64,000 nucleotides of DNA, from assembly GCF_008705135.1 (NCBI RefSeq), contig NZ_CP023694.1:3410001-3474000 (forward strand), in the 5' to 3' direction. Origin of the DNA: Streptomyces coeruleorubidus. GTDB taxonomy: Bacteria; Actinomycetota; Actinomycetes; Streptomycetales; Streptomycetaceae. The stretch's first letter is position 1; every line of letters starts with the position of its first letter. Position numbers and translations under genes: made by a program. The notes beneath the pieces are model-generated. The model had not been told where the DNA came from, ran no database searches, and saw only the letters and a list, made by a program, of their open reading frames with translations. Below are positions 1 to 64,000 of the stretch, piece after piece.

Positions 1-234
1 CTGGACGATCACGGGCTCGCCCACCGTCAGCGACGCCGCCGTGTTCGTGGCGAGCTGGCGGTTGGCCCACACCGTGAAGAAGTTGGTGTGCCCGTCCGTC
101 CACATGTTCTTCTCGCGGTCCCAGTAACGCGCGGTTGCCGCCAGCCGGAACCTCGCCGACGGGCCGGACGCCATCTCCCGGTACACCGGCTGCGTCGCCA
201 CCCTGCCGACCGCGCAGACCATCGTCTCGTTCAT
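1..234 (-). CDS. ssbB: Single-stranded DNA-binding protein, SsbB-like (C-terminus beyond window)
   Basis: The first 78 residues of an OB-fold SSB are visible, beginning MNETMVCAVGRVATQPVY and including a WDREKNMWTDGHTNFFTVW segment, which matches the SSB N-terminal half. The ATG at 234 is preceded by a GGGAGGGG ribosome site. The protein should bind single-stranded DNA during replication and repair. In S. coelicolor the SSB paralogue next to the dynamin genes (SsbB) has been linked to chromosome segregation in sporulation; assigning this gene to SsbB rather than SsbA rests on the dynAB neighbours. The 3' end lies outside the window, so the length and the acidic C-terminal tip cannot be judged. 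Confidence 0.85.
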   Translation of the reverse strand, partial: MNETMVCAVGRVATQPVYREMASGPSARFRLAATARYWDREKNMWTDGHTNFFTVWANRQLATNTAASLTVGEPVIVQ

Positions 235-390
235 CGCGAACCCCTCCCACGCCCGGACTGCGACACCGGGCCGACACGCGTACGGGCCCGTCCCGTACGG
301 CTGTGTCTGCCAGACTGCCGCCGCCGGGCCGAGCCCGCTGAGCGCTGTGGATCACCGCCCGCCTGTGGACAACGCCGCCACCCGGACGGG

Positions 391-465
391 TGACGCCGAG
401 CGGCGAGGGACGCCAAGCGGCGCGTGACGCCAAGTTCCGAATGACGCCAAGTTCCGAATGACGCC
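391..465. repeat. 17-bp tandem repeat, about 4.4 copies
   Basis: Consecutive 17-bp units start at 391, 408, 425 and 442, followed by a partial TGACGCC at 459. The last two full units are identical (TGACGCCAAGTTCCGAA) and the first two diverge in the second half (TGACGCCGAGCGGCGAG, GGACGCCAAGCGGCGCG). The array fills the spacer between the dynB stop and ssbB, and its last unit merges with a small hairpin GACGCC..GGCGTC (460-476) over the dynB stop codon. It is probably a variable-number repeat; its function is unknown. Confidence 0.85.
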
Positions 466-474
466 GGCCCGGCG

Positions 475-2439
475 TCAGCTCCCCGCCCCCACCACCCTCC
501 CGTACTGCTCCCGAACCTCCCGGTACCGCAGCAGCTCCGCCGCCACCGGATCCAGCACCCGGGCCCTCCCGCACCCGGCCGCCGCCTCCCGCAACCGGCG
601 TTCCGCCTCTAGTCCGTAGCGCCGCGCCGGCCCCCGCGCCGCCATCCGGCAGCCCCACTCGATGAGCGGCCCGCCGACGATGCCGATCACCATCAGCAGC
701 ACCGGCACGCCCAGGTTCGGCGACATGACCCCGACGATCTGGCCCAGCAGCCACAGCCCGCCCAGGAACTGAAGGATGGTCATGGACGCCTGGACCAGGA
801 CGGCCATCGGCCACCACCCGGGCCGCGGTGGCCGCCCCGTCGGCACGCCCGCGCGCACGCTCAGCTCGTCCAGCGCTTCGGGCAGCCCCTGGGAGCCGCG
901 GACGGCCGCCTCGCGCACCGCCTGCGCCCAGGGCGTGGGCAGACCGGCCGAGGCCCGATCCGCCACCGTCCGTACCGCCTGCTCGACCCGCTGCCGGGCG
1001 GTGGCCTCCTCGTCGGCCTGCGTGCGCGAAGGGAGCCGCCCCGTGGTGGGCTCGCCGCGGTCCTGGTACCAGCGCCACAACCGCAGCCAGGGCGTGCCGC
1101 AGGCGCGGTTGGCGTTGCGCAACCACGCGCGCTCGGCGGCCTCGCCCGCCGCCGTGGCGCCCACGGCGTCCGCGAGCCGGTCGGCGAACTCCTCCCGGGC
1201 CTGTTCGCTGAGCCCGGTCCGGCGCTGCGTGGCGTAGACGGGCCACAGCCGGGCCGCCGCGATGTCCACGTCGGCCGAGATACGGCGGGCCGGCGCCGCG
1301 CGCTCCGCGACGAACTGGCCGAGCGCCTCACGCAGTTCACCGACACCGTCCCCGGTGAGCCCGGACAGCGCGAGCACGGTCGTACCCGGTTCGCCGTACT
1401 CCCCGAGGGCGATGCCGTCCTCGTCGAGGAGCCGCCGCAGATCGTCGAGGACCTGCTCGGCGGCCTCCCCGGGCAGCCGGTCGATCTGGTTGAGGACGAC
1501 GAACATGATTTCCGCGTGGGCCGCCATCGGCCGCAGATAGCGCTCGTGGAGGACGGCGTCGGCGTACTTCTCCGGGTCGACGACCCAGATGACCGCGTCG
1601 ACGAGCGCCAGGATGCGGTCCACGTGCTCGCGGTGCTGTACGGCAGCGGAGTCGTGGTCGGGCAGGTCGATGAGGACGAGTCCGCGCAGCTGGGAGTCCC
1701 CGTCCCCGGTCGGCAACGGACGCCGGCGCAGCCGGGGCGGGATGCCGAGCCGCTCGATGAGGCTCGCGGCTCCGTCGCTCCAACTGCACGCGATGGGCGC
1801 CGCGGTGGTGGGCCGGCGCACACCGGTCTCCGAGATGGCCACCCCGGCGAGCGCGTTGAACAGCTGTGACTTGCCGCTGCCCGTGGCGCCCGCGATGGCG
1901 ACGACGGTGTGCTGCCCGGAGAGCCTGCGCCGCGCGGACGCCTCGTCGAGCACCCGGCCCGCCTCCGCCAGCGTCCTGCTGTCGAGCCGGGTGCGGGAGA
2001 GCCCCACCAGTTCGCGCAACGCCTCCAGCCGGGAGCGCAGCGGCCCGTCGTACACCAGCGGGGACACCGTCGGCGGGGCGGCGGTACGGCTGTCCATCAC
2101 GGCGTACTGGTTCCCTCCGGTGGTCTCGTCGACCCGCCGTGCGATGAGGCCGTCGTCCCAGGTGCCGGAGGAGTCCGTGCGGGGATCGGTACGGGAATCC
2201 GTACGGGGATCCGCACGGGGATCCCTACGGGAGGAGGAGTCGCCGTCCGGCACGCGCGCGTGGGCCCGCGCATCGTCCACGCTCTCGCCCTCGGAGGCGT
2301 TCGGAGAGGCGTTCCCGCAGGCGGTCCCGGAGGCGTTCCCGGAAGCCTTCGACGGCGGATTCTCGGCGGCTCCCGCCTTGTCCGCGTCGCCCGGCTGGTC
2401 GGCGCGCTCGGTGTGGTCCTGGTCAGTGACGGCGGTCAC
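475..2439 (-). CDS. dynB: Dynamin-like GTPase with C-terminal membrane segments (DynB-like)
   Basis: This 654-residue protein has a long hydrophilic, low-complexity N-terminus of about 115 residues rich in Ser, Asp and Arg, including RADPRTDSRTDPRTDS encoded by short DNA repeats near 2170-2235. A GTPase domain follows with P-loop GATGSGKSQ, a DLPDHDS G3 motif and NQID G4. Two adjacent hydrophobic segments lie near residues 550-610. In S. venezuelae, DynA and DynB act together at sporulation septa to stabilise FtsZ rings, and DynB is the membrane-bound partner; the layout here fits that role. The GTG start at 2439 follows the dynA stop by 3 nt and has GGAGAGG seven bases upstream, so the pair is probably translationally coupled. 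Confidence 0.85.
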   Translation of the reverse strand: MTAVTDQDHTERADQPGDADKAGAAENPPSKASGNASGTACGNASPNASEGESVDDARAHARVPDGDSSSRRDPRADPRTDSRTDPRTDSSGTWDDGLIARRVDETTGGNQYAVMDSRTAAPPTVSPLVYDGPLRSRLEALRELVGLSRTRLDSRTLAEAGRVLDEASARRRLSGQHTVVAIAGATGSGKSQLFNALAGVAISETGVRRPTTAAPIACSWSDGAASLIERLGIPPRLRRRPLPTGDGDSQLRGLVLIDLPDHDSAAVQHREHVDRILALVDAVIWVVDPEKYADAVLHERYLRPMAAHAEIMFVVLNQIDRLPGEAAEQVLDDLRRLLDEDGIALGEYGEPGTTVLALSGLTGDGVGELREALGQFVAERAAPARRISADVDIAAARLWPVYATQRRTGLSEQAREEFADRLADAVGATAAGEAAERAWLRNANRACGTPWLRLWRWYQDRGEPTTGRLPSRTQADEEATARQRVEQAVRTVADRASAGLPTPWAQAVREAAVRGSQGLPEALDELSVRAGVPTGRPPRPGWWPMAVLVQASMTILQFLGGLWLLGQIVGVMSPNLGVPVLLMVIGIVGGPLIEWGCRMAARGPARRYGLEAERRLREAAAGCGRARVLDPVAAELLRYREVREQYGRVVGAGS

Positions 2440-2442
2440 CGG

Positions 2443-4050
2443 TCACCTCTCCTTCTGCAGTACGGACAGGGCGGCGATGAGTTCGGCCTGGGGCTCCGGA
2501 TGGACGTCGAGGGCGTCGAGTGGGGCGAGCCGGCGCTCGCGCTCGACGTGCAGGACCCGGTCGACGTGCTCGGCGAGCAGCCGTCCGGCCCGGTCGCGCA
2601 GCCGCAGCGCGCCGTGGGCGCCGATCCGCTCGGCGAGCCCCTCCCCGGCCATCCGTCCCCGGCGGCCGCCCAGCAGGGAGGTGGCGACCAGGGCGGCGAC
2701 CAGCTCGGGGTCGGGCGCGAGATTCCGGTCGAGCTCGCGCACCTCGTCCTCGGCGTACTCCTCGAGCTCCCGCCGCCACCGCCGTACGGCGAGACCGATC
2801 CGGTGCTCGGCGCTCTCCGCGGCGGGTTCCCGGTCGGCGAGCCCGGGTGCGGCCGCCGCGGGCTCGCGCCGCCAGGCGTCGTCGATGCGCTCGTCGGCGG
2901 CGGTGACGGCGCACAGCAGCAGTGTGCTCAGGCTCTCCACGAGCGCGTCGAGGAGTTCGCCGGCGGTGCAGTCCAGGGGGAAGGCGCGCCACCGCTTGAG
3001 GGCGTCCCCGGCGAGCACCGCCCCGGCCTGCAAGCGGCCCCGCACGCGCGTGTGCTCGCTGTCGTATGCCCCGTCGACGGCGGCGGTGAGCCGCAGCGCG
3101 GCGGCGTACTGCGCGGCGGCGGCGCCGGCCAGCTCGGGCATCCGGGACTTGAGGGAGTCGAGGACGCCGTGCGCGGTGCGGGCCATGACCTGCTGCCGGG
3201 CCGCCGGGTCCTGGACCTGGTGGACCAGCCAGGTGCGCAGCTGGGCCACGGCGCTGGCCGGCAGGAGGCCACCGCCCCAGGCCGACTCGGGCAGTTCGGG
3301 CACGGTGAACCGCGGCACCTGCCCGAGTCCGGCCTTGGTGAGCAGGGCCCCGTACTGCCGTGACACCTCGGCGACCACCTGGTGGGGCACCCGGTCCAGG
3401 ACGGTGACGAGGGTGACGTCGTACTCCTTGGCGGTGCGCAGCATGTGCCAGGGGACGGCGTCGGCGTAGCGGGCGGCCGTGGTGACCATGATCCAGATGT
3501 CGGCCGCGCAGATGAGCTCGGCGGCCAGGACGCGGTTGTCGGAGACCAGGGAGTCGATGTCGGGGGCGTCGAGGAGGGCGAGGCCGGGCGGCAGCGTCTC
3601 GGCGGTCTCGACGCGCAGCACGCGCGCGGGGTTCTCGCCCGGGAGCAGCAGATCGTCGGTGGGGTCCTGCTGGGCTACCCACACGCGGGTGAGATCGGGC
3701 AGCACCCGCATGCCGCTGAACCAGTGATGGTCCTCCGGGTGGCAGACCAGCACGGGCGTCCGTGTCGTCGGCCGCAGCACCCCGGCCTCGCTGACCCGGC
3801 GCCCCACGAGGGAGTTCACCAGCGTGGACTTCCCGGCTCCGGTGGAGCCCCCGACGACGGCCAGAAGTGGCGCTTCGGGGTCTCTCAGCCGGGGCACCAA
3901 GTAGTCGTCGAGCTGGGCGAGCAGTTCGTCGCGGCTGGCACGCGCGCGTGGGGCCCCCGCCAGGGGCAGCGGAAAGCGTGCGGCGGCGACACGGTCGCGC
4001 AGGGCGGAGAGTGCGTTGAGCAGCTGAGGCCGTACGTCCAAGGTCACCAC
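2443..4050 (-). CDS. dynA: Dynamin-like GTPase, soluble partner (DynA-like)
   Basis: This is a dynamin-superfamily GTPase of about 535 residues with P-loop [10 protein letters not shown], a DAPDIDS G3 motif and a TVLDRVP segment in the G4 region. The long alpha-helical remainder has no clear membrane span. It is the first gene of dynA-dynB, and the products are expected to cooperate at sporulation septa. The reading frame stays open to an upstream ATG at 4197, but conserved-looking sequence begins at the tandem GTG codons at 4050/4047 ([20 protein letters not shown]), which I chose. No good Shine-Dalgarno precedes any candidate, so a leaderless or nearly leaderless mRNA is possible. An inverted repeat CCCAACTTTGGG lies just upstream at 4063-4074. 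Confidence 0.8.
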
Positions 4051-4370
4051 ATGTGAAGAATGCCCAACTTTGGGGGAATTCTGAAGCATATGAGCATGTC
4101 TGCGCGCCGATGGAACACAAGGGATGGAAGGGACTACTGGGACACGGGCCCACTCCAGGCATAACGAGTGCACAACACCCGATGCCTCTGACGCCAAAAG
4201 CGGTGCACGATTCGTACCTGCCTGCGATTATCAGGACCGCTTCACCGAACCTCCACATCGAGCCACGGAGGCGAAGCAACAGGGACAAGGACGCGGGAGC
4301 CCTATCCTTGTCCCCGGCAACGTCACGGATCGGCCCACACCAGGGCACCACGACAGAGGCCACCACACCG

Positions 4371-4443
4371 GCCCCCGTAGCTCAGTGGATAGAGCAGGCG
4401 CCTTCTAAGCGCTTGGCCGCAGGTTCGAGTCCTGCCGGGGGCG
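4371..4443 (+). tRNA. tRNA-Arg (anticodon TCT)
   Basis: A complete cloverleaf can be drawn. The acceptor GCCCCCG (4371-4377) pairs with CGGGGGC (4436-4442) and the discriminator is G. The D arm is GCTC..GAGC, the anticodon stem is GGCGC/GCGCT, and the loop CTTCTAA gives anticodon TCT. The T arm is GCAGG-TTCGAGT-CCTGC. The 3' CCA is not encoded. It reads AGA, a rare codon in such a GC-rich genome. Confidence 0.97.
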
Positions 4444-4451
4444 CAAGTCTC

Positions 4452-4477
4452 CGCCCTCCCCTCGGGAGGGCGTTTTT
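4452..4477 (+). terminator. Rho-independent terminator of tRNA-Arg
   Basis: A perfect 9-bp stem CGCCCTCCC/GGGAGGGCG with loop CTC is followed by TTTTT, directly after the tRNA. Confidence 0.93.
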
Positions 4478-4586
4478 ACCGTTCGGGCCTTGTCATCGAC
4501 TGCGCACCACTCCAGGACGCGCCGGCCGACGATGAGGCGGGCGACTGTCCCGGCGCGGTGGCGACCGGTCGGCTGGACGGGGGCGG

Positions 4587-5156
4587 CTGCTCGCCGAGCA
4601 CGTGGTGTCCTCGGCCGGGCCCGGTATCGCACCGGGTTACGCGGAGCGGGCCGCCCGGCTCCCCGGCGTGGCGGCGGCCTCCGGGCAGCTGTCCGTGGAC
4701 GGCGAACTGAGCCGCGCGGACGCCGACCAGGACGACGACGCGTCCGTCATCGGCGGAAACCTGGTCGTGATGCGGGCCGACGCGGTGCCCGATCTCCTCG
4801 ACCTCGGGGTCCACACCGGCTCGCTCGCCCGCCTCGGCGAGACGTCCGTGGCGCTCGCATGGTGACCGCAGGCCGCCGAGGGAAGTTCGCCCTGCTGCGG
4901 CTGGCCGGCGCGCAGTCGGCGCAGGTGCTGTGGATGCCGGCCTGGGAAGCCGTGCTCACCTGCGCGATCGCGTTGCTGCCGGCCGCTCTGGTCTGCGCGG
5001 CGGTGCTGGTGCCGCTCAGCATCGCGGTCACCGGTTCCGCCGTGCCGGCCTTGGCCGGCGGGCCGCTTGCCGCGCTGGCCGCCGGGGCTCCCCTGGTGGC
5101 CGTCGCGACGACCACCCTCTTCGGCCGCTCGGCCATGCGCAGTGCCGCGGCCACGC
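4587..5156 (+). pseudogene. Remnant of FtsX-type ABC transporter permease
   Basis: Two pieces of an FtsX-family permease are visible in different frames. Frame 4587-4865 reads LLAEHVVSSAGPGIAPGYAERAARLPGVAA, typical of the extracytoplasmic part that follows the first membrane helix, and ends at a TGA at 4863. From about 4859 a second frame reads GRRGKFALLRLAGAQSAQVL and two hydrophobic helices with an LSIAVTGSAVP segment, typical of the last core of such permeases. The N-terminal membrane domain and a middle section of well over 100 residues are missing, and no cognate ATPase is nearby. I read it as a decayed gene with deletions plus a frame change. A short expressed membrane peptide from ATG 4859 cannot be excluded. 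Confidence 0.75.
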
Positions 5157-5288
5157 CCGGAGGCCTGGCGAGGGCCGTCTCCCTGACACCCCCGCCGTGT
5201 CCCGAGGGTCCCACCCCGCTTCCCGCAGCCCGGCTCAGGCCCGATCATGGTCCGGGGAACCCGTCGTGGGCCGAGGAAGGGGTGTGAC

Positions 5289-6248
5289 GTGCGGCTGCGC
5301 TGTGCTGTGCTGGACGACTTTCAGAGGGTGGCGACCGAAGTCGCCGACTGGTCGCCGGTCGCCGACGAGGTGGAGGTCGTCTCCTTCGACACCCACATGG
5401 ACGGCGAGGACGCCCTGGCCGCGGCCCTGGCCGACTTCGACATCGTGGTGACGTTGCGGGAGCGCGTGCCCTTCCCGGGGTCACTGATCGCCCGGCTGCC
5501 CCGGCTGAAACTGATCGTCGCCTCCGGCCTGCGCAACTCGGTCATCGACTACGCGGCCGCCGAGGAGCACGGCGTCACCGTGTGCGGCACCACGAGTTCC
5601 TCCACCCCGCCGGTGGAACTGACATGGGCCCTGCTGCTCGGCCTCGCCCGCGGCCTCGTCGAGGAGAGCAACGCCCTGCGCTCCGGCGGCCCCTGGCAGT
5701 CCACCGTCGGCGCCGACCTGTACGGCAGCCGCCTCGGACTTCTCGGCCTCGGCAAGATCGGCAGCCGCGTGGCGCGGGTCGGCCTCGCCTTCGGCATGCA
5801 CGTCAGCGCGTGGAGTCAGAACCTCACCAAGGAGCGCACCGACGAGATCGGCGTCGAACTCGCCCCCTCCCGGGAGGACCTCCTCGCCGGCAGCGACTTC
5901 GTCTCGATCCACCTCGCACTGAGCGACCGCACCCGCGGACTGCTCGGACCCGCCGAACTCGCCCTCCTCAAGCCGACCGCGTACCTGATCAACACCTCGC
6001 GCGCGGCCATCGTCGACCAGGAAGCCCTCCTCGCCGCCCTGCACGAGGGCCGGATCGCCGGCGCCGGCGTCGACGTCTTCGACATCGAGCCCCTGCCCGC
6101 CGACCACCCGATGCGCACCGCCCCCCGCCTTCTCGCGACCCCGCACCTCGGTTACGTCTCCCAGGCCAACTACGCGACGTACTACGGACAGGCGGTCGAG
6201 AACATTCGCGCGTTCCTCTCGGGCGCGCCGGTGCGACGGCTGCCCTGA
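5289..6248 (+). CDS. D-isomer-specific 2-hydroxyacid dehydrogenase family protein
   Basis: This 319-residue NAD-dependent oxidoreductase has the two-domain arrangement of the family. A split catalytic domain (residues about 1-95 and 285-319) surrounds a Rossmann domain with GLLGLGKIGSRVARVG. Catalytic-type residues appear in NTSRAAIVDQEAL (Arg), the following Glu region and ATPHLGYVS (His). It should interconvert a 2-keto acid and a D-2-hydroxy acid; the substrate (phosphoglycerate, glyoxylate or other) cannot be told. The GTG start at 5289 has AGGAAGGGG upstream. The gene stands alone and is followed by a strong hairpin. Confidence 0.88.
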   Translation: MRLRCAVLDDFQRVATEVADWSPVADEVEVVSFDTHMDGEDALAAALADFDIVVTLRERVPFPGSLIARLPRLKLIVASGLRNSVIDYAAAEEHGVTVCGTTSSSTPPVELTWALLLGLARGLVEESNALRSGGPWQSTVGADLYGSRLGLLGLGKIGSRVARVGLAFGMHVSAWSQNLTKERTDEIGVELAPSREDLLAGSDFVSIHLALSDRTRGLLGPAELALLKPTAYLINTSRAAIVDQEALLAALHEGRIAGAGVDVFDIEPLPADHPMRTAPRLLATPHLGYVSQANYATYYGQAVENIRAFLSGAPVRRLP

Positions 6249-6298
6249 CACACTCGCCGGGCGCCGCATGCGAGCAGTAGCGGCCCCCGGCACAGCAA

Positions 6299-6330
6299 AT
6301 GGCCGGGACCCTGTACCGGGTCCCGGCCAT
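6299..6330. terminator. Hairpin between convergent genes
   Basis: The inverted repeat ATGGCCGGGACCC..GGGTCCCGGCCAT has a 6-nt loop and no T run. It separates the dehydrogenase from the oppositely oriented small secreted gene and is probably a bidirectional terminator. Confidence 0.8.
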
Positions 6331-6399
6331 CCCTGACCGTCGGGTGGACTTACGCGACAGGCGCCGACGTGAACAAAGGCGCGTCGGCTGCCTCGGAAG

Positions 6400-6675
6400 T
6401 CAGGACTCCTTGCCGCCGATGACGACACTGCTGTTGCAGCCCTCGCTGGAACAGTTCTGCGCTTGGCTCGCGACGACGTGGACGTTTCCGTCTCCGTCGC
6501 GGTATACGGCCTCGTGCACGCAGCGAACATTCCCCTTGCCGTCATCGACGCACTTGCCGGAGCCACTGGACCCGCCGGAGCCGTCAAGGGCGAAGGCCTG
6601 GCCGGCCCCGGCTCCAAGGAGAGCGACGCTCCACAGAACTCCAGCTACGACGGCGATCCTCTTTGCATTCGGCAT
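6400..6675 (-). CDS. Small secreted protein, unrecognised family
   Basis: This 91-residue protein has an N-terminal signal peptide (MPNAKRIAVVAGVLWSVALL, then an Ala-rich cleavage region near AGQAFA). The mature part is short and Gly/Ser-rich with four Cys (GKCVDDGKGNVRC, NCSSEGC), which could form two disulfides outside the cell. The ATG at 6675 is preferred over ATG 6681 because AAAGGAG lies 7 nt before it and would abut the other. It sits in a cluster of exported small proteins beside a chaplin. I do not recognise the family and assign no function. Confidence 0.72.
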   Translation of the reverse strand: MPNAKRIAVVAGVLWSVALLGAGAGQAFALDGSGGSSGSGKCVDDGKGNVRCVHEAVYRDGDGNVHVVASQAQNCSSEGCNSSVVIGGKES

Positions 6676-6750
6676 GTCCATACTCCTTTTTGCATCGATT
6701 CCCCGGGTGGACGACGGGGACCTTCGAGAACTTGCATCGGCAAAAGCCAG

Positions 6751-6796
6751 GGGCGGGCCCCGGACCCCGAAAATGTTCGAGTCTCGGAGCCCGCCC
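6751..6796 (-). terminator. Terminator hairpin after small secreted gene
   Basis: GGGCGGGC (6751-6758) pairs with GCCCGCCC (6789-6796) just past the stop of the minus-strand gene ending at 6808. There is no T run, as is usual in streptomycetes. Confidence 0.75.
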
Positions 6797-6807
6797 TGAT
6801 CAGCTGT

Positions 6808-7074
6808 TCAGTGACCGCCGCCGAGAGCGAAGGCGTTGGTGCAGGTCACCGACTTGCTCTGGTCAACGGGCTGGTTCGCCAGAATGTCCAGGATCTGGAC
6901 GTTGATGCGGCCGATGTTCAGCACGCCCGACTGGCTCTCGTTGCCGCAGGTGTTGGACTGCTTGCTGTCCACCTCGAGCGCCGGCCCGTCGCCGGCCTGG
7001 CTGACGCCGGCGCCGAGGAAGGTGACGGTGCCGAGCGCGGCCATGACGACCGCAGCCTTCTGGAACTTGCGCAT
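6808..7074 (-). CDS. Small secreted two-cysteine protein, paralogue A
   Basis: This 88-residue exported protein has signal peptide MRKFQKAAVVMAALGTVTFL ending near SQA. The mature part is about 60 residues with VDSKQSNTCGNESQSG, an aliphatic core VLNIGRINVQILDILANQPV and a second Cys near the C-terminus (SVTCTNAF). It is closely similar over its whole length to the protein encoded at 7316-7576, including the leader region with an identical GAAACGGAGAAG ribosome-site context. The two-Cys pattern around a beta-prone core recalls chaplins and rodlins, but it is neither; I do not recognise a named family. Its place beside a chaplin suggests a role at the aerial surface, which is inference. Confidence 0.8.
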   Translation of the reverse strand: MRKFQKAAVVMAALGTVTFLGAGVSQAGDGPALEVDSKQSNTCGNESQSGVLNIGRINVQILDILANQPVDQSKSVTCTNAFALGGGH

Positions 7075-7248
7075 TGCTTCTCCGTTTCTCACGTCGCACA
7101 CGGTCCGTTATGAACCGCCTACCGACGGTGTTCAAGCTAGGAGAGATTCGCGGCTTTTGACAGGCGAAACGCCGAGTCGCGTAATTTTCTTGCCACGCCG
7201 TGCGGGGATCCGCGCCAACGCCACGAGCGCGGCTCCGCACAGCGACGA

Positions 7249-7292
7249 GCGGGCCCCGTGTCCGGACACATGGTCCGAACGCCGGGGCCCGC
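7249..7292 (-). terminator. Strong terminator hairpin
   Basis: GCGGGCCCCG (7249-7258) pairs perfectly with CGGGGCCCGC (7283-7292), downstream of the minus-strand gene at 7316. The loop contains the palindrome TGTCCGGACA (7259-7268), which also occurs twice upstream of iolC; here it is probably just an inner loop fold. Confidence 0.85.
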
Positions 7293-7315
7293 TCAGGTCA
7301 CCTGGTCAGCGATCG

Positions 7316-7576
7316 TCAGCCACCGATGCCGAAGGCGTTGGAGCAGGGCACCGAGGTGCTCTGGTCGACCGGCTGGTTCGCCAGAATGTTCAGGACCTGG
7401 ACGTTGGCGCGGCCGATGTTCAGCACGCCCGACTGGCTCTCGTTGCCACAGGTGTTGGACTGCTTGCTGTCCACCTCGAACGCCGGCTTGTCGCCGGCCT
7501 GGCTGACGCCAGCACCGAGGAAGCTGACGCTGCCGAGCATGACCGCGACGACTGCGGCCTTCTGGTACTTGCGCAT
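7316..7576 (-). CDS. Small secreted two-cysteine protein, paralogue B
   Basis: This is an 86-residue paralogue of the 6808-7074 product, with signal peptide MRKYQKAAVVAVMLGSVSFL, a mature part starting near GDKPAFEVDSKQSNTC, the core NIGRANVQVLNILANQPVDQ and a last Cys in VPCSNAFGIGG. The start ATG at 7576 has GGAG five bases upstream, exactly as in its paralogue; the longer open frame upstream lacks a ribosome site. The pair probably arose by tandem duplication, each copy keeping its own promoter region and terminator. Function unknown. Confidence 0.8.
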   Translation of the reverse strand: MRKYQKAAVVAVMLGSVSFLGAGVSQAGDKPAFEVDSKQSNTCGNESQSGVLNIGRANVQVLNILANQPVDQSTSVPCSNAFGIGG

Positions 7577-7801
7577 TACTTCTCCGTTTCTTGAGTCGAC
7601 ACGATCCGTGACGGACCGGTCACTTACAGTTTCTGACAGTAGACGATTTTTTCCCACCTTTCACAGGCAAAACGCACACATGCGCAACTTTCATGAAAAA
7701 ACCATCGTTGGGGCAGCCGTGACCGGTCCCCTGCCGCCGCGTTGAAGGGGCAGTGCGGTCGCGCGTCCCGCTGCCGCACTCATCCGAGTCACTAAGGAGA
7801 A

Positions 7802-8116
7802 GTGATGTCTCGCATCGCGAAGGTTGGCGCTGTCGCACTGGGCACGGGCGCCATGGTGCTCAGCGGGGCCGGTCTGGCCGCGGCGGACGCCGACGCCAAG
7901 GCTGCGGCGATCGGCTCGCCCGGCTTCCTGTCCGGCAACGTGGTCCAGGTCCCGATCCACGTGCCGATCAACGTGTGCGGAAACACCGTCACCGTGATCG
8001 GTGCACTCAACGAGTCTGCCGGCGTCTGCAAGAACGGCAACGACGAAAAGGACAAGAAGGGTAAGAAGGACAACAAGAAGGCCGACAAGAAGGCCCTTCA
8101 CCACCACGGCCGCTGA
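7802..8116 (+). CDS. chpG: Short chaplin with Lys/His-rich tail (ChpG position)
   Basis: The 104-residue precursor has a signal peptide (MSRIAKVGAVALGTGAMVLS, cleaved near AAAD) and one chaplin domain. That domain has IGSPGFLSGNVVQVPIHVPI, then Cys58 in NVCGN and Cys75 in AGVCKN. Chaplins are secreted, form an intramolecular disulfide and assemble into amyloid-like surfactant fibrils that let aerial hyphae leave the aqueous phase. The last 27 residues are unusual for a short chaplin: almost all Lys, Asp and Asn, ending in HHHGR. GGAGAAGTG lies just before the ATG at 7805, although the open frame could also start from the adjacent codon. Adjacency to melC supports the ChpG assignment, which relies on recalled synteny. 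Confidence 0.9.
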   Translation: MMSRIAKVGAVALGTGAMVLSGAGLAAADADAKAAAIGSPGFLSGNVVQVPIHVPINVCGNTVTVIGALNESAGVCKNGNDEKDKKGKKDNKKADKKALHHHGR

Positions 8117-8132
8117 GTCTGCCGTTTTCCCC

Positions 8133-8166
8133 AAGAGCCCCGGCGTGTCTCAGCGTCGGGGCTCTT
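8133..8166 (+). terminator. Terminator after chaplin gene
   Basis: The AAGAGCCCCG arm (from 8133) pairs with CGGGGCTCTT (to 8166) with one mismatch region near the loop, between the convergent chaplin and tyrosinase genes. It may serve both strands. Confidence 0.85.
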
Positions 8167-8185
8167 GCCGTGAAGCCTCGGCATC

Positions 8186-9052
8186 TCACGCGTACCGGTA
8201 GATGTGGCTGACATCCTCCAGTTCGTCCGGTGTCACGTCCCACGGCGGCAGCGTCTGGTGTCTCGCCACGATCCGGGCGTGCTGCTCATCACCTTGTCCC
8301 GGCGGTGTGGCGGGCAGGTAACGTGCCCTGCGGTGACGCAGGCGCCAGCGGTGCCACTGAAGGTCCACGAAGGCGTGATGCAGCCAGAAGACGGGGTCAT
8401 TGACGGAGGCTCCGCCGAGTATCGCCCCACCGACCCAACCGTGCACCCGGTTGTGGTTGCGCCAGGAGGTGGCGCCTCGGCCGCCACCCCAGCCTTCCAG
8501 TTTGTTGCGGAACCCTCGTGGAACCGTCGAGTTCCAGGGCGCCACGTCATACACCGGATCCTTCAGCGCCCACTCCAGCTCTCTCTTCGTGGGCAGGCCG
8601 ATCCGGGCGCGGCGGCGGCCGAGGTCACGGGTGAGGAACTTCAGGTCGGTCACGCCTGTCGTGATGGTCCAGTTGCCCTCTCGGTGGGCGAATGGACCGG
8701 TCATCACCTGGAGGTCGGATCGACGCCCGTTGCCGCCGAGGAGGTCCGCCGTCCAGGGCGCGGAAGTCGTCGTGCGGTCGCGCGTCCAGTCCCAGTACGG
8801 CACCGTCACCGAGGAGTCCACCCGGCGCAGCGCGCGCTCCAGGTCGAGCAGGAACCGGCGGTGCCAGGGCAGAAACGAGGGCGCCATGTGCGCGGCACGC
8901 AGCCCGTGCTCACCGTCCGCGGAGAAGTACTCGATGTGCATCCGCACGAACTCCTCGTACTCGCCCCGCCGTTTGACCTCCAGCAGCGCCTTGACGAAGC
9001 GGACTCGCTCGGCCTTGGTGAGCAAGCCGGCGTCCTTACGTACGTACGCCAC
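8186..9052 (-). CDS. melC2: Tyrosinase (monophenol monooxygenase), MelC2-like
   Basis: This 288-residue type-3 copper enzyme oxidises tyrosine to L-DOPA and dopaquinone for melanin. Copper A ligands match His39, His55 (RAAHMAPSF) and His64 (LPWHRRF); copper B ligands match His200 and His204 (HNRVH) and His226 (VFWLHH). Spacing is very close to structurally known Streptomyces tyrosinases. There is no signal peptide of its own; export is expected by piggy-back on MelC1. The GTG start at 9052 has GGGGAG six bases upstream, and the upstream frame in the track-length ORF lacks one. It overlaps the end of melC1 by 17 nt, so translation is probably coupled. Confidence 0.95.
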   Translation of the reverse strand: MAYVRKDAGLLTKAERVRFVKALLEVKRRGEYEEFVRMHIEYFSADGEHGLRAAHMAPSFLPWHRRFLLDLERALRRVDSSVTVPYWDWTRDRTTTSAPWTADLLGGNGRRSDLQVMTGPFAHREGNWTITTGVTDLKFLTRDLGRRRARIGLPTKRELEWALKDPVYDVAPWNSTVPRGFRNKLEGWGGGRGATSWRNHNRVHGWVGGAILGGASVNDPVFWLHHAFVDLQWHRWRLRHRRARYLPATPPGQGDEQHARIVARHQTLPPWDVTPDELEDVSHIYRYA

Positions 9053-9539
9053 GCCGGCTCCCCTTGTGCACATGCCCCGCGCCTCCGGTGCCCCTGGCCG
9101 GTTCACGCAGTCGTTGACCGGGGCCGAGCTGGTCGACGGCCGCGCGGGCGGCCTCGAGCGGTGACCGGTAGGAGCAGTAGTGGTCGACCATGCTCAGCCA
9201 GGTACCGTCGGCCCGGCGCATCAGATGCAGCGGTCGGCCGTCCACCGAGACCTGCCACCGGCCGGCCTCAGCCGTGCCACGCTCGGGGATCCACACACCT
9301 CGAATGCGGCGGCCGCTGTAGGTCTGGTCGAAGTGGGTGTCGAGCACCGCGTTCCCGGGCGCCGGGCCGGGGCGCCGAGGTCGGGAGGCGGTGGCGAACG
9401 GGACCATGACCGCAGCGAGTGCGCCCGCGGCCAGACCTCGCACCGCATCTCGCCGTGTGGCTTGTTCCGTTCTGGGCCGCGGCGGGCCCGGTGCCGCACC
9501 TGCGGCGCCAACCGATACCGCGCCGATGTCGACGACCAT
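9036..9539 (-). CDS. melC1: Tyrosinase copper-transfer cofactor, MelC1-like, Tat signal
   Basis: This 167-residue protein has a twin-arginine signal (TRRDAVRGLAAGALAAVMVP) and a MelC1 domain: DTHFDQTYSGRRIRG, WQVSVDGRPLHLMRRADGTW and VDHYCSYRSPLEAARAAVDQ. MelC1 binds apo-tyrosinase, delivers copper and carries it through the Tat pathway. The canonical HYxP-type motif reads HYCSY, so a Cys is available near the active-site-blocking region. The C-terminal 20 residues (after AVDQLG) look atypical and overlap melC2; a late frameshift is possible. The ATG at 9539 with GTGGAG upstream is chosen over the GTG at 9551. Confidence 0.9.
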   Translation of the reverse strand: MVVDIGAVSVGAAGAAPGPPRPRTEQATRRDAVRGLAAGALAAVMVPFATASRPRRPGPAPGNAVLDTHFDQTYSGRRIRGVWIPERGTAEAGRWQVSVDGRPLHLMRRADGTWLSMVDHYCSYRSPLEAARAAVDQLGPGQRLREPARGTGGAGHVHKGSRRGVRT

Positions 9540-9627
9540 GATTCGCTCCACGCCCCTTCAGTTGTCTACAGCCGTAACCGAGGAACAACAAGGGCGGTTA
9601 CCACCGCGCGACCATTGCGGTGACAAC

Positions 9628-9662
9628 GGAGGCGGCCCCCGGAACCACTGGGGACCGCCTCC
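9628..9662 (-). terminator. Hairpin terminator
   Basis: GGAGGCGG (9628-) pairs with CCGCCTCC (-9662) with additional inner CCC/GGG pairing, just beyond the stop of the Pro/Gln repeat gene. Confidence 0.7.
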
Positions 9663-9681
9663 TGACTGATGAGTCTCGGCC

Positions 9682-10263
9682 CTACAGCCACAGATTGCCG
9701 TGCGCCGGCTTGGCCTCGTTCAGCGCAGCCACAGCCTCCTTAGCCGTAGGGAGCAGCGCGTTGGAACCCTCGGCAGTCACGTCGAGCGGAACCCGCGTGG
9801 TCATGTCGCCGCTGACGCTGGTGGCTGCCAGGTCCCGGGTACGGTGGCCCTCCGTCGCCGCGGGCGCCTGGTCCGGAGCAGGACGGGGGTCCGGGGCCTG
9901 CTGCGGAGCGGGGGCCTGATACGGAGCGGCCTGCGGAGCCGGCGCCTGATGCGGAGCGGCCTGCTGCGGAGCAGGAGCCTGATACGGAGCGGCCTGCTGA
10001 GGGGCGGGGGCCTGATACGGAGCCGGGGCCTGCTGCGGAGCAGCCTGCTGAGGGGCGGGGGCCTGATACGGAGCCGGGGCCTGCTGCGGAGCAGCCTGCG
10101 GGGTCGACGCGTAGTACGGAGCACTCTGAGCAGCCGGCGCCTGGTCGGGGGCGCTGTAACCGGTCGGCGCCTGCTGAGGAGCGTTGTAGGCGAACGCGGG
10201 GGTGGCGGAACCGGCGGCGATCAAGGACCCGGCAAAGACGGCGGCAGCCTTCAGAGACTTCAT
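9682..10263 (-). CDS. Secreted Pro/Gln/Ala repeat protein
   Basis: This 193-residue exported protein has signal MKSLKAAAVFAGSLIAAGSA with cleavage near AFA. About 110 residues of low-complexity repeats follow, built from units such as QAPAPYQAPAPQQA. A short C-terminal part (VSGDMTTRVPLDVTAEG..) looks like a folded or peptide segment. The repeats are also near-perfect at DNA level between 9890 and 10100, so copy number may vary between strains. Extended Pro-rich regions are typical of wall-spanning or surface-spacer proteins. No enzyme domain is seen and no family recognised. AAGGAA precedes the ATG at 10263. Confidence 0.78.
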   Translation of the reverse strand: MKSLKAAAVFAGSLIAAGSATPAFAYNAPQQAPTGYSAPDQAPAAQSAPYYASTPQAAPQQAPAPYQAPAPQQAAPQQAPAPYQAPAPQQAAPYQAPAPQQAAPHQAPAPQAAPYQAPAPQQAPDPRPAPDQAPAATEGHRTRDLAATSVSGDMTTRVPLDVTAEGSNALLPTAKEAVAALNEAKPAHGNLWL

Positions 10264-10496
10264 CGTGTTCCTTTCTTCGGCAACGCGCGTCGCCGGAGGG
10301 GATTCTGTCGCCGTGCCTAACGAGCCCTGGCCTGGGCGGAAACCGGAGAAGCCCAAGATTGCCGATACCTCATACGAGATCTATTAACAGACCGGGCCGC
10401 GGAACGGAAAAGAACCGGAGGAATACGCGAAGTGGGGCGGGAAGAACAACAGTCGTGGCGCCGCTCTCTGAGGTCGGCACCACGACTGGGCGTGGC

Positions 10497-11180
10497 TCAG
10501 GAGGCCGTCGGCTGCGCCGGCGGCAGCAGCGTGACTGCGGGGTACGTGACGGCCTCGGGCGTCGTCGACACCGATGTCGACGACGTGCTGGACGGCGTCG
10601 AGGAAACGGGCTCGTCCTGAAGCAGGTTGCCTCCGAGCAGTCCGGCGAGGAGGTCGTCCACCCCGTTCAGCAGGCCGTCGACGGAGGGAAGGATGCCGCC
10701 GACACCAGAGGTGATCGCCTGCAGGAGACTGTCGACAGCCCCCAGCACGAGGTCCAGCAGGTCGGTCACGGGGTCGGCGGCGCGCCGCTCGGGCGCTGCG
10801 GGCACCAGGGCGGGCAGGGCGGGAGCGGGAGCCGGCAACAGGACAACCGTCGACGTCACCGGGATTCGCGGGTCCTTGGCGGCCGCCTCGGCCAGGGCGG
10901 CCTTCGCTCCGGCTCCCAGCTTCCTGGCCTCGGCCGCGGGCAGTAGGCCGTTACTGTCCAGCACGGCGTTCAGCAGGTCGGCGACCGGGGTGAGCTCACC
11001 CCGGTTGAGTTTCGCGATCTGTGCGAGACGCGCATCCGCGCCGGGGAGCCGGGCGCCGGGCGCCACATGAGCGTGCCCGCGAGCCGAGTCGGCCGCCATG
11101 GCGACGGGGCCGGTGATACCGACCAGAAGGGCGGCGCACAGGGCGCTGGACGCGATGCGCCGTGCGGGCAGAGCACTCAT
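10497..11180 (-). CDS. Secreted protein of unknown function, Ala/Leu-rich
   Basis: This 227-residue protein has a signal peptide (MSALPARRIASSALCAALLV, cleavage near AMA). An Ala/Leu-rich amphipathic helical middle (LTPVADLLNAVLDSNGLLPA; DPVTDLLDLVLGAVDSLLQA; LNGVDDLLAGLLGG) leads to a Ser/Thr/Pro-rich C-terminus. There are no cysteines in the mature region and no catalytic motif. The start at ATG 11180 has AAAGGAA upstream; the open frame extends further without a ribosome site. It belongs to the secreted-protein island between melC and the polysaccharide genes. The repeated DLL-type helices suggest surface-active or self-associating behaviour (inference). Confidence 0.75.
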   Translation of the reverse strand: MSALPARRIASSALCAALLVGITGPVAMAADSARGHAHVAPGARLPGADARLAQIAKLNRGELTPVADLLNAVLDSNGLLPAAEARKLGAGAKAALAEAAAKDPRIPVTSTVVLLPAPAPALPALVPAAPERRAADPVTDLLDLVLGAVDSLLQAITSGVGGILPSVDGLLNGVDDLLAGLLGGNLLQDEPVSSTPSSTSSTSVSTTPEAVTYPAVTLLPPAQPTAS

Positions 11181-11580
11181 GGGGATTCCTTTCGACGGCC
11201 TTGGATCTTGAGCCCACCGTGAAAGCGCCCGCGACTTCCCGCAACCGCTCATACGCCTTTCAGGATTTAACAATTCCCCCATTCGCCGTGCCCACCCTGA
11301 TCAGACGGTATGTCAGGACGCTCCCTTCTCCACCTCTGCCGGAGTAAGGCACCGGCCGCCCCCGGGTGGAGGCGCTGACCGACGCAGGAGGCGACGGCCG
11401 GAACCCGCGAAGACTGGGGTTTCACGATTCCGACACACTTGTCAGACTTCACCGAATTTCTTCATCTATGTCCGATTGGTGACTAGAGTTGCGAACCGCC
11501 CGACGCACTCTCAGCGCGGACACACCGCACTCGTGGCGCTGCTGCCACGGCCACCTGTTCCGAAAGGGCAACGACCGGTC

Positions 11581-12669
11581 ATGCGCCATCCTCTGGGCCC
11601 CGTGTTGCGCCGTGCGACCGTGGGCGTCCTGGCCCTTGCCGCCATGTGGGCAACCAGCAGTTCCCCGGCCGCCGCGCCGGCCGCCGCGCCCGCACCGGAG
11701 GCCGAGAGCCTCGGGTTCACCGGGCGGTACCTCACGCTCCAGCACGGCGGCATCGCACGCGCGGCCAACGCATCGATCACCTGCCGCACGACCCAGGGGC
11801 CTTCGTGCCGGGACGCCCAGGCAGGCGGGTCCGGTGTGAACGGCGACTTCGACATGTTCTACGTCGATGTCGACCGCGACCCCAACACCTACAACTCCTC
11901 CCGCGCGGAGGTCCGCCTCCCCAACGGCTCCCACGTGACCTACGCGCGCCTCTACTGGGGCGGCAACCTGCGCGTGGGCGAACAGAAGCCGCCGCAGGAC
12001 AACGGGCGCGTGCTGATCGCCGAACCCGGCGGGGAGTACAAGGAGTTGGTCGCCGACACGACGGTCGGACACCGCGTGGCGGACGGCATGGACGCCTTCC
12101 AGGCCTCGTCCGACGTGACACGGCTGGTGCGGGAGGGCGGACCGGGCCTGTACACCGTGGCACAGGTCAACGTCGCCATGGGCAGTTCGGCGGCCGGGGC
12201 GTGGGGTGGCTGGACGCTCGTGGTGGTCTACGAGAATCCGTCGGAGCCACTGCGGCACCTCGCGCTCTGGGACGGCTTCACCCCGCTCAATTCCGGTGCA
12301 GGACAGGAAATTCCCCTGACCAACCTCGGGTTTGCCGCGGGCGCGTCGGGCCGTGCGGGGCTGGTGGCGTACAACGGCGACCGCGGCACCACCGGCGACG
12401 CGCTCACCATGACGACCGGCCAGTCCGAGGTCGCCCTCGGCAACGCCGCCAACCCCCAGGACGACGTCCTCAATTCCACCATCAGTGAGCCCGGGGCGGA
12501 TGCGGCACGTGTGCCCGCGCACGCCAACAACCTCGGCTACGACTCCGACGTGTTCGATCTCGGCAGAGGCCTGCAGCACGCCGGTGACCAGGCGACCTTC
12601 CGGCTCCATTCCCAGCAGGACGCGGCGTGGGCCGGCGTGCTCTTCGTCGCCGTCGACGCACGGCGGTGA
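11581..12669 (+). CDS. Secreted beta-rich protein, DUF3344-like / adhesin-type N-domain
   Basis: This 362-residue exported protein has a signal peptide (MRHPLGPVLRRATVGVLALA) followed by an Ala/Pro linker. The folded domain carries NGDFDMFYVDVDRDPNTYNS, ARLYWGGNL, DVTRLV and WGGWTLVVVYENPSEPLRHL, the pattern found at the N-terminus of many actinobacterial DUF11/DUF3344 surface proteins, here without the following repeats or a wall anchor. It may act as a stand-alone secreted domain. It precedes the polysaccharide operon by 50 nt on the same strand, so it may be co-transcribed. The start is uncertain: GTG 11533 in the same frame is an alternative; the signal peptide favours 11581. Confidence 0.75.
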   Translation: MRHPLGPVLRRATVGVLALAAMWATSSSPAAAPAAAPAPEAESLGFTGRYLTLQHGGIARAANASITCRTTQGPSCRDAQAGGSGVNGDFDMFYVDVDRDPNTYNSSRAEVRLPNGSHVTYARLYWGGNLRVGEQKPPQDNGRVLIAEPGGEYKELVADTTVGHRVADGMDAFQASSDVTRLVREGGPGLYTVAQVNVAMGSSAAGAWGGWTLVVVYENPSEPLRHLALWDGFTPLNSGAGQEIPLTNLGFAAGASGRAGLVAYNGDRGTTGDALTMTTGQSEVALGNAANPQDDVLNSTISEPGADAARVPAHANNLGYDSDVFDLGRGLQHAGDQATFRLHSQQDAAWAGVLFVAVDARR

Positions 12670-12719
12670 CTTTGTCGCCGCCCGCCCCGAACACCTTCGC
12701 GAGCGAGGAATCCGCCCAC

Positions 12720-13970
12720 ATGCACCTGTCATCCACCGTCCCTCTCCCAAGAGTCCTGCACCTCACCCAACCGGTGGACGGCGGCGTCGCGCGCGTCGTG
12801 ACGGACTTGGTCCGGGCACAACTGTCGGACGGCCTGGACGTCACCGTGGCCTGCCCCGACAGCGCGCTCACCACGAAACTGCGGACCCTCGGCGCGCGCG
12901 TACGGCACTGGCACGCGACGCGGTCGCCGGGTACGTCGCTCGTCCGGGAGGTACGGCACCTGGCGCGGGTGATCGACGAGGTGCGGCCCGATCTGGTGCA
13001 CGCGCACAGCGCGAAGGCCGGGCTCGCCGGCCGGCTCGCGGTACGCGGGCGGATTCCGACGGTCTTCCAGCCGCACGCCTGGTCGTTCGAAGCGGTCAGC
13101 GGGGGCACCGCGGCCCTGGCGCTCATGTGGGAACGCTGGGGGGCGCGTTGGGCCTCACGCGTGGTGTGTGTGAGCGAGGCGGAACGCGCCACCGGCATGG
13201 GCGCCAGGATCACCGGCCGGTGGGCCGTCGTCCCCAACGGCATCGACCCCGAGCGCTTCCACCCGGCCGCCGCGGGCGCCGTGCGGGCCGGGCTCCCACC
13301 GCTCGCCGGAATCCACCCGGCGGCACCGCTCGCCGTGTGCGTGGGGCGGCTGTGCCGGCAGAAAGGGCAGGACGTCCTGCTGCGGGCCTGGGAAGCCGTC
13401 GTGCGGCAGGTGCCCGACGCCCGCCTCGTCCTGGTCGGCGACGGGCCGGACCACGACCGGCTTCGTGAGGGCGCCCCGGAATCGGTGGTGTTCGCGGGAG
13501 CCGTCGCCGACGCCTCCCCCTGGTACCAGGCCGCCGATCTCGTCGTCCTGCCGTCCCGCTGGGAGGGCATGGCCCTGGCGCCACTGGAGGCGATGGCCAG
13601 CGAGCGGCCCGTAGTGGTGACGGACGTCGACGGCGCCCGCGAGAGCCTGCCGCCCTCCTTCGCCGCCCGGTGCCTGGTCCCGCCGGAGGACCCGGCGGCG
13701 CTGGCCGGGGCCGTCACCGAGCTGCTGGCCGACCCACTGCTGCGCGAGTCGCTCGGCCATCAGGGCCGCCGGCACGTGCTGTCCACCCACGACGTGCGGT
13801 ACACCGCCGAGGCCGTCTCGGACGTCTATCGCGAGCTGCTCGGCCCATGGACCGCCACCACCCCCAGCGCTGAGCACGGTCAGCCGCTCGGCACCGGACA
13901 TGGCGCCGAGGTGAACCGGACAACCCAGCGCGTCGAGCCCACCGAGTACAGGGAGTCCATCCACTCGTGA
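12720..13970 (+). CDS. Glycosyltransferase family 4, exopolysaccharide locus
   Basis: This 416-residue GT-B fold retaining glycosyltransferase has an N-terminal acceptor domain with LHLTQPVDGGVARVVTDLVR and HAHSAKAGLAGRLA. Its C-terminal nucleotide-sugar domain has CVGRLCRQKGQDVLLRAWE and the E-x7-E type motif in EGMALAPLEAM. It should add a sugar from a nucleotide donor to a lipid-linked intermediate at the inner face of the membrane. It is the first enzyme of the polysaccharide operon; its stop overlaps the next GTG start (GTGA). GAGGAA lies nine bases before the ATG at 12720; the frame is open upstream but overlaps the previous gene. Confidence 0.88.
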   Translation: MHLSSTVPLPRVLHLTQPVDGGVARVVTDLVRAQLSDGLDVTVACPDSALTTKLRTLGARVRHWHATRSPGTSLVREVRHLARVIDEVRPDLVHAHSAKAGLAGRLAVRGRIPTVFQPHAWSFEAVSGGTAALALMWERWGARWASRVVCVSEAERATGMGARITGRWAVVPNGIDPERFHPAAAGAVRAGLPPLAGIHPAAPLAVCVGRLCRQKGQDVLLRAWEAVVRQVPDARLVLVGDGPDHDRLREGAPESVVFAGAVADASPWYQAADLVVLPSRWEGMALAPLEAMASERPVVVTDVDGARESLPPSFAARCLVPPEDPAALAGAVTELLADPLLRESLGHQGRRHVLSTHDVRYTAEAVSDVYRELLGPWTATTPSAEHGQPLGTGHGAEVNRTTQRVEPTEYRESIHS

Positions 13971-15394
13971 CCGCCGAACGTACCGTGCCGTCCCCCGGCG
14001 TACCGCCACGGGACCACGGATCCTCACCAGTCTCGGTCATGCCGCCGCGCGGCACCGCCACCGGTTTCCGGTCGTCCGCCCCGCGGGGCCCGGCCCGGCC
14101 CGCATCCCCCGTCCCGCTGCTCGTCGCGGACGGCGTCGCCGCCCTGGCGGGCGCGCCGGCGCTCACCGATGTCCAGCGCCAGCCACTGCTCGTCACCCTG
14201 CTGATCGTCATGTCGCTGCTGCTGCGCCGGCGCGACGGGCGGCCGCCGGTACCGGGGTTGCTGGAGGAACTGCCCGCCGTGTGCGGCCGCATCGCGGTGG
14301 CCTGGCTGGCACTCGCGGCGCTCCTGGCGGCGTACCGGCCGGAGCACGCGTTGTCCCTCCGTACCGTGCTGACGGGCCTCGCCCTGCACGCGGCGGCCGG
14401 CTGTGTGCTGCGCGGAGCCGTGCACGCGCGGCGGCGCGCCGCGCTGCTGCGCCACCCGCACACCGCACTCGTCCTCGGACCGGCGGCGACCGCGCAGCGC
14501 GTGGCCGCCGCCGTACTGCGTCACCCGCGGTGCGGCGTGCGGCCGGTGGGGATCGTCGCCGAGCAGCCGGACGGCACCGAGAGCCTGCCGGTTCTGACGA
14601 CCCCGGAGGAGGTCGAGCGTGCGGTCATCCAGAACGGGGTGCGGGCGGTGCTGGCCGTTCACCCCTCCGTACGGGCCGAACAGGAGCCGCTGCTGCGGGC
14701 GCTGGCCGAGTCGGGCTGCGTGGTCTGGGAGGTCGACGCCGATTCCCCGTCGTACGCGACGCGGGAGCGGCTGGCCGGGTTCTCCTGCCGGCGCCTGGAC
14801 ATGTCCCCGGCCCGGCGCGGCAGCGCGGCCAAACGGACGCTCGACATTCTCGTGTCGGGAACGCTGTTGCTGCTGGTCAGCCCGCTGCTGCTGGCCTTCG
14901 CCGTGGCGCTGCGGATCAGTGACGGGCCGGGCGTGGTGTTCCGGCAGGAGCGCATCGGCAGAAACGGCGAGCCGTTCACGCTCCTGAAGTTCCGTACGCA
15001 CCGCCCGGTCGACGAGCACGAGTCGGCGACCCGGTGGAGCGTGGCGAACGAGAACGAGATGCGCTGGTTCTGCCGGATGCTGCGGCGCACCTCGCTCGAC
15101 GAGCTGCTCCAGCTGTGGAACGTGCTCCGGGGCGACATGAGCTTGGTCGGACCGCGGCCCGAACGCCCCTACTTTGTCGCGCAGTTCGGGCAGACCTACC
15201 CCGGTTACGCGGTCCGCCACCGCATGCGGACCGGCATCACCGGCCTCGCCCAGATCCACGGACTGCGCGGCGACACCTCGATCGAGGACCGCTGCCGGTT
15301 CGACAACGCCTACATCGACGACTGGTCCCTGTGGCAGGACGTCTGCATCCTGCTGCGCACCGCGGCCACGGTGGTACGTCCCACGGGGAGCTGA
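13967..15394 (+). CDS. Polyprenyl-phosphate sugar-1-phosphate transferase (WcaJ/CpsE type)
   Basis: This 475-residue initiating transferase has several hydrophobic segments in the first 140 residues, a soluble middle domain, and a C-terminal bacterial sugar transferase domain starting near KRTLDILVSGTLLLLVSPLL. Hallmark segments are KFRTHRPVDEHE, RRTSLDELLQLWNVL, RGDMSLVGPRPERPYF and GITGLAQIHGLRG. It should move a sugar-1-phosphate onto undecaprenyl phosphate and so start each repeat unit. The start overlaps the preceding stop by four bases. Which sugar is loaded cannot be read from sequence. It marks this locus as a Wzx/Wzy-type polysaccharide system. Confidence 0.92.
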   Translation: MTAERTVPSPGVPPRDHGSSPVSVMPPRGTATGFRSSAPRGPARPASPVPLLVADGVAALAGAPALTDVQRQPLLVTLLIVMSLLLRRRDGRPPVPGLLEELPAVCGRIAVAWLALAALLAAYRPEHALSLRTVLTGLALHAAAGCVLRGAVHARRRAALLRHPHTALVLGPAATAQRVAAAVLRHPRCGVRPVGIVAEQPDGTESLPVLTTPEEVERAVIQNGVRAVLAVHPSVRAEQEPLLRALAESGCVVWEVDADSPSYATRERLAGFSCRRLDMSPARRGSAAKRTLDILVSGTLLLLVSPLLLAFAVALRISDGPGVVFRQERIGRNGEPFTLLKFRTHRPVDEHESATRWSVANENEMRWFCRMLRRTSLDELLQLWNVLRGDMSLVGPRPERPYFVAQFGQTYPGYAVRHRMRTGITGLAQIHGLRGDTSIEDRCRFDNAYIDDWSLWQDVCILLRTAATVVRPTGS

Positions 15395-15399
15395 CAGAG

Positions 15400-16740
15400 G
15401 TGAGCCTCGCACTGACACCGCTCCCCCGCCGCGTCGCCGCGCTGGCACCGGCCCTGCCCGTGGTGGCCGTGCCCGCCCTGTTGGCGCTGCCACTGACGCC
15501 GGACGGTGCGGGGCCCGCCGACGTCTTCTCCGGGCTGATGGTGGTGTATTGCGTGATCCGCCTCCTGGTCGAACGGCGGCGCCCGCTGTCGCCCGCCGCC
15601 GCCGTGGTTCTGGGCCTGCCGGTCGTGGGGCTCGCGCTCGCCGCCATGGGGGCGTTCTCACCCGATGCCGGGCTCACCGGCCTGGGCCGCTATCTGCAGA
15701 CCTTCGTACTCGTCCCGGCGGCCGTGCTGCTGCTGCTCCGCGACCGGGCCGGCTTCCGGCTGGTGGCCTGGTCGTTCGTCGGGCTCGGTCTGTGTCAGGG
15801 GGCCGTCGGCGTCCACCAGTTCGTCACCCGGACCGGCGCCTCCTACCAGGGCGAGAACATCCGGGCGGTCGGCACCTTCGGACCGCACGACGTGATGGGC
15901 ATGGCGACGGCGGTCTCCCTCGGCCTGGTGTGCGCGGTCGGGATCGCGCTGGGCCGGGTGTCCGTACGGCAGCGGGTGGCCGCCACCGCGTGCGCCTTGG
16001 TGCTGCTGCTGCCGCTCGCGCTCTCCTTCAGCCGCGGAGCGTGGATCGCGACCGTCCTGACGTGCACCCTCCAGCTGGTGCTGGCCGGGCTGCGGCGCGC
16101 GCTCATGGTCGTGGCGGCCACGTTCGCCGCGGGCGTGATCCTCGTGGGCGGGTTCGGTGTGGGCTCGGCGCTTCTGCAGGAGCGGATCGACAGCATCGCC
16201 CAGGTCACCGACGCTCCCGACCAGTCCGTCGTCGATCGGTACACCCTGTGGGCGTCGGCCACGGAGATCTGGCGGCAGCACCCGCTGACAGGGGTCGGGC
16301 TGAAGGGCTTCCCCGAGTACCGGGACGGGCACGCCACGCTCGCGCTGTCGTCGGGCAGCGAGACCGACGGCGCGGGTGTGGCCTACCAGAGGCAGCCGCT
16401 GCTGTCGCCGCACAACATGTATCTGCTGGTGCTGAGCGAGCAGGGCCTGATCGGGCTGCTCGCGCTCGCCGGGAGCTGGCTGGCACTGCTGGTGTGCGGG
16501 ATGCGGCGGCTGCTGCGCGTCCGCGACCGCGGGCCGGGACTCGAGTGCGGACTCGTCGCCTGCGGGCTGCTGGTCTGGCTGCTGACCGACTTCATGTACG
16601 GAGACATCGGCGGCCCCTCGACCGTGCTGATCGCCGTGGCCATGGGGCTCGGGGCGTGGTGGGCGCTGACCGGCGAGACGCGTGCGGATGCGCCCCGCAG
16701 CGTGGTGTGGGAACACGCCGAGGAGGCCCTGGCGCGATGA
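15400..16740 (+). CDS. O-antigen ligase / Wzy-type polymerase membrane protein
   Basis: This polytopic protein of about 446 residues has around ten to twelve hydrophobic segments. A large periplasmic-side loop near residues 260-345 includes RYTLWASATEIWRQHPLTGV and SPHNMYLLVLSEQGLIGL, the signature region of the O-antigen ligase/polymerase family (PF04932 type). It should join lipid-linked repeat units outside the membrane. The GTG start at 15400, with GGGGAG eight bases upstream, follows the sugar transferase stop by five bases. The stop overlaps the flippase start (ATGA). Confidence 0.87.
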   Translation: MSLALTPLPRRVAALAPALPVVAVPALLALPLTPDGAGPADVFSGLMVVYCVIRLLVERRRPLSPAAAVVLGLPVVGLALAAMGAFSPDAGLTGLGRYLQTFVLVPAAVLLLLRDRAGFRLVAWSFVGLGLCQGAVGVHQFVTRTGASYQGENIRAVGTFGPHDVMGMATAVSLGLVCAVGIALGRVSVRQRVAATACALVLLLPLALSFSRGAWIATVLTCTLQLVLAGLRRALMVVAATFAAGVILVGGFGVGSALLQERIDSIAQVTDAPDQSVVDRYTLWASATEIWRQHPLTGVGLKGFPEYRDGHATLALSSGSETDGAGVAYQRQPLLSPHNMYLLVLSEQGLIGLLALAGSWLALLVCGMRRLLRVRDRGPGLECGLVACGLLVWLLTDFMYGDIGGPSTVLIAVAMGLGAWWALTGETRADAPRSVVWEHAEEALAR

Positions 16741-18434
16741 CGGTGGTGCCTTCGCAGTCCCCCGGCTCCGAAACGGACGACGCGGCGACAGTGCCCGCGG
16801 CGCGTGCCGCCACCAAGGCAGGGGACGGTGCCGACCCGTCCTCGGCGGCGTCGGTTTCCGGGAGTTTCCTGGCCAGGGCCGCGCTCGTCACGGCGTCGCT
16901 GTCCATCGTCGGCTCACTGCTCGGCCTGGTGCGCGACCAGTCGCTGGCGCGGCTGTTCGGCGCCGGGAGCGACACGGACGCCTTCCTGGTCGCATGGACC
17001 GTCCCGGAGTTCGCCGCCACGCTGCTCATCGAGGACGGGCTGGCGATCGCGCTGATCCCGGCGTTCAGCATGGCGCTGGCGCGCCGCGCCCGGGGCGCCC
17101 CGGGCGACCCGGTCCGCGCCCTGGTCGGCGCCACCCTGCCCCGGCTGTGCCTCGCCCTCGCCGCGGTGGCCGCGCTGATCGCCGGCACGGCTCCCTACCT
17201 GGTCCAGGCTCTCGCTCCCGGCCTGCCCGACCCCCGGCTCGCCGCCGACTGCACCCGGATCACGGCGACCTGCGTGCTGGCCTTCGGGCTCGCCGGGTAC
17301 TGCAGCGCCGCCCTGCGGGCACACCGCTGTTTCCTCGCGCCCGCGGCGATCTACGTCGCCTACAACGCCGGCATCATCGCCGCGATGTTCCTCCTCGGCG
17401 ACGGCTGGGGCGTGCGCTCCGCCGCGGTCGGGGTGGCGGCGGGCGGCTGTCTGATGGTGGCGGTGCAACTGCCGTCGCTGTGGCGGCGACTGGCGTCGCC
17501 CACGCCGCCCCTCGCCAGGGCCGGGGCGGACGTCGAGGAGCGGCCGATGCAACTCGCCCTGGTCGCCGCCGTACTCCTCTTCGCCCTGTGCCGCCAGTCT
17601 CAGGTCCTCGCCGAGCGCTTCCTCGCCTCCGGCCTGCCCGCCGGTGCCATCTCGCACCTGAACTACGCGCAGAAGGTCGCCCAGATCCCGATGACGCTGT
17701 CGTTGATGGTGTGCACCGTCACCTTCCCGGTGGTGGCGCGGGCCCTCGCGGACGGTGACACCGCGCGGGCCCGCAGCCGCGTGGAGCGGGATCTGGCGCT
17801 CGCCTCGTGCCTGGTGCTGCTGGGCACGTGCGCGGTGATCGCCTGCGCCCCCCAGATGATCGAACTGCTCTTCCAGCGGGGCGCGTTCACCGCGAGCGAC
17901 ACCGCCGCGACGGCGGACGTCATGCGCGTGTACGCCCTCGGGCTGCTGAGCCAGACCCTGGTGGGCGCGCTCGTGCGCTCCTACTTCTCGGCGGGCCGGG
18001 CCAGCTGGTATCCCCTGGGCGCGATGACGGCGGGCATCGCCGTGACGTCCTGGATCGGCGCCGCCACCGTGCACTCCTGGGGCGTGGCGGGGATCGCCGC
18101 CGCCAATGCCCTCGGCATCACCGTCACGGCCGCCCTGCTGCTCGCCGGGCTGCGAGCGGGCCGGCTGAACAGCCCCCACAGCGTCTCGGTCCGGGTCGGG
18201 CGGGTCCTGGCCGAACTGGGCAGGCTGGTGTGCGCCGCGGTCGTCGCCACGGCCGCGGGGGCGTTCGCCGCGAGCCGGCTGCCGTCCCCGGCGGCGGGCC
18301 TCGCGGCCGGCTTCCTGACCGTGACCCTCGTCTTCCTCCCGCTCACCTGGGCCCTCGGTGCCCAGACTCCCGCGTCCGCTCTGCGCTCCCTACGCGCCGT
18401 CACACGAAGGCTCACACATGGCCGCTTCCGTTGA
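16737..18434 (+). CDS. MurJ/MviN-family lipid-linked oligosaccharide flippase
   Basis: This 565-residue MOP-superfamily transporter has a hydrophilic 45-residue N-terminus and about fourteen helices. Characteristic pieces are GLVRDQSLARLFGAGSDTDA, WTVPEFAATLLIEDGLAIAL, FPVVARALADGD and ELLFQRGAFTASD, all typical of MurJ. Inside this operon it most likely acts as the Wzx component that flips the undecaprenyl-linked repeat unit, rather than as the housekeeping lipid II flippase. Using a MurJ-type protein for this step is common in actinobacterial polysaccharide loci. Its end overlaps the next gene by 17 nt. Confidence 0.88.
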   Translation: MTVVPSQSPGSETDDAATVPAARAATKAGDGADPSSAASVSGSFLARAALVTASLSIVGSLLGLVRDQSLARLFGAGSDTDAFLVAWTVPEFAATLLIEDGLAIALIPAFSMALARRARGAPGDPVRALVGATLPRLCLALAAVAALIAGTAPYLVQALAPGLPDPRLAADCTRITATCVLAFGLAGYCSAALRAHRCFLAPAAIYVAYNAGIIAAMFLLGDGWGVRSAAVGVAAGGCLMVAVQLPSLWRRLASPTPPLARAGADVEERPMQLALVAAVLLFALCRQSQVLAERFLASGLPAGAISHLNYAQKVAQIPMTLSLMVCTVTFPVVARALADGDTARARSRVERDLALASCLVLLGTCAVIACAPQMIELLFQRGAFTASDTAATADVMRVYALGLLSQTLVGALVRSYFSAGRASWYPLGAMTAGIAVTSWIGAATVHSWGVAGIAAANALGITVTAALLLAGLRAGRLNSPHSVSVRVGRVLAELGRLVCAAVVATAAGAFAASRLPSPAAGLAAGFLTVTLVFLPLTWALGAQTPASALRSLRAVTRRLTHGRFR

Positions 18435-19182
18435 TTCCCTCGGCACCGGCAGACCCGCGGCCCCGCACAGGGGTCCCGTCCCGTGGGTGGCGATGTACCA
18501 CTCCGTGGGCGACTGCTCGGACGACCCGTACCGCATCACGGTCACGCCCGAGCGGCTCGGGAGGCAGCTGGCCTGGCTGCGCCGGCGCGGGCTGCGGGGC
18601 GTGTCCGTGACCGAGCTGCTCGCCGCCCGCGCCCGGGGCGAGGGGCGGAACCTGGTCGGGCTGACCTTCGACGACGGGTACGCCGACTTCGTCACCGACG
18701 CCCTGCCGCTGCTGCACCGCTGGGACTGCGGCGCCACCCTCTTCGTGTTGCCCGGACGGCTCGGCGGCGAGAACGCCTGGGATCCGCTCGGTCCGCGCAA
18801 GCCGCTCCTGACCGCGGACGGCATCCGGCGCGCGGCCGCCGAAGGCGTGGAGATCGGCTCGCACGGGCTGACGCACGTCGACCTCACCAAGGCGGACGAC
18901 CTCACCCTCAAGGCCGAGGTCGCCGAGAGCCGCGCACAGATCGAGGAGCTGACCGGCGCCCCGGTCGACGGTTTCTGCTACCCGTACGGCACGATCGACG
19001 CCCGCGCCGTCCAGGCCGTACGGGAAGCGGGATACGCCTACGCCTGCGCCATCGACCCCGGCCCGCTGACCGGCCCGCACGCCCTGCCGCGCGTATACGT
19101 CGGCCAGGACGACACGGTCTGGCGCCTGCACCTCAAGTACGGGCTGCACCGGCTGCGCCGGCGCCCGGTGGAGGGCCTGTGA
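18418..19182 (+). CDS. Polysaccharide deacetylase (NodB/CE4 domain)
   Basis: This 254-residue carbohydrate esterase 4 enzyme has motif 1 LTFDDGYADF with the metal-binding and catalytic Asp residues, motif 2 EIGSHGLTHVDL with metal-binding His, and GFCYPYG. It should remove N-acetyl (or O-acyl) groups from the polymer or a lipid-linked intermediate. No signal peptide or membrane anchor is visible, so it probably acts in the cytoplasm on a precursor, or leaves by another route. The ATG at 18418 has GAAGG seven bases upstream and lies within the end of the flippase gene. Confidence 0.9.
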   Translation: MAASVDSLGTGRPAAPHRGPVPWVAMYHSVGDCSDDPYRITVTPERLGRQLAWLRRRGLRGVSVTELLAARARGEGRNLVGLTFDDGYADFVTDALPLLHRWDCGATLFVLPGRLGGENAWDPLGPRKPLLTADGIRRAAAEGVEIGSHGLTHVDLTKADDLTLKAEVAESRAQIEELTGAPVDGFCYPYGTIDARAVQAVREAGYAYACAIDPGPLTGPHALPRVYVGQDDTVWRLHLKYGLHRLRRRPVEGL

Positions 19183-19183
19183 G

Positions 19184-20332
19184 ATGAGGGCTCTGCACAT
19201 CATCACCGGCCTCGGCGTCGGTGGGGCCGAGCAGCAGTTGCGTCTGCTGCTGCGTCACCTGCCCGTCGACTGCGACGTCGTGACGCTCACCAACCCCGGT
19301 GCGGTCGCCGAGGGCCTCGCGGCCGACGGCGTCCGCGTCACGCATCTCGGCATGGGCGGCAACCGTGACCTGGCCGCGCTGCCGCGCCTGGTCCGGCTGA
19401 TCCGCGCCGGCGGCTACGACCTGGTGCACACCCACCTGTACCGGGCCTGCGTCTACGGCCGGTTCGCCGCGCGCGCGGCCGGGGTCCGGGCGGTCGTCGC
19501 CACCGAACACTCCCTGGGCGACTCGCAGATGGAGGGCCGGAGGCTGACGGCAGGGGTGCGCGGGCTGTATCTCGCCAGCGAGCGGCTCGGTTCGGCGACG
19601 GTCGCCGTCTCCCCGACGGTGGCCGAGCGCCTGAAGCGCTGGGGCGTGCCGGCGCCCCGCATCGAGGTCGTCCCGAACGGCATCGACCTGGACCGTTTCC
19701 GCTTCGACCCGGAGCGGCGCGAGCACACCCGCCGGCTCCTCGGCCTGCCGGAGGACGCCTGGGTCGTGGGCGGTGTCGGCCGGCTCACCGCGGGGAAGCG
19801 GTTCGATGTCCTCGTCCGCGCGCTCACCCTGCTCCCGGACGACCACCGGCTGCTGCTGGTGGGCGGGGGCCCCGAGGAGCACGCCCTGCGTCGCACGGCC
19901 CACGAGGCCGGCGTGGCCGGCCGTGTCGTGTTCACCGGCGAGCGTCCCTACGTGCCCGACGGCTCGCCCGGTCCGGACCTGCCCTCGCTCACCTCGGCGA
20001 TGGACCTGCTCGCGTCCCCGTCCACGGAGGAGGCCTTCGGTCTGGCGGCCGTGGAGGCGCTGGCGTCCGGCCTGCCCGTGCTCTACGCCTCCTGCCCGGC
20101 CATCGAGGATGTGCGGCCGCCCGCCGCCGGCGCCCGGCGGGTGCACGGCGGCCCCGAGGCATACGCCCGCGCGATCGCCGAGGTCCGCGCGGCCGGCGCC
20201 CGGCCGCGCACGGCCTCGGAGGTCGCCCATCACTACAGCATCACCCACTGCGCGGCCCGTCTGACGGACGTGTACGCGGCAGCGGTCTCCAGTTCGCCGT
20301 CCCTCTCACCTCTGGGAGCCACCTCCTCATGA
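19184..20332 (+). CDS. Glycosyltransferase family 4, exopolysaccharide locus
   Basis: This 382-residue GT-B glycosyltransferase has HIITGLGVGGAEQQLRLLLR at the N-terminus, VVPNGIDLDRFRFDP at the domain junction, VGRLTAGKRFDVLVRAL, and EEAFGLAAVEALASGLPVL carrying the E-x7-E pair. Together with the enzyme at 12720 it gives the locus only two transferases besides the initiating one, which predicts a short repeat unit of about three sugars unless other loci contribute. The ATG follows the deacetylase TGA after one base, and its own end overlaps the Wzz-like gene by four bases. Confidence 0.88.
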   Translation: MRALHIITGLGVGGAEQQLRLLLRHLPVDCDVVTLTNPGAVAEGLAADGVRVTHLGMGGNRDLAALPRLVRLIRAGGYDLVHTHLYRACVYGRFAARAAGVRAVVATEHSLGDSQMEGRRLTAGVRGLYLASERLGSATVAVSPTVAERLKRWGVPAPRIEVVPNGIDLDRFRFDPERREHTRRLLGLPEDAWVVGGVGRLTAGKRFDVLVRALTLLPDDHRLLLVGGGPEEHALRRTAHEAGVAGRVVFTGERPYVPDGSPGPDLPSLTSAMDLLASPSTEEAFGLAAVEALASGLPVLYASCPAIEDVRPPAAGARRVHGGPEAYARAIAEVRAAGARPRTASEVAHHYSITHCAARLTDVYAAAVSSSPSLSPLGATSS

Positions 20333-20985
20333 CCGACACCTCACCCCGTCAGCGCCGCTTGTCCCTGGCTCGTCTCAGGGGGCTTCCCCTGTGGTCCGTG
20401 CTCGCGGCCGGCACCCTCGCCGGGGGTCTGCTCGGCGGTGCGTACGGCGTGCTCACACCCTCCACGTACACGGCCACGAGCTACGTCATCGCCGTGCCGA
20501 CCGGGAAGTCCACGCCGGACGCCGCCCTCGGATTCGCTCAGGCGTACGGCCGGGTCGCCACCCAGCTCGCAGTGCTCGGGGACGCGCAGGTGTACGCGGG
20601 TGTGCCGGTGCACACCCTGCAGCGCAGTGTGCGCACGGCGACGTCCCCGGACGCGCCGATGGTCGCCGTCTCGGCCATCTCCTCGCGCCCCGGCCTCGCC
20701 GTCGACATGGCCAACGCGGTCACCCGCGCGCTGACCCGACACGCGGACGACAGCAGGGGCAACACCAACGTGCGGCTCGTGCAGTTCTCGCGGGCGGTGG
20801 AGCCGAGCGAGCCGACGTCCGCGTCACCGGCGGTGACCGGTCTGGTGGGGGCGAGCGCGGGCGGTCTGCTGGGCGGCCTGGCCCTGCTGGCGCGGCCGAG
20901 GAAGGCCGGCCAGGACGACGAACCCGCCCCGGCCCCCTCGGTGCCCGGCCCGGCCGCCGCCGCCGATGCGCACGGACAACGGTGA
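20329..20985 (+). CDS. Wzz-like chain-length/polysaccharide co-polymerase protein
   Basis: This 218-residue protein has two membrane helices (near 19-40, LWSVLAAGTLAGGLLGGAYG, and near 165-187, TGLVGASAGGLLGGLALLA) flanking an extracytoplasmic loop with AYGRVATQLAVLGDAQVY and ATSPDAPMVAVSA. This is the Wzz/YveK topology that sets chain length with Wzy. There is no BY-kinase Walker motif in the short C-terminal tail and no separate kinase in the operon, so control by tyrosine phosphorylation is not supported here. It is the last gene of the co-oriented seven-gene operon starting at 12720. Confidence 0.82.
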   Translation: MTDTSPRQRRLSLARLRGLPLWSVLAAGTLAGGLLGGAYGVLTPSTYTATSYVIAVPTGKSTPDAALGFAQAYGRVATQLAVLGDAQVYAGVPVHTLQRSVRTATSPDAPMVAVSAISSRPGLAVDMANAVTRALTRHADDSRGNTNVRLVQFSRAVEPSEPTSASPAVTGLVGASAGGLLGGLALLARPRKAGQDDEPAPAPSVPGPAAAADAHGQR

Positions 20986-21015
20986 CGACGGCGGGCCTGG
21001 CGGGACACGGCACCG

Positions 21016-21038
21016 GGGAGCGCTGTTTCACCGCTCCC
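21016..21038. terminator. Hairpin at convergent gene ends
   Basis: GGGAGCG (21016-21022) pairs with CGCTCCC (21032-21038), immediately at the stop codon of the minus-strand GH26 gene and 31 nt after the Wzz-like gene. Confidence 0.65.
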
Positions 21039-22285
21039 TACCACCAGTCGAAGCGGAGGCAGAGCTTCCCGCCGAGCCACTCCTCCACCCAACTGCCCAG
21101 GTCCAGCGGCGTGCAGTCCGCCGGGGGCGGCGGTGTGCTGGGTGGGGTCGGCTTCGGCGTGGGCGTGAGGGGCGGGGTCGCCTGGTCGGTCCGGCCGAAC
21201 AAGGTGGACCGGTAGACGTGGGACGACCTCGGGTTGGCCCCGCACTGCCACACTCCGTGCGGGCAGTAGTCGGTCAGCGTGTTGTAGAGCGGTTTGTGCT
21301 CCTCCATCCAGGCGAGCATGCTCCGCATGTACTCGGCATTGTCACCGTTGCGGAAGAGCCCCCATTCCGGATAGGAAATGGGTTTGCCGTGAGCCTTCGC
21401 GAAATCCACATGGTGCTGCAGCCCGTAGGGCTCTTTCACCTGTTGCTCGAACGACATTCCGGCCGGCTGGTCGTAGGAGTCCATGCCAATGATGTCGACC
21501 GTGTCGTCTCCCGGATAGCATTTCGTCCATGGAACGGCGTCCACGCCACGACTCGGCGTGAAATCGAACCGAAACTTCTGGCCCGGCACGGAACGCATGG
21601 TGGTGACGATCCGATTCCAGTACTTTTTCCAGGCCTCCGGGTCCGGCCCACACCGATGGGTGTACGTGGTGCCGTTCATTTCCCAGCCGAGCACGATGAC
21701 CGTGTCCGGCACCTTCAACTCCACCAGCCGCTCGGCGAGGACACGGAAGTGGTGATCGAACTCCCCGGCCGCGCCCTGCCGCAGCAGCCACCGGACCTCG
21801 CCGTCGGAGACGCCCTCCTCATTGCGCTCCTGCATGGGGACGTTGAGGACGAGCATGCGCTCGGCCTTCTTGTTGCGCCAGTGCGCCCACACCTTGAGGA
21901 AGTCGGCGGAACCCTCGATGTCGCGCCAGCGGTGGCCCGGCAGATAGGTGTGTCCGGCGCGGAGCTCGGCGCCGCCCAGCCAGTGGCTGAACAGCGGCAT
22001 CCGGGCCACACCGCGGGCATCGGACTTGAGGAAGACACCGAAGGCCGGGGCTTCCTCACCCGCCGGAGTGGTGGCCGGGGCCGGGGGCAGGGGGACGGCC
22101 GGAGGCGCGAAGGCCGGGGGCGTGGCCACGGGTGTCGTCGGGCTCGGTGCCGGAGCCCGAGGATCGGCGGCTCGCGCCACCCCCACCCCCGCCACGGGGC
22201 CGGACGCCAGGGCGGCCGACGCGGCGACCGCTGCCGCGCCCAGGGCAAGCCGGCGGGCCCCGGCCCGCTTGTGCTGTGGGGCCAT
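21038..22285 (-). CDS. Secreted glycoside hydrolase, GH26 (beta-mannanase-like)
   Basis: This 415-residue exported enzyme has a signal region MAPQHKRAGARRLALGAAAV (two arginines, possibly Tat) and a 40-residue Pro/Ala linker. The GH26-type TIM barrel carries LGWEMNGTTYTH (acid/base Glu202) and ISYPEWGLF (nucleophile Glu307). A short Pro/Thr linker then leads to a 25-residue C-terminal segment with two Cys, probably disulfide linked (DCTPLDLGSW..GGKLCLRFDWW). GH26 enzymes cleave beta-1,4-mannan or related beta-glycans. Position at the end of the polysaccharide operon suggests trimming or release of the polymer made here. ATG 22285 has AAGGAAGGAAC upstream. The 169-nt divergent spacer before the ATP-grasp gene is AT-rich and holds a repeated CAGTCACA (about 22346 and 22357). 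Confidence 0.88.
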   Translation of the reverse strand: MAPQHKRAGARRLALGAAAVAASAALASGPVAGVGVARAADPRAPAPSPTTPVATPPAFAPPAVPLPPAPATTPAGEEAPAFGVFLKSDARGVARMPLFSHWLGGAELRAGHTYLPGHRWRDIEGSADFLKVWAHWRNKKAERMLVLNVPMQERNEEGVSDGEVRWLLRQGAAGEFDHHFRVLAERLVELKVPDTVIVLGWEMNGTTYTHRCGPDPEAWKKYWNRIVTTMRSVPGQKFRFDFTPSRGVDAVPWTKCYPGDDTVDIIGMDSYDQPAGMSFEQQVKEPYGLQHHVDFAKAHGKPISYPEWGLFRNGDNAEYMRSMLAWMEEHKPLYNTLTDYCPHGVWQCGANPRSSHVYRSTLFGRTDQATPPLTPTPKPTPPSTPPPPADCTPLDLGSWVEEWLGGKLCLRFDWW

Positions 22286-22454
22286 GCCTGTTCCTTCCTT
22301 CGCTCTCGTCCGGACTGCTGCCATTGTTTGTGTTATTGACGGGCAGTCACATGAAGTCAGTCACAGAAAAGCCAATAGCGCCACAACCGTTACGACTTTC
22401 GAGTGCCGGGCTCGCCCGTGCGGGTGAGCCGATCAGAAAAGAAAGAGAGAGTTC

Positions 22455-23708
22455 GTGTCGCTACTCGACATCCGCGTCCCCGCTGTGCTGCTGCGGATCG
22501 ACCGGAATCCCTTTCACCACGGAACCCTGGGGGCCGCGCGTTCGCTCGGCAGGTCGGGAGTGGAGGTACACGTCGTCGCGGATTCCGCGGAAAGTCCCGT
22601 GGGCGCGTCACGTTACGTACGTCAAATGCATCCCCCGCCGCTCCCGGGAGCGTCCCCGGACGACGTTCTCGCCGTGCTGCGCCGCGTGGCCGACGGGATC
22701 GCACGCCCCGCCGTGCTGGTCCCGTTGGACGACGCGAGCGCGATCGCCGTGAGCCGGATGCGGGACGAACTCGCCCCCTCCTACCTCCTGCCCTCGATGC
22801 CGGGCGGCCTCGCCGAACGCGTCGCCGACAAGGCGGAACTGGCCGCCGTGTGCACGTCCACCGACGTCCCGCACCCGACGACACTGATCCCGGACAGTCC
22901 GGCGGAGGTCGCCGACGCCATGCGGCGGCTCGGGCTGCCGGTGGTGGCGAAGTGGAGCCGGCCCTGGCTGCTGCCCGCCGGCAGCGGGCTGCGCAGCACG
23001 GTGCTGGTCCGGTCCGTGCAGCAGGCCCGGGAGCTGTTCCTGCGCACCGAGGAAGCGGGCAGCCGGCTGCTGCTCCAGGCGTACCTGTCACCGGGGCCGG
23101 ACCGGGACTGGTTCTTCCACGGCTACGCAGACCACTCGGGCACCGTGCGCGCGGGCGGACCGGGCCGCAAGCAGCTGGCCTGGCCGCGCGGGGCGGGGCT
23201 GACCGCGGTCGGCTGCTGGACGCCCAACACTCAGGTGCAGGCGCTGGCCGAGCGGCTCACCGGCGAGCTGGGCTACCGGGGCATCTTCGACCTCGACTTC
23301 CGCCGCTGCGGCGCGACGGGCCGCTATCACCTGCTCGACTTCAATCCGCGCGCCGGCGCCCAGTTCCGGCTCTTCGCGGACAGCGCGGGCCTGGACGTCG
23401 TACGGGCCATGCACCTGGACCTGACGGGCCGTCCACTGCCGGACGGGCTCCCGATGCCCGGGCGGGCGTTCGTGGTGGAGAACTACGCGCCCCTGGCGGC
23501 GCTGCGTGCGGCGCCGGGCGGGCGTGAGCTGGCCTGGTACGCCGCTGACGACCGCTCCCCCGGACGGGTCATGTGGGCCCAGTGGTGCCGGCACGTGTCC
23601 CGCCGGCTGCGTGAGCGGCTGGGCACGACGACGGCGGCGCCGACGCCCCGGCTGATCCCCCGGGCAGCCTCGCCCTCCCTGACCGACAACGAGAAAGCGA
23701 GCAGTTGA
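22455..23708 (+). CDS. ATP-grasp domain ligase of unknown substrate
   Basis: This 417-residue protein has an ATP-grasp fold. The N-terminal pre-ATP-grasp part begins VPAVLLRIDRNPFHHGTLGA; a central lid region has LPVVAKWSRPWLLPAGSGLR; the C-terminal metal-binding segment has YRGIFDLDFRRCG and YHLLDFNPRAGAQFRLF, where Asp and Asn (DFNPR) are the usual Mg-ATP ligands. Such enzymes activate a carboxylate as acyl phosphate and join it to an amine. The partner is the flavoprotein whose ATG overlaps this stop by one base. The pair may decorate the polysaccharide or make a small amide metabolite; neither is proven. The GTG start at 22455 follows a purine-rich GAAAGAAAGAGAGAG stretch. Confidence 0.8.
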   Translation: MSLLDIRVPAVLLRIDRNPFHHGTLGAARSLGRSGVEVHVVADSAESPVGASRYVRQMHPPPLPGASPDDVLAVLRRVADGIARPAVLVPLDDASAIAVSRMRDELAPSYLLPSMPGGLAERVADKAELAAVCTSTDVPHPTTLIPDSPAEVADAMRRLGLPVVAKWSRPWLLPAGSGLRSTVLVRSVQQARELFLRTEEAGSRLLLQAYLSPGPDRDWFFHGYADHSGTVRAGGPGRKQLAWPRGAGLTAVGCWTPNTQVQALAERLTGELGYRGIFDLDFRRCGATGRYHLLDFNPRAGAQFRLFADSAGLDVVRAMHLDLTGRPLPDGLPMPGRAFVVENYAPLAALRAAPGGRELAWYAADDRSPGRVMWAQWCRHVSRRLRERLGTTTAAPTPRLIPRAASPSLTDNEKASS

Positions 23709-24976
23709 TGGTGTACGACCTTCTGGTGGTGGGCGCAGGCCCGTACGGCCTGTCGATCGCGTCCCACGCCGCGGCCGCCGGGCTGAACCTGCGCGTGTTC
23801 GGCCGACCCATGGCCTCCTGGCGGGACAACATGCCCCGCGGCATGTTCCTGAAGTCGGAACCGTGGGCGTCCAACCTCTCCGACCCGGCCGGGCGGTGGC
23901 GACTGGACGTCTACTGCGCCGAGCACGGCCTGACGGCACGTCACGCGAAGCCGATCCCGGTCGAGGCGTTCGCGGAGTACGGCCTGTGGTTCGCCCGCCA
24001 CGCCGTGCCGGAGGTGGACGAGCGCACGGTGACCCGTGTGGCGGCCGCACCCCACGGTTTCACGGCGGTCACCGAGGACGGGGCGGAGGTGCACGCCCGG
24101 ACGGTCGCCCTGGCGGTCGGCGTGATGCCGTTCGTCGAGGTGCCGCAGGCACTGCGCGGACTGCACCCCGCGCTGGTGACACACAGCAGCCACCACAGCG
24201 ACCTCAACCGCTTCCGCGGCAAGGACGTCACGGTGATCGGCGGCGGTCAGGCGGCCCTGGAGACGGCGGCGCTGCTCGCCGAACAGGGCACCCGCGTCCG
24301 TGTGCTGGCGCGAGCGGAACAGCTGCGGTGGAACGATGTGCCGCCGCCCTGGGAGCGCCCTTGGTGGCAGTCGGCCCGCTCCCCCCACAGCGGGCTCGGC
24401 CCCGGATGGCGCAACTGGTTCTACGCGGAGCGTCCGGGCCTCTTCCGGCGGCTGCCGGAGCCGACCCGGGCTCGCATCGCGACCACGGCGCTGGGGCCGG
24501 CGGGCGCGTGGTGGGTGCGGGACCGGGTGGAGGGCGTGGTGGAGCTGCTGCCGGGCCATGAGGTCACCGCGGCCTGTGCGGTGCCGGGCGGGGTACGGCT
24601 GGACACGGTGAGCCGCGCGGGTGCCCTGCGCAGCCTGGAGACCGAACACGTCATCGCCGCGACAGGGTTCCGGGCGCGTTGCGACCGGCTCGGACTGCTC
24701 GCCCCCGAGTTGCGCGGAACGCTTGCGGCACTGCCGGACGGCTCCCCGGAGGTCGGGCGCAGCTTCGAGTCCTCCCACCCCGGCCTGTTCCTCGCCGGCC
24801 TGGTGACGGCCTCGGGCTTCGGCCCGGCCATGCGCTTCGTGCAGGGCGCGTCCTTCACGGCGTCGACCCTCGTCCGGGGTGTGCGCCGCCGACTCGGGAC
24901 GACACCGGCGGGCGGCACCGTCCCCGCACCGGTGGACGGCAGCCGGAGCGAGTCGCCGTCGCCGGTACGGCGCTGA
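23708..24976 (+). CDS. FAD-dependent oxidoreductase / monooxygenase-like protein
   Basis: This 422-residue flavoprotein has an N-terminal dinucleotide fold VVGAGPYGLSIASHAAAAGL, then PRGMFLKSEPWASNLSDP, and a second Rossmann motif VTVIGGGQAALETAALLAEQ. The FATGY-like element reads HVIAATGFRARC, followed by LFLAGLVTASGFGPAMRFV. The arrangement resembles class B flavin monooxygenases and lysine/ornithine N-hydroxylase relatives, but substrate residues cannot be assigned. Translation is coupled to the ATP-grasp gene (TGATG). The two may act in sequence, for example oxidising an amino acid or lipid that the ligase then attaches (inference). Confidence 0.82.
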   Translation: MVYDLLVVGAGPYGLSIASHAAAAGLNLRVFGRPMASWRDNMPRGMFLKSEPWASNLSDPAGRWRLDVYCAEHGLTARHAKPIPVEAFAEYGLWFARHAVPEVDERTVTRVAAAPHGFTAVTEDGAEVHARTVALAVGVMPFVEVPQALRGLHPALVTHSSHHSDLNRFRGKDVTVIGGGQAALETAALLAEQGTRVRVLARAEQLRWNDVPPPWERPWWQSARSPHSGLGPGWRNWFYAERPGLFRRLPEPTRARIATTALGPAGAWWVRDRVEGVVELLPGHEVTAACAVPGGVRLDTVSRAGALRSLETEHVIAATGFRARCDRLGLLAPELRGTLAALPDGSPEVGRSFESSHPGLFLAGLVTASGFGPAMRFVQGASFTASTLVRGVRRRLGTTPAGGTVPAPVDGSRSESPSPVRR

Positions 24977-25000
24977 CGGGGAACCGCGCGGATGACACGG

Positions 25001-25034
25001 GGGCCGCTGGCGGCGACGGAGTCGTCAGCGGCCC
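25001..25034 (+). terminator. Terminator of ATP-grasp/flavoprotein operon
   Basis: GGGCCGCTG pairs perfectly with CAGCGGCCC, with an inner CGAC/GTCG stem, 25 nt after the flavoprotein stop. No T run. Confidence 0.82.
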
Positions 25035-25316
25035 GCCCTCGTGCCGGGGACGGCGGTAGAGGGTGCGGTGTGACGCGACGGCCGACACCCCCCGGATCAA
25101 GTCGACGGGGGGTGCGGGTGACGCTTGTCCCGGGAAGCCAGGGGCCTCGCACCGGGACCAGGAAAGTGACGGGACGGCTCCGGCGTCCGGCCCGCCCCGG
25201 GCCTGGCGAGCGGTTCCGGCGGAGAGTCGCTGCCGATCCGGCCCGTGCGGCGTGTGGTCCCCGGACCGGCTGTGGCCTGCCTGTGGTGGTGGCGGGCGCC
25301 GGTCCGGGGTGGGATG

Positions 25317-25347
25317 CGGGTGCCGGGCGGGTCGCGTCCGGCACCCG
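25317..25347 (-). terminator. Terminator of long chaplin gene
   Basis: CGGGTGCCGG (25317-25326) pairs perfectly with CCGGCACCCG (25338-25347), 8 nt downstream of the chaplin stop codon. Confidence 0.85.
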
Positions 25348-25354
25348 GTGCCGG

Positions 25355-26080
25355 CTAGCGGGACCAGGTGGTGCGACCGCGGCGGTACAGCAGCACCCCG
25401 CCGGCCATCAGGGCGGCACTGGCGACCGAGGCGGCCACCAGGGCCTCACTTCCGGTCTCGGCCAGCTGGGGCAGCGGGCCGCTCTCCGTCTCCTCTTCCG
25501 GGGTGGACGGCGTCTCGCTGTCCTTCTCGGGCGCGGGCGGGGAGTCCGGCGTCTCCTCGTCGTGCGGGGTGGGGCGGTCCTTGGCCGGCGGGACCTTCCG
25601 GTCCTCACCACTCGGCTTCTCGGTGTCGTCCTCGCCGCCGTAGCCGCCGTGGCCGCCGTACGAGCTGTTGTGGCAGGAGTTCTCGGACGCCTCGTTGAAC
25701 ACCCCGAGTCCGGCGACGTTGTTGCCGCACGCGTTCACCGGCACGTCGACCGGCACCTGCACGACGTTCCCGGATCCCACACCGGGGGAACCCTTCGCGA
25801 CCCCCGAGGCGTCCGCGCCGGAGCCCTTCCCCTTGTGCGAGCTGTTGCGGCAGACGTTGCCGAACGACTCGTTGAGCGCCGCGAGCACGTCGACGGTGTT
25901 GCCGCACAGGTTGATCGGCACGTCGATCGGCACCTGCACGTTGTTCCCGGACAACGCACCGGGAGAGTCCTTCGCCACTCCCGACGCGTCGGAGTCAGCG
26001 AGGGCGGGGCTGCCATACAGGGACAGAATCCCCGTGGCGGCGGCCGCCGCGAACGCTCCCTTGCTCAGGGTCTGTCGCAT
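25355..26080 (-). CDS. Long chaplin with two chaplin domains and LAETG sortase signal
   Basis: The 241-residue precursor has a signal peptide (MRQTLSKGAFAAAAATGILS, cleavage near ALA). Chaplin repeat 1 spans residues about 32-79 (SGNNVQVPIDVPINLCGN, Cys59 and Cys77). Repeat 2 spans about 90-138 (SGNVVQVPVDVPVNACGN, Cys118 and Cys136). A Gly/Tyr patch and a 55-residue acidic Pro-rich wall spacer follow, then LAETG (206-210), a membrane helix and a basic tail LYRRGR. It should be covalently anchored to peptidoglycan by a class E sortase and nucleate short chaplin assembly on aerial hyphae. It belongs to the ChpA/B/C class; a broken rodlin gene lies directly upstream. GGAGG precedes the ATG at 26080. 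Confidence 0.95.
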   Translation of the reverse strand: MRQTLSKGAFAAAAATGILSLYGSPALADSDASGVAKDSPGALSGNNVQVPIDVPINLCGNTVDVLAALNESFGNVCRNSSHKGKGSGADASGVAKGSPGVGSGNVVQVPVDVPVNACGNNVAGLGVFNEASENSCHNSSYGGHGGYGGEDDTEKPSGEDRKVPPAKDRPTPHDEETPDSPPAPEKDSETPSTPEEETESGPLPQLAETGSEALVAASVASAALMAGGVLLYRRGRTTWSR

Positions 26081-26236
26081 TGCAGTTGTCCTCCTGCTTG
26101 AAGAATTGGGGCAGCCGGCCGCGGAACGGAGATCCACATCCAAGGTCGGCGGTGTGGCGGCGTGGAAAGTCGCAGCGCTGAACAGGAATGAGGCGTAGGG
26201 GATGCCCGCTCGCGCCGAAGGGGCCGCGGAGTCGGT

Positions 26237-26362
26237 TCAGCGTTCCTCGCCCTGGCCCATCGCGACGGCCGGTCCGCCGGCAGGCGCCGGGGCAGTGGCC
26301 GTCGTCGGCATGTCGATGGCAGAAGCGGCGGCGGCCGCGACGTTCATAGCCTCCTTGAGCAC
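26237..26362 (-). pseudogene. Truncated rodlin-like gene remnant
   Basis: A 41-codon frame from GTG 26362 (AAAGGAA ribosome site) to TGA 26237 reads MLKEAMNVAAAAASAIDMP, then GGPAVAMGQG. Rodlin precursors recalled from S. coelicolor begin MLKKAMVAAAAAASVIGMS and continue with a PAVANGNG-type segment, so the signal peptide and the start of the mature protein are recognisable. The remaining roughly 90 residues are absent: the sequence after the stop, in all frames up to the chaplin gene, shows no rodlin continuation. The signal peptide is damaged too (Gly to Asp, extra Pro and Thr). Rodlin genes normally sit beside chaplins and order their fibrils. This organism has probably lost this copy. Confidence 0.7.
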
Positions 26363-26482
26363 TGCGCGTTCCTTTCTCGTAGCGCCGCATGCTCTACTGC
26401 CTCATCAACCCGGTGCAGGAGAATTGGTTCCGCAGGTTCACCCGGTTGGCCCGCGTCGCATGTCGAAAGACCGCAACCTTGT

Positions 26483-28012
26483 TCAATCCCGGCGGCGGTC
26501 GGCCTGTTCGATGGCCTCGGCGAGTTCGCGCACCGCCCCGTCCTCCGTGGCCCCGGACAACGCGCGAGCACGGTCGGCGAGTTCGGCGAAGGGGACCGGG
26601 GCTCCGGGGAGGCGGCGGTGGCGGTCGTCGCCGGAGCGGAGGGCGTCGGCGAAGTAGGCCGCCACCGCGGTGACCTGGAAGCGGCTGGGGGCGGCACGCA
26701 GGGAGTCGTGGAGGGCACCGGTCTCGAGGTCGCCGGACTCCTCGTGCGGGTCGCGGGTGTCGGGGTCGAGCCAGCGGACGGTGGCGGTGGCGAGGTGGCC
26801 CTCGGCGCCGGGCTCGGTGCGGACGGCGTACAGGGCGGTGACGGTGTGGCCGGGGCCGACCTCGCCGCCGTCGACGCGGTCGTCGCGGAAGTCCTCGTCG
26901 GCGACCCGGCGGTTGTCGTAGCCGACCAGGCGGAACTCCTCGACGGTCTCGGGGTCGAAGGCGACCTGAGCCTTGGCGTCGCGGGCGGTGAGGTCGATGT
27001 TGCGCGGGAGTTCCTCGCAGAAGACCTTGCGGGCCTCGTCCTCGTCGGACACGTAGACGGTGTGGCCGTCGCCCTTGTCGGCGAGGCGTTCCATCAGGGC
27101 GTCGCCGTAGTCGCTGCCGACGCCGACGCCGAAGAGGGTGACGCCGTGCTCGCGGCGTTCGCCGGAGATCCGCTCCAGGATCGTGTCGGCGTCGGTGTCG
27201 CCGGTGTTGGCGAGGGCGTCGGAGACGAGGACGACCCGGTTGGTCGCGCCCTTGCGCAGGCCCTCGACGGCCGTCTCGTAGCCGGTCTCGACGCCCGCGC
27301 CGAGGTTGGTGGAGTCGCGGGTGTCCAGCTCGGAGACGACGTCGTGGATCTCGTCGCGGTTGCCGTCGAGGCGCGTCATGGGCAGGACGGTCTCGGCCTC
27401 GTCGCTGAACGTGACGATCGCGACCGAGTCGTCGTCGCGCAGCCGGTCCGTCATCACGGACAGGGACTCCTGGGCGAGGTCCAGGCGGCCCGGTTCGGCC
27501 ATGGAGCCAGAGACGTCGATGACGAAGGTGAGGGCGGCGGGCGGGCGTTCGCCGGTGCGTTCCGTGGTGCGGGTGGCCAGGCCCACGCGGACCAGGGACC
27601 AGTCCTCGTCGGCGGTGCGGGCGCCGTCCACGGTGACCGAGAAGCCGTCGCCGTCGGGGCGTTCGTAGTCCTGGCGGAAGCTGTTGACGAACTCCTCGGG
27701 GCGGACCGTCGAGGGGTCAGGGAGCCGGCCGTCGGCCAGGGCGCGGCGGGCGTAGTCGTAGGAGGCGGTGTCGACGTCGAGGGCGAAGGTGGACAGGTTG
27801 TCGGGGGCGGCCTCGCGGTCCTGGTCCTCCTGCTCGCTCGTGCCGTCCTCGTCTCCGTGAGCGGGCGCGGGCAGACCCGAGATGTCGCGGTCGGCGGCCT
27901 TGCTGCCCTCACTGCTGCCGCCTCCCCCGCTGCACGCGGTGAGCAGCAGCCCGCCCGCCGCCGTGAGCGCCAGCAGCAGCCTGCGTGTCCGGTACCGCTC
28001 GTACGGCTTCAT
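26483..28012 (-). CDS. VWA-domain lipoprotein, YfbK-like
   Basis: This 509-residue lipoprotein has a signal with lipobox LTAC (lipidated Cys27) followed by a Gly/Ser and acidic linker. An N-terminal YfbK-type region contains LSTFALDVDTASYDYARRAL. A von Willebrand factor A domain follows with MIDAS motif DVSGSM, then TNLGAG and VLVSDALANTGD, and a C-terminal DUF3520-type region (RFQVTAVAAYFADALR). It should be tethered outside the membrane and bind a partner through a divalent metal. The partner is unknown. ATG 28012 has AAGGGGG upstream. It stands alone between the rodlin remnant and the ABC operon. Confidence 0.88.
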   Translation of the reverse strand: MKPYERYRTRRLLLALTAAGGLLLTACSGGGGSSEGSKAADRDISGLPAPAHGDEDGTSEQEDQDREAAPDNLSTFALDVDTASYDYARRALADGRLPDPSTVRPEEFVNSFRQDYERPDGDGFSVTVDGARTADEDWSLVRVGLATRTTERTGERPPAALTFVIDVSGSMAEPGRLDLAQESLSVMTDRLRDDDSVAIVTFSDEAETVLPMTRLDGNRDEIHDVVSELDTRDSTNLGAGVETGYETAVEGLRKGATNRVVLVSDALANTGDTDADTILERISGERREHGVTLFGVGVGSDYGDALMERLADKGDGHTVYVSDEDEARKVFCEELPRNIDLTARDAKAQVAFDPETVEEFRLVGYDNRRVADEDFRDDRVDGGEVGPGHTVTALYAVRTEPGAEGHLATATVRWLDPDTRDPHEESGDLETGALHDSLRAAPSRFQVTAVAAYFADALRSGDDRHRRLPGAPVPFAELADRARALSGATEDGAVRELAEAIEQADRRRD

Positions 28013-28123
28013 CGTCCGTGCCCCCTTGGTCCGTTGGCGTCGCCTTCTTGCGACTGTGACGGCGCGGGGGGCCGGAACGTGCGGTACGGGGGGTTGCGGA
28101 AGCGTCTCGAAGCGGCCACGGGG

Positions 28124-28142
28124 ACCGGTCTTCGAGACCGGT
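28124..28142 (-). terminator. Terminator of hydrolase-ABC operon
   Basis: ACCGGTCT-TCG-AGACCGGT is a perfect 8-bp stem with a 3-nt loop, 19 nt beyond the permease stop on the minus strand. Confidence 0.8.
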
Positions 28143-28160
28143 GGGTGATCCTCCGTTGAC

Positions 28161-29033
28161 CTAGGAGACGACGTCCTTGCGGGCGAACCCGCGGAAGGCC
28201 AGGGCGAACAGCACGAGCGCGTACGTTACGGAAATCGACGTGCCCTGGATCATGTCCGTCCACTGCAACTGCGGTTGGACGGCGTCGAGCCAGGCGTACT
28301 GCCAGTGCGCGGGCAGGAAGTGCCGCCAGTCGCCGAGGGCCGTCACCTCGTCGAGGACGCTGCCGATGATGGTCAGGAACACCGCTCCGCCGACCGCGCC
28401 GAGCGGGGCGTCCGTCCGGGTCGACAGCCAGAACGCGAGGGCCGCGGTGACCAGTTGGGACACCATGATGTACGCGACGACGATCAGTATGCGCACGGCG
28501 GCGGTGCCGGTGGGCAGGGTGCCGCCGGTGGGCAGTTCGAGCGGGCCCCAGCCGTAGGCGGCCGTGCCGACGACGAGGGCGACGATCGGGAGCAGGACCA
28601 GCGCGGCCAGGCTCAGGCTGAGTCCGACGGCGAGCTTGGACCACAGCAGCCGGGCCCGCGGTACGGGGGCCGCGAGCAGGTAGCGCAGGGACGACCAGCT
28701 GGCCTCCGAGGCGACCGTGTCGCCGCAGAACAGGGCGACGGGGATGACGAGGAGGAACCCGGCGGCGGAGAAGAGGTTGACCGCGGCGAAGTTCGCTCCG
28801 GAGGCCGTCGCCGTGTCCATCAGGTTCACGCGGTTGTTGTTGCCGCCCGGGTCGCCGCCGACCTGGAAGGCGATGAGCAGGATGATCGGCAGGGCGAACA
28901 GGACACCGCCCATGACCATCGTGCGGCGCCGCTTCAGCTGCCGGACCAGCTCGACCCGGAACGGCAGGGTGCGGCCCGCGCGGTAGCCCTCGGCGACCTC
29001 GACGGGCTCGGCCCGGTCGGCGAGCTTGCTCAT
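28161..29033 (-). CDS. ABC-2 type transporter permease
   Basis: This 290-residue membrane protein has six hydrophobic segments and a large first extracytoplasmic loop (about residues 55-85). A conserved core SEASWSSLRYLLAAPVPRARLL is typical of ABC-2/NosY-like permeases. It partners with the ATPase domain in the fused protein immediately upstream: the ATG at 29033 overlaps that gene's stop (ATGA), giving strict 1:1 coupling. Direction and substrate of transport are unknown; ABC-2 systems usually export. Confidence 0.88.
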   Translation of the reverse strand: MSKLADRAEPVEVAEGYRAGRTLPFRVELVRQLKRRRTMVMGGVLFALPIILLIAFQVGGDPGGNNNRVNLMDTATASGANFAAVNLFSAAGFLLVIPVALFCGDTVASEASWSSLRYLLAAPVPRARLLWSKLAVGLSLSLAALVLLPIVALVVGTAAYGWGPLELPTGGTLPTGTAAVRILIVVAYIMVSQLVTAALAFWLSTRTDAPLGAVGGAVFLTIIGSVLDEVTALGDWRHFLPAHWQYAWLDAVQPQLQWTDMIQGTSISVTYALVLFALAFRGFARKDVVS

Positions 29034-31684
29034 GCTTCGGCTCCGATCAGGGTGAGGAAGGCGTCCTCCAGGCGGCGGTGCGGGCCGACCGACCGCACGG
29101 GTACGTCCAGCCGCACGAGTTCGGCGACCAGGCGCTGCGGGGTGCCGTCGGCGTCGAGCTGGACCAGGAGTCCCTCGTCGACGGGCACGGCCGAGGCGAC
29201 GCCCGGCAGGGCGGCGATCTTCTCGACGACGGGCTCGTCCACGGGCGTGGCCGTGCCCACCAGGAGGGTGTCGCCCGAGCCGACGATGTCCTCGACCGGG
29301 CCCGCCTGGACGAGCTGCCCGTGGTCCATCACGACCAGGTGCGTGCAGGTCTGCTCGACCTCCGCGAGGAGGTGGCTGGAGACGATGACCGTGCGCCCGG
29401 CCGCGGCGTAGCGGATCATCACCTCGCGCATCTCGCGGATCTGGGGCGGGTCGAGGCCGTTGGTCGGTTCGTCGAGGATGAGCAGGTCCGGCATGCCGAG
29501 CATGGCCTGGGCGATGGCGAGGCGCTGGCGCATGCCCTGGGAGTAGGTGCGCACGGCGCGGGCGAGCGCGTCGCCGAGGCCCGCGATCTCCAGGGCCTCC
29601 TCCATGTGTGCGTCCTCGGCCGGGCGGCCGGTGGCGCGCCAGTACAGCTCCAGGTTCTCGCGGCCGGACAGGTGCGGCAGGAAGCCCGCGCCCTCGACGA
29701 AGGCGCCGACCCGGGACAGGACCGGGGCGCCCGGGCTGATGGCGTGGCCGAAGACGCGGATCTCGCCGCCGTCCGGCTTGATCAGGCCCATCAGCATGCG
29801 CAGGGTCGTGGTCTTGCCGGCGCCGTTCGGGCCGAGCAGGCCGAGGACCTGGCCCCTCTCCACGCGGAAGGACAGGTCCTTGACGGCGTACCGGTCGGAG
29901 GACTTGGCGTACCGCTTGGTCAGGTCCGTGATCTGGAGGGGCACGTCGGCGAGGTCGGGGTCCGGCGGGGCGGGTGCGGCCGTGCGGCGGCGTCCCGTGA
30001 TGATCAGCGCCAGGGCGATCACGGCGCCGGCGAGCGGCATCCACCACACCCAGGCGGGCAGCGGGCCCTGCGCGTTGCTCTCGCCGAGCGCCGACGGGAC
30101 CTTCAGATCTCCCTTGAGGGAGACGGTGTGCGTGGCCGGGGTCGCCGGGGAGGCGTAGCCGAGGTCCGTCGAGGCGAGGACCAGGCGCAGCCGGTGGCCG
30201 TCGTTGACCTCGTGGTCGATGGCCGGGAGGGTGATGGTGACGTCCTTGCCGGCCTTGGCGCCCTCGACCCTGATGGGCGTGACGAGCTGGGAGGGCAGCA
30301 CCGGCTGGGTGCGGCCCGGGCCGACGTCGTAGACCTTGGCGAAGAGCACGGCGTCGTCGCTGGTGGACTTCACGTGGACCGTGGCCGTCGGGGAGCCGGT
30401 GATCTGGACGTCGTCCCGGAACGGGGCCGACTCGAACGCGGCGAACTGGCCGGGGAAGTCGAGGGAGATCCCGACGCCGAGCGAGGAGAGCTGGCTGAGG
30501 CCGCCCGCGCCGCCGAGGCCGGGCAGGGCGGAGACGCCGGGCGGGCTGGCGCCGGGCGGGTTGTCGAAGCTCTGCTCGCGGCCGGCCAGGGCGATGGAGC
30601 GCTGCTTGCTCTCCAGGCCGGGGTAGCGGTCCGAGGTCACGCCGGTCAGGCGGGGTTCGCCGTCGCCGGAGCCGAGGCCGAGGGTGCGGGTGACGCGGAA
30701 GGCGGGGCCGGTGTCGGCGCCCTTGTCGTCCTTCAGGTAGCGGTCGAACCAGCTCTGCACGCGGCCCTGGACGCGGCTCGTCTCCATGTCGCCGCCGTCG
30801 TGGCCGCCCGCGATCCAGTCGACGTCGACGGGGGCGCCGTTGGCACGGATGGCCTTCGCGGCCTGGTCGGCCTGGCCGAGCGGGAAGAGGGAGTCGGACT
30901 GGCCCTGCATCAGCAGGGTCGGCACCTTGATGTTCTTGCCGACCGCGGAGGGCGAACGCTCGTCGAGCATCTTGCGCGCCTCGGCGTCCGGCTCGCCCGA
31001 CTCGGCGACCCGCTCGTACATCCGGCACAGCGCGGGCTCGAACCGCTCGCAGCCGCCGCCGGAGTTGACGAAGATGCCGGCCCACAGCTTCTTGAACACG
31101 CCGTTCGGGAACAGCGCGTCGGCGAGGTTCCAGTACGTGATGGCCGGGGCGATGGCGTCCACCCGGGTGTCGTGTCCCGCCGTGAGCAGCGCGATGGCAC
31201 CGCCGTAGGAGGCGCCGCCCATGCCCACGCGGGGGTCGCCGGGCTTGTCGAGTTCGACCTGGGGCTGCTTCGCGAGCCAGTCGATGATCTTCGAGACGTC
31301 GGCGACCTCGCCCTCGGGGTCGTTCAGTCCGATCTTCCCGTTGGACTTGCCGAAGCCGCGCGCCGACCAGGTCAGCACCGCGTAGCCGTCTCTGGCGAGA
31401 TCCTCGGCCTGCTGCCGTACGTCGTTCTTGCTGCCGCCGAAGCCGTGGCCGAGCAGGACGGCGGGGCGGCGGCCGTCACCGCCGGAGGTGAAGTACGAGG
31501 TGTCGATACGTACCCCGTTCCCCGTGTCCAGGACCCGGTCGGCGCGGTCGACCGGGGGCACCTCGTCGGACGCGACGGCCGTCCACGTCCCCGCTCCCGC
31601 GAGCACGACGACGGCGGCCCCGGCGGCGAGGAGCCTCCGGGGCCTCCGAAGCAGCCCGTTCAGTCCGGGCAGTCGAAGATCCAT
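29030..31684 (-). CDS. Fusion: extracytoplasmic alpha/beta hydrolase (S15-like) plus ABC ATPase
   Basis: This 884-residue protein has an unusual domain order: N-terminal membrane anchor about 17-38, an alpha/beta-hydrolase domain about 50-320, an S15-type C-terminal beta-sandwich about 325-530, a second membrane helix about 545-564, and a cytoplasmic ABC ATPase about 580-884. The hydrolase has a nucleophile elbow GGASYGG (Ser159), a candidate acid Asp264 in GQSDSLFP and His295 in AGGHDGG, as in X-Pro peptidase/CocE relatives. The ATPase has Walker A GPNGAGKTTT, signature YSQGMRQR and Walker B LLILDEPTNGLDP. Topology puts the hydrolase outside and the ATPase inside. With the adjacent permease it forms a transporter carrying its own peptidase or esterase. 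The ATG at 31684 has only a weak ribosome site. Confidence 0.9.
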   Translation of the reverse strand: MDLRLPGLNGLLRRPRRLLAAGAAVVVLAGAGTWTAVASDEVPPVDRADRVLDTGNGVRIDTSYFTSGGDGRRPAVLLGHGFGGSKNDVRQQAEDLARDGYAVLTWSARGFGKSNGKIGLNDPEGEVADVSKIIDWLAKQPQVELDKPGDPRVGMGGASYGGAIALLTAGHDTRVDAIAPAITYWNLADALFPNGVFKKLWAGIFVNSGGGCERFEPALCRMYERVAESGEPDAEARKMLDERSPSAVGKNIKVPTLLMQGQSDSLFPLGQADQAAKAIRANGAPVDVDWIAGGHDGGDMETSRVQGRVQSWFDRYLKDDKGADTGPAFRVTRTLGLGSGDGEPRLTGVTSDRYPGLESKQRSIALAGREQSFDNPPGASPPGVSALPGLGGAGGLSQLSSLGVGISLDFPGQFAAFESAPFRDDVQITGSPTATVHVKSTSDDAVLFAKVYDVGPGRTQPVLPSQLVTPIRVEGAKAGKDVTITLPAIDHEVNDGHRLRLVLASTDLGYASPATPATHTVSLKGDLKVPSALGESNAQGPLPAWVWWMPLAGAVIALALIITGRRRTAAPAPPDPDLADVPLQITDLTKRYAKSSDRYAVKDLSFRVERGQVLGLLGPNGAGKTTTLRMLMGLIKPDGGEIRVFGHAISPGAPVLSRVGAFVEGAGFLPHLSGRENLELYWRATGRPAEDAHMEEALEIAGLGDALARAVRTYSQGMRQRLAIAQAMLGMPDLLILDEPTNGLDPPQIREMREVMIRYAAAGRTVIVSSHLLAEVEQTCTHLVVMDHGQLVQAGPVEDIVGSGDTLLVGTATPVDEPVVEKIAALPGVASAVPVDEGLLVQLDADGTPQRLVAELVRLDVPVRSVGPHRRLEDAFLTLIGAEA

Positions 31685-31806
31685 GCGTCAACGGTACGGG
31701 GTCAACCTGTCGAACAGTTGTCGACCGGAGACTGAAGTACGGACCCTCCCCGGGGAGTACGGGGGCCTTCGGCATACCGCGGGTGTGGTACTGCCGGAGG
31801 GAAACC

Positions 31807-33315
31807 TCAGTGGTTGCGCGGGAAGCCCAGGTCCACGCCCGCCGGGGCGTCGGCCGGGTCGGGCCAGCGGGTGGTGACGACCTTGCCGCGGGTGTAGAAG
31901 TGCGTGCCGTCGTTGCCGTAGATGTGGTGGTCGCCGAAGAGCGAGTCCTTCCAGCCGCCGAAGGAGTGGTAGCCCACGGGGACCGGGATCGGGACGTTCA
32001 CGCCGACCATGCCGGCCTCGACCTCCAGCTGGAAGCGGCGGGCCGCGCCGCCGTCCCGGGTGAAGATCGCGGTGCCGTTGCCGAACGGCGAGGCGTTGAC
32101 GATGTCCAGGGCCTCCTCGTAGGTCTCCGTGCGCAGCACGCACAGGACCGGGCCGAAGATCTCGTCCTGGTAGGCCTTCGCCGACGTGGGCACCTTGTCG
32201 AGTAGCGAGATGCCGATCCAGTGGCCGTTCTCGAAGCCGGCACCTTCATAGGTATACGCCGAACCGTCGAGGACCACCTCGGCGCCCTCGGCCGCCGCGC
32301 CCTCGACGTAGGTGGCCACCTTGTCGCGGTGGACCTTGGTGATGAGCGGGCCCATCTCGGAGGCGGGGTCGCTGCCGGGACCGATCTTGATCTTCTCGGC
32401 GCGCTCGCGGATCTTCTCCACCAGCTCGTCGCCGATCGCGCCGACCGCGACGACCGCGGAGATGGCCATGCAGCGCTCGCCCGCGGAGCCGTAGGCGGCC
32501 GAGACGGCGGCATCGGCAGCGGCGTCCAGGTCGGCGTCCGGGAGGACCAGCATGTGGTTCTTGGCGCCGCCCAGCGCCTGGACACGCTTGCCGTTGGCGG
32601 AGGCGGTGGTGTGGATGTAGCGGGCGATCGGGGTCGAGCCGACGAACGAGACGGCCTTGACGTCCGGGTGCTCCAGCAGACGGTCGACGGCCACCTTGTC
32701 ACCGTGGACGACGTTGAAGACGCCGTCCGGCAGGCCGGCCTCGGCGAGCAGCTCGGCGAGCTTGACGGACGCCGACGGGTCCTTCTCGGACGGCTTCAGC
32801 ACGAACGTGTTGCCGCACGCGATGGCCAGGGGGAACATCCACATCGGCACCATCGCCGGGAAGTTGAACGGCGTGATGCCCGCGACGACGCCGAGCGGCT
32901 GTCGGATCGAGGAGACGTCGACACGGCTCGCCACCTGCGTGGAGAGCTCGCCCTTCAGCTGGACGCTGATGCCGCAGGCCAGGTCGACGATCTCCAGGCC
33001 GCGCGCCACCTCGCCGAGCGCGTCGGAGTGCACCTTGCCGTGCTCGGCGGTGATCAGCTCGGCGATCTCGTCGCGGTGGGCGTCGAGCAGCGCCCGGAAC
33101 CTGAAGAGGATCGAGGTCCGCTGGGCCAGCGAGGACTGGCCCCAGGTGGCGAAGGCCTCCTTGGCGGCGGCGACCGCCGCGTCCACCTCGTCGACCGAGG
33201 CGAACGCGACCTTGGTCGTCACCTCGCCGGTCGCCGGATCGGTCACCGGCCCGTGCGTGCCCGAGGCGCCTTCGACGGTCTTGCCGCCGATCCAGTGGTT
33301 GACGATCTTCGTCAT
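31807..33315 (-). CDS. iolA: Methylmalonate-semialdehyde dehydrogenase (CoA-acylating)
   Basis: This 502-residue aldehyde dehydrogenase superfamily member has PFNFPAMVPMWMFP, the cofactor loop FVGSTPIARYI and the catalytic Cys in YGSAGERCMAISA. It converts malonate semialdehyde to acetyl-CoA at the end of inositol catabolism, and methylmalonate semialdehyde to propionyl-CoA in valine breakdown. It is the last gene of the iol operon here, 14 nt after the iolD stop. ATG 33315 has AAGGAG ten bases upstream; the longer frame from 33333 lacks one. Being operon-linked to iol genes favours iolA over a valine-pathway mmsA. Confidence 0.93.
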   Translation of the reverse strand: MTKIVNHWIGGKTVEGASGTHGPVTDPATGEVTTKVAFASVDEVDAAVAAAKEAFATWGQSSLAQRTSILFRFRALLDAHRDEIAELITAEHGKVHSDALGEVARGLEIVDLACGISVQLKGELSTQVASRVDVSSIRQPLGVVAGITPFNFPAMVPMWMFPLAIACGNTFVLKPSEKDPSASVKLAELLAEAGLPDGVFNVVHGDKVAVDRLLEHPDVKAVSFVGSTPIARYIHTTASANGKRVQALGGAKNHMLVLPDADLDAAADAAVSAAYGSAGERCMAISAVVAVGAIGDELVEKIRERAEKIKIGPGSDPASEMGPLITKVHRDKVATYVEGAAAEGAEVVLDGSAYTYEGAGFENGHWIGISLLDKVPTSAKAYQDEIFGPVLCVLRTETYEEALDIVNASPFGNGTAIFTRDGGAARRFQLEVEAGMVGVNVPIPVPVGYHSFGGWKDSLFGDHHIYGNDGTHFYTRGKVVTTRWPDPADAPAGVDLGFPRNH

Positions 33316-33329
33316 GGCCGGGAACTCCT

Positions 33330-35207
33330 TCACAGATGGCGGCGTCGGGTGGAGACGTGCCGTTCGTACAGCTCACGTGCCTTGACCGCGGACGGCCGTG
33401 TCGCGGTCTCGGCCACGGGTACATCCCACCAGGCCTGGGCGGGAGGCGCGCCCGACACTGTGTCTGCCGTTTGGGTCTCCACATAGACACATGTGGGAGT
33501 GTCGGCGGCCCGGGCCTCGGCGAGCGCCCCCCGCAGGTCCCGTACGGACTTCGCGCGCAGGACGCGCATGCCGAGGCTGGCCGCGTTGGCGGCGAGGTCC
33601 ACCGGCAGCGGCGGCCCCGTGTACGTGCCGTCCTCGGACGGGAAGCGGTAGGCGGTGCCGAACCGCTCGCCGCCGACCGACTCGGACAGTCCGCCGATGG
33701 ACGCGTAGCCGTGGTTCTGGATGATCAGGACCTTGATCGCGACGCCCTCCTGCACGGCCGTCACGATCTCCGTCGGCATCATCAGGTACGTGCCGTCGCC
33801 GACCAGCGCCCACACGGGCCGGTCGGGGGCGGCCATCTTCACGCCGATGGCGGCCGGGATCTCGTAGCCCATGCAGGAGTAGCCGTACTCCAGGTGGTAC
33901 TGGTCGTACGAGCGGGTCCGCCACAGTTTGTGCAGGTCGCCGGGGAGGGAACCGGCGGCGTTGATGAGGATGTCCGACTCGTCGACCAGGGCGTCCAGGA
34001 CGCCGAGGACCTGCGGCTGGGTCGGGCGGGTGTCCGGCTCGTCCACCTCGTAGCAGGCGTCGACGCGCTGTTCCCAGCGCTCCTTGTCCTCGGTGTACTC
34101 GGTGGCGTAGAGCGGCGCGACCCGGTGGCCGTGCATCTCCAGCCGCTCGGTCAGCTCCTCCAGGCCGGTGCGGGCGTCCGCGACCAGGGGCTGCCCGGCG
34201 AGCTTGTGGCCGTCGAAGGAGGCGATGTTGAGGTTGAGGAACCGGACGTTCTCGCCGGTGAAGAGGGTGCCGGAGGCGGTGGTGAAGTCGGTGTAGCGGG
34301 TGCCGACGCCGATCACCAGGTCGGCGGTGCGGGCGAGTTCGTCCGCGGTGGCCGTGCCGGTGTGGCCGATGCCGCCGACGTCCTGGGGGTGGTCGTGGCG
34401 CAGGGAGCCCTTGCCGGCCTGGGTGGAGGCGACCGGGATGCCGGTGGTCTCGGCGAACTCGGCGAGCGCCTCCTCGGCGCGGCTGTGGTGGACGCCGCCG
34501 CCGGCGACGACCAGGGGCCTCTTCGCCGCGCGGATGAGCCGTAGCGCCTCGGCGAGTTCCGCCGGGTCGGCGCCGGGACGCCGAACGGTCCAGGTGCGCT
34601 CGGCGAAGAACTCGTCGGGCCAGTCGTACGCCTCGGCCTGCACGTCCTGGGGCAGGCCGAGGGTGACGGCGCCGGTCTCGACGGGGTCGGTGAGCACGCG
34701 CATCGCGTTCAGCGCCGAGGGGATCAGGGTCTCCGGCCGCGTGATCCGGTCGAAGTACCTCGACACCGGGCGCAGACAGTCGTTGACCGACACGTCGCCC
34801 GCGTACGGCACTTCGAGCTGCTGGAGGACCGGGTCGGCGGGGCGGGTGGCGAAGATGTCGCCGGGCAGGAGCAGCACCGGCAGGTGGTTGATGGTCGCCA
34901 GGGCCGCGCCGGTGACGAGGTTGGTGGCGCCCGGCCCGATGGAGGTCGTCACCGCGTGCGTGGACAGGCGGTTGGACTGGCGCGCGTAACCGACCGCCGC
35001 GTGCACCATGGCCTGTTCGTTGCGGCCCTGGTGGTACGGCATCGCGTCGGTGTGTTCCAGGAGCGCCTGGCCGATGCCGGCGACGTTGCCGTGGCCGAAG
35101 ATGCCCCAGGTGGCGCCGATGAGCCGCTGCCGGACGCCGTCGCGTTCGGTGTACTGGGCGGCGAGGAAACGGACCAGCGCTTGCGCGACGGTCAGGCGGG
35201 TGGTCAT
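33330..35207 (-). CDS. iolD: 3D-(3,5/4)-trihydroxycyclohexane-1,2-dione hydrolase
   Basis: This 625-residue thiamine diphosphate enzyme has a pyrimidine-binding domain (HAAVGYARQSNRLSTHAVTT, GPGATNLVTGA), a central domain, and a PP domain with VGDGTYLMMPTEIVTAVQEG and the metal-ligand Asn region VLIIQNHGYASIGGL. It opens the ring of trihydroxycyclohexanedione to 5-deoxy-glucuronate. The ATG at 35207 overlaps the iolB stop (ATGA), and GGGGG lies six bases upstream. Confidence 0.95.
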   Translation of the reverse strand: MTTRLTVAQALVRFLAAQYTERDGVRQRLIGATWGIFGHGNVAGIGQALLEHTDAMPYHQGRNEQAMVHAAVGYARQSNRLSTHAVTTSIGPGATNLVTGAALATINHLPVLLLPGDIFATRPADPVLQQLEVPYAGDVSVNDCLRPVSRYFDRITRPETLIPSALNAMRVLTDPVETGAVTLGLPQDVQAEAYDWPDEFFAERTWTVRRPGADPAELAEALRLIRAAKRPLVVAGGGVHHSRAEEALAEFAETTGIPVASTQAGKGSLRHDHPQDVGGIGHTGTATADELARTADLVIGVGTRYTDFTTASGTLFTGENVRFLNLNIASFDGHKLAGQPLVADARTGLEELTERLEMHGHRVAPLYATEYTEDKERWEQRVDACYEVDEPDTRPTQPQVLGVLDALVDESDILINAAGSLPGDLHKLWRTRSYDQYHLEYGYSCMGYEIPAAIGVKMAAPDRPVWALVGDGTYLMMPTEIVTAVQEGVAIKVLIIQNHGYASIGGLSESVGGERFGTAYRFPSEDGTYTGPPLPVDLAANAASLGMRVLRAKSVRDLRGALAEARAADTPTCVYVETQTADTVSGAPPAQAWWDVPVAETATRPSAVKARELYERHVSTRRRHL

Positions 35208-36025
35208 CGGTAACCCCCTGTGCTTTCTGCGTGGGCCGGGTGGAAGCAGATCCGCCACTCCCGTGTCTCACCGGGACCGGCCATGACATTCAGGTAGTAC
35301 ATGTCGTGGCCGGGCTGGGCGATGGACGGGCCGTGCCATCCGTCGGGGACGAGGACGGCGTCGCCGGAGCGGACCTCCGTGAGGACGTCGGATCCGCCCT
35401 CACGCGAGGGGAATACGCGCTGATAGCCGAAACCGTTCGGGCCGTCGATCTCGAAGTAGTAGATCTCCTCCAGCTCGGCCTCCTCGCCGGGCCGGTGCTC
35501 GTCGTGCTTGTGCGGCGGGTACGACGACCAGTTGCCGCCGGGTGTGATCACCTCGACCGCGATGAGCTTGTCGCAGTCGAAGGCGTCGGCCGAGGCGAAG
35601 TTGCGGACGTGGCGGGTGCAGGTGCCGCTGCCTCGCTGTTCGACGGGGACCTCCGGCGCGGGGCCGTAGCGGGCGGGGAGTTGTCGCTCGCACTTCGCTC
35701 CTGCCAAAGCAAAGCGGCCTCCCGCGCCGGAGGCGATCTGGGCCCGGGCGTCACGGGGCGCGTACGCGAAGTCGGTGACCGACGCGAACACGCTCTGTCT
35801 GCCCGAGAGGTGGAACTCCTCGTTCTCGACGCGCACCGCGCACGCGCCCGTCAGGGGCAGCACGATCCACTCGCTGTCCCCGGTGGTGAAGGTGTGGGTG
35901 CCGCCCGGTGCGAGCTCCACGATCCGCAGGCTGCTGTGCGTCCAGCCGGCCCGCTTGGGGTCGATGTCCAGGACGTAGTTCACGTCGGTGGTGGTGCCCT
36001 TGGGGACGTACAGCTGACTGGTCAT
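35204..36025 (-). CDS. iolB: 5-deoxy-glucuronate isomerase
   Basis: This 273-residue bicupin family protein contains the metal-binding cupin segment YPPHKHDEHRPGEEAELEEI and GDAVLVPDGWHGPSIAQPGH. It isomerises 5-deoxy-glucuronate to 2-deoxy-5-keto-gluconate between the IolD and IolC steps. The gene lies 10 nt after the aldolase gene and overlaps iolD. Confidence 0.95.
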   Translation of the reverse strand: MTSQLYVPKGTTTDVNYVLDIDPKRAGWTHSSLRIVELAPGGTHTFTTGDSEWIVLPLTGACAVRVENEEFHLSGRQSVFASVTDFAYAPRDARAQIASGAGGRFALAGAKCERQLPARYGPAPEVPVEQRGSGTCTRHVRNFASADAFDCDKLIAVEVITPGGNWSSYPPHKHDEHRPGEEAELEEIYYFEIDGPNGFGYQRVFPSREGGSDVLTEVRSGDAVLVPDGWHGPSIAQPGHDMYYLNVMAGPGETREWRICFHPAHAESTGGYR

Positions 36026-36035
36026 GGAACGGCCC

Positions 36036-36917
36036 TCACAGCAGTCCTACGGCGGTGTCCACGGCGGCGGCCACGTCGCCGTCCGCCGGGTACAGCAGCG
36101 AACGGCCGACCACCAGCCCGCGCACGGTGGGCAGTTGCAGGGCGCCGCGCCACTTCTCGTACGCCCCGTCCTGGTCGTCGCCCACCTCGCCGCCCAGCAG
36201 TACGGCGGGCAGCGTGGAGGCGGTCATGACCTCGGCCATGTCGTCGGGGTTGTCGGTGACCGGCACCTTCAGCCAGGTGTAGGCGGAACTGCCGCCCAGG
36301 CCCGAGGCGATGGCGATGGACCGGGTGACGGCCTCGGCGGACAGGTCGTTGCGCAGCCTGCCCGTCTCGTCGCGGCGGGAGATGAACGGCTCGACGAAGA
36401 CGGGGAGCCGGCGGGCGGCCATGTCGTCGATGGCGCGGGCGGTGGACTCCAGGGTGGTGAGGGAGCCCGGGTCGTCGTAGTCGATGCGCAGGAGCAGCTT
36501 GCCCGCGTCGAAGCCGAGGCGCTCGATGTCCTCGGGGCGGTGGCCGGTGAAGCGGTCGTCGAGTTCGAAGCGCGCGCCCTGGAGGCCGCCGCGGTTCATC
36601 GAGCCCAGGACGACCTTGCCGTCGAGGGCGCCGAGCAGGAGCAGGTCGTCGAGGATGTCGGCGGTGGCGAGGACGCCGTCCACGCCCGGGCGGGACAGGG
36701 CCAGGCAGAGGCGTTCGAGCAGGTCGGCGCGGTTGGCCATGGCCATGCTGCGGCCGCCGACGCCGAGGGCGCCGCGGGCCGGGTGGTCGGCGGCGACGAT
36801 CATCAGCCGGCCGTTGTCGTTCAGTAGGGAACGGCGGGGGCGGCGGGCCGCGGCCTCGGCGATCGCCTCCGGGCGGTGGCTGCGGAGGCGGACGAGTTCG
36901 GAGACGTCGACGCTCAC
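36036..36917 (-). CDS. Class I aldolase-like (beta/alpha)8 protein of the iol operon
   Basis: This 293-residue protein is usually labelled deoxyribose-phosphate aldolase-like or Cgl0159 family in actinobacterial inositol operons. Visible segments are IVAADHPARGALGVGG near the N-terminus, LRIDYDDPGSL, VFVEPFISRRD and AYTWLKVPVTDNPDDMAEVM; the Lys in WLKVP is a good Schiff-base candidate. By context it should cleave 2-deoxy-5-keto-gluconate-6-phosphate to dihydroxyacetone phosphate and malonate semialdehyde, replacing IolJ, which is otherwise missing here. The GTG at 36917 overlaps the iolC stop (GTGA). Confidence 0.82.
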   Translation of the reverse strand: MSVDVSELVRLRSHRPEAIAEAAARRPRRSLLNDNGRLMIVAADHPARGALGVGGRSMAMANRADLLERLCLALSRPGVDGVLATADILDDLLLLGALDGKVVLGSMNRGGLQGARFELDDRFTGHRPEDIERLGFDAGKLLLRIDYDDPGSLTTLESTARAIDDMAARRLPVFVEPFISRRDETGRLRNDLSAEAVTRSIAIASGLGGSSAYTWLKVPVTDNPDDMAEVMTASTLPAVLLGGEVGDDQDGAYEKWRGALQLPTVRGLVVGRSLLYPADGDVAAAVDTAVGLL

Positions 36918-37864
36918 TTGACGGCCCCCGCGGTGACGGCCGCCTCGATCTCGTCCGGGGTGGGCATCGCGGACGAGCACTCCAGGCGGGAGGCGACGAT
37001 GGCGCCGGCGGCGTTGGCGTGCCGCATGGTCTTCTCCAGGTCCCAGCCGGCCAGCAGGCCGTGGACAAGGGAGCCGCCGAAGGCGTCCCCGGCGCCGAGG
37101 CCGTTGAGGACGTTCACGGGCAGCGGCGGGACCTCGGCGCTCTCACCGTCGCGGTTCACGGCCAGGACGCCCTTGGGCCCCTGCTTGACGACGGCCAGCT
37201 CGACTCCGGCGTCCAGGAGGGCCCGGGCGGCGGCGTGGGGCTCGCGCACGCCGGTGGCGACCTCCACCTCGTCGAGGTTGCCGACGGCGACGGTGGTGTG
37301 GCGCAGGGCCTCCTCGTAGAAGGGGCGGGCCGCGTCGGGGTCGGTCCAGAACATCGGCCGCCAGTCGAGGTCGAAGACGGTCGTGCCGGACTTGGCGCGG
37401 TGGGCGAGGGCCGCGAGGGTCGCCGTACGGCTCGGCTCCTCGCTCAGGCCCGTGCCCGTGACCCAGAAGACGCGGGCGTCGCGGATGGCGTCGAGGTCGA
37501 GCTCGTGGGCGTCGATCTCCAGGTCGGGGGCCTTGGGCTGCCGGTAGAAGTACAGCGGGAAGTCGTCCGGCGGGAAGACCTCGCAGAAGGTGACCGGGGT
37601 GGGCAGGCCGGGGACCGGGGTGACCCAGCGGTCGTCCACGCCGAAGCCCTTCAGGGCCTCGTGCAGGTAGGTGCCGAAGGGGTCGTCGCCGGTGCGGGTG
37701 ATCACCGCGGTCCGCCGTCCCAGGCGGGCTGCGGCGACCGCGACGTTCGTGGCCGAGCCGCCGAGGAACTTGCCGAAGGACGTGACCTGCGGCAGCGGGA
37801 CGCCCGTCTGGAGCGGATACAGATCCACTCCGATACGCCCCATGGTGATCAGGTCGTACGCCAT
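36914..37864 (-). CDS. iolC: 5-dehydro-2-deoxygluconokinase
   Basis: This 316-residue PfkB-family kinase has an N-terminal MGRIGVDLYPLQ, a substrate loop FGKFLGGSATNVAVAAARLG and the ATP/anion-hole motif NGLGAGDAFGGSLVHG with the catalytic Asp. It phosphorylates 2-deoxy-5-keto-gluconate. As first gene of the operon it carries the promoter; GAGGGG lies six bases before ATG 37864. Order iolC-aldolase-iolB-iolD-iolA is compact, while iolE, iolG and the transporter are not in this window. Confidence 0.95.
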   Translation of the reverse strand: MAYDLITMGRIGVDLYPLQTGVPLPQVTSFGKFLGGSATNVAVAAARLGRRTAVITRTGDDPFGTYLHEALKGFGVDDRWVTPVPGLPTPVTFCEVFPPDDFPLYFYRQPKAPDLEIDAHELDLDAIRDARVFWVTGTGLSEEPSRTATLAALAHRAKSGTTVFDLDWRPMFWTDPDAARPFYEEALRHTTVAVGNLDEVEVATGVREPHAAARALLDAGVELAVVKQGPKGVLAVNRDGESAEVPPLPVNVLNGLGAGDAFGGSLVHGLLAGWDLEKTMRHANAAGAIVASRLECSSAMPTPDEIEAAVTAGAVK

Positions 37865-38272
37865 CGGCTTCCCCTCGTGTCGGCTCTCCCCGGCTTTGTA
37901 GTCCCCTTCCCGAAGCCCTGTCAATGTTTTGTCCGGACATTCGGACCAGATCATGACAGCGCTTTCGGCGAGTCGCGGGATGTGTCCGCTGTGCGTGCCC
38001 GCTCAGGTCCCAGTCTTCGCCCGGTGCCGCGTCAAGGCGCCCCGCCGAAGTCCGGCGCGCGTCTTTGCCCCGGCTGTGTCACAAAGGCCCCCTTCCTGTC
38101 ACACGTGTCGCATCCAGGCGGGTCTTCGGTCACACCCCGCGCACAGGCCCTGCCTTGTGTCACCGGAGCGTCGTTGTCCGGACACAGGCTTGTTGATCGC
38201 CAGCGCAGCGCCCGGCTCCCCCGGACGGCCGTCCCCGGTCGCCGCCGTGGTGCGCGCGGGGAGGTACACGTC
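37865..38272. promoter_or_regulatory. Divergent iolC / HTH-gene control region with twin TGTCCGGACA palindromes
   Basis: This 408-bp non-coding interval contains the perfect 10-bp palindrome TGTCCGGACA at 37929-37938 and again at 38175-38184, both preceded by TT (TTGTCCGGACA). By base composition less than 0.1 copy is expected per window. The first lies 65 bp upstream of iolC, a position suited to a repressor operator. The extended TTGTCCGGACAT resembles GntR-type half-site arrangements, but the regulator is unidentified and no gntR gene is present here. Confidence 0.6.
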
Positions 38273-38473
38273 ATGACCGACCGAAGGCTCTGGTCCTACA
38301 AGGAGATCGCGGCACACATCCGGGTGCAGCCGGACACCGTGCGGTCCTACCGCAAACACGGCCTGCTGCCCCCGCCCGACCACGTCGAGAGCGGCAAGCC
38401 CTACTGGTACGCCGACACGGTCCGGGCCTGGGTGGCGTCCCGGCCCGGTAACCGTGGCCGAAGTACCGACTGA
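38273..38473 (+). CDS. Small helix-turn-helix DNA-binding protein
   Basis: This 66-residue protein is almost entirely a winged-helix/MerR-AlpA-type domain: WSYKEIAAHIRVQPDTVRSY, then KHGLLPPPDHVESGKPYWYA and a basic tail RPGNRGRSTD. Such excisionase-like HTH proteins bind DNA and act as small regulators. GGGGAGG lies nine bases before the ATG. It is divergent from iolC across a 408-bp spacer with two copies of a palindrome, so it could control iolC, but the family is widespread and no effector domain is present. Confidence 0.8.
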   Translation: MTDRRLWSYKEIAAHIRVQPDTVRSYRKHGLLPPPDHVESGKPYWYADTVRAWVASRPGNRGRSTD

Positions 38474-38536
38474 CCTTCCCGGCACGGCCTCGTGTCCCAC
38501 CGTCGCGTAGGGCACGGGTGACTTCGGGGAAGGTCA
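38471..38536. terminator. Nested bidirectional terminator between convergent genes
   Basis: The outer arms TGACCTTCCC (38471-38480) and GGGAAGGTCA (38527-38536) contain the stop codons of both convergent genes. An inner hairpin CGTG..CCC / GGG..CACG fills the loop. Confidence 0.75.
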
Positions 38537-39577
38537 GCGCCAGGGCTCGATGACCGTCGCGCCCGCCGGGGGCGCCGTCCCCATGGCCGCCAGCGCGGGC
38601 GGGGCCTCGTCCAGCGGGATCGTGGACGTCACCAGCAGGTCGGGGCGCAGGACTCCGCCGCGGACCAGCTCCAGCATCGGCGGGTAGCCGTGCGCGGCCA
38701 TGCCGTGGCTGCCGAGGAGTTCCAGCTCCAGAGCGATCACGCGGGCCATCGGCACGGGTGTCGTGCCGGTCGGCGAGGGCAGCAGGCCGACCTGGACGTG
38801 CCGGCCGCGGCGGCGCAGGCCGTTCACGGAGGCGGCGCAGGTGGCGGGTGAGCCGAGGGCGTCCAGGGAGAGATGGGCACCGCCTCCGGTGAGGTCACGG
38901 ACCGCCGCCGCGGGGTCCGGCACGGCCGACGCGTCCAGGCACTGCGCCGCCCCGAACGTCCGCGCCAGGTCCAGCGCTCGGGCCGACACGTCGACGGCCA
39001 CGACCCGCGCGCCCGACGCCGCCGCGATCATCACCGCGGAGAGGCCGACCCCGCCGCAGCCGTGCACCGCCACCCACTCCCCCGCCGCGACCCGGCCCTG
39101 GCGCACCACCGCCCGGTACGCCGTGGCGAACCGGCAGCCGAGGGAGGCCGCCGTCGCGAACGACAGTTCCTCAGGGATCGCCACGAGGTTGACGTCGGCG
39201 TGGTCCAGGGCCACGTACTGGGCGAAGGAGCCCCAGTGCGAGAAGCCGGGCTGGGTCTGCCGCTCGCACACCTGGTGGTCACCCGCCGCACAGGACGGGC
39301 AGGTGCCGCAGGCGCAGATGAACGGCACCGTGACCCGGTCGCCGGGCCGCCAGCGGGCCACCCGGTCGCCCACCGCCTCGACGACCCCGGCGAGTTCATG
39401 CCCGGGCACGTGCGGCAGCACGATGTCCGGGTCGTGGCCCTGCCAGCCGTGCCAGTCGCTGCGGCACAGCCCCGTGGCCTCGACGCGCACGACGACCCCG
39501 TGCTCCGCGGGCTCCGGGTCGGCGACGTCCCGCACCTCGGCCGGCTCTCCGTACCGCTCGAACACCACGGCCCGCAT
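38534..39577 (-). CDS. Zinc-dependent alcohol dehydrogenase (MDR family)
   Basis: This 347-residue medium-chain dehydrogenase has catalytic zinc ligands in [10 protein letters not shown] and VPGHELAG, a structural zinc loop with four Cys ([17 protein letters not shown]), and a nucleotide fold [18 protein letters not shown]. The closing stretch [20 protein letters not shown] is typical of the family. It should oxidise an alcohol or reduce an aldehyde with NAD(P). It stands alone; substrate unknown. Nearby inositol genes do not need this activity. Confidence 0.88.
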
Positions 39578-39680
39578 GTTCTGCCCGCCCTTCGTTCGTG
39601 TCCGGGGCCACCGGGTGTCCTGGCGCCCCCGGCAGTCAGCGTCCCGGGGAACGCTAGCCCGCGCTCTGCGGGCCTGTGCT

Positions 39681-41888
39681 TCAGCCCGGGGCTCCGACCT
39701 TGTCCCTGGCCGGTTCCGGGGCTCCGGCCGGTTCCTGGTCCGCCTCGCTCAGGCCGAAGCGTTCGTGGAAGCGGCGCAGGGGGCCCGGGGCCCACCACGT
39801 GGCGCGGCCGGTGAGGCGCATGACCGCCGGGACCAGGAGGCTGCGGACGATCATGGCGTCCATCAGGACCGCCAGGGCGATGCCCAGGCCGAGCATCTTG
39901 GTGTTGGTGACCCGGGACGTGCCGATCGCGACCATGACCACGGCCAGGATGACCGCCGCCGCCGTGATCAGCCCGCCGGTGCGCTGGAGTCCGTGGCGGA
40001 CGGCCTGGTCGTGGTCGCCGGTGTGGTCGTACTCCTCCTTGATGCGGGAGAGCAGGAACACGCCGTAGTCCATGGACAGGCCGAAGGCCACGCAGAACAT
40101 CAGGACCGGGAGGGTCGTCTCGATGGAGCCGGGGCTGGTGAAGCCGAGCAGGCCGGAGAGATGGGCGTCCTGGAAGATCCAGACGACCGCGCCGAACATG
40201 GCCGTCAGACTGAGCGCGTTGAGCACGACCGCCTGGACCGGTATCAGCACGCTGCCCGTGAGGAGGAAGACCAGGAGCAGGGTGACGATCGTGATGAAGA
40301 CGGCCGCGAGCGGCAGGCGTTCCCCTATGGCGTCCTTGGAGTCGACCAGGACGGCCGCCGTGCCGGTCACCTTGGTGTCGAAGGGGGCCCGGACCTCGCG
40401 CAGGTCGCCGACGAGGCGCTGGGCCGGGTCGTCGACCGCCTCGCCCTTCGGCAGCACCGTGAAGTACGCCGAGTCGCCCTTCACCAGTGGCCCGTCGACC
40501 CGCAGCACTTCGGGCAGTCCGGCGATCCGCTCCTTGTAGGCGCCGTACTGCGCCTCGGTCGCGCGGCCCTCGGCGAGCACTTCGAGGCCGCCGCCGGGGC
40601 TGCCCGGGAAGCCCTCCCGGATGTGCTGCTGCACGACGTGGGACTCGGACGTCGAGGGCAGCTGGCGGTCGTCGGCGGTGCCGAACTTCACGCCCAGGAA
40701 GGGCAGTCCGAGCAGGACGAGGACGGCTGTGGTCCCCAGGGCGAAGAACGGGGCGCGGCGCATGACGAGCGACGCCGTGCGCGCCCAGGTCCTGCCCTCT
40801 TCCTCGGCGGGCTTCGGTCGGTGTCCGCGCCGGAACACGCGGCGCAGGTCCCAGGAGTTGACCCGGTGCCCGAGCAGCATCAGCGCGGCCGGGAGCAGGA
40901 TCAGCGCGGCCGCCGCGGCCAGCAGGACGACGGCGATCCCGGCGTAGGCGAAGGACCTCAGGAAGTACTGCGGGAAGACCAGCATCGCCGCCAGGGACAC
41001 CGCGACCGTGAGGGCGGAGAACAGCACGGTGCGGCCTGCGGTGCGCAGCGTCGTGCCGATGGCGGTCAGGGGCTCGGCGCCGGTGGACAACTCCTCTCGG
41101 AAGCGGCGGACGATGAACAGCGCGTAGTCGACGGCGAGACCGAGGCCGAGGGCCGTGGTGAGGTTGATCGCGAACACGGACACGTCGGTGAGCTCGGTGA
41201 GGCCGCGCAGGATCGCGTTCGTCCCGAGGATGGCGACGATGCCGATGCCGAGCGGCAGCAGGGCCGCGACGGCGCTGCCGAAGACCATCACCAGCAGCAC
41301 GAGCGTCACCGGCAGGGCGATGAGCTCGGCCCGGGTCAGGTCCTCCTGGATGATCGTCTGCATCTCGTGCCGCACGGCGACCGGGCCGCCGACGGTGACC
41401 TCCACCGGGCCGTGCGCCCCGCGGTAGTGGGGCGCGATGCGCTCCAGGGTCTCGCCGGCGGTCTTCTCATCGCCCGTGATGCGCGCGGCTATCAGCGCCT
41501 CGCGGCCGTCCTCGGCGCGCAGGGCCGGGGTGCCGGACTGCCAGTAGGAGCCGACGCCGGTGACGCCCTTCTCGTTCGCCAGTCGCTCGGCGAGACGCTC
41601 GGCCCGGGCGGCGACCGCCGGGTCGTCGACCGAGGCGTCGCCCGCGTCGACCAGGAGCAGCAGGTTGGGCTGGGAGCCGGGGAACTCGCGCTCCAGTGCC
41701 TTGGTCGCGTACGTGGACTCGGCGGCCGGGTCCTCCCAGCCGCCTGCGCCGAGGCGGTCGGCGACGCCGCTGCCGGCCAGCACCGCGAGGGCGGTGAGGA
41801 CCAGCGCCACCAGCAGCGACAGCCTGGGCCGGGCCGTGACGAAGCGGGTCCAGGCTCCGACGCGTGGTGGTGTGTTGACTTCGGTCAT
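39681..41888 (-). CDS. MMPL/RND-family membrane transporter
   Basis: This 735-residue transporter has about twelve helices in two repeats, each after a large extracytoplasmic loop. Family motifs include [20 protein letters not shown] in the first half and [20 protein letters not shown] in the second, with the Asp-Tyr pair thought to carry proton flow. MMPL proteins export lipids, glycolipids or drugs. It is divergently transcribed from a tetR gene across a spacer with a large inverted repeat, so drug- or lipid-inducible control by that repressor is likely. AAGGGGA precedes ATG 41888. Confidence 0.9.
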
Positions 41889-41960
41889 CGTGCGGTGTCC
41901 CCTTCACCGTGACCCGTGTCCAGGCGCAGCCTGGCAGCACGGGGCTGCCGTAGACTGGCA

Positions 41961-42019
41961 AACACGAGAGATCGCTCGCATTTCTGCCGACTCCAGAATG
42001 CGAGCGACCGCTCGTGTTT
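41961..42019. promoter_or_regulatory. Large inverted-repeat operator for TetR regulator
   Basis: The left arm AACACGAGAGATCGCTCGCATT (written in two parts: AACACGAGAG at 41961 and ATCGCTCGCATT to 41982) is mirrored by AATGCGAGCGACCGCTCGTG (from 41997) plus TTT. Each arm itself is nearly palindromic (GAGCGACCGCTC), so two TetR dimers could bind, one per promoter. It lies between mmpL (starts 41888) and tetR (starts 42052). Confidence 0.85.
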
Positions 42020-42051
42020 GTCAATCGCGTGCTGAGACCTGGGGAAAACGC

Positions 42052-42732
42052 GTGCCCGAGAAGACCGAGAAGCCCGGAACGGCGAAACCCGGAGCGGAGA
42101 CGACGACGGCGGCCGAGGACCGGCCGCGCCGCCGCCAGGCGCGCGGCGAGCGCCGGATCGCCCAGCTCCTCGACGCCGCCGCCACCGTCTTCTCCACGAC
42201 CGGCTACACGGCCGCCAGCACCAACGCCATCGCCCGCGAGGCAGGCGTCTCGCCCGGGACGCTGTACCAGTTCTTCCCGAACAAGGAAGCGATCGCGATC
42301 GAGCTGGGCAGCCGGCTCATGCACGAGATGCGGCAGTCCTACGACGAGGTCCTCGCCCCGATCGACCCCGCGGCGACCCCGATCGAGGACGTGATCGCCG
42401 GGACCGTCGACCGCTTCATCGAGTTCAACTGCCGCCACCCGGCCTTCTTCGCGCTGATGCACGGCTCCGACATCCCGGGACGCATCGCCGAGGAGCACGA
42501 CGCGCTGCACCGTACGCTGGCCGCCCGGGTCGAGGCGCTCCTCGCCCCGTTCACCCCCGGCGCCCCCGCCCCGGCCGTCGCCCGCGCCGCCCAGATGTGC
42601 GTCGGCATCTACAAGGCGGGTCTGGAGCTGGTCCTGGCCCACGAGGGCGCCGAACGCGAGGCCTATGTCCAGGAGCTGAAGGACGCCCTCCTGCGCTACC
42701 TGCGACCCCTCGTCGGGGACGTCGTGAACTGA
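42052..42732 (+). CDS. TetR family transcriptional regulator
   Basis: This 226-residue repressor has a basic N-terminal extension, an HTH around residues 40-85 (RIAQLLDAAATVFSTTGYTA, GVSPGTLYQFFPNKEAI) and a helical ligand-binding domain. GTG 42052 has GGGGAA six bases upstream. It presumably represses itself and the divergent MMPL exporter through the inverted repeat at 41961-42019. The effector is unknown. A CsoR-type operator overlaps its stop region and belongs to the following copper genes. Confidence 0.9.
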   Translation: MPEKTEKPGTAKPGAETTTAAEDRPRRRQARGERRIAQLLDAAATVFSTTGYTAASTNAIAREAGVSPGTLYQFFPNKEAIAIELGSRLMHEMRQSYDEVLAPIDPAATPIEDVIAGTVDRFIEFNCRHPAFFALMHGSDIPGRIAEEHDALHRTLAARVEALLAPFTPGAPAPAVARAAQMCVGIYKAGLELVLAHEGAEREAYVQELKDALLRYLRPLVGDVVN

Positions 42733-42747
42733 TACCCCCTAGGGGTA
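42733..42747 (+). promoter_or_regulatory. CsoR-type copper operator upstream of copZ
   Basis: TACCCCCTAGGGGTA is a palindrome matching the GC-rich operator of actinobacterial CsoR (ACCCC..GGGGT). CsoR leaves DNA on binding Cu(I) and so de-represses copZA. The site sits 65 bp before copZ, directly after the tetR stop. Confidence 0.88.
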
Positions 42748-42811
42748 CAGTTGGTGTGTGCGGACCCCTCGGGTCCCCATTGCCCCACATGCCTCGACGA
42801 GGAGTAACGAC

Positions 42812-43051
42812 ATGACCGCCCAGACCGACACCACGGGCCCCGTCACCACCGTCTACAAGGTGAGCGGCATGAGCTGCGGACACTGCGAGGGCGCCGTCTC
42901 CGGCGAGATCTCCGAGATCTCCGGCGTCAGTTCGGTGACGGCCGTCGCCTCGACCGGCGAGGTCACCGTCGTCTCGGCCACCCCGCTCGACGACGAGGCC
43001 GTACGCGCCGCCGTCGACGAGGCCGGTTACGAGCTGGCCGGGAAGGCCTGA
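42812..43051 (+). CDS. copZ: Copper chaperone CopZ (HMA domain)
   Basis: This 79-residue ferredoxin-like heavy-metal-associated domain has the Cu(I)-binding motif MSCGHC. It carries cytosolic Cu(I) to the CopA ATPase. GAGGAG precedes the ATG at 42812. In front lies a CsoR-type operator, and copA follows on the same strand after a 198-bp spacer that holds a tandem repeat. Confidence 0.93.
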   Translation: MTAQTDTTGPVTTVYKVSGMSCGHCEGAVSGEISEISGVSSVTAVASTGEVTVVSATPLDDEAVRAAVDEAGYELAGKA

Positions 43052-43125
43052 GCCGGTTCCGAGAGCCCGGGCCGGGTTCAAGAGCCCGAGCCGGCTCCGA
43101 GAGCCCGGCCCGGTTGCAAAGCCCG
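43051..43125. repeat. 19-bp tandem repeat, about four copies, between copZ and copA
   Basis: The units are AGCCGGTTCCGAGAGCCCG (43051), GGCCGGGTTCAAGAGCCCG (43070), AGCCGGCTCCGAGAGCCCG (43089) and an 18-bp GCCCGGTTGCAAAGCCCG (43108). The array begins at the last base of the copZ stop codon. A flanking GGCCTGAG occurs on both sides. It could fold in RNA or simply be a slippage product; it separates copZ from copA expression. Confidence 0.85.
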
Positions 43126-43249
43126 AGACGCACAGGCCTGAGACATCCCGGTCCTGACACTCGTACCGACGTACGGCCGTACGCCGCCGCCCCCGGCCCG
43201 TACGGCCCGTTCCGCTTCCCGGGCGCCCCGCACCACCTGGAGTACGGAC

Positions 43250-45505
43250 ATGACCAGCACCACCGCCAAGGCGCCGACGGACCGCGAGCCGGCGCTCGCC
43301 GAGGCCGAGCTGCTCATCGGCGGGATGACCTGCGCCTCCTGCGCGGCCCGCGTGGAGAAGAAGCTCAACCGCATGGACGGCGTCACCGCCACGGTGAACT
43401 ACGCGACGGAGAAGGCCCGGGTCACCTACCCCGCGGGCATCGAGGTCGCCGACCTGATCGCGACCGTGGTGAAGACCGGGTACACCGCCGAGGAGCCCGC
43501 GCCCGCGCGCGAGGAGGAGCACACCGCCGAGGGGACGCGCCCCTCCGGGGAGGATCCCGAACTGTCGGTCCTCCGCCGCCGCCTCGTCGTCTCCGCCGCC
43601 CTCGCCGTCCCGGTCGTCCTGCTGGCGATGATCCCGGCACTCCAGTTCGACAACTGGCAGTGGCTCTCGCTCACCCTCGCCGCCCCGGTCGTCGTCTGGG
43701 GCGGGCTGCCGTTCCACCGGGCCGCCTGGACGAACGCCCGGCACGGTGCCGCCACCATGGACACGCTGGTCTCCCTCGGCACGCTGGCCGCGTTCGGCTG
43801 GTCCCTGTGGGCCCTGTTCCTCGGCGACGCGGGCATGCCCGGCATGCGGCACCCCTTCGAGTTCACAGTCTCGCGCGGCGACGGCGCCTCCTCGATCTAC
43901 CTGGAGGTCGCCTCCGGCGTCACCGCCTTCATCCTGCTGGGCCGCTACCTGGAGGCCCGCTCCAAGCGCCGCGCGGGAGCCGCCCTGCGCGCGCTCATGG
44001 AGCTGGGCGCCAAGGACGTCGCCGTGCTGCGGGACGGGCGTGAGGTGCGGATCCCGGCGCAGCGGCTGGCCGTCGGCGACCGGTTCGTCGTACGGCCCGG
44101 CGAGAAGATCGCCACCGACGGCACGGTCGTCGAGGGCGCCTCGGCGGTGGACGCCTCGATGCTGACCGGCGAGTCGGTGCCGGTGGACGTGACGGCCGGG
44201 GACGCGGTCACCGGCGCGACGGTCAACGCGGGCGGGCGGCTCGTCGTCGAGGCGACCCGGATCGGCGCCGACACCCGGCTCGCGCGGATGGCGAAGCTGG
44301 TGGAGGACGCGCAGAACGGCAAGGCCGAGGTGCAGCGGCTCGCCGACCGGATCTCCGGGATCTTCGTGCCGGTGGTCCTGCTGATCGCCGCCGCCACGGC
44401 CGGGGCGTGGCTGGGGACGACCGGCGACGGCGTCGCCGCGTTCACCGCCGCGGTCGCGGTCCTGATCATCGCCTGTCCGTGCGCGCTGGGCCTGGCCACC
44501 CCGACCGCGCTGATGGTCGGCACGGGCCGTGGTGCCCAGCTCGGCATCCTCATCAAGGGCCCGGAGGTCCTGGAGTCCACGCGCCGGATCGACACGGTCG
44601 TCCTGGACAAGACCGGCACGGTCACCACGGGCCGGATGACCCTCCAGGAAGTCCACCTCGCCGAGGGCACCGACGAGAAGGAGGTGCTGCGGCTTGCGGG
44701 CGCCGTCGAGCACGCCTCCGAGCACCCCGTGGCCCGTGCGATCGCGCTGGGCGCCGAGGAGAGGGCCGGACGGCTCCCGGACGTCGAGAGCTTCGAGAAC
44801 GTCCCCGGGCGGGGCGTACGGGGGCGCGTGGAGGGCCGTGAGGTCGTCGTGGGGCGACTCTTCGACGACGTACCGCCCGAACTGGCCCGCGCGCGGGACG
44901 AGGCCGAGCGAGCGGGCCGTACGGCCGTCCTGGCCGGCTGGGACGGGACGGCGCGGGCCGTGCTGGCCGTGGCGGACGCGGTCAAGGAGACCAGTGCCGA
45001 GGCGGTGCGGGAGCTGCGCGCGCTGGGGCTCACACCGGTGCTGCTGACCGGGGACAACCGGGCGGTGGCCGAAACGGTGGCCGAGGCCGTCGGGATCGAC
45101 CAGGTCATCGCGGAGGTCCTGCCCGAGGACAAGGTCGACGCCGTACGGCGGTTGCAGGCCGAGGGGCGGGTCGTCGCCATGGTGGGCGACGGCGTCAACG
45201 ACGCGGCCGCGCTCGCCACCGCCGACCTGGGCCTGGCCATGGGCACCGGCACGGACGCGGCGATCGAGGCGGGCGATCTGACGCTGGTCCGCGGCGACCT
45301 GCGGGTGGCCGCGGACGCGATCCGGCTGTCGCGCCGGACGCTGGCCACGATCAAGGGCAACCTCGTCTGGGCCTTCGGCTACAACGTGGCCGCGCTGCCG
45401 CTGGCCGCCGCGGGACTGCTGAACCCGATGATCGCCGGGGCCGCGATGGCCTTTTCGTCGGTCTTCGTCGTCACGAACAGTCTCCGACTGCGGACATTCC
45501 GGTGA
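43250..45505 (+). CDS. copA: Cu(I)-exporting P1B-type ATPase CopA
   Basis: This 751-residue ATPase has one N-terminal HMA domain with GGMTCASC (Cys28, Cys31), eight membrane helices, an actuator TGES, the transmembrane CPC motif (about residues 408-410, IIACPCALG), the phosphorylation motif DKTGT near 453, HP-type [10 protein letters not shown] and the hinge [16 protein letters not shown]. It exports cytosolic Cu(I) supplied by CopZ. The CsoR-type operator upstream of copZ predicts induction by copper. Copper export and the copper-requiring tyrosinase share the need to manage copper. Confidence 0.96.
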
Positions 45506-45976
45506 AGTCGCCCGAATTCGCCCTAAGTTCGCGGCGAACGTGATATGAGCCCCTCTGGAGTCCCGGGCCCGGCTCACATAAGCTCTTCACAAGGCTCACG
45601 CACCATCCTTACGCTTGAGCCCCAAGCGGCATACCCGGGCTCTTGCGTACCTTACGGACATACGCAAGAGACGCAGATCACAGTGATGTGAACGTAACCA
45701 TCGAAGGGGTTCGAAGGTCTAAGTTGACGATGTCGGGGAGCGTCTTGGGGGGCGCCACCTGGCATCTGGAGATGTCTTGGGGGACCTCTCCAGAGATGCG
45801 TTGCCGGGGCACGTACACCGGGAAGCTTTGAGCGGCCCTCCCGGTAGTGCGCTGTCCCGGCAGACCGCACACCGCAGTACGGCGAGTTTTTACTCGTTGT
45901 GCTCAACAGCGATTCAGGCGCTGTCCTCACAGACGCCCGGCCGGATCCCGTGGGGGGAATCCGAACCGGGACTGGG

Positions 45977-46035
45977 AAGGCGCCCTGGTCGTCGGCCCGT
46001 GGGGGGACCGGCGACAGGGCGCCTTCTTTCTTTTC
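45977..46035 (+). terminator. Strong Rho-independent terminator with T-rich tail
   Basis: AAGGCGCCCTG (45977-45987) pairs perfectly with CAGGGCGCCTT (46015-46025), with further inner pairing (TCG/CGA), and is followed by TCTTTCTTTT. It lies 470 bp past the copA stop, far for copA alone, so it suggests another plus-strand transcript. Confidence 0.88.
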
Positions 46036-46082
46036 CGCTTTTCCGCCTCTCGGACCTCTTACCCCCCCGCGGCCACGCAAGA

Positions 46083-46116
46083 GCCCCCGCAGTCGCACAG
46101 CGGCGGATACGGGGGC
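46083..46116 (-). terminator. citA terminator hairpin
   Basis: GCCCCCG (46083-46089) pairs with CGGGGGC (46110-46116), 37 nt past the citA stop on the minus strand. Confidence 0.75.
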
Positions 46117-46153
46117 CGAGCGGTACTGCGCCTCAGCGCTCCTCGACGGAGAC

Positions 46154-47443
46154 TCAGCGCTCCTCGACGGGCACGAAGTCGCGCTCGACGACGCCCGTGT
46201 AGATCTGGCGCGGGCGGCCGATGCGGGAGCCCGGCTCCTTGATCATCTCGTGCCACTGCGCGATCCAGCCCGGCAGGCGGCCGAGGGCGAACAGGACCGT
46301 GAACATCTCGGTCGGGAAGCCCATGGCCCGGTAGATCAGGCCGGTGTAGAAGTCGACGTTCGGGTAGAGGCTGCGCGAGACGAAGTAGTCGTCGGAGAGC
46401 GCGTGCTCCTCCAGCTTCAGCGCGATGTCCAGCAGCTCGTCGGACTTGCCGAGGGCGGACAGCACGTCGTGCGCGGCGGCCTTGATGATCTTGGCGCGCG
46501 GGTCGAAGTTCTTGTAGACCCGGTGGCCGAAGCCCATCAGGCGGACGCCGTCCTCCTTGTTCTTCACCTTGCGGATGAAGGAGTCGACGTCACCGCCGGA
46601 GTCGCGGATGCCCTCCAGCATCTCCAGCACGGACTGGTTGGCGCCGCCGTGCAGCGGGCCCCACAGCGCGTTGATGCCGGCGGAGATCGAGGCGAACATG
46701 TTGGCCTGCGAGGAGCCGACCAGGCGGACCGTGGAGGTCGAACAGTTCTGCTCGTGGTCCGCGTGCAGGATCAGCAGCTTGTCGAGCGCGGAGACCACGG
46801 TCGGGTCCAGGTCGTACTCCTGCGCCGGGACCGAGAAGGTCATCCGGAGGAAGTTCTCGACGTAGCCGAGGTCGTTGCGCGGGTAGACGAACGGGTGACC
46901 GATCGACTTCTTGTACGCGTAGGCCGCGATCGTCGGGAGCTTGGCGAGGAGTCGGATCGTCGAGAGGTTGCGCTGGCGCTCGTCGAACGGGTTGTGGCTG
47001 TCCTGGTAGAACGTGGACAGCGCCGAGACGACCGAGGACAGCATGGCCATCGGGTGGGCGTCGCGGGGGAAGCCCTTGTAGAAGTTCTTGACGTCCTCGT
47101 GCAGCAGGGTGTGCTGCGTGATGTCGTTCTTGAACGTCGAGAGCTCGTCGACGGTCGGCAGCTCGCCGTTGATCAGCAGGTAGGCGACCTCCAGGAAGGT
47201 GGAGCGCTCGGCCAGCTGCTCGATCGGGTAGCCGCGGTACCGCAGGATGCCCGCTTCGCCGTCCAGGTAGGTGATGGCGGATTTGTAGGCGGCGGTGTTG
47301 CCGTACCCGCTGTCCAGCGTCACCAGACCGGTCTGGGCGCGGAGCTTGCCGATGTCGAAGCCCTTGTCACCGACGGTGCTGTCGATCACCGGGTAGGTGT
47401 ACTCGCCGTCGCCGTACCGCAGTACTACAGAGTTGTCGCTCAC
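46154..47443 (-). CDS. citA: Citrate synthase
   Basis: This 429-residue type II-like hexameric citrate synthase has catalytic His in LWGPLHGGANQSVLEML and MGFGHRVYKNFDPRAK, and the catalytic Asp in YPNVDFYTGL. It condenses oxaloacetate and acetyl-CoA to enter the TCA cycle. The GTG at 47443 (VSDNSVVLRYGDGEYTYPVI) with GAGGGA five bases upstream is chosen; the open frame extends 19 codons further without a ribosome site. It is monocistronic. Confidence 0.95.
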   Translation of the reverse strand: MSDNSVVLRYGDGEYTYPVIDSTVGDKGFDIGKLRAQTGLVTLDSGYGNTAAYKSAITYLDGEAGILRYRGYPIEQLAERSTFLEVAYLLINGELPTVDELSTFKNDITQHTLLHEDVKNFYKGFPRDAHPMAMLSSVVSALSTFYQDSHNPFDERQRNLSTIRLLAKLPTIAAYAYKKSIGHPFVYPRNDLGYVENFLRMTFSVPAQEYDLDPTVVSALDKLLILHADHEQNCSTSTVRLVGSSQANMFASISAGINALWGPLHGGANQSVLEMLEGIRDSGGDVDSFIRKVKNKEDGVRLMGFGHRVYKNFDPRAKIIKAAAHDVLSALGKSDELLDIALKLEEHALSDDYFVSRSLYPNVDFYTGLIYRAMGFPTEMFTVLFALGRLPGWIAQWHEMIKEPGSRIGRPRQIYTGVVERDFVPVEER

Positions 47444-47871
47444 GTCATCCCTCACCGACGTTGTGCCTCTTCTTCGAGGTGCCCTGACTGTCTCTACCAT
47501 CCCCCATTTGGCGCAGGAGAGTGCACTCGGGGTCGACCATTGGGCCTATCAACGGCACTGAGTGCCGCCAACCTGTCCATCCTGCCCCCTCCTGCCCTCC
47601 CGAGGAAAGCACTGTGTGACCTTTCCGACTTGTTTGATCGATCATTTTTCGATCGGCGGGTGTCGGCGGAGGTCGCGGTGGCCCTGACCCGGGGTCAGCC
47701 CCCTGCCAGGGTGCGGGTCGGCTGCGTCGCCCAGCGCGGCGCCGTGGGGGCGCCCGCGCTCGGCGGGCTCGACCACCGGGCAGGGCTGCTCGGTCCCGGC
47801 GACCGCACCTGCCACGGTCACCCCGGCAGCAGGACACGACGTACCCCCGGCAGCGCGTGAACGCGTCGGCG
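47444..47871. other. Gene-free interval upstream of citA
   Basis: This 428-bp stretch lies upstream of citA (minus strand), whose promoter must lie here, and downstream of the recD2 stop. It holds the palindrome TGATCGATCA (47635-47644) followed by an AT-rich run TTTTTCGATCG, unusual for this GC content and a possible regulator site. No open frame here has a ribosome site or recognisable product. Confidence 0.5.
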
Positions 47872-50145
47872 TCAGTCTGACTCGACCGGGAGCCGGCCCC
47901 CGGCCAGGCGGAAGTCCAACGCCGTGCACCGCCGCCCCGCGGACACCGTACGGACCGCTTGGCCCAGGGCCTTCCGCGAACCCACCAGGACCACCAGCTT
48001 CTTCGCCCGAGTGACCGCCGTATACAGCAGGTTGCGCTGGAGCATCATCCAGGCCCCGGTGGTCACCGGGATGACGACAGCTGGGTATTCACTGCCCTGG
48101 GAGCGGTGGATCGTCACCGCGTACGCGTGGGCGAGCTCGTCGAGTTCGTCGAACTCGTACGGCACCTCCTCGTCCTCGTCCGTCCGCACCGTCAGCCGCT
48201 GGTCGTCGAGGTTGAGGGAAGTCACCACGCCGACCGTGCCGTTGAAGACGCCGTTCTCGCCCTTCTCGTAGTTGTTGCGGATCTGCGTGACCTTGTCGCC
48301 GACGCGGAAGACGCGACCGCCGAACCGCTTCTCGGGAAGGTCGGGGCGGGCCGGTGTGATGGCCTGCTGAAGCAGGCCGTTGAGGGTGCCCGCGCCCGCC
48401 GGGCCCCGGTGCATGGGGGCGAGGACCTGCACGTCCCGGCGCGGGTCCAGCCCGAACTTGGCGGGGATCCGCCGCGCCGCCACGTCCACCGTGAGCCGCC
48501 CCGCCTCCTCCGTGTCGTCCTCGACGAAGAGGAAGAAGTCCTTCATGCCGTCCGTGAGGGGGTGTTGGCCGGCGTTGATCCGGTGCGCGTTCGTCACCAC
48601 GCCCGACTGCTGGGCCTGGCGGAAGACCCGGGTGAGGCGGACGGCGGGGATCGGGCCCCCGTCGGCCAGGAGGTCGCGCAGCACCTCCCCCGCGCCCACG
48701 CTCGGCAGCTGGTCCACGTCCCCGACGAAGAGGAGGTGGGCTCCCGGCGGCACGGCCTTGACGAGTTTGTTGGCGAGGAGCAGGTCCAGCATGGACGCCT
48801 CGTCGACCACCACCAGATCGGCGTCCAGCGGGCGGTCCCGGTCGTAGGCCGCGTCGCCGCCGGGCTTCAGCTCCAGCAGGCGGTGGACCGTGGAGGCCTC
48901 GGCGCCGGTGAGCTCGGACAGGCGCTTGGCGGCCCGGCCGGTCGGGGCGGCGAGCACGACCTTCGCCTTCTTGGCGCGGGCCAGCTCCACGATGGAGCGG
49001 ACCGTGAAGGACTTGCCGCAGCCGGGGCCGCCGGTGAGGACGGCGACCTTCTCGGTCAGGGCGAGCTTGACGGCGGCCTCCTGCTCGGGGGCGAGGTCGA
49101 CGCCGGTGCGTGTTCTCAGCCAGCCGAGGGCCTTGTCCCAGGCCACCGCCCGGAAGCCGGGCATCCGGTCCTCCTCCGTGCGCAGGAGGCGCAGCAGCTG
49201 GGCGGAGAGGGAGAGTTCGGCGCGGTGGAAGGGCACGAGGTAGACCGCGGTGACCGGCTCGCCGCCGTCAGGGGCCGGGACCTTCTCCCGTACGACGCCG
49301 GGGTCCTCGCCGTCCTCCGGGGGTTCGGCCAGCTCGGCGAGGCACTCGATGACCAGGCCCGTGTCGACCTGGAGGAGCTTGACCGCGTCCTTGATCAGCT
49401 GCTCCTCCGGGAGGAAGCAGTGGCCCTGGTCGGTGGACTGCGACAGCGCGTACTGGAGGCCCGCCTTGACGCGCTCCGGGCTGTCGTGCGGGATGCCGAC
49501 GGACTGGGCGATCTTGTCGGCGGTGAGGAAACCGATCCCCCAGACATCGGCGGCGAGGCGGTAGGGCTGGTTCTTCACCACGGAGATGGACGCGTCGCCG
49601 TACTTCTTGTAGATCCGCACCGCGATGGACGTGGACACCTCGACCGTCTGGAGGAAGAGCATGACCTCCTTGATGGCCTTCTGTTCCTCCCAGGCGTCGG
49701 CGATCTTCTTCGTCCGCTTGGGCCCGAGGCCCGGGACCTCGATGAGCCGCTTGGGCTCCTCCTCGATGATCTGGAGGGTGTCCAGTCCGAAGTGCTGCGT
49801 GATCCGGTCGGCGAAGACCGGGCCGATGCCCTTGACCAGGCCGGAGCCGAGGTAGCGTCGGATGCCCTGGACGGTGGCGGGCAGGACCGTCGTGTAGTTC
49901 TCCACGTGGAACTGCTTGCCGTACTGGGGATGCGAGCCCCAGCGGCCCTCCATGCGCAGGGACTCCCCTACCTGGGCGCCGAGCAGCGCGCCCACGACCG
50001 TGAGCAGATCGCCGCCGCCTCTGCCGGTGTCGACCCGGGCGACCGTGTAGCCGTTCTCCTCGTTGGCGTACGTGATCCGCTCGAGAACGCCTTCGAGCAC
50101 GGCGAGTCGCCGTTCGCCGGCGGGGGTTCCCGTCTGGTTGGGCAT
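47872..50145 (-). CDS. recD2: RecD2-like ATP-dependent DNA helicase
   Basis: This 757-residue SF1B helicase has an N-terminal OB/HhH part (GIRRYLGSGLVKGIGPVFAD, VPGLGPKRTKKI), Walker A LTGGPGCGKSFT, Walker B VVDEASMLDL, motif III FVGDVDQLPSVGAG and a C-terminal motif VI TIHRSQGSEYPAVV. RecD2 unwinds DNA 5' to 3' and functions in repair outside RecBCD, which streptomycetes lack in favour of AdnAB. It is divergent from the DUF6230 gene over about 100 bp. The ATG has only a weak ribosome site (GGTACGG). Confidence 0.92.
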   Translation of the reverse strand: MPNQTGTPAGERRLAVLEGVLERITYANEENGYTVARVDTGRGGGDLLTVVGALLGAQVGESLRMEGRWGSHPQYGKQFHVENYTTVLPATVQGIRRYLGSGLVKGIGPVFADRITQHFGLDTLQIIEEEPKRLIEVPGLGPKRTKKIADAWEEQKAIKEVMLFLQTVEVSTSIAVRIYKKYGDASISVVKNQPYRLAADVWGIGFLTADKIAQSVGIPHDSPERVKAGLQYALSQSTDQGHCFLPEEQLIKDAVKLLQVDTGLVIECLAELAEPPEDGEDPGVVREKVPAPDGGEPVTAVYLVPFHRAELSLSAQLLRLLRTEEDRMPGFRAVAWDKALGWLRTRTGVDLAPEQEAAVKLALTEKVAVLTGGPGCGKSFTVRSIVELARAKKAKVVLAAPTGRAAKRLSELTGAEASTVHRLLELKPGGDAAYDRDRPLDADLVVVDEASMLDLLLANKLVKAVPPGAHLLFVGDVDQLPSVGAGEVLRDLLADGGPIPAVRLTRVFRQAQQSGVVTNAHRINAGQHPLTDGMKDFFLFVEDDTEEAGRLTVDVAARRIPAKFGLDPRRDVQVLAPMHRGPAGAGTLNGLLQQAITPARPDLPEKRFGGRVFRVGDKVTQIRNNYEKGENGVFNGTVGVVTSLNLDDQRLTVRTDEDEEVPYEFDELDELAHAYAVTIHRSQGSEYPAVVIPVTTGAWMMLQRNLLYTAVTRAKKLVVLVGSRKALGQAVRTVSAGRRCTALDFRLAGGRLPVESD

Positions 50146-50245
50146 GATCCGACCGTACCTTCGGGGTGTGACAACGGGAGTGGGGTCATATCAGCCGATA
50201 GTGAGTTCGGCAGTACTTCGGTCCGCGACGGTCGTTGGGCCGGGC

Positions 50246-50848
50246 GTGATCAAGAACAACAGCCCGGTGAGTGCACGGACCGGGCGGACGAGCCGCACGC
50301 GGTTCGTCCTGGCCCTGGCACCCCTGCTCCTGGGTGCCTCCGCCCTGCTGGCCGGAAGCGCCGCGGGGGCCGTCTCAGTGGCGTTCGCGGGGGAGGTGCC
50401 GGTAACGGTCCACGTGGCTCGGGTGACCGGGTCGGGTGTCTCGGCCTCTCCGGGCGCCTCCGGGCGTGGCGGGCTGCTGCCGGCGCTGGCCACGCGAGTG
50501 GAGCAGGCCACCGTGCGGGACGCCTGCGTGACCTCCACCGCCCAGCTGCCGGTCGTCGGCGCCGTGACGGCCGTCGTGCGGATCGAGCGTGCGTCGGCCA
50601 CCGGGTTGACCGTGGAGACGGGCAAGACCACCGCCGGGTCGGTGAAGCTGTCCGGGGCCAGGTTCAGCACCCCGCAGAGGTCCCTGGACCGGCCCACGGG
50701 CCTGTTCACCGTCGGCGCGCAGAAGGTCAGCGGCAGCGGGGTGACCACGCGGCCGCATGCCTTCACGGCCGGGACGATCACCTCCGAGGGTGTCGCCATC
50801 GAGTTGCGCCGGGGCAAGGGCGGCTGCACGCCGGGAGCGACCCCATGA
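50246..50848 (+). CDS. DUF6230-like exported membrane-associated protein
   Basis: This protein of about 200 residues has an N-terminal hydrophobic signal/anchor (TRFVLALAPLLLGASALLAG) and a beta-rich outer domain (AVSVAFAGEVPVTVHVARVT, two Cys in VRDACVTSTAQLP and GGCTPG). The pattern matches the streptomycete DUF6230 family, often mislabelled cholesterol esterase. DUF6230 genes occur next to DUF6114 membrane proteins, as here, where the next ATG overlaps this stop. The function is unknown. Start uncertain: GTG 50246 has a poor ribosome site, and the frame is open further upstream. Confidence 0.75.
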   Translation: MIKNNSPVSARTGRTSRTRFVLALAPLLLGASALLAGSAAGAVSVAFAGEVPVTVHVARVTGSGVSASPGASGRGGLLPALATRVEQATVRDACVTSTAQLPVVGAVTAVVRIERASATGLTVETGKTTAGSVKLSGARFSTPQRSLDRPTGLFTVGAQKVSGSGVTTRPHAFTAGTITSEGVAIELRRGKGGCTPGATP

Positions 50849-51225
50849 CGATCGCGATCCGACCTGCCGGGTGGCCCGCGTGGCGTCAGAGCCGCCCGTT
50901 CGCGGCGGGCCTGCTGCTCGCCCTCGGCGGGCTGGAGTTGATCTGCGTCTCCTGGGTGGGGCTGGGGTTCCTGCGGTTCACCGGCACCGCGGGCGCGGCG
51001 TCGTGGACCCTGGGCGCCCTGTTCGTCGTCGCCGGTGTGACGACGTGGCGCAACCCGGCCCTGCGCTACTTCTCCGGCGTCCTGGCCGCCGTACTGTCCC
51101 TGGTCAGCCTGGTGGCCGCCAACCTCGGCGGACTGCTCCTCGGCTTCCTGCTCACCGCCGTCGGCAGCGCCCTGGCCCTGGCCTGGATCCCCCAGCAGGC
51201 GCCTTCAGCCCGAGAGGAGGCGTGA
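50845..51225 (+). CDS. DUF6114-like four-helix membrane protein
   Basis: This 126-residue integral membrane protein has about four hydrophobic helices (FAAGLLLALGGLELICVSWV; SWTLGALFVVAGVTTW; YFSGVLAAVLSLVSLVAANL; LLGFLLTAVGSALALAWIP). It matches the DUF6114 membrane partner of DUF6230 proteins. It overlaps the DUF6230 stop by four bases and is followed after one base by the prenyl-enzyme fusion, whose ribosome site lies within its last codons. The tight triad suggests a complex acting on lipids or isoprenoids in the membrane; this is inference from context. Confidence 0.78.
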   Translation: MTIAIRPAGWPAWRQSRPFAAGLLLALGGLELICVSWVGLGFLRFTGTAGAASWTLGALFVVAGVTTWRNPALRYFSGVLAAVLSLVSLVAANLGGLLLGFLLTAVGSALALAWIPQQAPSAREEA

Positions 51226-51226
51226 G

Positions 51227-53128
51227 ATGAGGCCTTCCCCCCTGCACCCCGCCCGGGTCTACCGGCGCAGCGGCATCCACGACCCGGTCCTGCGTCGCGG
51301 CTACGAGGCATGCCGCCGCGCCACCCGCGCCAGGGGCGAGATCGAGTACGCCGTCTCGCTGCTGCTGCCGCCGCCGCTGCGGATCGCAACCTGGGCGTTG
51401 TACGGCGCCGGGGTGACGGTGGACTGTCTGGCGGACACAGCGGGTGTAGCGGACATGACGGAGCCGCCGGACATGAAGGACGCCGGACGCGCCGAGCGGC
51501 TGGAGGCGTGGATCGCGGCATTCGACGCCGACCTGCGCGACGGCCGCAGCACCGACCCGGTACGGCAGGCGTTGATCCACACCATGCTCACGTGGAACCT
51601 GCCGCCGGGATTCATGCACACCCAGTTCGAGCAGCTGCGCCTCGACGTCCACGGGCGCCGGTTCGCCACCTGGCAGGAGTGGCGACGCTACAACAGCCTG
51701 GTCACCACCCCGTTCGTGCTGCGCGCGGCCTCGCTGATGATGCGAGTCGCCGGCCTGTCGGCCGAACCCGAGGCGATCGCCTCAGGCGTACCGGACGCGG
51801 CGGTGGCGTGGCAGCTGGCCGTCGACGCCCTCGTCCTCACCGACGCCCTCATGGACCTCTCCGAAGACCTGGCCGACGGCCATGTGCCGCTGCCGCAGGA
51901 GGCCCTGGACGAGGCCGGCGTGCGCCGCGCGGACCTGCTGGAGCGGCGCAGCACCCCGGCCTTCGAGGAGCTGGTGCGCCGCCTGGCCGACCAGGCCGGT
52001 GGCTGGCTGGACCGGACACCGGTGCCCCCCGTGCTGCACCCCGCGGTCGGCATCGCGCTCGGCGCCTACACCGAGCTGTACCGGCTGCGCCTGGGGGCCG
52101 CCGCTGACGACCCGGCCGCGCTGCTGCACCGCCGCCCGGCCCTGCCGGCAGGCGCCCGGCTGCGCGTGCTGCTGCCCGCCCGGGCGCGGGCCGCGATGGC
52201 CTGGGCGCTTTTCCCGTTCCCCGTACGGCCCTGCCCGCCGCCGGAACCGGCCTGTCCGCCCGCAGGGCTCGCCGGGACCGCCGAAGTGCGCTCGCCCGCG
52301 GCCGAAGCGCTCTCCCCGGCCACAGAGCGGCGACCGGTCGTCCCCCCGGCACCGCACCCGTCCGGCGCCCGCCCGCCCGGGCTGCCCGCCGGTGCCCTGC
52401 CGCGCCACGTCGCGATCGTGATGGACGGCAACGGCCGCTGGGCCACCGCCCAGGGCCTGCCGCGCAGCGAGGGCCATCGGGCGGGCGCCGACGCACTGGT
52501 CGACGTCGTCCACGGCGCCCTGGAGATCGGCCTGAAGTACCTGACCGTGTACGCGTTCTCCACCGAGAACTGGAAACGCCCGGCTGACGAACTGCAGGCG
52601 CTGATGCACGAGATCCCCCGGCAGCTGAACCGGATCACGGACGGCGCCGAGCCGCTGGACGTCCGCGTGCGCTGGGCCGGACTGCGCTCCCGCCTGCCGG
52701 CCGACGTCATCGAAGCACTCGCCGACGCGGAGCAGGTCACCCGCGACCGCACCGGGCTCACCCTGACCGTGTGCCTCAACTACGGCGGCCGGGCCGAGAT
52801 CACGGCAGCCGCGGCACACCTCGCTCAAGAGGCGGTCGCCGGGCGCATCGACCCCGCCTCGGTCTCCGAGCACGCCTTCGCCCGCCACCTGCACGTCCCC
52901 GAACTGCCCGACGTCGACCTGCTGCTGCGCACCGGAGGCGACCAGCGCACTTCCAACTTCCTGCCCTGGCAGGCGACTTACGCCGAGCTGTTGTTCCTCG
53001 ACACCCCGTGGCCGGAGGTGGACCGCCGCGACCTGTGGCACGCGATCGAGCAGTACGCCCGCCGGACGCGCCGCTACGGCTCCATCCCCCGCATCCCCGC
53101 CCAGGCGCGGCCCGCGGACAGGGCATGA
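51227..53128 (+). CDS. Fusion: squalene/phytoene-synthase-like domain plus cis-prenyltransferase (UppS-like)
   Basis: This 633-residue protein has two isoprenoid domains. Residues about 1-330 resemble the squalene/phytoene synthase fold: GEIEYAVSLLLPPPLRIATW, LYGAGVTVDCLADT (D66-x3-D70, in the place of DDxxD), and a second motif MDLSEDLADGHVPLP (D210-x3-D214), matching the family's RDxxED..G..YLP. After a Pro-rich linker (335-390) lies a complete cis-prenyltransferase (391-633): IVMDGNGRWA (catalytic Asp400), EGHRAGAD, AFSTENWKRP and RTGGDQRTSNFLPWQATYAE. The second half should extend allylic diphosphates by cis addition; the first may condense or cyclise the product head-to-head or as a terpene cyclase. 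GAGGAGG precedes ATG 51227. Fusions of these two families are not known to me. Confidence 0.85.
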   Translation: MRPSPLHPARVYRRSGIHDPVLRRGYEACRRATRARGEIEYAVSLLLPPPLRIATWALYGAGVTVDCLADTAGVADMTEPPDMKDAGRAERLEAWIAAFDADLRDGRSTDPVRQALIHTMLTWNLPPGFMHTQFEQLRLDVHGRRFATWQEWRRYNSLVTTPFVLRAASLMMRVAGLSAEPEAIASGVPDAAVAWQLAVDALVLTDALMDLSEDLADGHVPLPQEALDEAGVRRADLLERRSTPAFEELVRRLADQAGGWLDRTPVPPVLHPAVGIALGAYTELYRLRLGAAADDPAALLHRRPALPAGARLRVLLPARARAAMAWALFPFPVRPCPPPEPACPPAGLAGTAEVRSPAAEALSPATERRPVVPPAPHPSGARPPGLPAGALPRHVAIVMDGNGRWATAQGLPRSEGHRAGADALVDVVHGALEIGLKYLTVYAFSTENWKRPADELQALMHEIPRQLNRITDGAEPLDVRVRWAGLRSRLPADVIEALADAEQVTRDRTGLTLTVCLNYGGRAEITAAAAHLAQEAVAGRIDPASVSEHAFARHLHVPELPDVDLLLRTGGDQRTSNFLPWQATYAELLFLDTPWPEVDRRDLWHAIEQYARRTRRYGSIPRIPAQARPADRA

Positions 53129-53156
53129 GCCGGCGGTACCCGCCGGGGTCCGGCAG

Positions 53157-53363
53157 TCAGGCCTTTATGTGACCTTCCTTGACGGCCGTCACGAATGCCG
53201 TCCAGCCATGGGCGGAGAAGACCAGGGTGGGGCCGGGGATCGTCTTGCTGTCGCGGACGGGGACGTCGGGGTGGTTGGGGGCGACTTCGAGGCACTCTCC
53301 TTGATCGCCGCCGCTGTAACTGGACTTGTACCAGCCGGTGATGCTGCTTTCAGTGGTGACCAT
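53157..53363 (-). CDS. DUF397 family protein
   Basis: This 68-residue protein is typical of DUF397: GWYKSSYSGGDQGECLEVA, VPVRDSKTIPGPTLVFSAHG, WTAFVTAVKEG. DUF397 proteins usually pair with an XRE regulator in streptomycetes and can behave as small morphogenetic switches (BldB-associated WhiJ systems are known). Here the XRE partner is not present; the immediate neighbour is the 53379 gene. GGAGGGA precedes ATG 53363. Confidence 0.88.
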   Translation of the reverse strand: MVTTESSITGWYKSSYSGGDQGECLEVAPNHPDVPVRDSKTIPGPTLVFSAHGWTAFVTAVKEGHIKA

Positions 53364-53378
53364 GCGCGTGTCCCTCCG

Positions 53379-53639
53379 CTACTCTCCGGACTGCCGCTCG
53401 TGTCGGTGAGTGCCGCGGGCCAGTTCCTGGAGCAGCTCCTGCTCGGTCTTTCCGGTATCCCGGGCCATCTTGCGCAGCAACAGGGCGCAGAGGGCCGCCG
53501 CCCCGTCCATGAGGGCCTCGGTCGCCATGGGGTCCTCGCGCCGTCGCTCTGTCACGTAGGCCGTGAGCAGGTCGTTGCCGGAGACGTAGGCGGTCATGAA
53601 CTCGATGCCGTTACGAAGACGGTCGTAGTCGCTGGTCAT
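53379..53639 (-). CDS. Small helical protein of unknown function beside DUF397
   Basis: This 86-residue, mostly helical protein (YDRLRNGIEFMTAYVSGNDL; MDGAAALCALLLRKMARDTG) has a charged C-terminus. It has no signal peptide and no recognised domain. It is followed by the DUF397 gene after 15 bases, suggesting joint expression. Start chosen at ATG 53639; the frame extends upstream without a ribosome site. The helical, leucine-rich pattern suggests a protein-binding role. Confidence 0.65.
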   Translation of the reverse strand: MTSDYDRLRNGIEFMTAYVSGNDLLTAYVTERRREDPMATEALMDGAAALCALLLRKMARDTGKTEQELLQELARGTHRHERQSGE

Positions 53640-53673
53640 GGTCGAACCGTCCCACACGGGTGCAGCGATCGAG

Positions 53674-54276
53674 TCATCGCGAGGTGCCGCGGCGGGCATA
53701 CGCCCGCGCCGCGCGGGCGCGGTCGCCGCAGCGGGTGGAGCACCACTGGCGGCGGCCGTGGCGGAGCAGGTAGCGGGTGCAGGGCGGGGAGCCGCAGGCG
53801 GTGAGGCGTTCGGCGTCGGGTGAGGTGAGCAGGTCCGCGGCGTCGGCGGCGAGGGTGGCCAGGGCGAGGTCGACGATCGCGGTGGTGGGGTGGGGGGCCG
53901 TGCGGTAGGGGCCGGTCTTGTCGTCCCAGCGCAGCAGCGGGGCCGTGGGGACCCGGGTCATCGCGTCGTTGACGGCCGCCACGGCCGCGGGGAGGGCGGG
54001 CAGGCCTTCGGCGCGGGCGGCGAACAGCGATCTGATCTGTTCGCGCAGGGAGCGCAGTTGCGTCGCGCACATCTCCCGCATGCCGGCGTCGACCGGGGCG
54101 AGGCCGCGCTGGGTCAGCCAGTGGTTCGTCTGCGCGGGGGTGCCCAGGAGGTCGACCGTGTGCCCGCCGGGCAGCGCGATCGCGCTGTTGACGAGGGCGA
54201 GCGAGGGGTGCTCCTCCTCGCCCTGCGCGGGCGGCGGGGCGGGCTGGTCGATCACGGGCTCTTGCATACCTCTCAT
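53674..54276 (-). CDS. CGNR-type zinc-finger (ABATE) regulator
   Basis: This 200-residue protein has an N-terminal ABATE-like helical domain (SLALVNSAIALPGGHTVDLL; LRSLREQIRSLF) and a C-terminal CGNR zinc-ribbon with four Cys (ACGSPPCTRYLLRHG, QWCSTRCGDRARAARAYARR). The usual CGNR box reads CGDR here. Such proteins are putative transcription regulators. It is divergent from a metallo-hydrolase gene over a spacer with repeated CCGTGAG motifs, a likely operator. Start uncertain: ATG 54276, or ATG 54267 with AGAGG too close to it. Confidence 0.82.
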   Translation of the reverse strand: MRGMQEPVIDQPAPPPAQGEEEHPSLALVNSAIALPGGHTVDLLGTPAQTNHWLTQRGLAPVDAGMREMCATQLRSLREQIRSLFAARAEGLPALPAAVAAVNDAMTRVPTAPLLRWDDKTGPYRTAPHPTTAIVDLALATLAADAADLLTSPDAERLTACGSPPCTRYLLRHGRRQWCSTRCGDRARAARAYARRGTSR

Positions 54277-54294
54277 GGTACGGGTTGCCTGTAT

Positions 54295-54347
54295 CCGTGA
54301 GAAGCGGCTACGGTCATCTCACGGTTCGAACGCATCTATCCGTGAGG
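54295..54347. promoter_or_regulatory. Repeated CCGTGAG sites in divergent promoter
   Basis: A perfect inverted repeat CCGTGAGA (54295-54302) / TCTCACGG (54317-54324) is followed by a third, direct copy CCGTGAGG (54340-54347). They fill the 79-bp spacer between the CGNR regulator and the metallo-hydrolase gene, so autoregulation and control of the hydrolase by the CGNR protein is plausible. Confidence 0.7.
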
Positions 54348-54355
54348 TTTCTTTC

Positions 54356-55144
54356 ATGTCTGCGCTTCCCGCGACGACCGCCCCCTTCCCCGTCCGCGTC
54401 TTCGGCGGCCCGACCGCCCTCTTCGAGTACGGCGGCCTGCGCTTCCTGACCGACCCGACCTTCGACGGCCCCGGTGACTTCCCCGCGCCCGCCGTGGTTC
54501 TGACCAAGACCGCCCCCTCCGCCGGCTCGCCCGTCGAACTCGGCCCCGTCGACGTGGTGCTCCTCTCGCACGACGAGCACGCCGACAACCTCGACACCTC
54601 CGGCCGGGCCCTGCTCGCCGACGTCCCGCTCACCCTGACCACCCCCGGAGGCGGACAGCGCCTCGGTGAGAAGGCCAGGGGACTGGCCGACTGGGAGTCC
54701 GTCGAGGTGGAGCGCCCCGACGGCGGCACGGTCACCGTCACGGGCGTCCCCGCCATCCACGGACCCGGCCCCCGCGAAGAGGTCGAGCCGATCACCGGGC
54801 AGGTCGTCGGCTTCGTCCTGACCGGCGAGGGCCTGCCCACCGTCTACGTCAGCGGTGACAACGCCTCACTGGACGCGGTGAAGGAGGTCGCCGAGCGCTT
54901 CGCCCCGGTGGACACCGCCATACTGTTCGCCGGCGCGCCGCGCTTCGCGGAAGTCTTCGACGGAGAGGTGATCGTCCTGGACAGCGCCATGGCCGCCGAG
55001 GCCACGCGGATCCTCGGCGCCCGCCGGGTGGTCCCGGTCCACTACGACAGCTGGGCCCACTTCACCGAGGGCCGCGAGGAGCTTCAGGCCGCCTTCGCCG
55101 CCGCCGGGCTCGCCGACCGGCTGGACTGGGGCGGACGCGGCTGA
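54356..55144 (+). CDS. Metallo-beta-lactamase-fold hydrolase (UlaG-like)
   Basis: This 262-residue metal-dependent hydrolase has LLSHDEHADNLD as motif 2, VPAIHGPGPREE and VYVSGDNASLDAV for the metal ligands, and VPVHYDSWAHFTEGREEL near the C-terminus. It is similar to UlaG/YcbL-type lactonases. The substrate is unknown. Its promoter faces a CGNR-type regulator and probably responds to it. GAGG lies eight bases before ATG 54356. Confidence 0.88.
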   Translation: MSALPATTAPFPVRVFGGPTALFEYGGLRFLTDPTFDGPGDFPAPAVVLTKTAPSAGSPVELGPVDVVLLSHDEHADNLDTSGRALLADVPLTLTTPGGGQRLGEKARGLADWESVEVERPDGGTVTVTGVPAIHGPGPREEVEPITGQVVGFVLTGEGLPTVYVSGDNASLDAVKEVAERFAPVDTAILFAGAPRFAEVFDGEVIVLDSAMAAEATRILGARRVVPVHYDSWAHFTEGREELQAAFAAAGLADRLDWGGRG

Positions 55145-55151
55145 CCTGCCG

Positions 55152-55799
55152 TCACTTCCTCCAGAACAGGTGATGGACCACCCCACTGGGGCTCGGCACC
55201 ACATCGCAGTGGAAGCGGTCGAACAGCTCCTCGGGGGACTCCCAGAGCCGTGAGCCGGACCCGATGACCACGCCGGGCGAGACCGCCACGTGCAGCGTGT
55301 CCACCAGGTCGGCGCCGAGGAACTCCCGGATGGTGGCCGCCCCGCCGCCGAGCCGGACATCCTTGCCGCCGGCCGCCTCGCGCGCCTGCTTCAGGACGTC
55401 GGCCGGGTCGCCGCCGACGAAGTGGAACGTGGTGTCGGAGAGGGTGAACGACGGGCGCTCGTGGTGGGTCATGACGAACACGGGCGTGTGGAACGGGGGT
55501 TCGTCACCCCACCAGCCCATCCACTCGTGGTCCTGCCACGGCCCGCGATGGGGGCTGAACTTGTTACGGCCCATGATCTCGGCGCCGATGTTGTTCGTGA
55601 AGTCGCGTGTGAGGTAGTCGTCGAGACCGCGGCTCCCGCCGGGGTCGGTGCGGTTGGGCCAGCTCGCCGTGGCACCGGCCCAGGCGAACATCTGTCCTGG
55701 GTCGGCGTGGCCGAACGGGCGCTCCAGGCTCTGGTGCTCACCGGCACCGAACCCGTCGCTCGAGACGTTGAAGTTCTGCACGCGCAGTAGCTGAGGCAC
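55152..55799 (-). CDS. Dihydrofolate reductase-like family protein
   Basis: This 215-residue protein of the RibD C-terminal/DHFR-like superfamily contains RVQNFNVSSDGFGAGEHQSL, NNIGAEIMGRNKFSPHRGPW, PVFVMTHHERPSF and an NADPH-binding KDVRLGGGAATIREFL. It should be an NADPH-dependent reductase of unknown substrate. GTG 55799 has GGAGGAG upstream. It converges on the hydrolase gene with only 7 bases between stops. Confidence 0.82.
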   Translation of the reverse strand: MPQLLRVQNFNVSSDGFGAGEHQSLERPFGHADPGQMFAWAGATASWPNRTDPGGSRGLDDYLTRDFTNNIGAEIMGRNKFSPHRGPWQDHEWMGWWGDEPPFHTPVFVMTHHERPSFTLSDTTFHFVGGDPADVLKQAREAAGGKDVRLGGGAATIREFLGADLVDTLHVAVSPGVVIGSGSRLWESPEELFDRFHCDVVPSPSGVVHHLFWRK

Positions 55800-55880
55800 G
55801 ACGCTCCTCCTGTGGTCGATGAGGGTTGGACCGCTCCGGGCGGCGAATCTCATCGGTCGTCGGGAATTCCCGCCTCCGGC

Positions 55881-56246
55881 TCACCCCGACTGTGCCACCA
55901 CGTGCTCGATCACCTGCTTGAAGTCCTCGGTCGGGGAGAACTCCACGAACTCGCTGTCCTCGAGAGCCACCGGGACATGCCCGGGCGCCCAGTAGTACGC
56001 CTGGCCCGCCTTGTACTCCTCCTCGCCGGCCGGCGTACTCATCCTGATCCGGCCCTTCAGCAGGTAGCCCCAGTGGGGGCACTGGCACGCGTCGTCGGGC
56101 ATGCCCTTGAGGGCAGGGCCCATGTCCGTGCCCCGCGGCAGGCTGATGTAGCTCACCGACATGTCACCCCCGATGGGCATGGTGCGTACCTCCACGCCGT
56201 CGCCTTCGAGTGCGACAGGGGCGTCGGTCCTGGTCGCCGCAGTCAT
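55881..56246 (-). CDS. Cupin-fold protein
   Basis: This 121-residue single-cupin protein has MPDDACQCPHWGYLLKGRIR (with a CQCPHWG metal- or thiol-type motif) and YKAGQAYYWAPGHVPVALED. No catalytic role can be assigned. GGAGGAG precedes ATG 56246. It is divergent from lacI; the palindromes at 56373-56412 could influence both. Confidence 0.75.
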   Translation of the reverse strand: MTAATRTDAPVALEGDGVEVRTMPIGGDMSVSYISLPRGTDMGPALKGMPDDACQCPHWGYLLKGRIRMSTPAGEEEYKAGQAYYWAPGHVPVALEDSEFVEFSPTEDFKQVIEHVVAQSG

Positions 56247-56372
56247 GACTCCTCCGCTCCGGCCCACCAGGGCCTCGGGAAACCCTCGTACCTCCACCCT
56301 GGATCGCCGGGCCGCACCCCGCGACATCACGATCCGGTCAAGAGGTGCCCTCCGGGTCTTGATTTACCGGCG

Positions 56373-56412
56373 TGTAATCGATTCCATCCACCCGTCGATG
56401 TAATCGATTCCA
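56373..56412. promoter_or_regulatory. Twin LacI-type operators upstream of ribose operon
   Basis: Two identical copies of TGTAATCGATTCCA lie at 56373-56386 and 56399-56412, spaced 26 bp centre to centre (about 2.5 turns). Each has the palindromic core TGxAATCGATTxCA typical of LacI-family operators. They precede the lacI gene start at 56466. Confidence 0.9.
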
Positions 56413-56465
56413 CGAGCGCTTCAGCAAGTGCTCCCACGACTGATCCACAAGGAGGTGGAGCGGCG

Positions 56466-57533
56466 GTGGCCAGCATCAAGGACGTCGCTGCCGAGGCGGG
56501 CGTATCGGTCGCCACGGTCTCGCGCGTCCTGAACGACCACCCGTCGGTCAGCGCCGACGCGCGCACGCGCGTCCTGGCCGCCGTCGAGTCCCTGGGCTAC
56601 CGCCCGAACGCCGTCGCCCGCTCCCTGCGCACCGACCAGACCCACACCCTCGGCCTGGTCATCAGCGACGTGATGAACCCCTATTTCACCGAGCTGGCCC
56701 GCTCCGTCGAGGAGGAGGCCCGCGCGCTCGGCTACAGCGTCATCATCGGCAACGCCGACGAGCGGCCCGACCTCCAGGACCACCACGTGCGCAACCTGCT
56801 GGACCGGCGGATCGACGGGCTGCTCGTCTCCCCGACGGACGGCGGTTCGCCCCTGATGCTGGACGCCGCGCGGGCGGGAACGCCCATGGTGTTCGTGGAC
56901 CGTTGGATCCCGGGCGTGGGCGTGCCGGTGGTCCGGTCGGACGGCCGGGCCGCCGTGCGGGACCTCGTGGCGCATCTGTACGGGCTCGGGCACCGGCGGG
57001 TCGCGATCATCGCGGGCCCGGCGGCGACCACGACCGGACGCGAGCGTGTGGAGGCCTTCCGGGAGGCCCTCCAGGAGTACGGGCTCGGCCTCCCCGACGC
57101 CTACATAGGGCAGGGCGACTTCCAGGCCGAGAGCGGGCGCCGGGTCACCGAGGGGTTCCTCGACCTGGCCGAGCCGCCCGAGGTCGTGTTCGCGGCCGAC
57201 AACCTGATGGCGCTCGGCGCGCTGGACGCCGTACGCGCGCGTGGCCTGCGCGTGCCGGACGACATCGCGCTGGCCGCGTTCGACGACATCCCGTGGTTCG
57301 TGCACACCGATCCGCCGATCACCGCGATCGCCCAGCCGACCGGCGAACTGGGGCGGGCCGCCGTGCGCGCGCTGGCCGACCGGATCGAGGGGCGGCCCGG
57401 CGAGTCCGTCACCCTCCCCGCCCGGCTCGTCGTACGCCGCTCGTGCGGCGAGCCGTATCCGGCCTCCCCGGAGCCGGACTCTGCACAGGCCCCCGCTGTG
57501 CAGCCCCCCGCTGAGAACAGGAGCCACAGGTGA
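56466..57533 (+). CDS. LacI family transcriptional regulator of ribose operon
   Basis: This 355-residue repressor has an N-terminal HTH and hinge (VASIKDVAAEAGVSVATVSR, VLNDHPSVSADARTRVLAAV) and a periplasmic-binding-protein-like effector domain (LGLVISDVMNPYFTELARSV, FAADNLMALGALDAVRARGL, AAFDDIPW). It probably senses ribose or a relative and represses its own operon through the twin palindromes. GTG 56466 has AAGGAGGTGGAG upstream. Its stop overlaps the rbsA start (GTGA). Confidence 0.92.
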   Translation: MASIKDVAAEAGVSVATVSRVLNDHPSVSADARTRVLAAVESLGYRPNAVARSLRTDQTHTLGLVISDVMNPYFTELARSVEEEARALGYSVIIGNADERPDLQDHHVRNLLDRRIDGLLVSPTDGGSPLMLDAARAGTPMVFVDRWIPGVGVPVVRSDGRAAVRDLVAHLYGLGHRRVAIIAGPAATTTGRERVEAFREALQEYGLGLPDAYIGQGDFQAESGRRVTEGFLDLAEPPEVVFAADNLMALGALDAVRARGLRVPDDIALAAFDDIPWFVHTDPPITAIAQPTGELGRAAVRALADRIEGRPGESVTLPARLVVRRSCGEPYPASPEPDSAQAPAVQPPAENRSHR

Positions 57534-59068
57534 GCAACGCGGACGAGTTGCTGCGCATCGAGGGCATACGGAAGACCTTCCCGGGTGTGGTCGCGCTGGA
57601 CGGCGTGGACTTCGACCTGCGCCGGGCAGAGGTGCATGTGCTGCTCGGTGAGAACGGCGCGGGCAAGAGCACCCTCATCAAGATGCTCTCCGGCGCCTAC
57701 ACGCCCGACGCCGGGAGGATCCTGGTCGGCGGCGAGGAGGTGCGCATCCACGGTGCGCAGGACTCCGAGCGGCTCGGGATCGCCACCATCTACCAGGAGT
57801 TCAACCTCGTTCCGGATCTGACGGTCGCCGAGAACATCTTCCTGGGGAGGCAGCCGCGCCGGTTCGGGGTGATCGACCGGAAGCGGATGGAGGCCGACGC
57901 CGAGGCCCTCCTCGCGCGCGTGGGCGTGAAGGTGTCGCCACGCGCACGTGTCCGCGAACTCGGCATCGCGCGCCTCCAGATGGTGGAGATCGCCAAGGCG
58001 CTCAGCCTCGACGCGCGCGTGCTCATCATGGACGAGCCGACCGCCGTGCTCACCTCCGAGGAGGTCGACAAGCTCTTCGCGATCGTGCGCACGCTGCGCG
58101 AGGACGGCGTCGGGATCGTGTTCATCACGCATCACCTCGAGGAGATCGCCGCCCTCGGTGACCGGGTGACGGTCATCCGGGACGGCAGGAGCGTCGGGCA
58201 GGTGCCCGCCGCCACGCCCGAGGACGAGCTCGTCCGGCTCATGGTGGGGCGCTCGATCGAGCAGCAGTATCCGCGCGAACGGGCCGATCGCGGGGACGCG
58301 TTGCTGTCCGTCGAGGGACTCACCCGCGACGGCGTCTTCCACGACGTCAGCTTCGAGGTGCACGCCGGCGAGGTCGTCGGCATCGCCGGACTGGTCGGCG
58401 CCGGCCGTACGGAGGTCGTACGGGCCGTGTTCGGGGCGGACCCGTACGACAAGGGCGCCGTGAAGGTCGCCGGTTCGGCCGTCCCCAAGTACGACGTCAA
58501 CGCGGCGATGACCGCGGGCATCGGTCTCATCCCCGAGGACCGCAAGGGCCAGGGTCTGGTGCTGGACGCGTCGGTCGAGGAGAACCTCGGTCTGGTGACG
58601 CTGCGCTCGGCCACCCGGGCGGGGCTCGTCGACCTCAAGCGGCAGCGCGAGGCCGCCGAGCGGATCGCGGGGCAGCTCGGGGTACGGATGGCGGGCCTCG
58701 GCCAGCACGTGCGCACGCTCTCCGGCGGCAACCAGCAGAAGGTCGTCATCGGCAAGTGGCTGCTCGCCGACACCAAGGTGCTGATCCTCGACGAGCCGAC
58801 GCGCGGCATCGACGTCGGCGCCAAGGTCGAGATCTACCAGCTCGTCAACGAACTCACCGCGGCCGGAGCCGCCGTCCTGATGATCTCCAGTGATCTGCCC
58901 GAGGTGCTCGGCATGAGCGACCGGGTGCTGGTCATGGCGCAGGGCCGGATCGCCGGCGAGCTGTCCGCCGACGAGGCGACCCAGGACACCGTGATGGCAC
59001 TCGCCGTCAGCACCCCGACGACCACCACCACGACCACGACCGGAACGGAGGCCTCCCGTGGCCACTGA
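57530..59068 (+). CDS. rbsA: Ribose-type ABC transporter ATP-binding protein, RbsA-like
   Basis: This 512-residue protein has two fused ABC domains, as in RbsA/MglA. Domain 1 has Walker A GENGAGKST and Walker B LIMDEPTAVLT. Domain 2 has a degenerate loop GLVGAGRTE, signature TLSGGNQQKVVIGKW and LILDEPTRGIDVGAK. It powers uptake of ribose or a similar sugar through the RbsCB fusion, whose GTG start overlaps this gene by 11 nt. Confidence 0.95.
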   Translation: MSNADELLRIEGIRKTFPGVVALDGVDFDLRRAEVHVLLGENGAGKSTLIKMLSGAYTPDAGRILVGGEEVRIHGAQDSERLGIATIYQEFNLVPDLTVAENIFLGRQPRRFGVIDRKRMEADAEALLARVGVKVSPRARVRELGIARLQMVEIAKALSLDARVLIMDEPTAVLTSEEVDKLFAIVRTLREDGVGIVFITHHLEEIAALGDRVTVIRDGRSVGQVPAATPEDELVRLMVGRSIEQQYPRERADRGDALLSVEGLTRDGVFHDVSFEVHAGEVVGIAGLVGAGRTEVVRAVFGADPYDKGAVKVAGSAVPKYDVNAAMTAGIGLIPEDRKGQGLVLDASVEENLGLVTLRSATRAGLVDLKRQREAAERIAGQLGVRMAGLGQHVRTLSGGNQQKVVIGKWLLADTKVLILDEPTRGIDVGAKVEIYQLVNELTAAGAAVLMISSDLPEVLGMSDRVLVMAQGRIAGELSADEATQDTVMALAVSTPTTTTTTTTGTEASRGH

Positions 59069-61007
59069 CACGCTCAAGAGCACGACGGGCGCGGGTGGCG
59101 CCTCGGGCGGCCTGCGCCGTCTCCTGCTCGACAACGGCGCGCTCACCGCGCTCATCGTCCTCGTCGTCGCGATGTCGGCGCTGTCCGGCGACTTCCTGAC
59201 GACGGACAACCTCCTGAACGTCGGCATCCAGGCGGCCGTCACCGCCATCCTCGCCTTCGGCGTCACCTTCGTGATCGTCTCGGCGGGCATCGACCTGTCG
59301 GTCGGCTCGGTCGCCGCGCTCTCGGCCACGGTCCTCGCCTGGAGCGCCACCTCGGCGGGCGTCCCGGTGTTCCTCGCCGTCCTCCTGGCCATAGCGACGG
59401 GCATCGTCTGCGGCCTGGTCAACGGCATTCTCATCTCCTACGGCAAGCTGCCGCCGTTCATCGCGACGCTCGCGATGCTGTCCGTGGCCCGCGGCCTGTC
59501 CCTCGTCATCTCCGAGGGCTCCCCGATCGCCTTCCCCGACTCCGTCTCCCGCCTCGGGGACACGCTCGGCGGCTGGCTGCCGGTGCCGTTGCTCGTCATG
59601 GTCGTGATGGGCCTGATCGCCGCGTTCGTGCTCGGCCGGACGTACATCGGCCGCTCGATGTACGCGATCGGCGGCAACGAGGAGGCCGCGCGGCTGTCCG
59701 GCCTGCGCGTGAAGAGGCAGAAGCTCGCGATCTACGCCTTCTCGGGCGTCTTCGCCGCCGTCGCCGGTGTCGTGCTCGCCGCCCGGCTGGCCTCCGCGCA
59801 GCCGCAGGCCGCCGACGGCTACGAGCTGGACGCGATCGCCGCGGTCGTCATCGGCGGGGCCTCCCTCGCGGGCGGCACGGGCAAGGCGTCCGGCACGCTG
59901 ATCGGCGCGCTGATCCTGGCCGTGCTGCGCAACGGGCTGAACCTGCTGAACGTGTCGGCGTTCTGGCAGCAGGTCGTCATCGGCGTCGTCATCGCGCTGG
60001 CCGTGCTGCTCGACACCGCGCGCCGCAAGGCCGGGGTGACCCCGGTCGCGGGCGGCGCGGGCGGCGGCAAGGGCAAGCAGGCGACGACCTACGTGCTCGC
60101 GGCCGTCGTCACCGTCGCGATCGTCGGCGCCACGTCCTTCCTGCACAACGGCTCCTCCGCCGCGAGCACCCCGAAGATGGGCCTGTCGCTGTCCACCCTC
60201 AACAACCCCTTCTTCGTGCAGATCCGGGCGGGCGCCCAGGCCGAGGCCAAGAAGCTGGGCGTGGACCTGACCGTCACGGACGCGCAGAACGACGCCTCCC
60301 AGCAGGCCAACCAGCTCCAGAACTTCACCACTTCCGGACTCGGCGCGATCATCGTCAACCCGGTCGACTCGGATGCGGCGAGCAACTCGGTGAAGGCCGC
60401 CGACCAGGCGAAGATCCCGGTCATCGCCGTCGACCGCGTCGTCAACGACGCGAAGACGGCCACCCTGGTCGCCTCCGACAACGTCGCCGGCGGTGAACTC
60501 GCCGCGAAGACCATCGCCGACAAGCTGGGCGGCAAGGGCAAGATCGTGGTCCTCCAGGGCCAGGCGGGCACCTCCGCCGCCCGTGAGCGCGCCCAGGGCT
60601 TCGCGAACGGCCTCAAGGACTACCCGGGCATCCGGGTCGTGGCCCAGCAGCCCGCGGACTTCGACCGCACCAAGGGCCTCGACGTGATGTCGAACCTGCT
60701 CCAGGCCCACCCGGACGTCCAGGGCGTCATCGCCGCGAACGACGAGATGGCGCTCGGCGCGATCAAGGCCCTGGGCTCCAAGGCCGGCAAGTCGGTCTCG
60801 GTGGTCGGCTTCGACGGCACGCCTGACGGGCTGAAGGCGGTCGAGGGCGGCACGCTGTACGCGTCCGTGGCGCAGCAGCCGTCCGAGCTCGGGAAGATCG
60901 CCGTGGACAACGCGCTGAAGGCACTCCAGGGCAAGAAGGTCGAGGAGACGGTGAAGGTGCCGGTGAAGGTGGTCACGAAGGAGAACGTGGCCGGCTTCAG
61001 CGGCTGA
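59058..61007 (+). CDS. Fusion: ribose-type permease (RbsC) plus substrate-binding protein (RbsB)
   Basis: This 649-residue protein has an RbsC-type permease (about 1-330; FGVTFVIVSAGIDLSVGSVA, IGGNEEAARLSGLRV, VVIGGASLAGGTGKASGTLI), a short basic/Gly linker, a single helix about 343-365 (TTYVLAAVVTVAIVGATSFL), and a complete RbsB-type sugar-binding domain (about 371-649; STLNNPFFVQIRAGAQAEAK, VIAVDRVVND, NDEMALGAIKALG). The extra helix places the binding domain outside, tethered to the channel, replacing a free lipoprotein. No separate rbsB is in the operon. GTG 59058 has GGAGG upstream. Confidence 0.95.
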   Translation: MATDTLKSTTGAGGASGGLRRLLLDNGALTALIVLVVAMSALSGDFLTTDNLLNVGIQAAVTAILAFGVTFVIVSAGIDLSVGSVAALSATVLAWSATSAGVPVFLAVLLAIATGIVCGLVNGILISYGKLPPFIATLAMLSVARGLSLVISEGSPIAFPDSVSRLGDTLGGWLPVPLLVMVVMGLIAAFVLGRTYIGRSMYAIGGNEEAARLSGLRVKRQKLAIYAFSGVFAAVAGVVLAARLASAQPQAADGYELDAIAAVVIGGASLAGGTGKASGTLIGALILAVLRNGLNLLNVSAFWQQVVIGVVIALAVLLDTARRKAGVTPVAGGAGGGKGKQATTYVLAAVVTVAIVGATSFLHNGSSAASTPKMGLSLSTLNNPFFVQIRAGAQAEAKKLGVDLTVTDAQNDASQQANQLQNFTTSGLGAIIVNPVDSDAASNSVKAADQAKIPVIAVDRVVNDAKTATLVASDNVAGGELAAKTIADKLGGKGKIVVLQGQAGTSAARERAQGFANGLKDYPGIRVVAQQPADFDRTKGLDVMSNLLQAHPDVQGVIAANDEMALGAIKALGSKAGKSVSVVGFDGTPDGLKAVEGGTLYASVAQQPSELGKIAVDNALKALQGKKVEETVKVPVKVVTKENVAGFSG

Positions 61008-61082
61008 CATCGGGGAACGGCGGTCGGTCACCCACGGCTTGCGGGGCCGCCCGCCCATGTCACTCATGTGGGGAGACGACTC

Positions 61083-61985
61083 ATGTACGACTACGACCTC
61101 CTGGTCGTGGGGTCGGCCAACGCCGACCTGGTGATCGGTGTCGAGCGCCGGCCCGGTGCCGGCGAGACCGTGCTCGGCTCCGACCTGGCCGTCCATCCGG
61201 GCGGCAAGGGCGCGAACCAGGCGGTCGCGGCCGCCCGGCTCGGGGCCCGTACGGCTCTGCTGGCCCGGGTCGGCGACGACGCGTACGGCCGGCTGCTGCT
61301 CGACTCGCAGCGCTCGGCGGGCGTCGACACGGTGGGCGTCCTGGTGGGCGGCGCGCCGACCGGGGTCGCGCTGATCACGGTCGACCCGTCCGGGGACAAC
61401 AGCATCGTGGTCTCACCGGGCGCGAACGGCCGGCTGGCCCCGGAGGACGTCAGCGCCGCCGGGTGCCTCTTCCAGGGCTCGCGGGTGGTATCGGCGCAGC
61501 TCGAGATCCCACTGGAGACGGTGGTGGAGGTCGTACGGAACCTGGCGCCGGAGAGCCGTTTCGTGCTGAATCCCTCGCCTCCGCGCCCCCTTCCGCGGGA
61601 GGTGCTGGCGGCGTGCGACCCGCTGATCGTCAACGAGCACGAGGCGAAGGTGATCCTGGGCTCGGCCGCCGTGGGGGACACCCCGGAGGACTGGGCGCGG
61701 ATCCTGCTCGCGAAGGGGCCCCGGTCGGTGGTCGTGACGCTGGGCGCGGAGGGCGCGCTGGTCGCCTCGGCGGAGGGTGTCTCCCGGGTGCCGTCCGTGA
61801 AGGTGAGCGCCGTGGACACGACCGGCGCGGGTGACGCGTTCACCGCCGCGCTGGCCTTCCGGCTGGGGGCCGGTGCGTCCCTCGCGGAGGCGGCCGCGTA
61901 CGCGGCGCGGGTCGGGGCGGTGGCCGTGACGCGGGAGGGCGCGCAGGCGTCCTTCCCGACGGCGGCGGAGGTCGCCGCGCTGTGA
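61083..61985 (+). CDS. rbsK: Ribokinase
   Basis: This 300-residue PfkB-family kinase has VGSANADLVIGVERRP at the N-terminus, GGKGANQAVAAARLG and the anion-hole motif DTTGAGDAFTAALAF with catalytic Asp. It converts ribose to ribose-5-phosphate. It lies 75 nt after rbsCB, and its stop overlaps the rbsD start (GTGA). GGGGAGA precedes ATG 61083. Confidence 0.93.
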   Translation: MYDYDLLVVGSANADLVIGVERRPGAGETVLGSDLAVHPGGKGANQAVAAARLGARTALLARVGDDAYGRLLLDSQRSAGVDTVGVLVGGAPTGVALITVDPSGDNSIVVSPGANGRLAPEDVSAAGCLFQGSRVVSAQLEIPLETVVEVVRNLAPESRFVLNPSPPRPLPREVLAACDPLIVNEHEAKVILGSAAVGDTPEDWARILLAKGPRSVVVTLGAEGALVASAEGVSRVPSVKVSAVDTTGAGDAFTAALAFRLGAGASLAEAAAYAARVGAVAVTREGAQASFPTAAEVAAL

Positions 61986-62371
61986 AGCGGAACGGAATAC
62001 TGAACCGTCATCTCGCCGGTGCGGTGGCCGAGCTGGGCCACGGGGACGGGGTGCTGGTGTGCGACGCGGGCATGCCCATTCCCGACGGCCCCCGGGTGGT
62101 GGACCTCGCCTTCCGGGCCGGGGTGCCGGCGTTCGCCGAGGTGCTGGAGGGGCTGCTGGCCGAGCTGGTGGTCGAGGGGGCGACGGCGGCGACGGAGGTA
62201 CGGGAAGCGAACCAGGAGGCTTCGGAGCTCCTGGACGGGCACTTCCCGGCACTGGACCTGGTGTCGCACGAGCGGCTCAAGGAGCTGTCGGCCGGGGCCC
62301 GGCTGGTGGTCCGCACGGGCGAGGCACGGCCGTACGCGAACGTGCTGCTGAGGTGCGGCGTCTTCTTCTGA
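61982..62371 (+). CDS. rbsD: D-ribose pyranase
   Basis: This 129-residue RbsD/FucU family protein has GILNRHLAGAVAELGHGD (catalytic His region), CDAGMPIPDGPRVVDLAF and the C-terminal VVRTGEARPYANVLLRCGV. It converts beta-pyranose to beta-furanose ribose before RbsK. It is the last gene of the operon; a perfect terminator begins 10 nt after its stop. Confidence 0.94.
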   Translation: MKRNGILNRHLAGAVAELGHGDGVLVCDAGMPIPDGPRVVDLAFRAGVPAFAEVLEGLLAELVVEGATAATEVREANQEASELLDGHFPALDLVSHERLKELSAGARLVVRTGEARPYANVLLRCGVFF

Positions 62372-62380
62372 CGCGCATCA

Positions 62381-62410
62381 AGGGGGCCCGGTCCGTGGAC
62401 CGGGCCCCCT
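62381..62410 (+). terminator. Perfect terminator of ribose operon
   Basis: AGGGGGCCCGGTCC (62381-62394) is an exact inverted repeat of GGACCGGGCCCCCT (62397-62410) with a 2-nt loop. Confidence 0.95.
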
Positions 62411-62571
62411 CGGCTTTCCCCTCCCGTCAGAACCCCCGCGATCCCCCCAGATCCCCCTCCAGAAAGTCCTGACGCCATGTACGACCCGCGTGGGGCAGAA
62501 AGGGTTGCACGGTCAGGTAAGAATTTCTTGCCGGATTCTTGGCGGATAGCTGAGCAGGATGACTGAGGAGG

Positions 62572-63093
62572 TCAGCGCGCCGGCCGGGTCAGCACGCGGG
62601 TGAGGCCGCCGTCGTCCTCCTCGACGTCCCGGACGTGCGCGAACCCGATCCGGCCGAGCAGGCGCAGCGAGGTCTCGTTCTCGGCGGCGACAGTGGCGTG
62701 CACCTCGGTCAGCCCGAGCGTGTCGAAGCCGTACCTGACGAGCGCCTCCGCCAGCTCCGTCCCGAGCCCGCTCCCCCAGACCTCCGGGGCCAGGGCGTAG
62801 ACGATCTCGTGACCGTCGACCGCGTCCGTCCGCTTGATCTCCGCGTGCCCGACCAGTCGCCCACCGCGCCGGACCGCCCACACGTCGAACAGGTCCCGGG
62901 CGTAGACCTTGGTGAAGATCCGCCCGAACAGGGCCCGGTCGTCCGCCTCGGCGGCGGGGCCGTCACCCATCCACCGGGAGACCCTGGAGTCCTGGAACAG
63001 GGCGACGAAGTCCTCCTCGTCCTCCGGCGTGTAGGCGTCGAGGAGCAGGCGGGCGGTGCGCAGGGTCGGGGGCATGGGGTTGACGCTAGCCAT
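62572..63093 (-). CDS. GNAT N-acetyltransferase, RimJ/RimL type
   Basis: This protein of about 173 residues has PPTLRTARLLLDAYTPEDEE, the acetyl-CoA region APEVWGSGLGTELAEALVRY and NETSLRLLGRIGFAHV. It should acetylate an amine; target unknown. No ribosome site precedes ATG 63093 or ATG 63075, so either could be used and the mRNA may be leaderless. Confidence 0.85.
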   Translation of the reverse strand: MASVNPMPPTLRTARLLLDAYTPEDEEDFVALFQDSRVSRWMGDGPAAEADDRALFGRIFTKVYARDLFDVWAVRRGGRLVGHAEIKRTDAVDGHEIVYALAPEVWGSGLGTELAEALVRYGFDTLGLTEVHATVAAENETSLRLLGRIGFAHVRDVEEDDGGLTRVLTRPAR

Positions 63094-63132
63094 GGGGGGC
63101 AAGGGGGTGCACCGCATTTTCCCGCGGGACCG

Positions 63133-63846
63133 TCACGGGGTGCGGAAGCCGCGGAACGTCACCTGCTTCCGGCTGGTGAAACCGAGTCGTTCGTAGAGGG
63201 CGATCGCTTCGGTGTTCGCGTCGGCCACGTGCAGGAAGGGGCGTCGGCCTTGGGCCAGGATGCGGGTGACGAGGGCGGTGACCAGGCGGATGGCGTGGCC
63301 TCGCCCGCGTGCCTCGGGGGCGGTGCAGACGGCGCTGATCTCGGTCCATCCCGGAGGCCGGAGCCGCTCGCCCGCCATGGCCACCAGCGTGCCGCCGTCA
63401 CGGACGCCGAGGTAGGTGCCGAGGTCCCGGGTACGCGGCCAGAACGGCCCGGGTCGGGTTCGTGCGGCCAGGTCGAGCATCTCGGGCACATCGGCCTCGC
63501 CCAGTTCGACCACGTCGGTGGCGGTCGCCGCGTGGGCCTCATCGGGCCGGCGGCCGGCGGGCCAGATCATCTGGCGGCCTTCGAGGACGAAAACCGGCTC
63601 CCAGTCCGGCGGTGGGGTCGCCGGGCAGCTGAACATGTCGGCGAACGCGTCCCGGCCGAGGAGCCGTGCGAGATCGGCCCAGTCCGCCGCGTCCGCTTCG
63701 GCGGGCACCGCCGAGAAGGTCGCGACCTCCGGAAGGTAGGTGGCGGCCCGGCCGGCCCGGCGGCCGAGATCCGCGTGGCGGCCGCGCAGCGACTCGCCCA
63801 CCGGGTCGTCGAGTGCCGTGGTGTCACCACTGTCGCCGTTCGTCAT
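63133..63846 (-). CDS. GNAT N-acetyltransferase, FR47-like
   Basis: This 237-residue protein has a variable N-terminal half and a C-terminal GNAT domain with EISAVCTAPEARGRGHAIRL (acetyl-CoA pyrophosphate loop RGRGHA), LHVADANTEAIALYERLGFT and SRKQVTFRGF. AGAGG lies upstream of ATG 63846. Substrate unknown. Together with the preceding gene it forms an unrelated pair of acetyltransferases in the same orientation, 39 nt apart. Confidence 0.87.
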   Translation of the reverse strand: MTNGDSGDTTALDDPVGESLRGRHADLGRRAGRAATYLPEVATFSAVPAEADAADWADLARLLGRDAFADMFSCPATPPPDWEPVFVLEGRQMIWPAGRRPDEAHAATATDVVELGEADVPEMLDLAARTRPGPFWPRTRDLGTYLGVRDGGTLVAMAGERLRPPGWTEISAVCTAPEARGRGHAIRLVTALVTRILAQGRRPFLHVADANTEAIALYERLGFTSRKQVTFRGFRTP

Positions 63847-64000
63847 GGTGCTGTGCCTCTCCCTGTGCGCGGTCGGCCGGTGGTTGACCCGTCCTCGGCG
63901 AGGGCCGTGGCGAAGCCCTCCCGGGAGCGACCGGTGATGAGCCAGGCTATCTTTCGCGTCGTCACAGGTTCGGGGGCAGGGCCCGTCTCGTCGGCCCAAC

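Follow-up and report, generated by a model that had tools for sequence, protein, structure and literature searches.

Enzymes of the squalene/phytoene synthase (SQS/PSY) fold are best known for head-to-head coupling, the carbazole prenyltransferases being a recent exception. CqsB4 and NzsG act on carbazole acceptors (PMC7466098). Here we describe a gene in which a domain related to these enzymes is joined to a cis-prenyltransferase (cis-PT). It lies in a 64,000-nucleotide stretch of DNA from Streptomyces coeruleorubidus, which is called the window below; the source genome is a single contig of 9.34 Mb. Both parts of the protein belong to known families, whereas no description of their combination, of the altered motif or of the operon emerged from the open-access literature that was searched: judged by titles and abstract openings, and with the subscription literature mostly outside the search, no paper describing an SQS/PSY-cis-PT fusion was found there.

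The preliminary description of this DNA had placed a PF00494-like domain and a UppS domain in one reading frame, and this was borne out, as the protein scored above the curated cut-offs of both PF00494 and PF01255 (Table 1). The acidic motifs D66/D70 and D210/D214 were also found at the positions given there. The linker between the domains was less conserved than either of them in all 11 comparisons of the window protein with its siblings, and the predicted model of the full-length protein was poor (pLDDT 69).

Table 1. Features of the fusion gene and its operon, numbered from the first letter of the window.
Feature	Position	Strand	Remarks
DUF6230 protein, hydrophobic N-terminus	50246..50848	+	Pfam PF19741 1.8e-9; GTG start inferred
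DUF6114 protein, hydrophobic	50845..51225	+	Pfam PF19609 4e-27; stop 1 nt before the fusion ATG
Likely ribosome-binding site GAGAGGAGG of the fusion gene	51212..51220	+	Read from the sequence, inferred
Fusion gene: SQS/PSY-like domain, Pro-rich linker, cis-prenyltransferase	51227..53128	+	Open over 633 codons, ATG 51227 to TGA 53126-53128; product 633 aa
SQS_PSY (PF00494) domain, residues 40-307	51344..52147	+	Pfam E 4e-27, 96 bits vs cut-off 26
First Asp motif D66-C67-L-A-D70 (DxxxD)	51422..51436	+	D66 and D70 invariant across the family
Second motif D206-ALM-D210-LSE-D214, canonical form NxxRDxxED	51842..51868	+	From alignment columns
Proline-rich linker, about residues 334-389	52226..52393	+	Low confidence in the full-length model, pLDDT <50 at 334-370
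Cis-prenyltransferase (PF01255) domain, residues 398-618	52418..53080	+	Pfam E 3e-73, 246.5 bits vs cut-off 27

Far from being an isolated oddity, the fusion belongs to a family that is widespread in Streptomyces. Both domains were in-frame in 18 of the 22 loci of a first set (the window, the second own copy, a carotenoid control and 19 others) and shared one frame in 55 of the 63 loci of a second set, which implies that their fusion goes beyond chance. After the removal of 7 duplicates, 66 distinct in-frame fusion loci were left, nearly all from Streptomyces; 62 of these were complete (63 in which both domains were well covered, minus L060, which lacks everything before the position corresponding to residue 76). 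Fused copies from the second set also came from Embleya (L078) and Saccharothrix (L099). When the N-domain of the window was used as a query, family N-domains (at least 113 bits) were detected in 20 of 150 Streptomyces genomes, the next distinct gene scoring 91 bits. Family-level scores of 430-464 bits among 396 genomes of the phylum were confined to Streptomyces (4 matches in 3 genomes), the best of the remaining matches reaching 149 bits. The search of plasmids revealed no record covering 80% of the fusion protein in one place, the best, from Embleya, covering 79%. An N-truncated relative (WP_150157802.1, L060) is encoded on a Streptomyces tendae plasmid, and its NCBI name is only 'polyprenyl diphosphate synthase'.

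The loci without an in-frame fusion were those at contig ends (L043 and its duplicate L064, L092, L109 and L124), those with split frames (L049, L104 and L113), and L122 (no cis-PT match), L121 (distant PSY), L062 (unfused pair) and L061 (carotenoid control); L121, a MAG, has only a PSY with the canonical motif. Broken, shifted or cut frames were seen in L047 (8823-10911, cut in the N-domain), L049 (9309-11124), L104 (9764-11792), L060 (8558-10180) and at the cis-PT ends of L088 and L089; the damaged copies could represent either assembly errors or pseudogenes. The source genome itself has four PF00494 places, namely an adjacent pair at 8.07 Mb, which by its inferred names looks like hpnC/hpnD, the window fusion and a second fusion, placed by this search at C1:3095779-3097434. 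The latter (L009 9660-11456, C1:3095659-3097455) is of type B and is located downstream of CtaG-like and DUF2243 genes.

The AlphaFold2 model of the N-domain, calculated from a 60-sequence alignment, had a pLDDT of 90.6 and a pTM of 0.88, and its best Foldseek matches were LvqB4, a CrtM-like enzyme and CqsB4. When this model was compared by VIA-align, Z was 28.4 for both the CrtM-like enzyme (rmsd 2.5, 273 aligned) and LvqB4 (rmsd 3.1, 297 aligned, 27% identity), 23.9 for HpnC and 18.6-21.2 for the eukaryotic squalene synthases listed; the SQS/PSY enzymes thus spanned 18.6-28.4, as against 14.1 for the first class I terpene synthase. A profile built from 16 N-domains matched HpnC (7e-28), LvqB4 (5e-27), CqsB4 (2.5e-20) and the CrtM-like enzyme (3e-20) in the PDB, and human squalene synthase (1ezf) weakly (0.002). 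The NCBIfam models of HpnD and HpnC matched the window protein with 80 and 57 bits, far under their respective cut-offs of 279 and 250. The predicted fold of the N-domain is that of squalene/phytoene synthases, in agreement with the prenyl-synthase assignment made earlier, and together with the Pfam score it places the domain in the PF00494 superfamily.

The second motif is altered in the family. We compared 70 family N-domains (77 rows, from which L047, L060, L113 and L124 were dropped as short or broken, and 3 more as non-family) with 40 other PSY rows, a set that includes the near-duplicates L033/L062, L036/L061 and L001/L002, in which L002 is HpnD again and from which the own HpnC of the source genome is absent. 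According to the alignment columns, D66, D70, D206, D210 and D214 were invariant in the 70 family N-domains, and D66 and D70 also in all 40 other rows. However, the canonical Asn206 was changed to Asp in all 70, whereas it was retained in 37 of the 40 others; Arg209 occurred in 1 family N-domain as opposed to 37 of the other rows; and Arg63, situated before the first motif, was present in 17 and gone in 53 family members, whereas 38 of the 40 others kept it. The window protein has Asp at 206, Met at 209 and Val at 63, and the motif of the head-to-head SQS, PSY and HpnD enzymes (NxxRDxxED with an Arg before DxxxD) was not found in it. HpnC is also without Arg209 of the second motif, and in the source genome's own HpnC positions 206 and 209 are occupied by Glu and Gln. 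The replacement of the canonical Asn and Arg had been overlooked in the preliminary description, which had instead pointed to a Cys in place of the second Asp of DDxxD. Cys67 is indeed present, but the family motif is DxxxD and position 67 varied across the 70 N-domains (Asp in 64, Cys in the window and L063, Ala in 2, Asn in 1 and Gly in 1). Thus, Cys67 is not diagnostic, and we rejected it as a special feature. The stretch AGVTVDCLAD is common to the window and L063 (Streptomyces swartbergensis), whereas AVRAVDDLAD is found there in 13 of the remaining 15 type A rows.

The C-terminal domain carries the motifs MDGNGRW, FSTENWKRP and RTGGDQRTSNFLPWQ...YAEL, which together with its Pfam score place it among the PF01255 cis-prenyltransferases. 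Eleven motif residues, which we take to be the catalytic residues of cis-prenyltransferases (D400, N402, R404, H417, N448, W449, R451, R568, R574, S576 and E587), were invariant in 17 of 17 aligned fusions, in line with the UppS assignment made earlier. Its closest solved relatives are a (2Z,6E)-FPP-specific polyprenyl diphosphate synthase (7cpn/7cpm, presumably from Thermobifida), the likeness to which extends to the PHPSGARPP leader of 7cpm/7cpn, and a decaprenyl diphosphate synthase (2vg2/6ime, presumably from M. tuberculosis); unlike the fused domains, both stand outside the fused cis-PT group in the tree. Judged by kinship to the (2Z,6E)-FPP-specific enzymes, the primer could perhaps be of the Z,E-FPP type.

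A branch of the N-domain tree (69 rows) separated the 29 family N-domains from all others (100/100), and the same was true of the 25 fused-family domains in the cis-PT tree (60 rows; 100/99). Since the fused copies of either domain cluster together in this way, a single fusion event followed by co-divergence is likely, and this is the simplest reading of the trees. The cis-PT tree was calculated without O_L051, which is ill-aligned, and O_L035, and the fusion label then needs one change, as compared with two in an earlier tree containing O_L051; the 'fusion' groups of the trees take in L043 (contig end), L122 (truncated) and L104 and L113 (split frames). The fused cis-PT group adjoins the unfused cis-PT of L062 (85/60), followed by the group holding 7cpm, 2vg2 and the source genome's own unfused enzyme (L005). 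In the N-domain tree L038 and L040 adjoin the fusion clade on long branches, joined at 93/45, and their placement is unsure. Type A (the window, L045, L046 and L076) and the bulk of type B were separate in both trees, and L048 and L078 grouped with type A by the N-domain (85/42) and with type B by the cis-PT (100/99). The pairwise dN/dS values between the window and 11 siblings were 0.26-0.47 for the N-domain and 0.27-0.41 for the C-domain. The N-domain values of the window lineage (0.36-0.47 in 8 comparisons and 0.26-0.32 in 3) were below 0.5 yet mildly raised against the 0.23 and 0.32 of two sibling pairs, and since Arg63 is lost as well, the window copy may be diverging or degenerating.

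The window fusion is the last gene of a tightly packed DUF6230-DUF6114-fusion operon, in which the first two genes overlap by ATGA; a scan for promoters and terminators found nothing. A gene for an MMPL-family transporter is located about 8 kb upstream of DUF6230 (window 39681-41888), with no sign of membership in the fusion operon. The source genome contains three adjacent DUF6230-DUF6114 pairs (window 50246-51225, C1:6401567-6402657 and 7288486-7289315), one DUF6230 match having an internal stop.

Across 74 distinct loci, which are related to one another so that the counts are not independent, 55 carried a membrane-protein match in the same orientation as the N-domain match and no more than 500 nt upstream of it (22 ABC-2 permease, 18 DUF6114, 11 BrkB/YihY and 4 CtaG-like), 2 had a P450 in this position, and 17 had none of these five types; the DUF6230-DUF6114 pair stood directly upstream of the fusion in 18 of the loci. 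Of the permease representatives scanned with Pfam, L054 scored above and L107 below the ABC-2 cut-off. A P450 gene upstream accompanied by a divergent GMC gene was observed in 8 of the 74 loci (L044, L067-L070 and L072-L074), and L077 and L100 had a P450 match within 6 kb without GMC; in L068 (Streptomyces natalensis) the gene order is GMC-P450-DUF6230-DUF6114-fusion. Among the models, albaflavenone monooxygenase and pentalenene oxygenase came nearest to the P450 representative (L067), and cholesterol oxidase to the GMC representative (L070), but as these matches were far under the model cut-offs, we call the genes only terpene-oxygenase-like and cholesterol-oxidase-like. Neither a P450 nor a GMC gene was found at the window locus; the best matches in the source genome are elsewhere and are 36% and 43-46% identical, respectively.

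Several loci showed other arrangements. In L052 (7584-10934) the gene caller joined an FAD-oxidoreductase-like stretch (weak matches), the PSY and the cis-PT into one frame of about 1116 aa, with an MMPL transporter gene directly behind it. The operon of L038 (1-3369) consists of an ABC ATPase (identified by eye), an ABC-2 permease-like gene (below the cut-off), a PSY-like gene with Asp206 and Cys for Arg209, and a trans-polyprenyl synthase gene, i.e., it has the layout of type B but with a trans enzyme. The unfused operon of L062 (5736-10933) comprises a cis-PT, a PSY (by BLAST) with the canonical motif, an MMPL gene and a trans-polyprenyl synthase gene.

On balance, we lean towards the fusion being a bifunctional enzyme that carries out two coupled steps, first making a cis-prenyl diphosphate and then turning it into a terpenoid. 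In the first step the C-terminal domain would elongate an allylic diphosphate with IPP in the cis configuration, the primer being perhaps of the Z,E-FPP type, and release a Z-prenyl diphosphate. The N-domain, with a Mg2+ cluster presumably held by D66/D70 and D206/D210/D214, would then ionise this Z-prenyl diphosphate, or a co-supplied prenyl diphosphate, and a diphosphate-free terpenoid would be formed in a non-classical step such as cyclisation or water capture, instead of by classic head-to-head condensation. The hydrophobic product could be handled or exported by the membrane protein encoded just upstream and, in some relatives, subsequently oxidised by the P450 and the cholesterol-oxidase-like enzyme. 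This picture of the substrates, the order of steps, the product and the roles of the membrane proteins was assembled from the domains, the predicted fold, the conserved motifs, the tree groupings and the operon context. The joining of a cis-chain builder to a relative of squalene synthase, and the retention of the joined gene in many bacteria, suggest that the fusion probably makes a terpene-like lipid; the product is most likely a membrane-associated terpenoid. The preliminary description had predicted a single enzyme that builds a cis-prenyl chain and then condenses or cyclises it. The make-then-use part of this prediction is supported by the conserved fusion, the single groupings in the trees and the P450, GMC and exporter neighbours of relatives, and the parallel operons of L038 and L062, which combine a PSY or PSY-like gene with genes for chain-building synthases, also speak for it, whereas the condensation of two chains fits poorly with the replaced motif residues and with nearest structures that include carbazole prenyltransferases.

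In a different use of the chain, the N-domain would hand the cis-prenyl group to an independent small-molecule acceptor, in the manner of CqsB4 and LvqB4. Both rank near the top of the solved structures in the profile and fold comparisons, and they share Asp206 with the fusion family and are without Arg63 and Arg209. However, the N-domain tree places the carbazole enzymes apart from the fusion clade, and no aromatic-scaffold genes were seen in the recurrent neighbour clusters (weak evidence, with representatives scanned for 16 of 45 clusters), and we regard such acceptor-directed prenylation as rather unlikely. If the N-domain instead joined two prenyl diphosphates 1'-1, a cis hydrocarbon resembling squalene or phytoene would result. 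PF00494 membership, the fold match to CrtM, HpnC and SQS, the FAD-oxidoreductase-like stretch of L052 and an FAD monooxygenase beside L059, which scored above the cut-off of the PF08491 squalene epoxidase family (61 vs 20 bits), are all consistent with this, but the Asn and Arg of NxxRDxxED are replaced in 70 and 69 of the 70 family N-domains, respectively, and Arg63 in 53. Classic head-to-head condensation by the fusion family is therefore doubtful and in our view improbable, although the argument is not decisive, HpnC also being without Arg209.

YisP acts as a phosphatase. Its match to the N-domain (fold Z 22.2, sequence profile 2.7e-8) raises the idea that the cis-prenyl diphosphate is hydrolysed to a free polyprenol, a product that would suit a membrane-protein partner; this match is weaker than those to LvqB4 or the CrtM-like enzyme, and we think hydrolysis very improbable. 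The NCBI name of the N-truncated relative and the damage in at least L060, L047 and, via a shifted frame, other genes might suggest that the N-domain has no catalytic role and that the protein is one more polyprenyl-diphosphate synthase serving the cell-wall carrier lipid; this is hardly credible given five metal-motif Asp residues invariant in 70 of 70 and N-domain dN/dS values below 0.5. The preferred reading remains the coupled formation and conversion of a cis-prenyl diphosphate. The existence of a conserved clade that has lost the usual coupling motif and gained a cis-chain builder suggests that the SQS/PSY fold has additional chemistry and that many Streptomyces have a further terpenoid, and the compact P450-DUF6230-DUF6114-fusion operons make the product directly testable.

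Compared with known systems, the fusion N-domain resembles LvqB4 and CqsB4 (7vws, 7vwt) in its SQS/PSY fold, Asp206, DxxxD, D210/D214 and the absence of Arg63 and Arg209. These enzymes differ in their carbazole acceptors and in having no cis-PT domain in the matched chains, and membership of the fusion family in the carbazole clade was rejected, since LvqB4 and CqsB4 are outside the 100/100 fusion clade. With HpnC/HpnD, CrtB, CrtM and the squalene synthases it shares PF00494, the fold and both Asp pairs, but the 40 other PSY rows mostly keep Asn206, Arg209 and Arg63. In the fungal prenyltransferase-terpene cyclase chimeras a trans-prenyltransferase and a class I cyclase are present on one polypeptide. 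We tentatively suggest that the fusion family could be a bacterial cis counterpart of these chimeras, in which an SQS-fold domain with an altered metal motif would convert the Z-prenyl diphosphate and so give rise to a new class of exported cis-prenyl terpenoids in many Streptomyces. As in the fungal chimeras, a chain builder and a chain user occupy one polypeptide, whereas in the Streptomyces fusion these are a cis-PT and an SQS-fold domain instead of a trans-PT and a class I cyclase.
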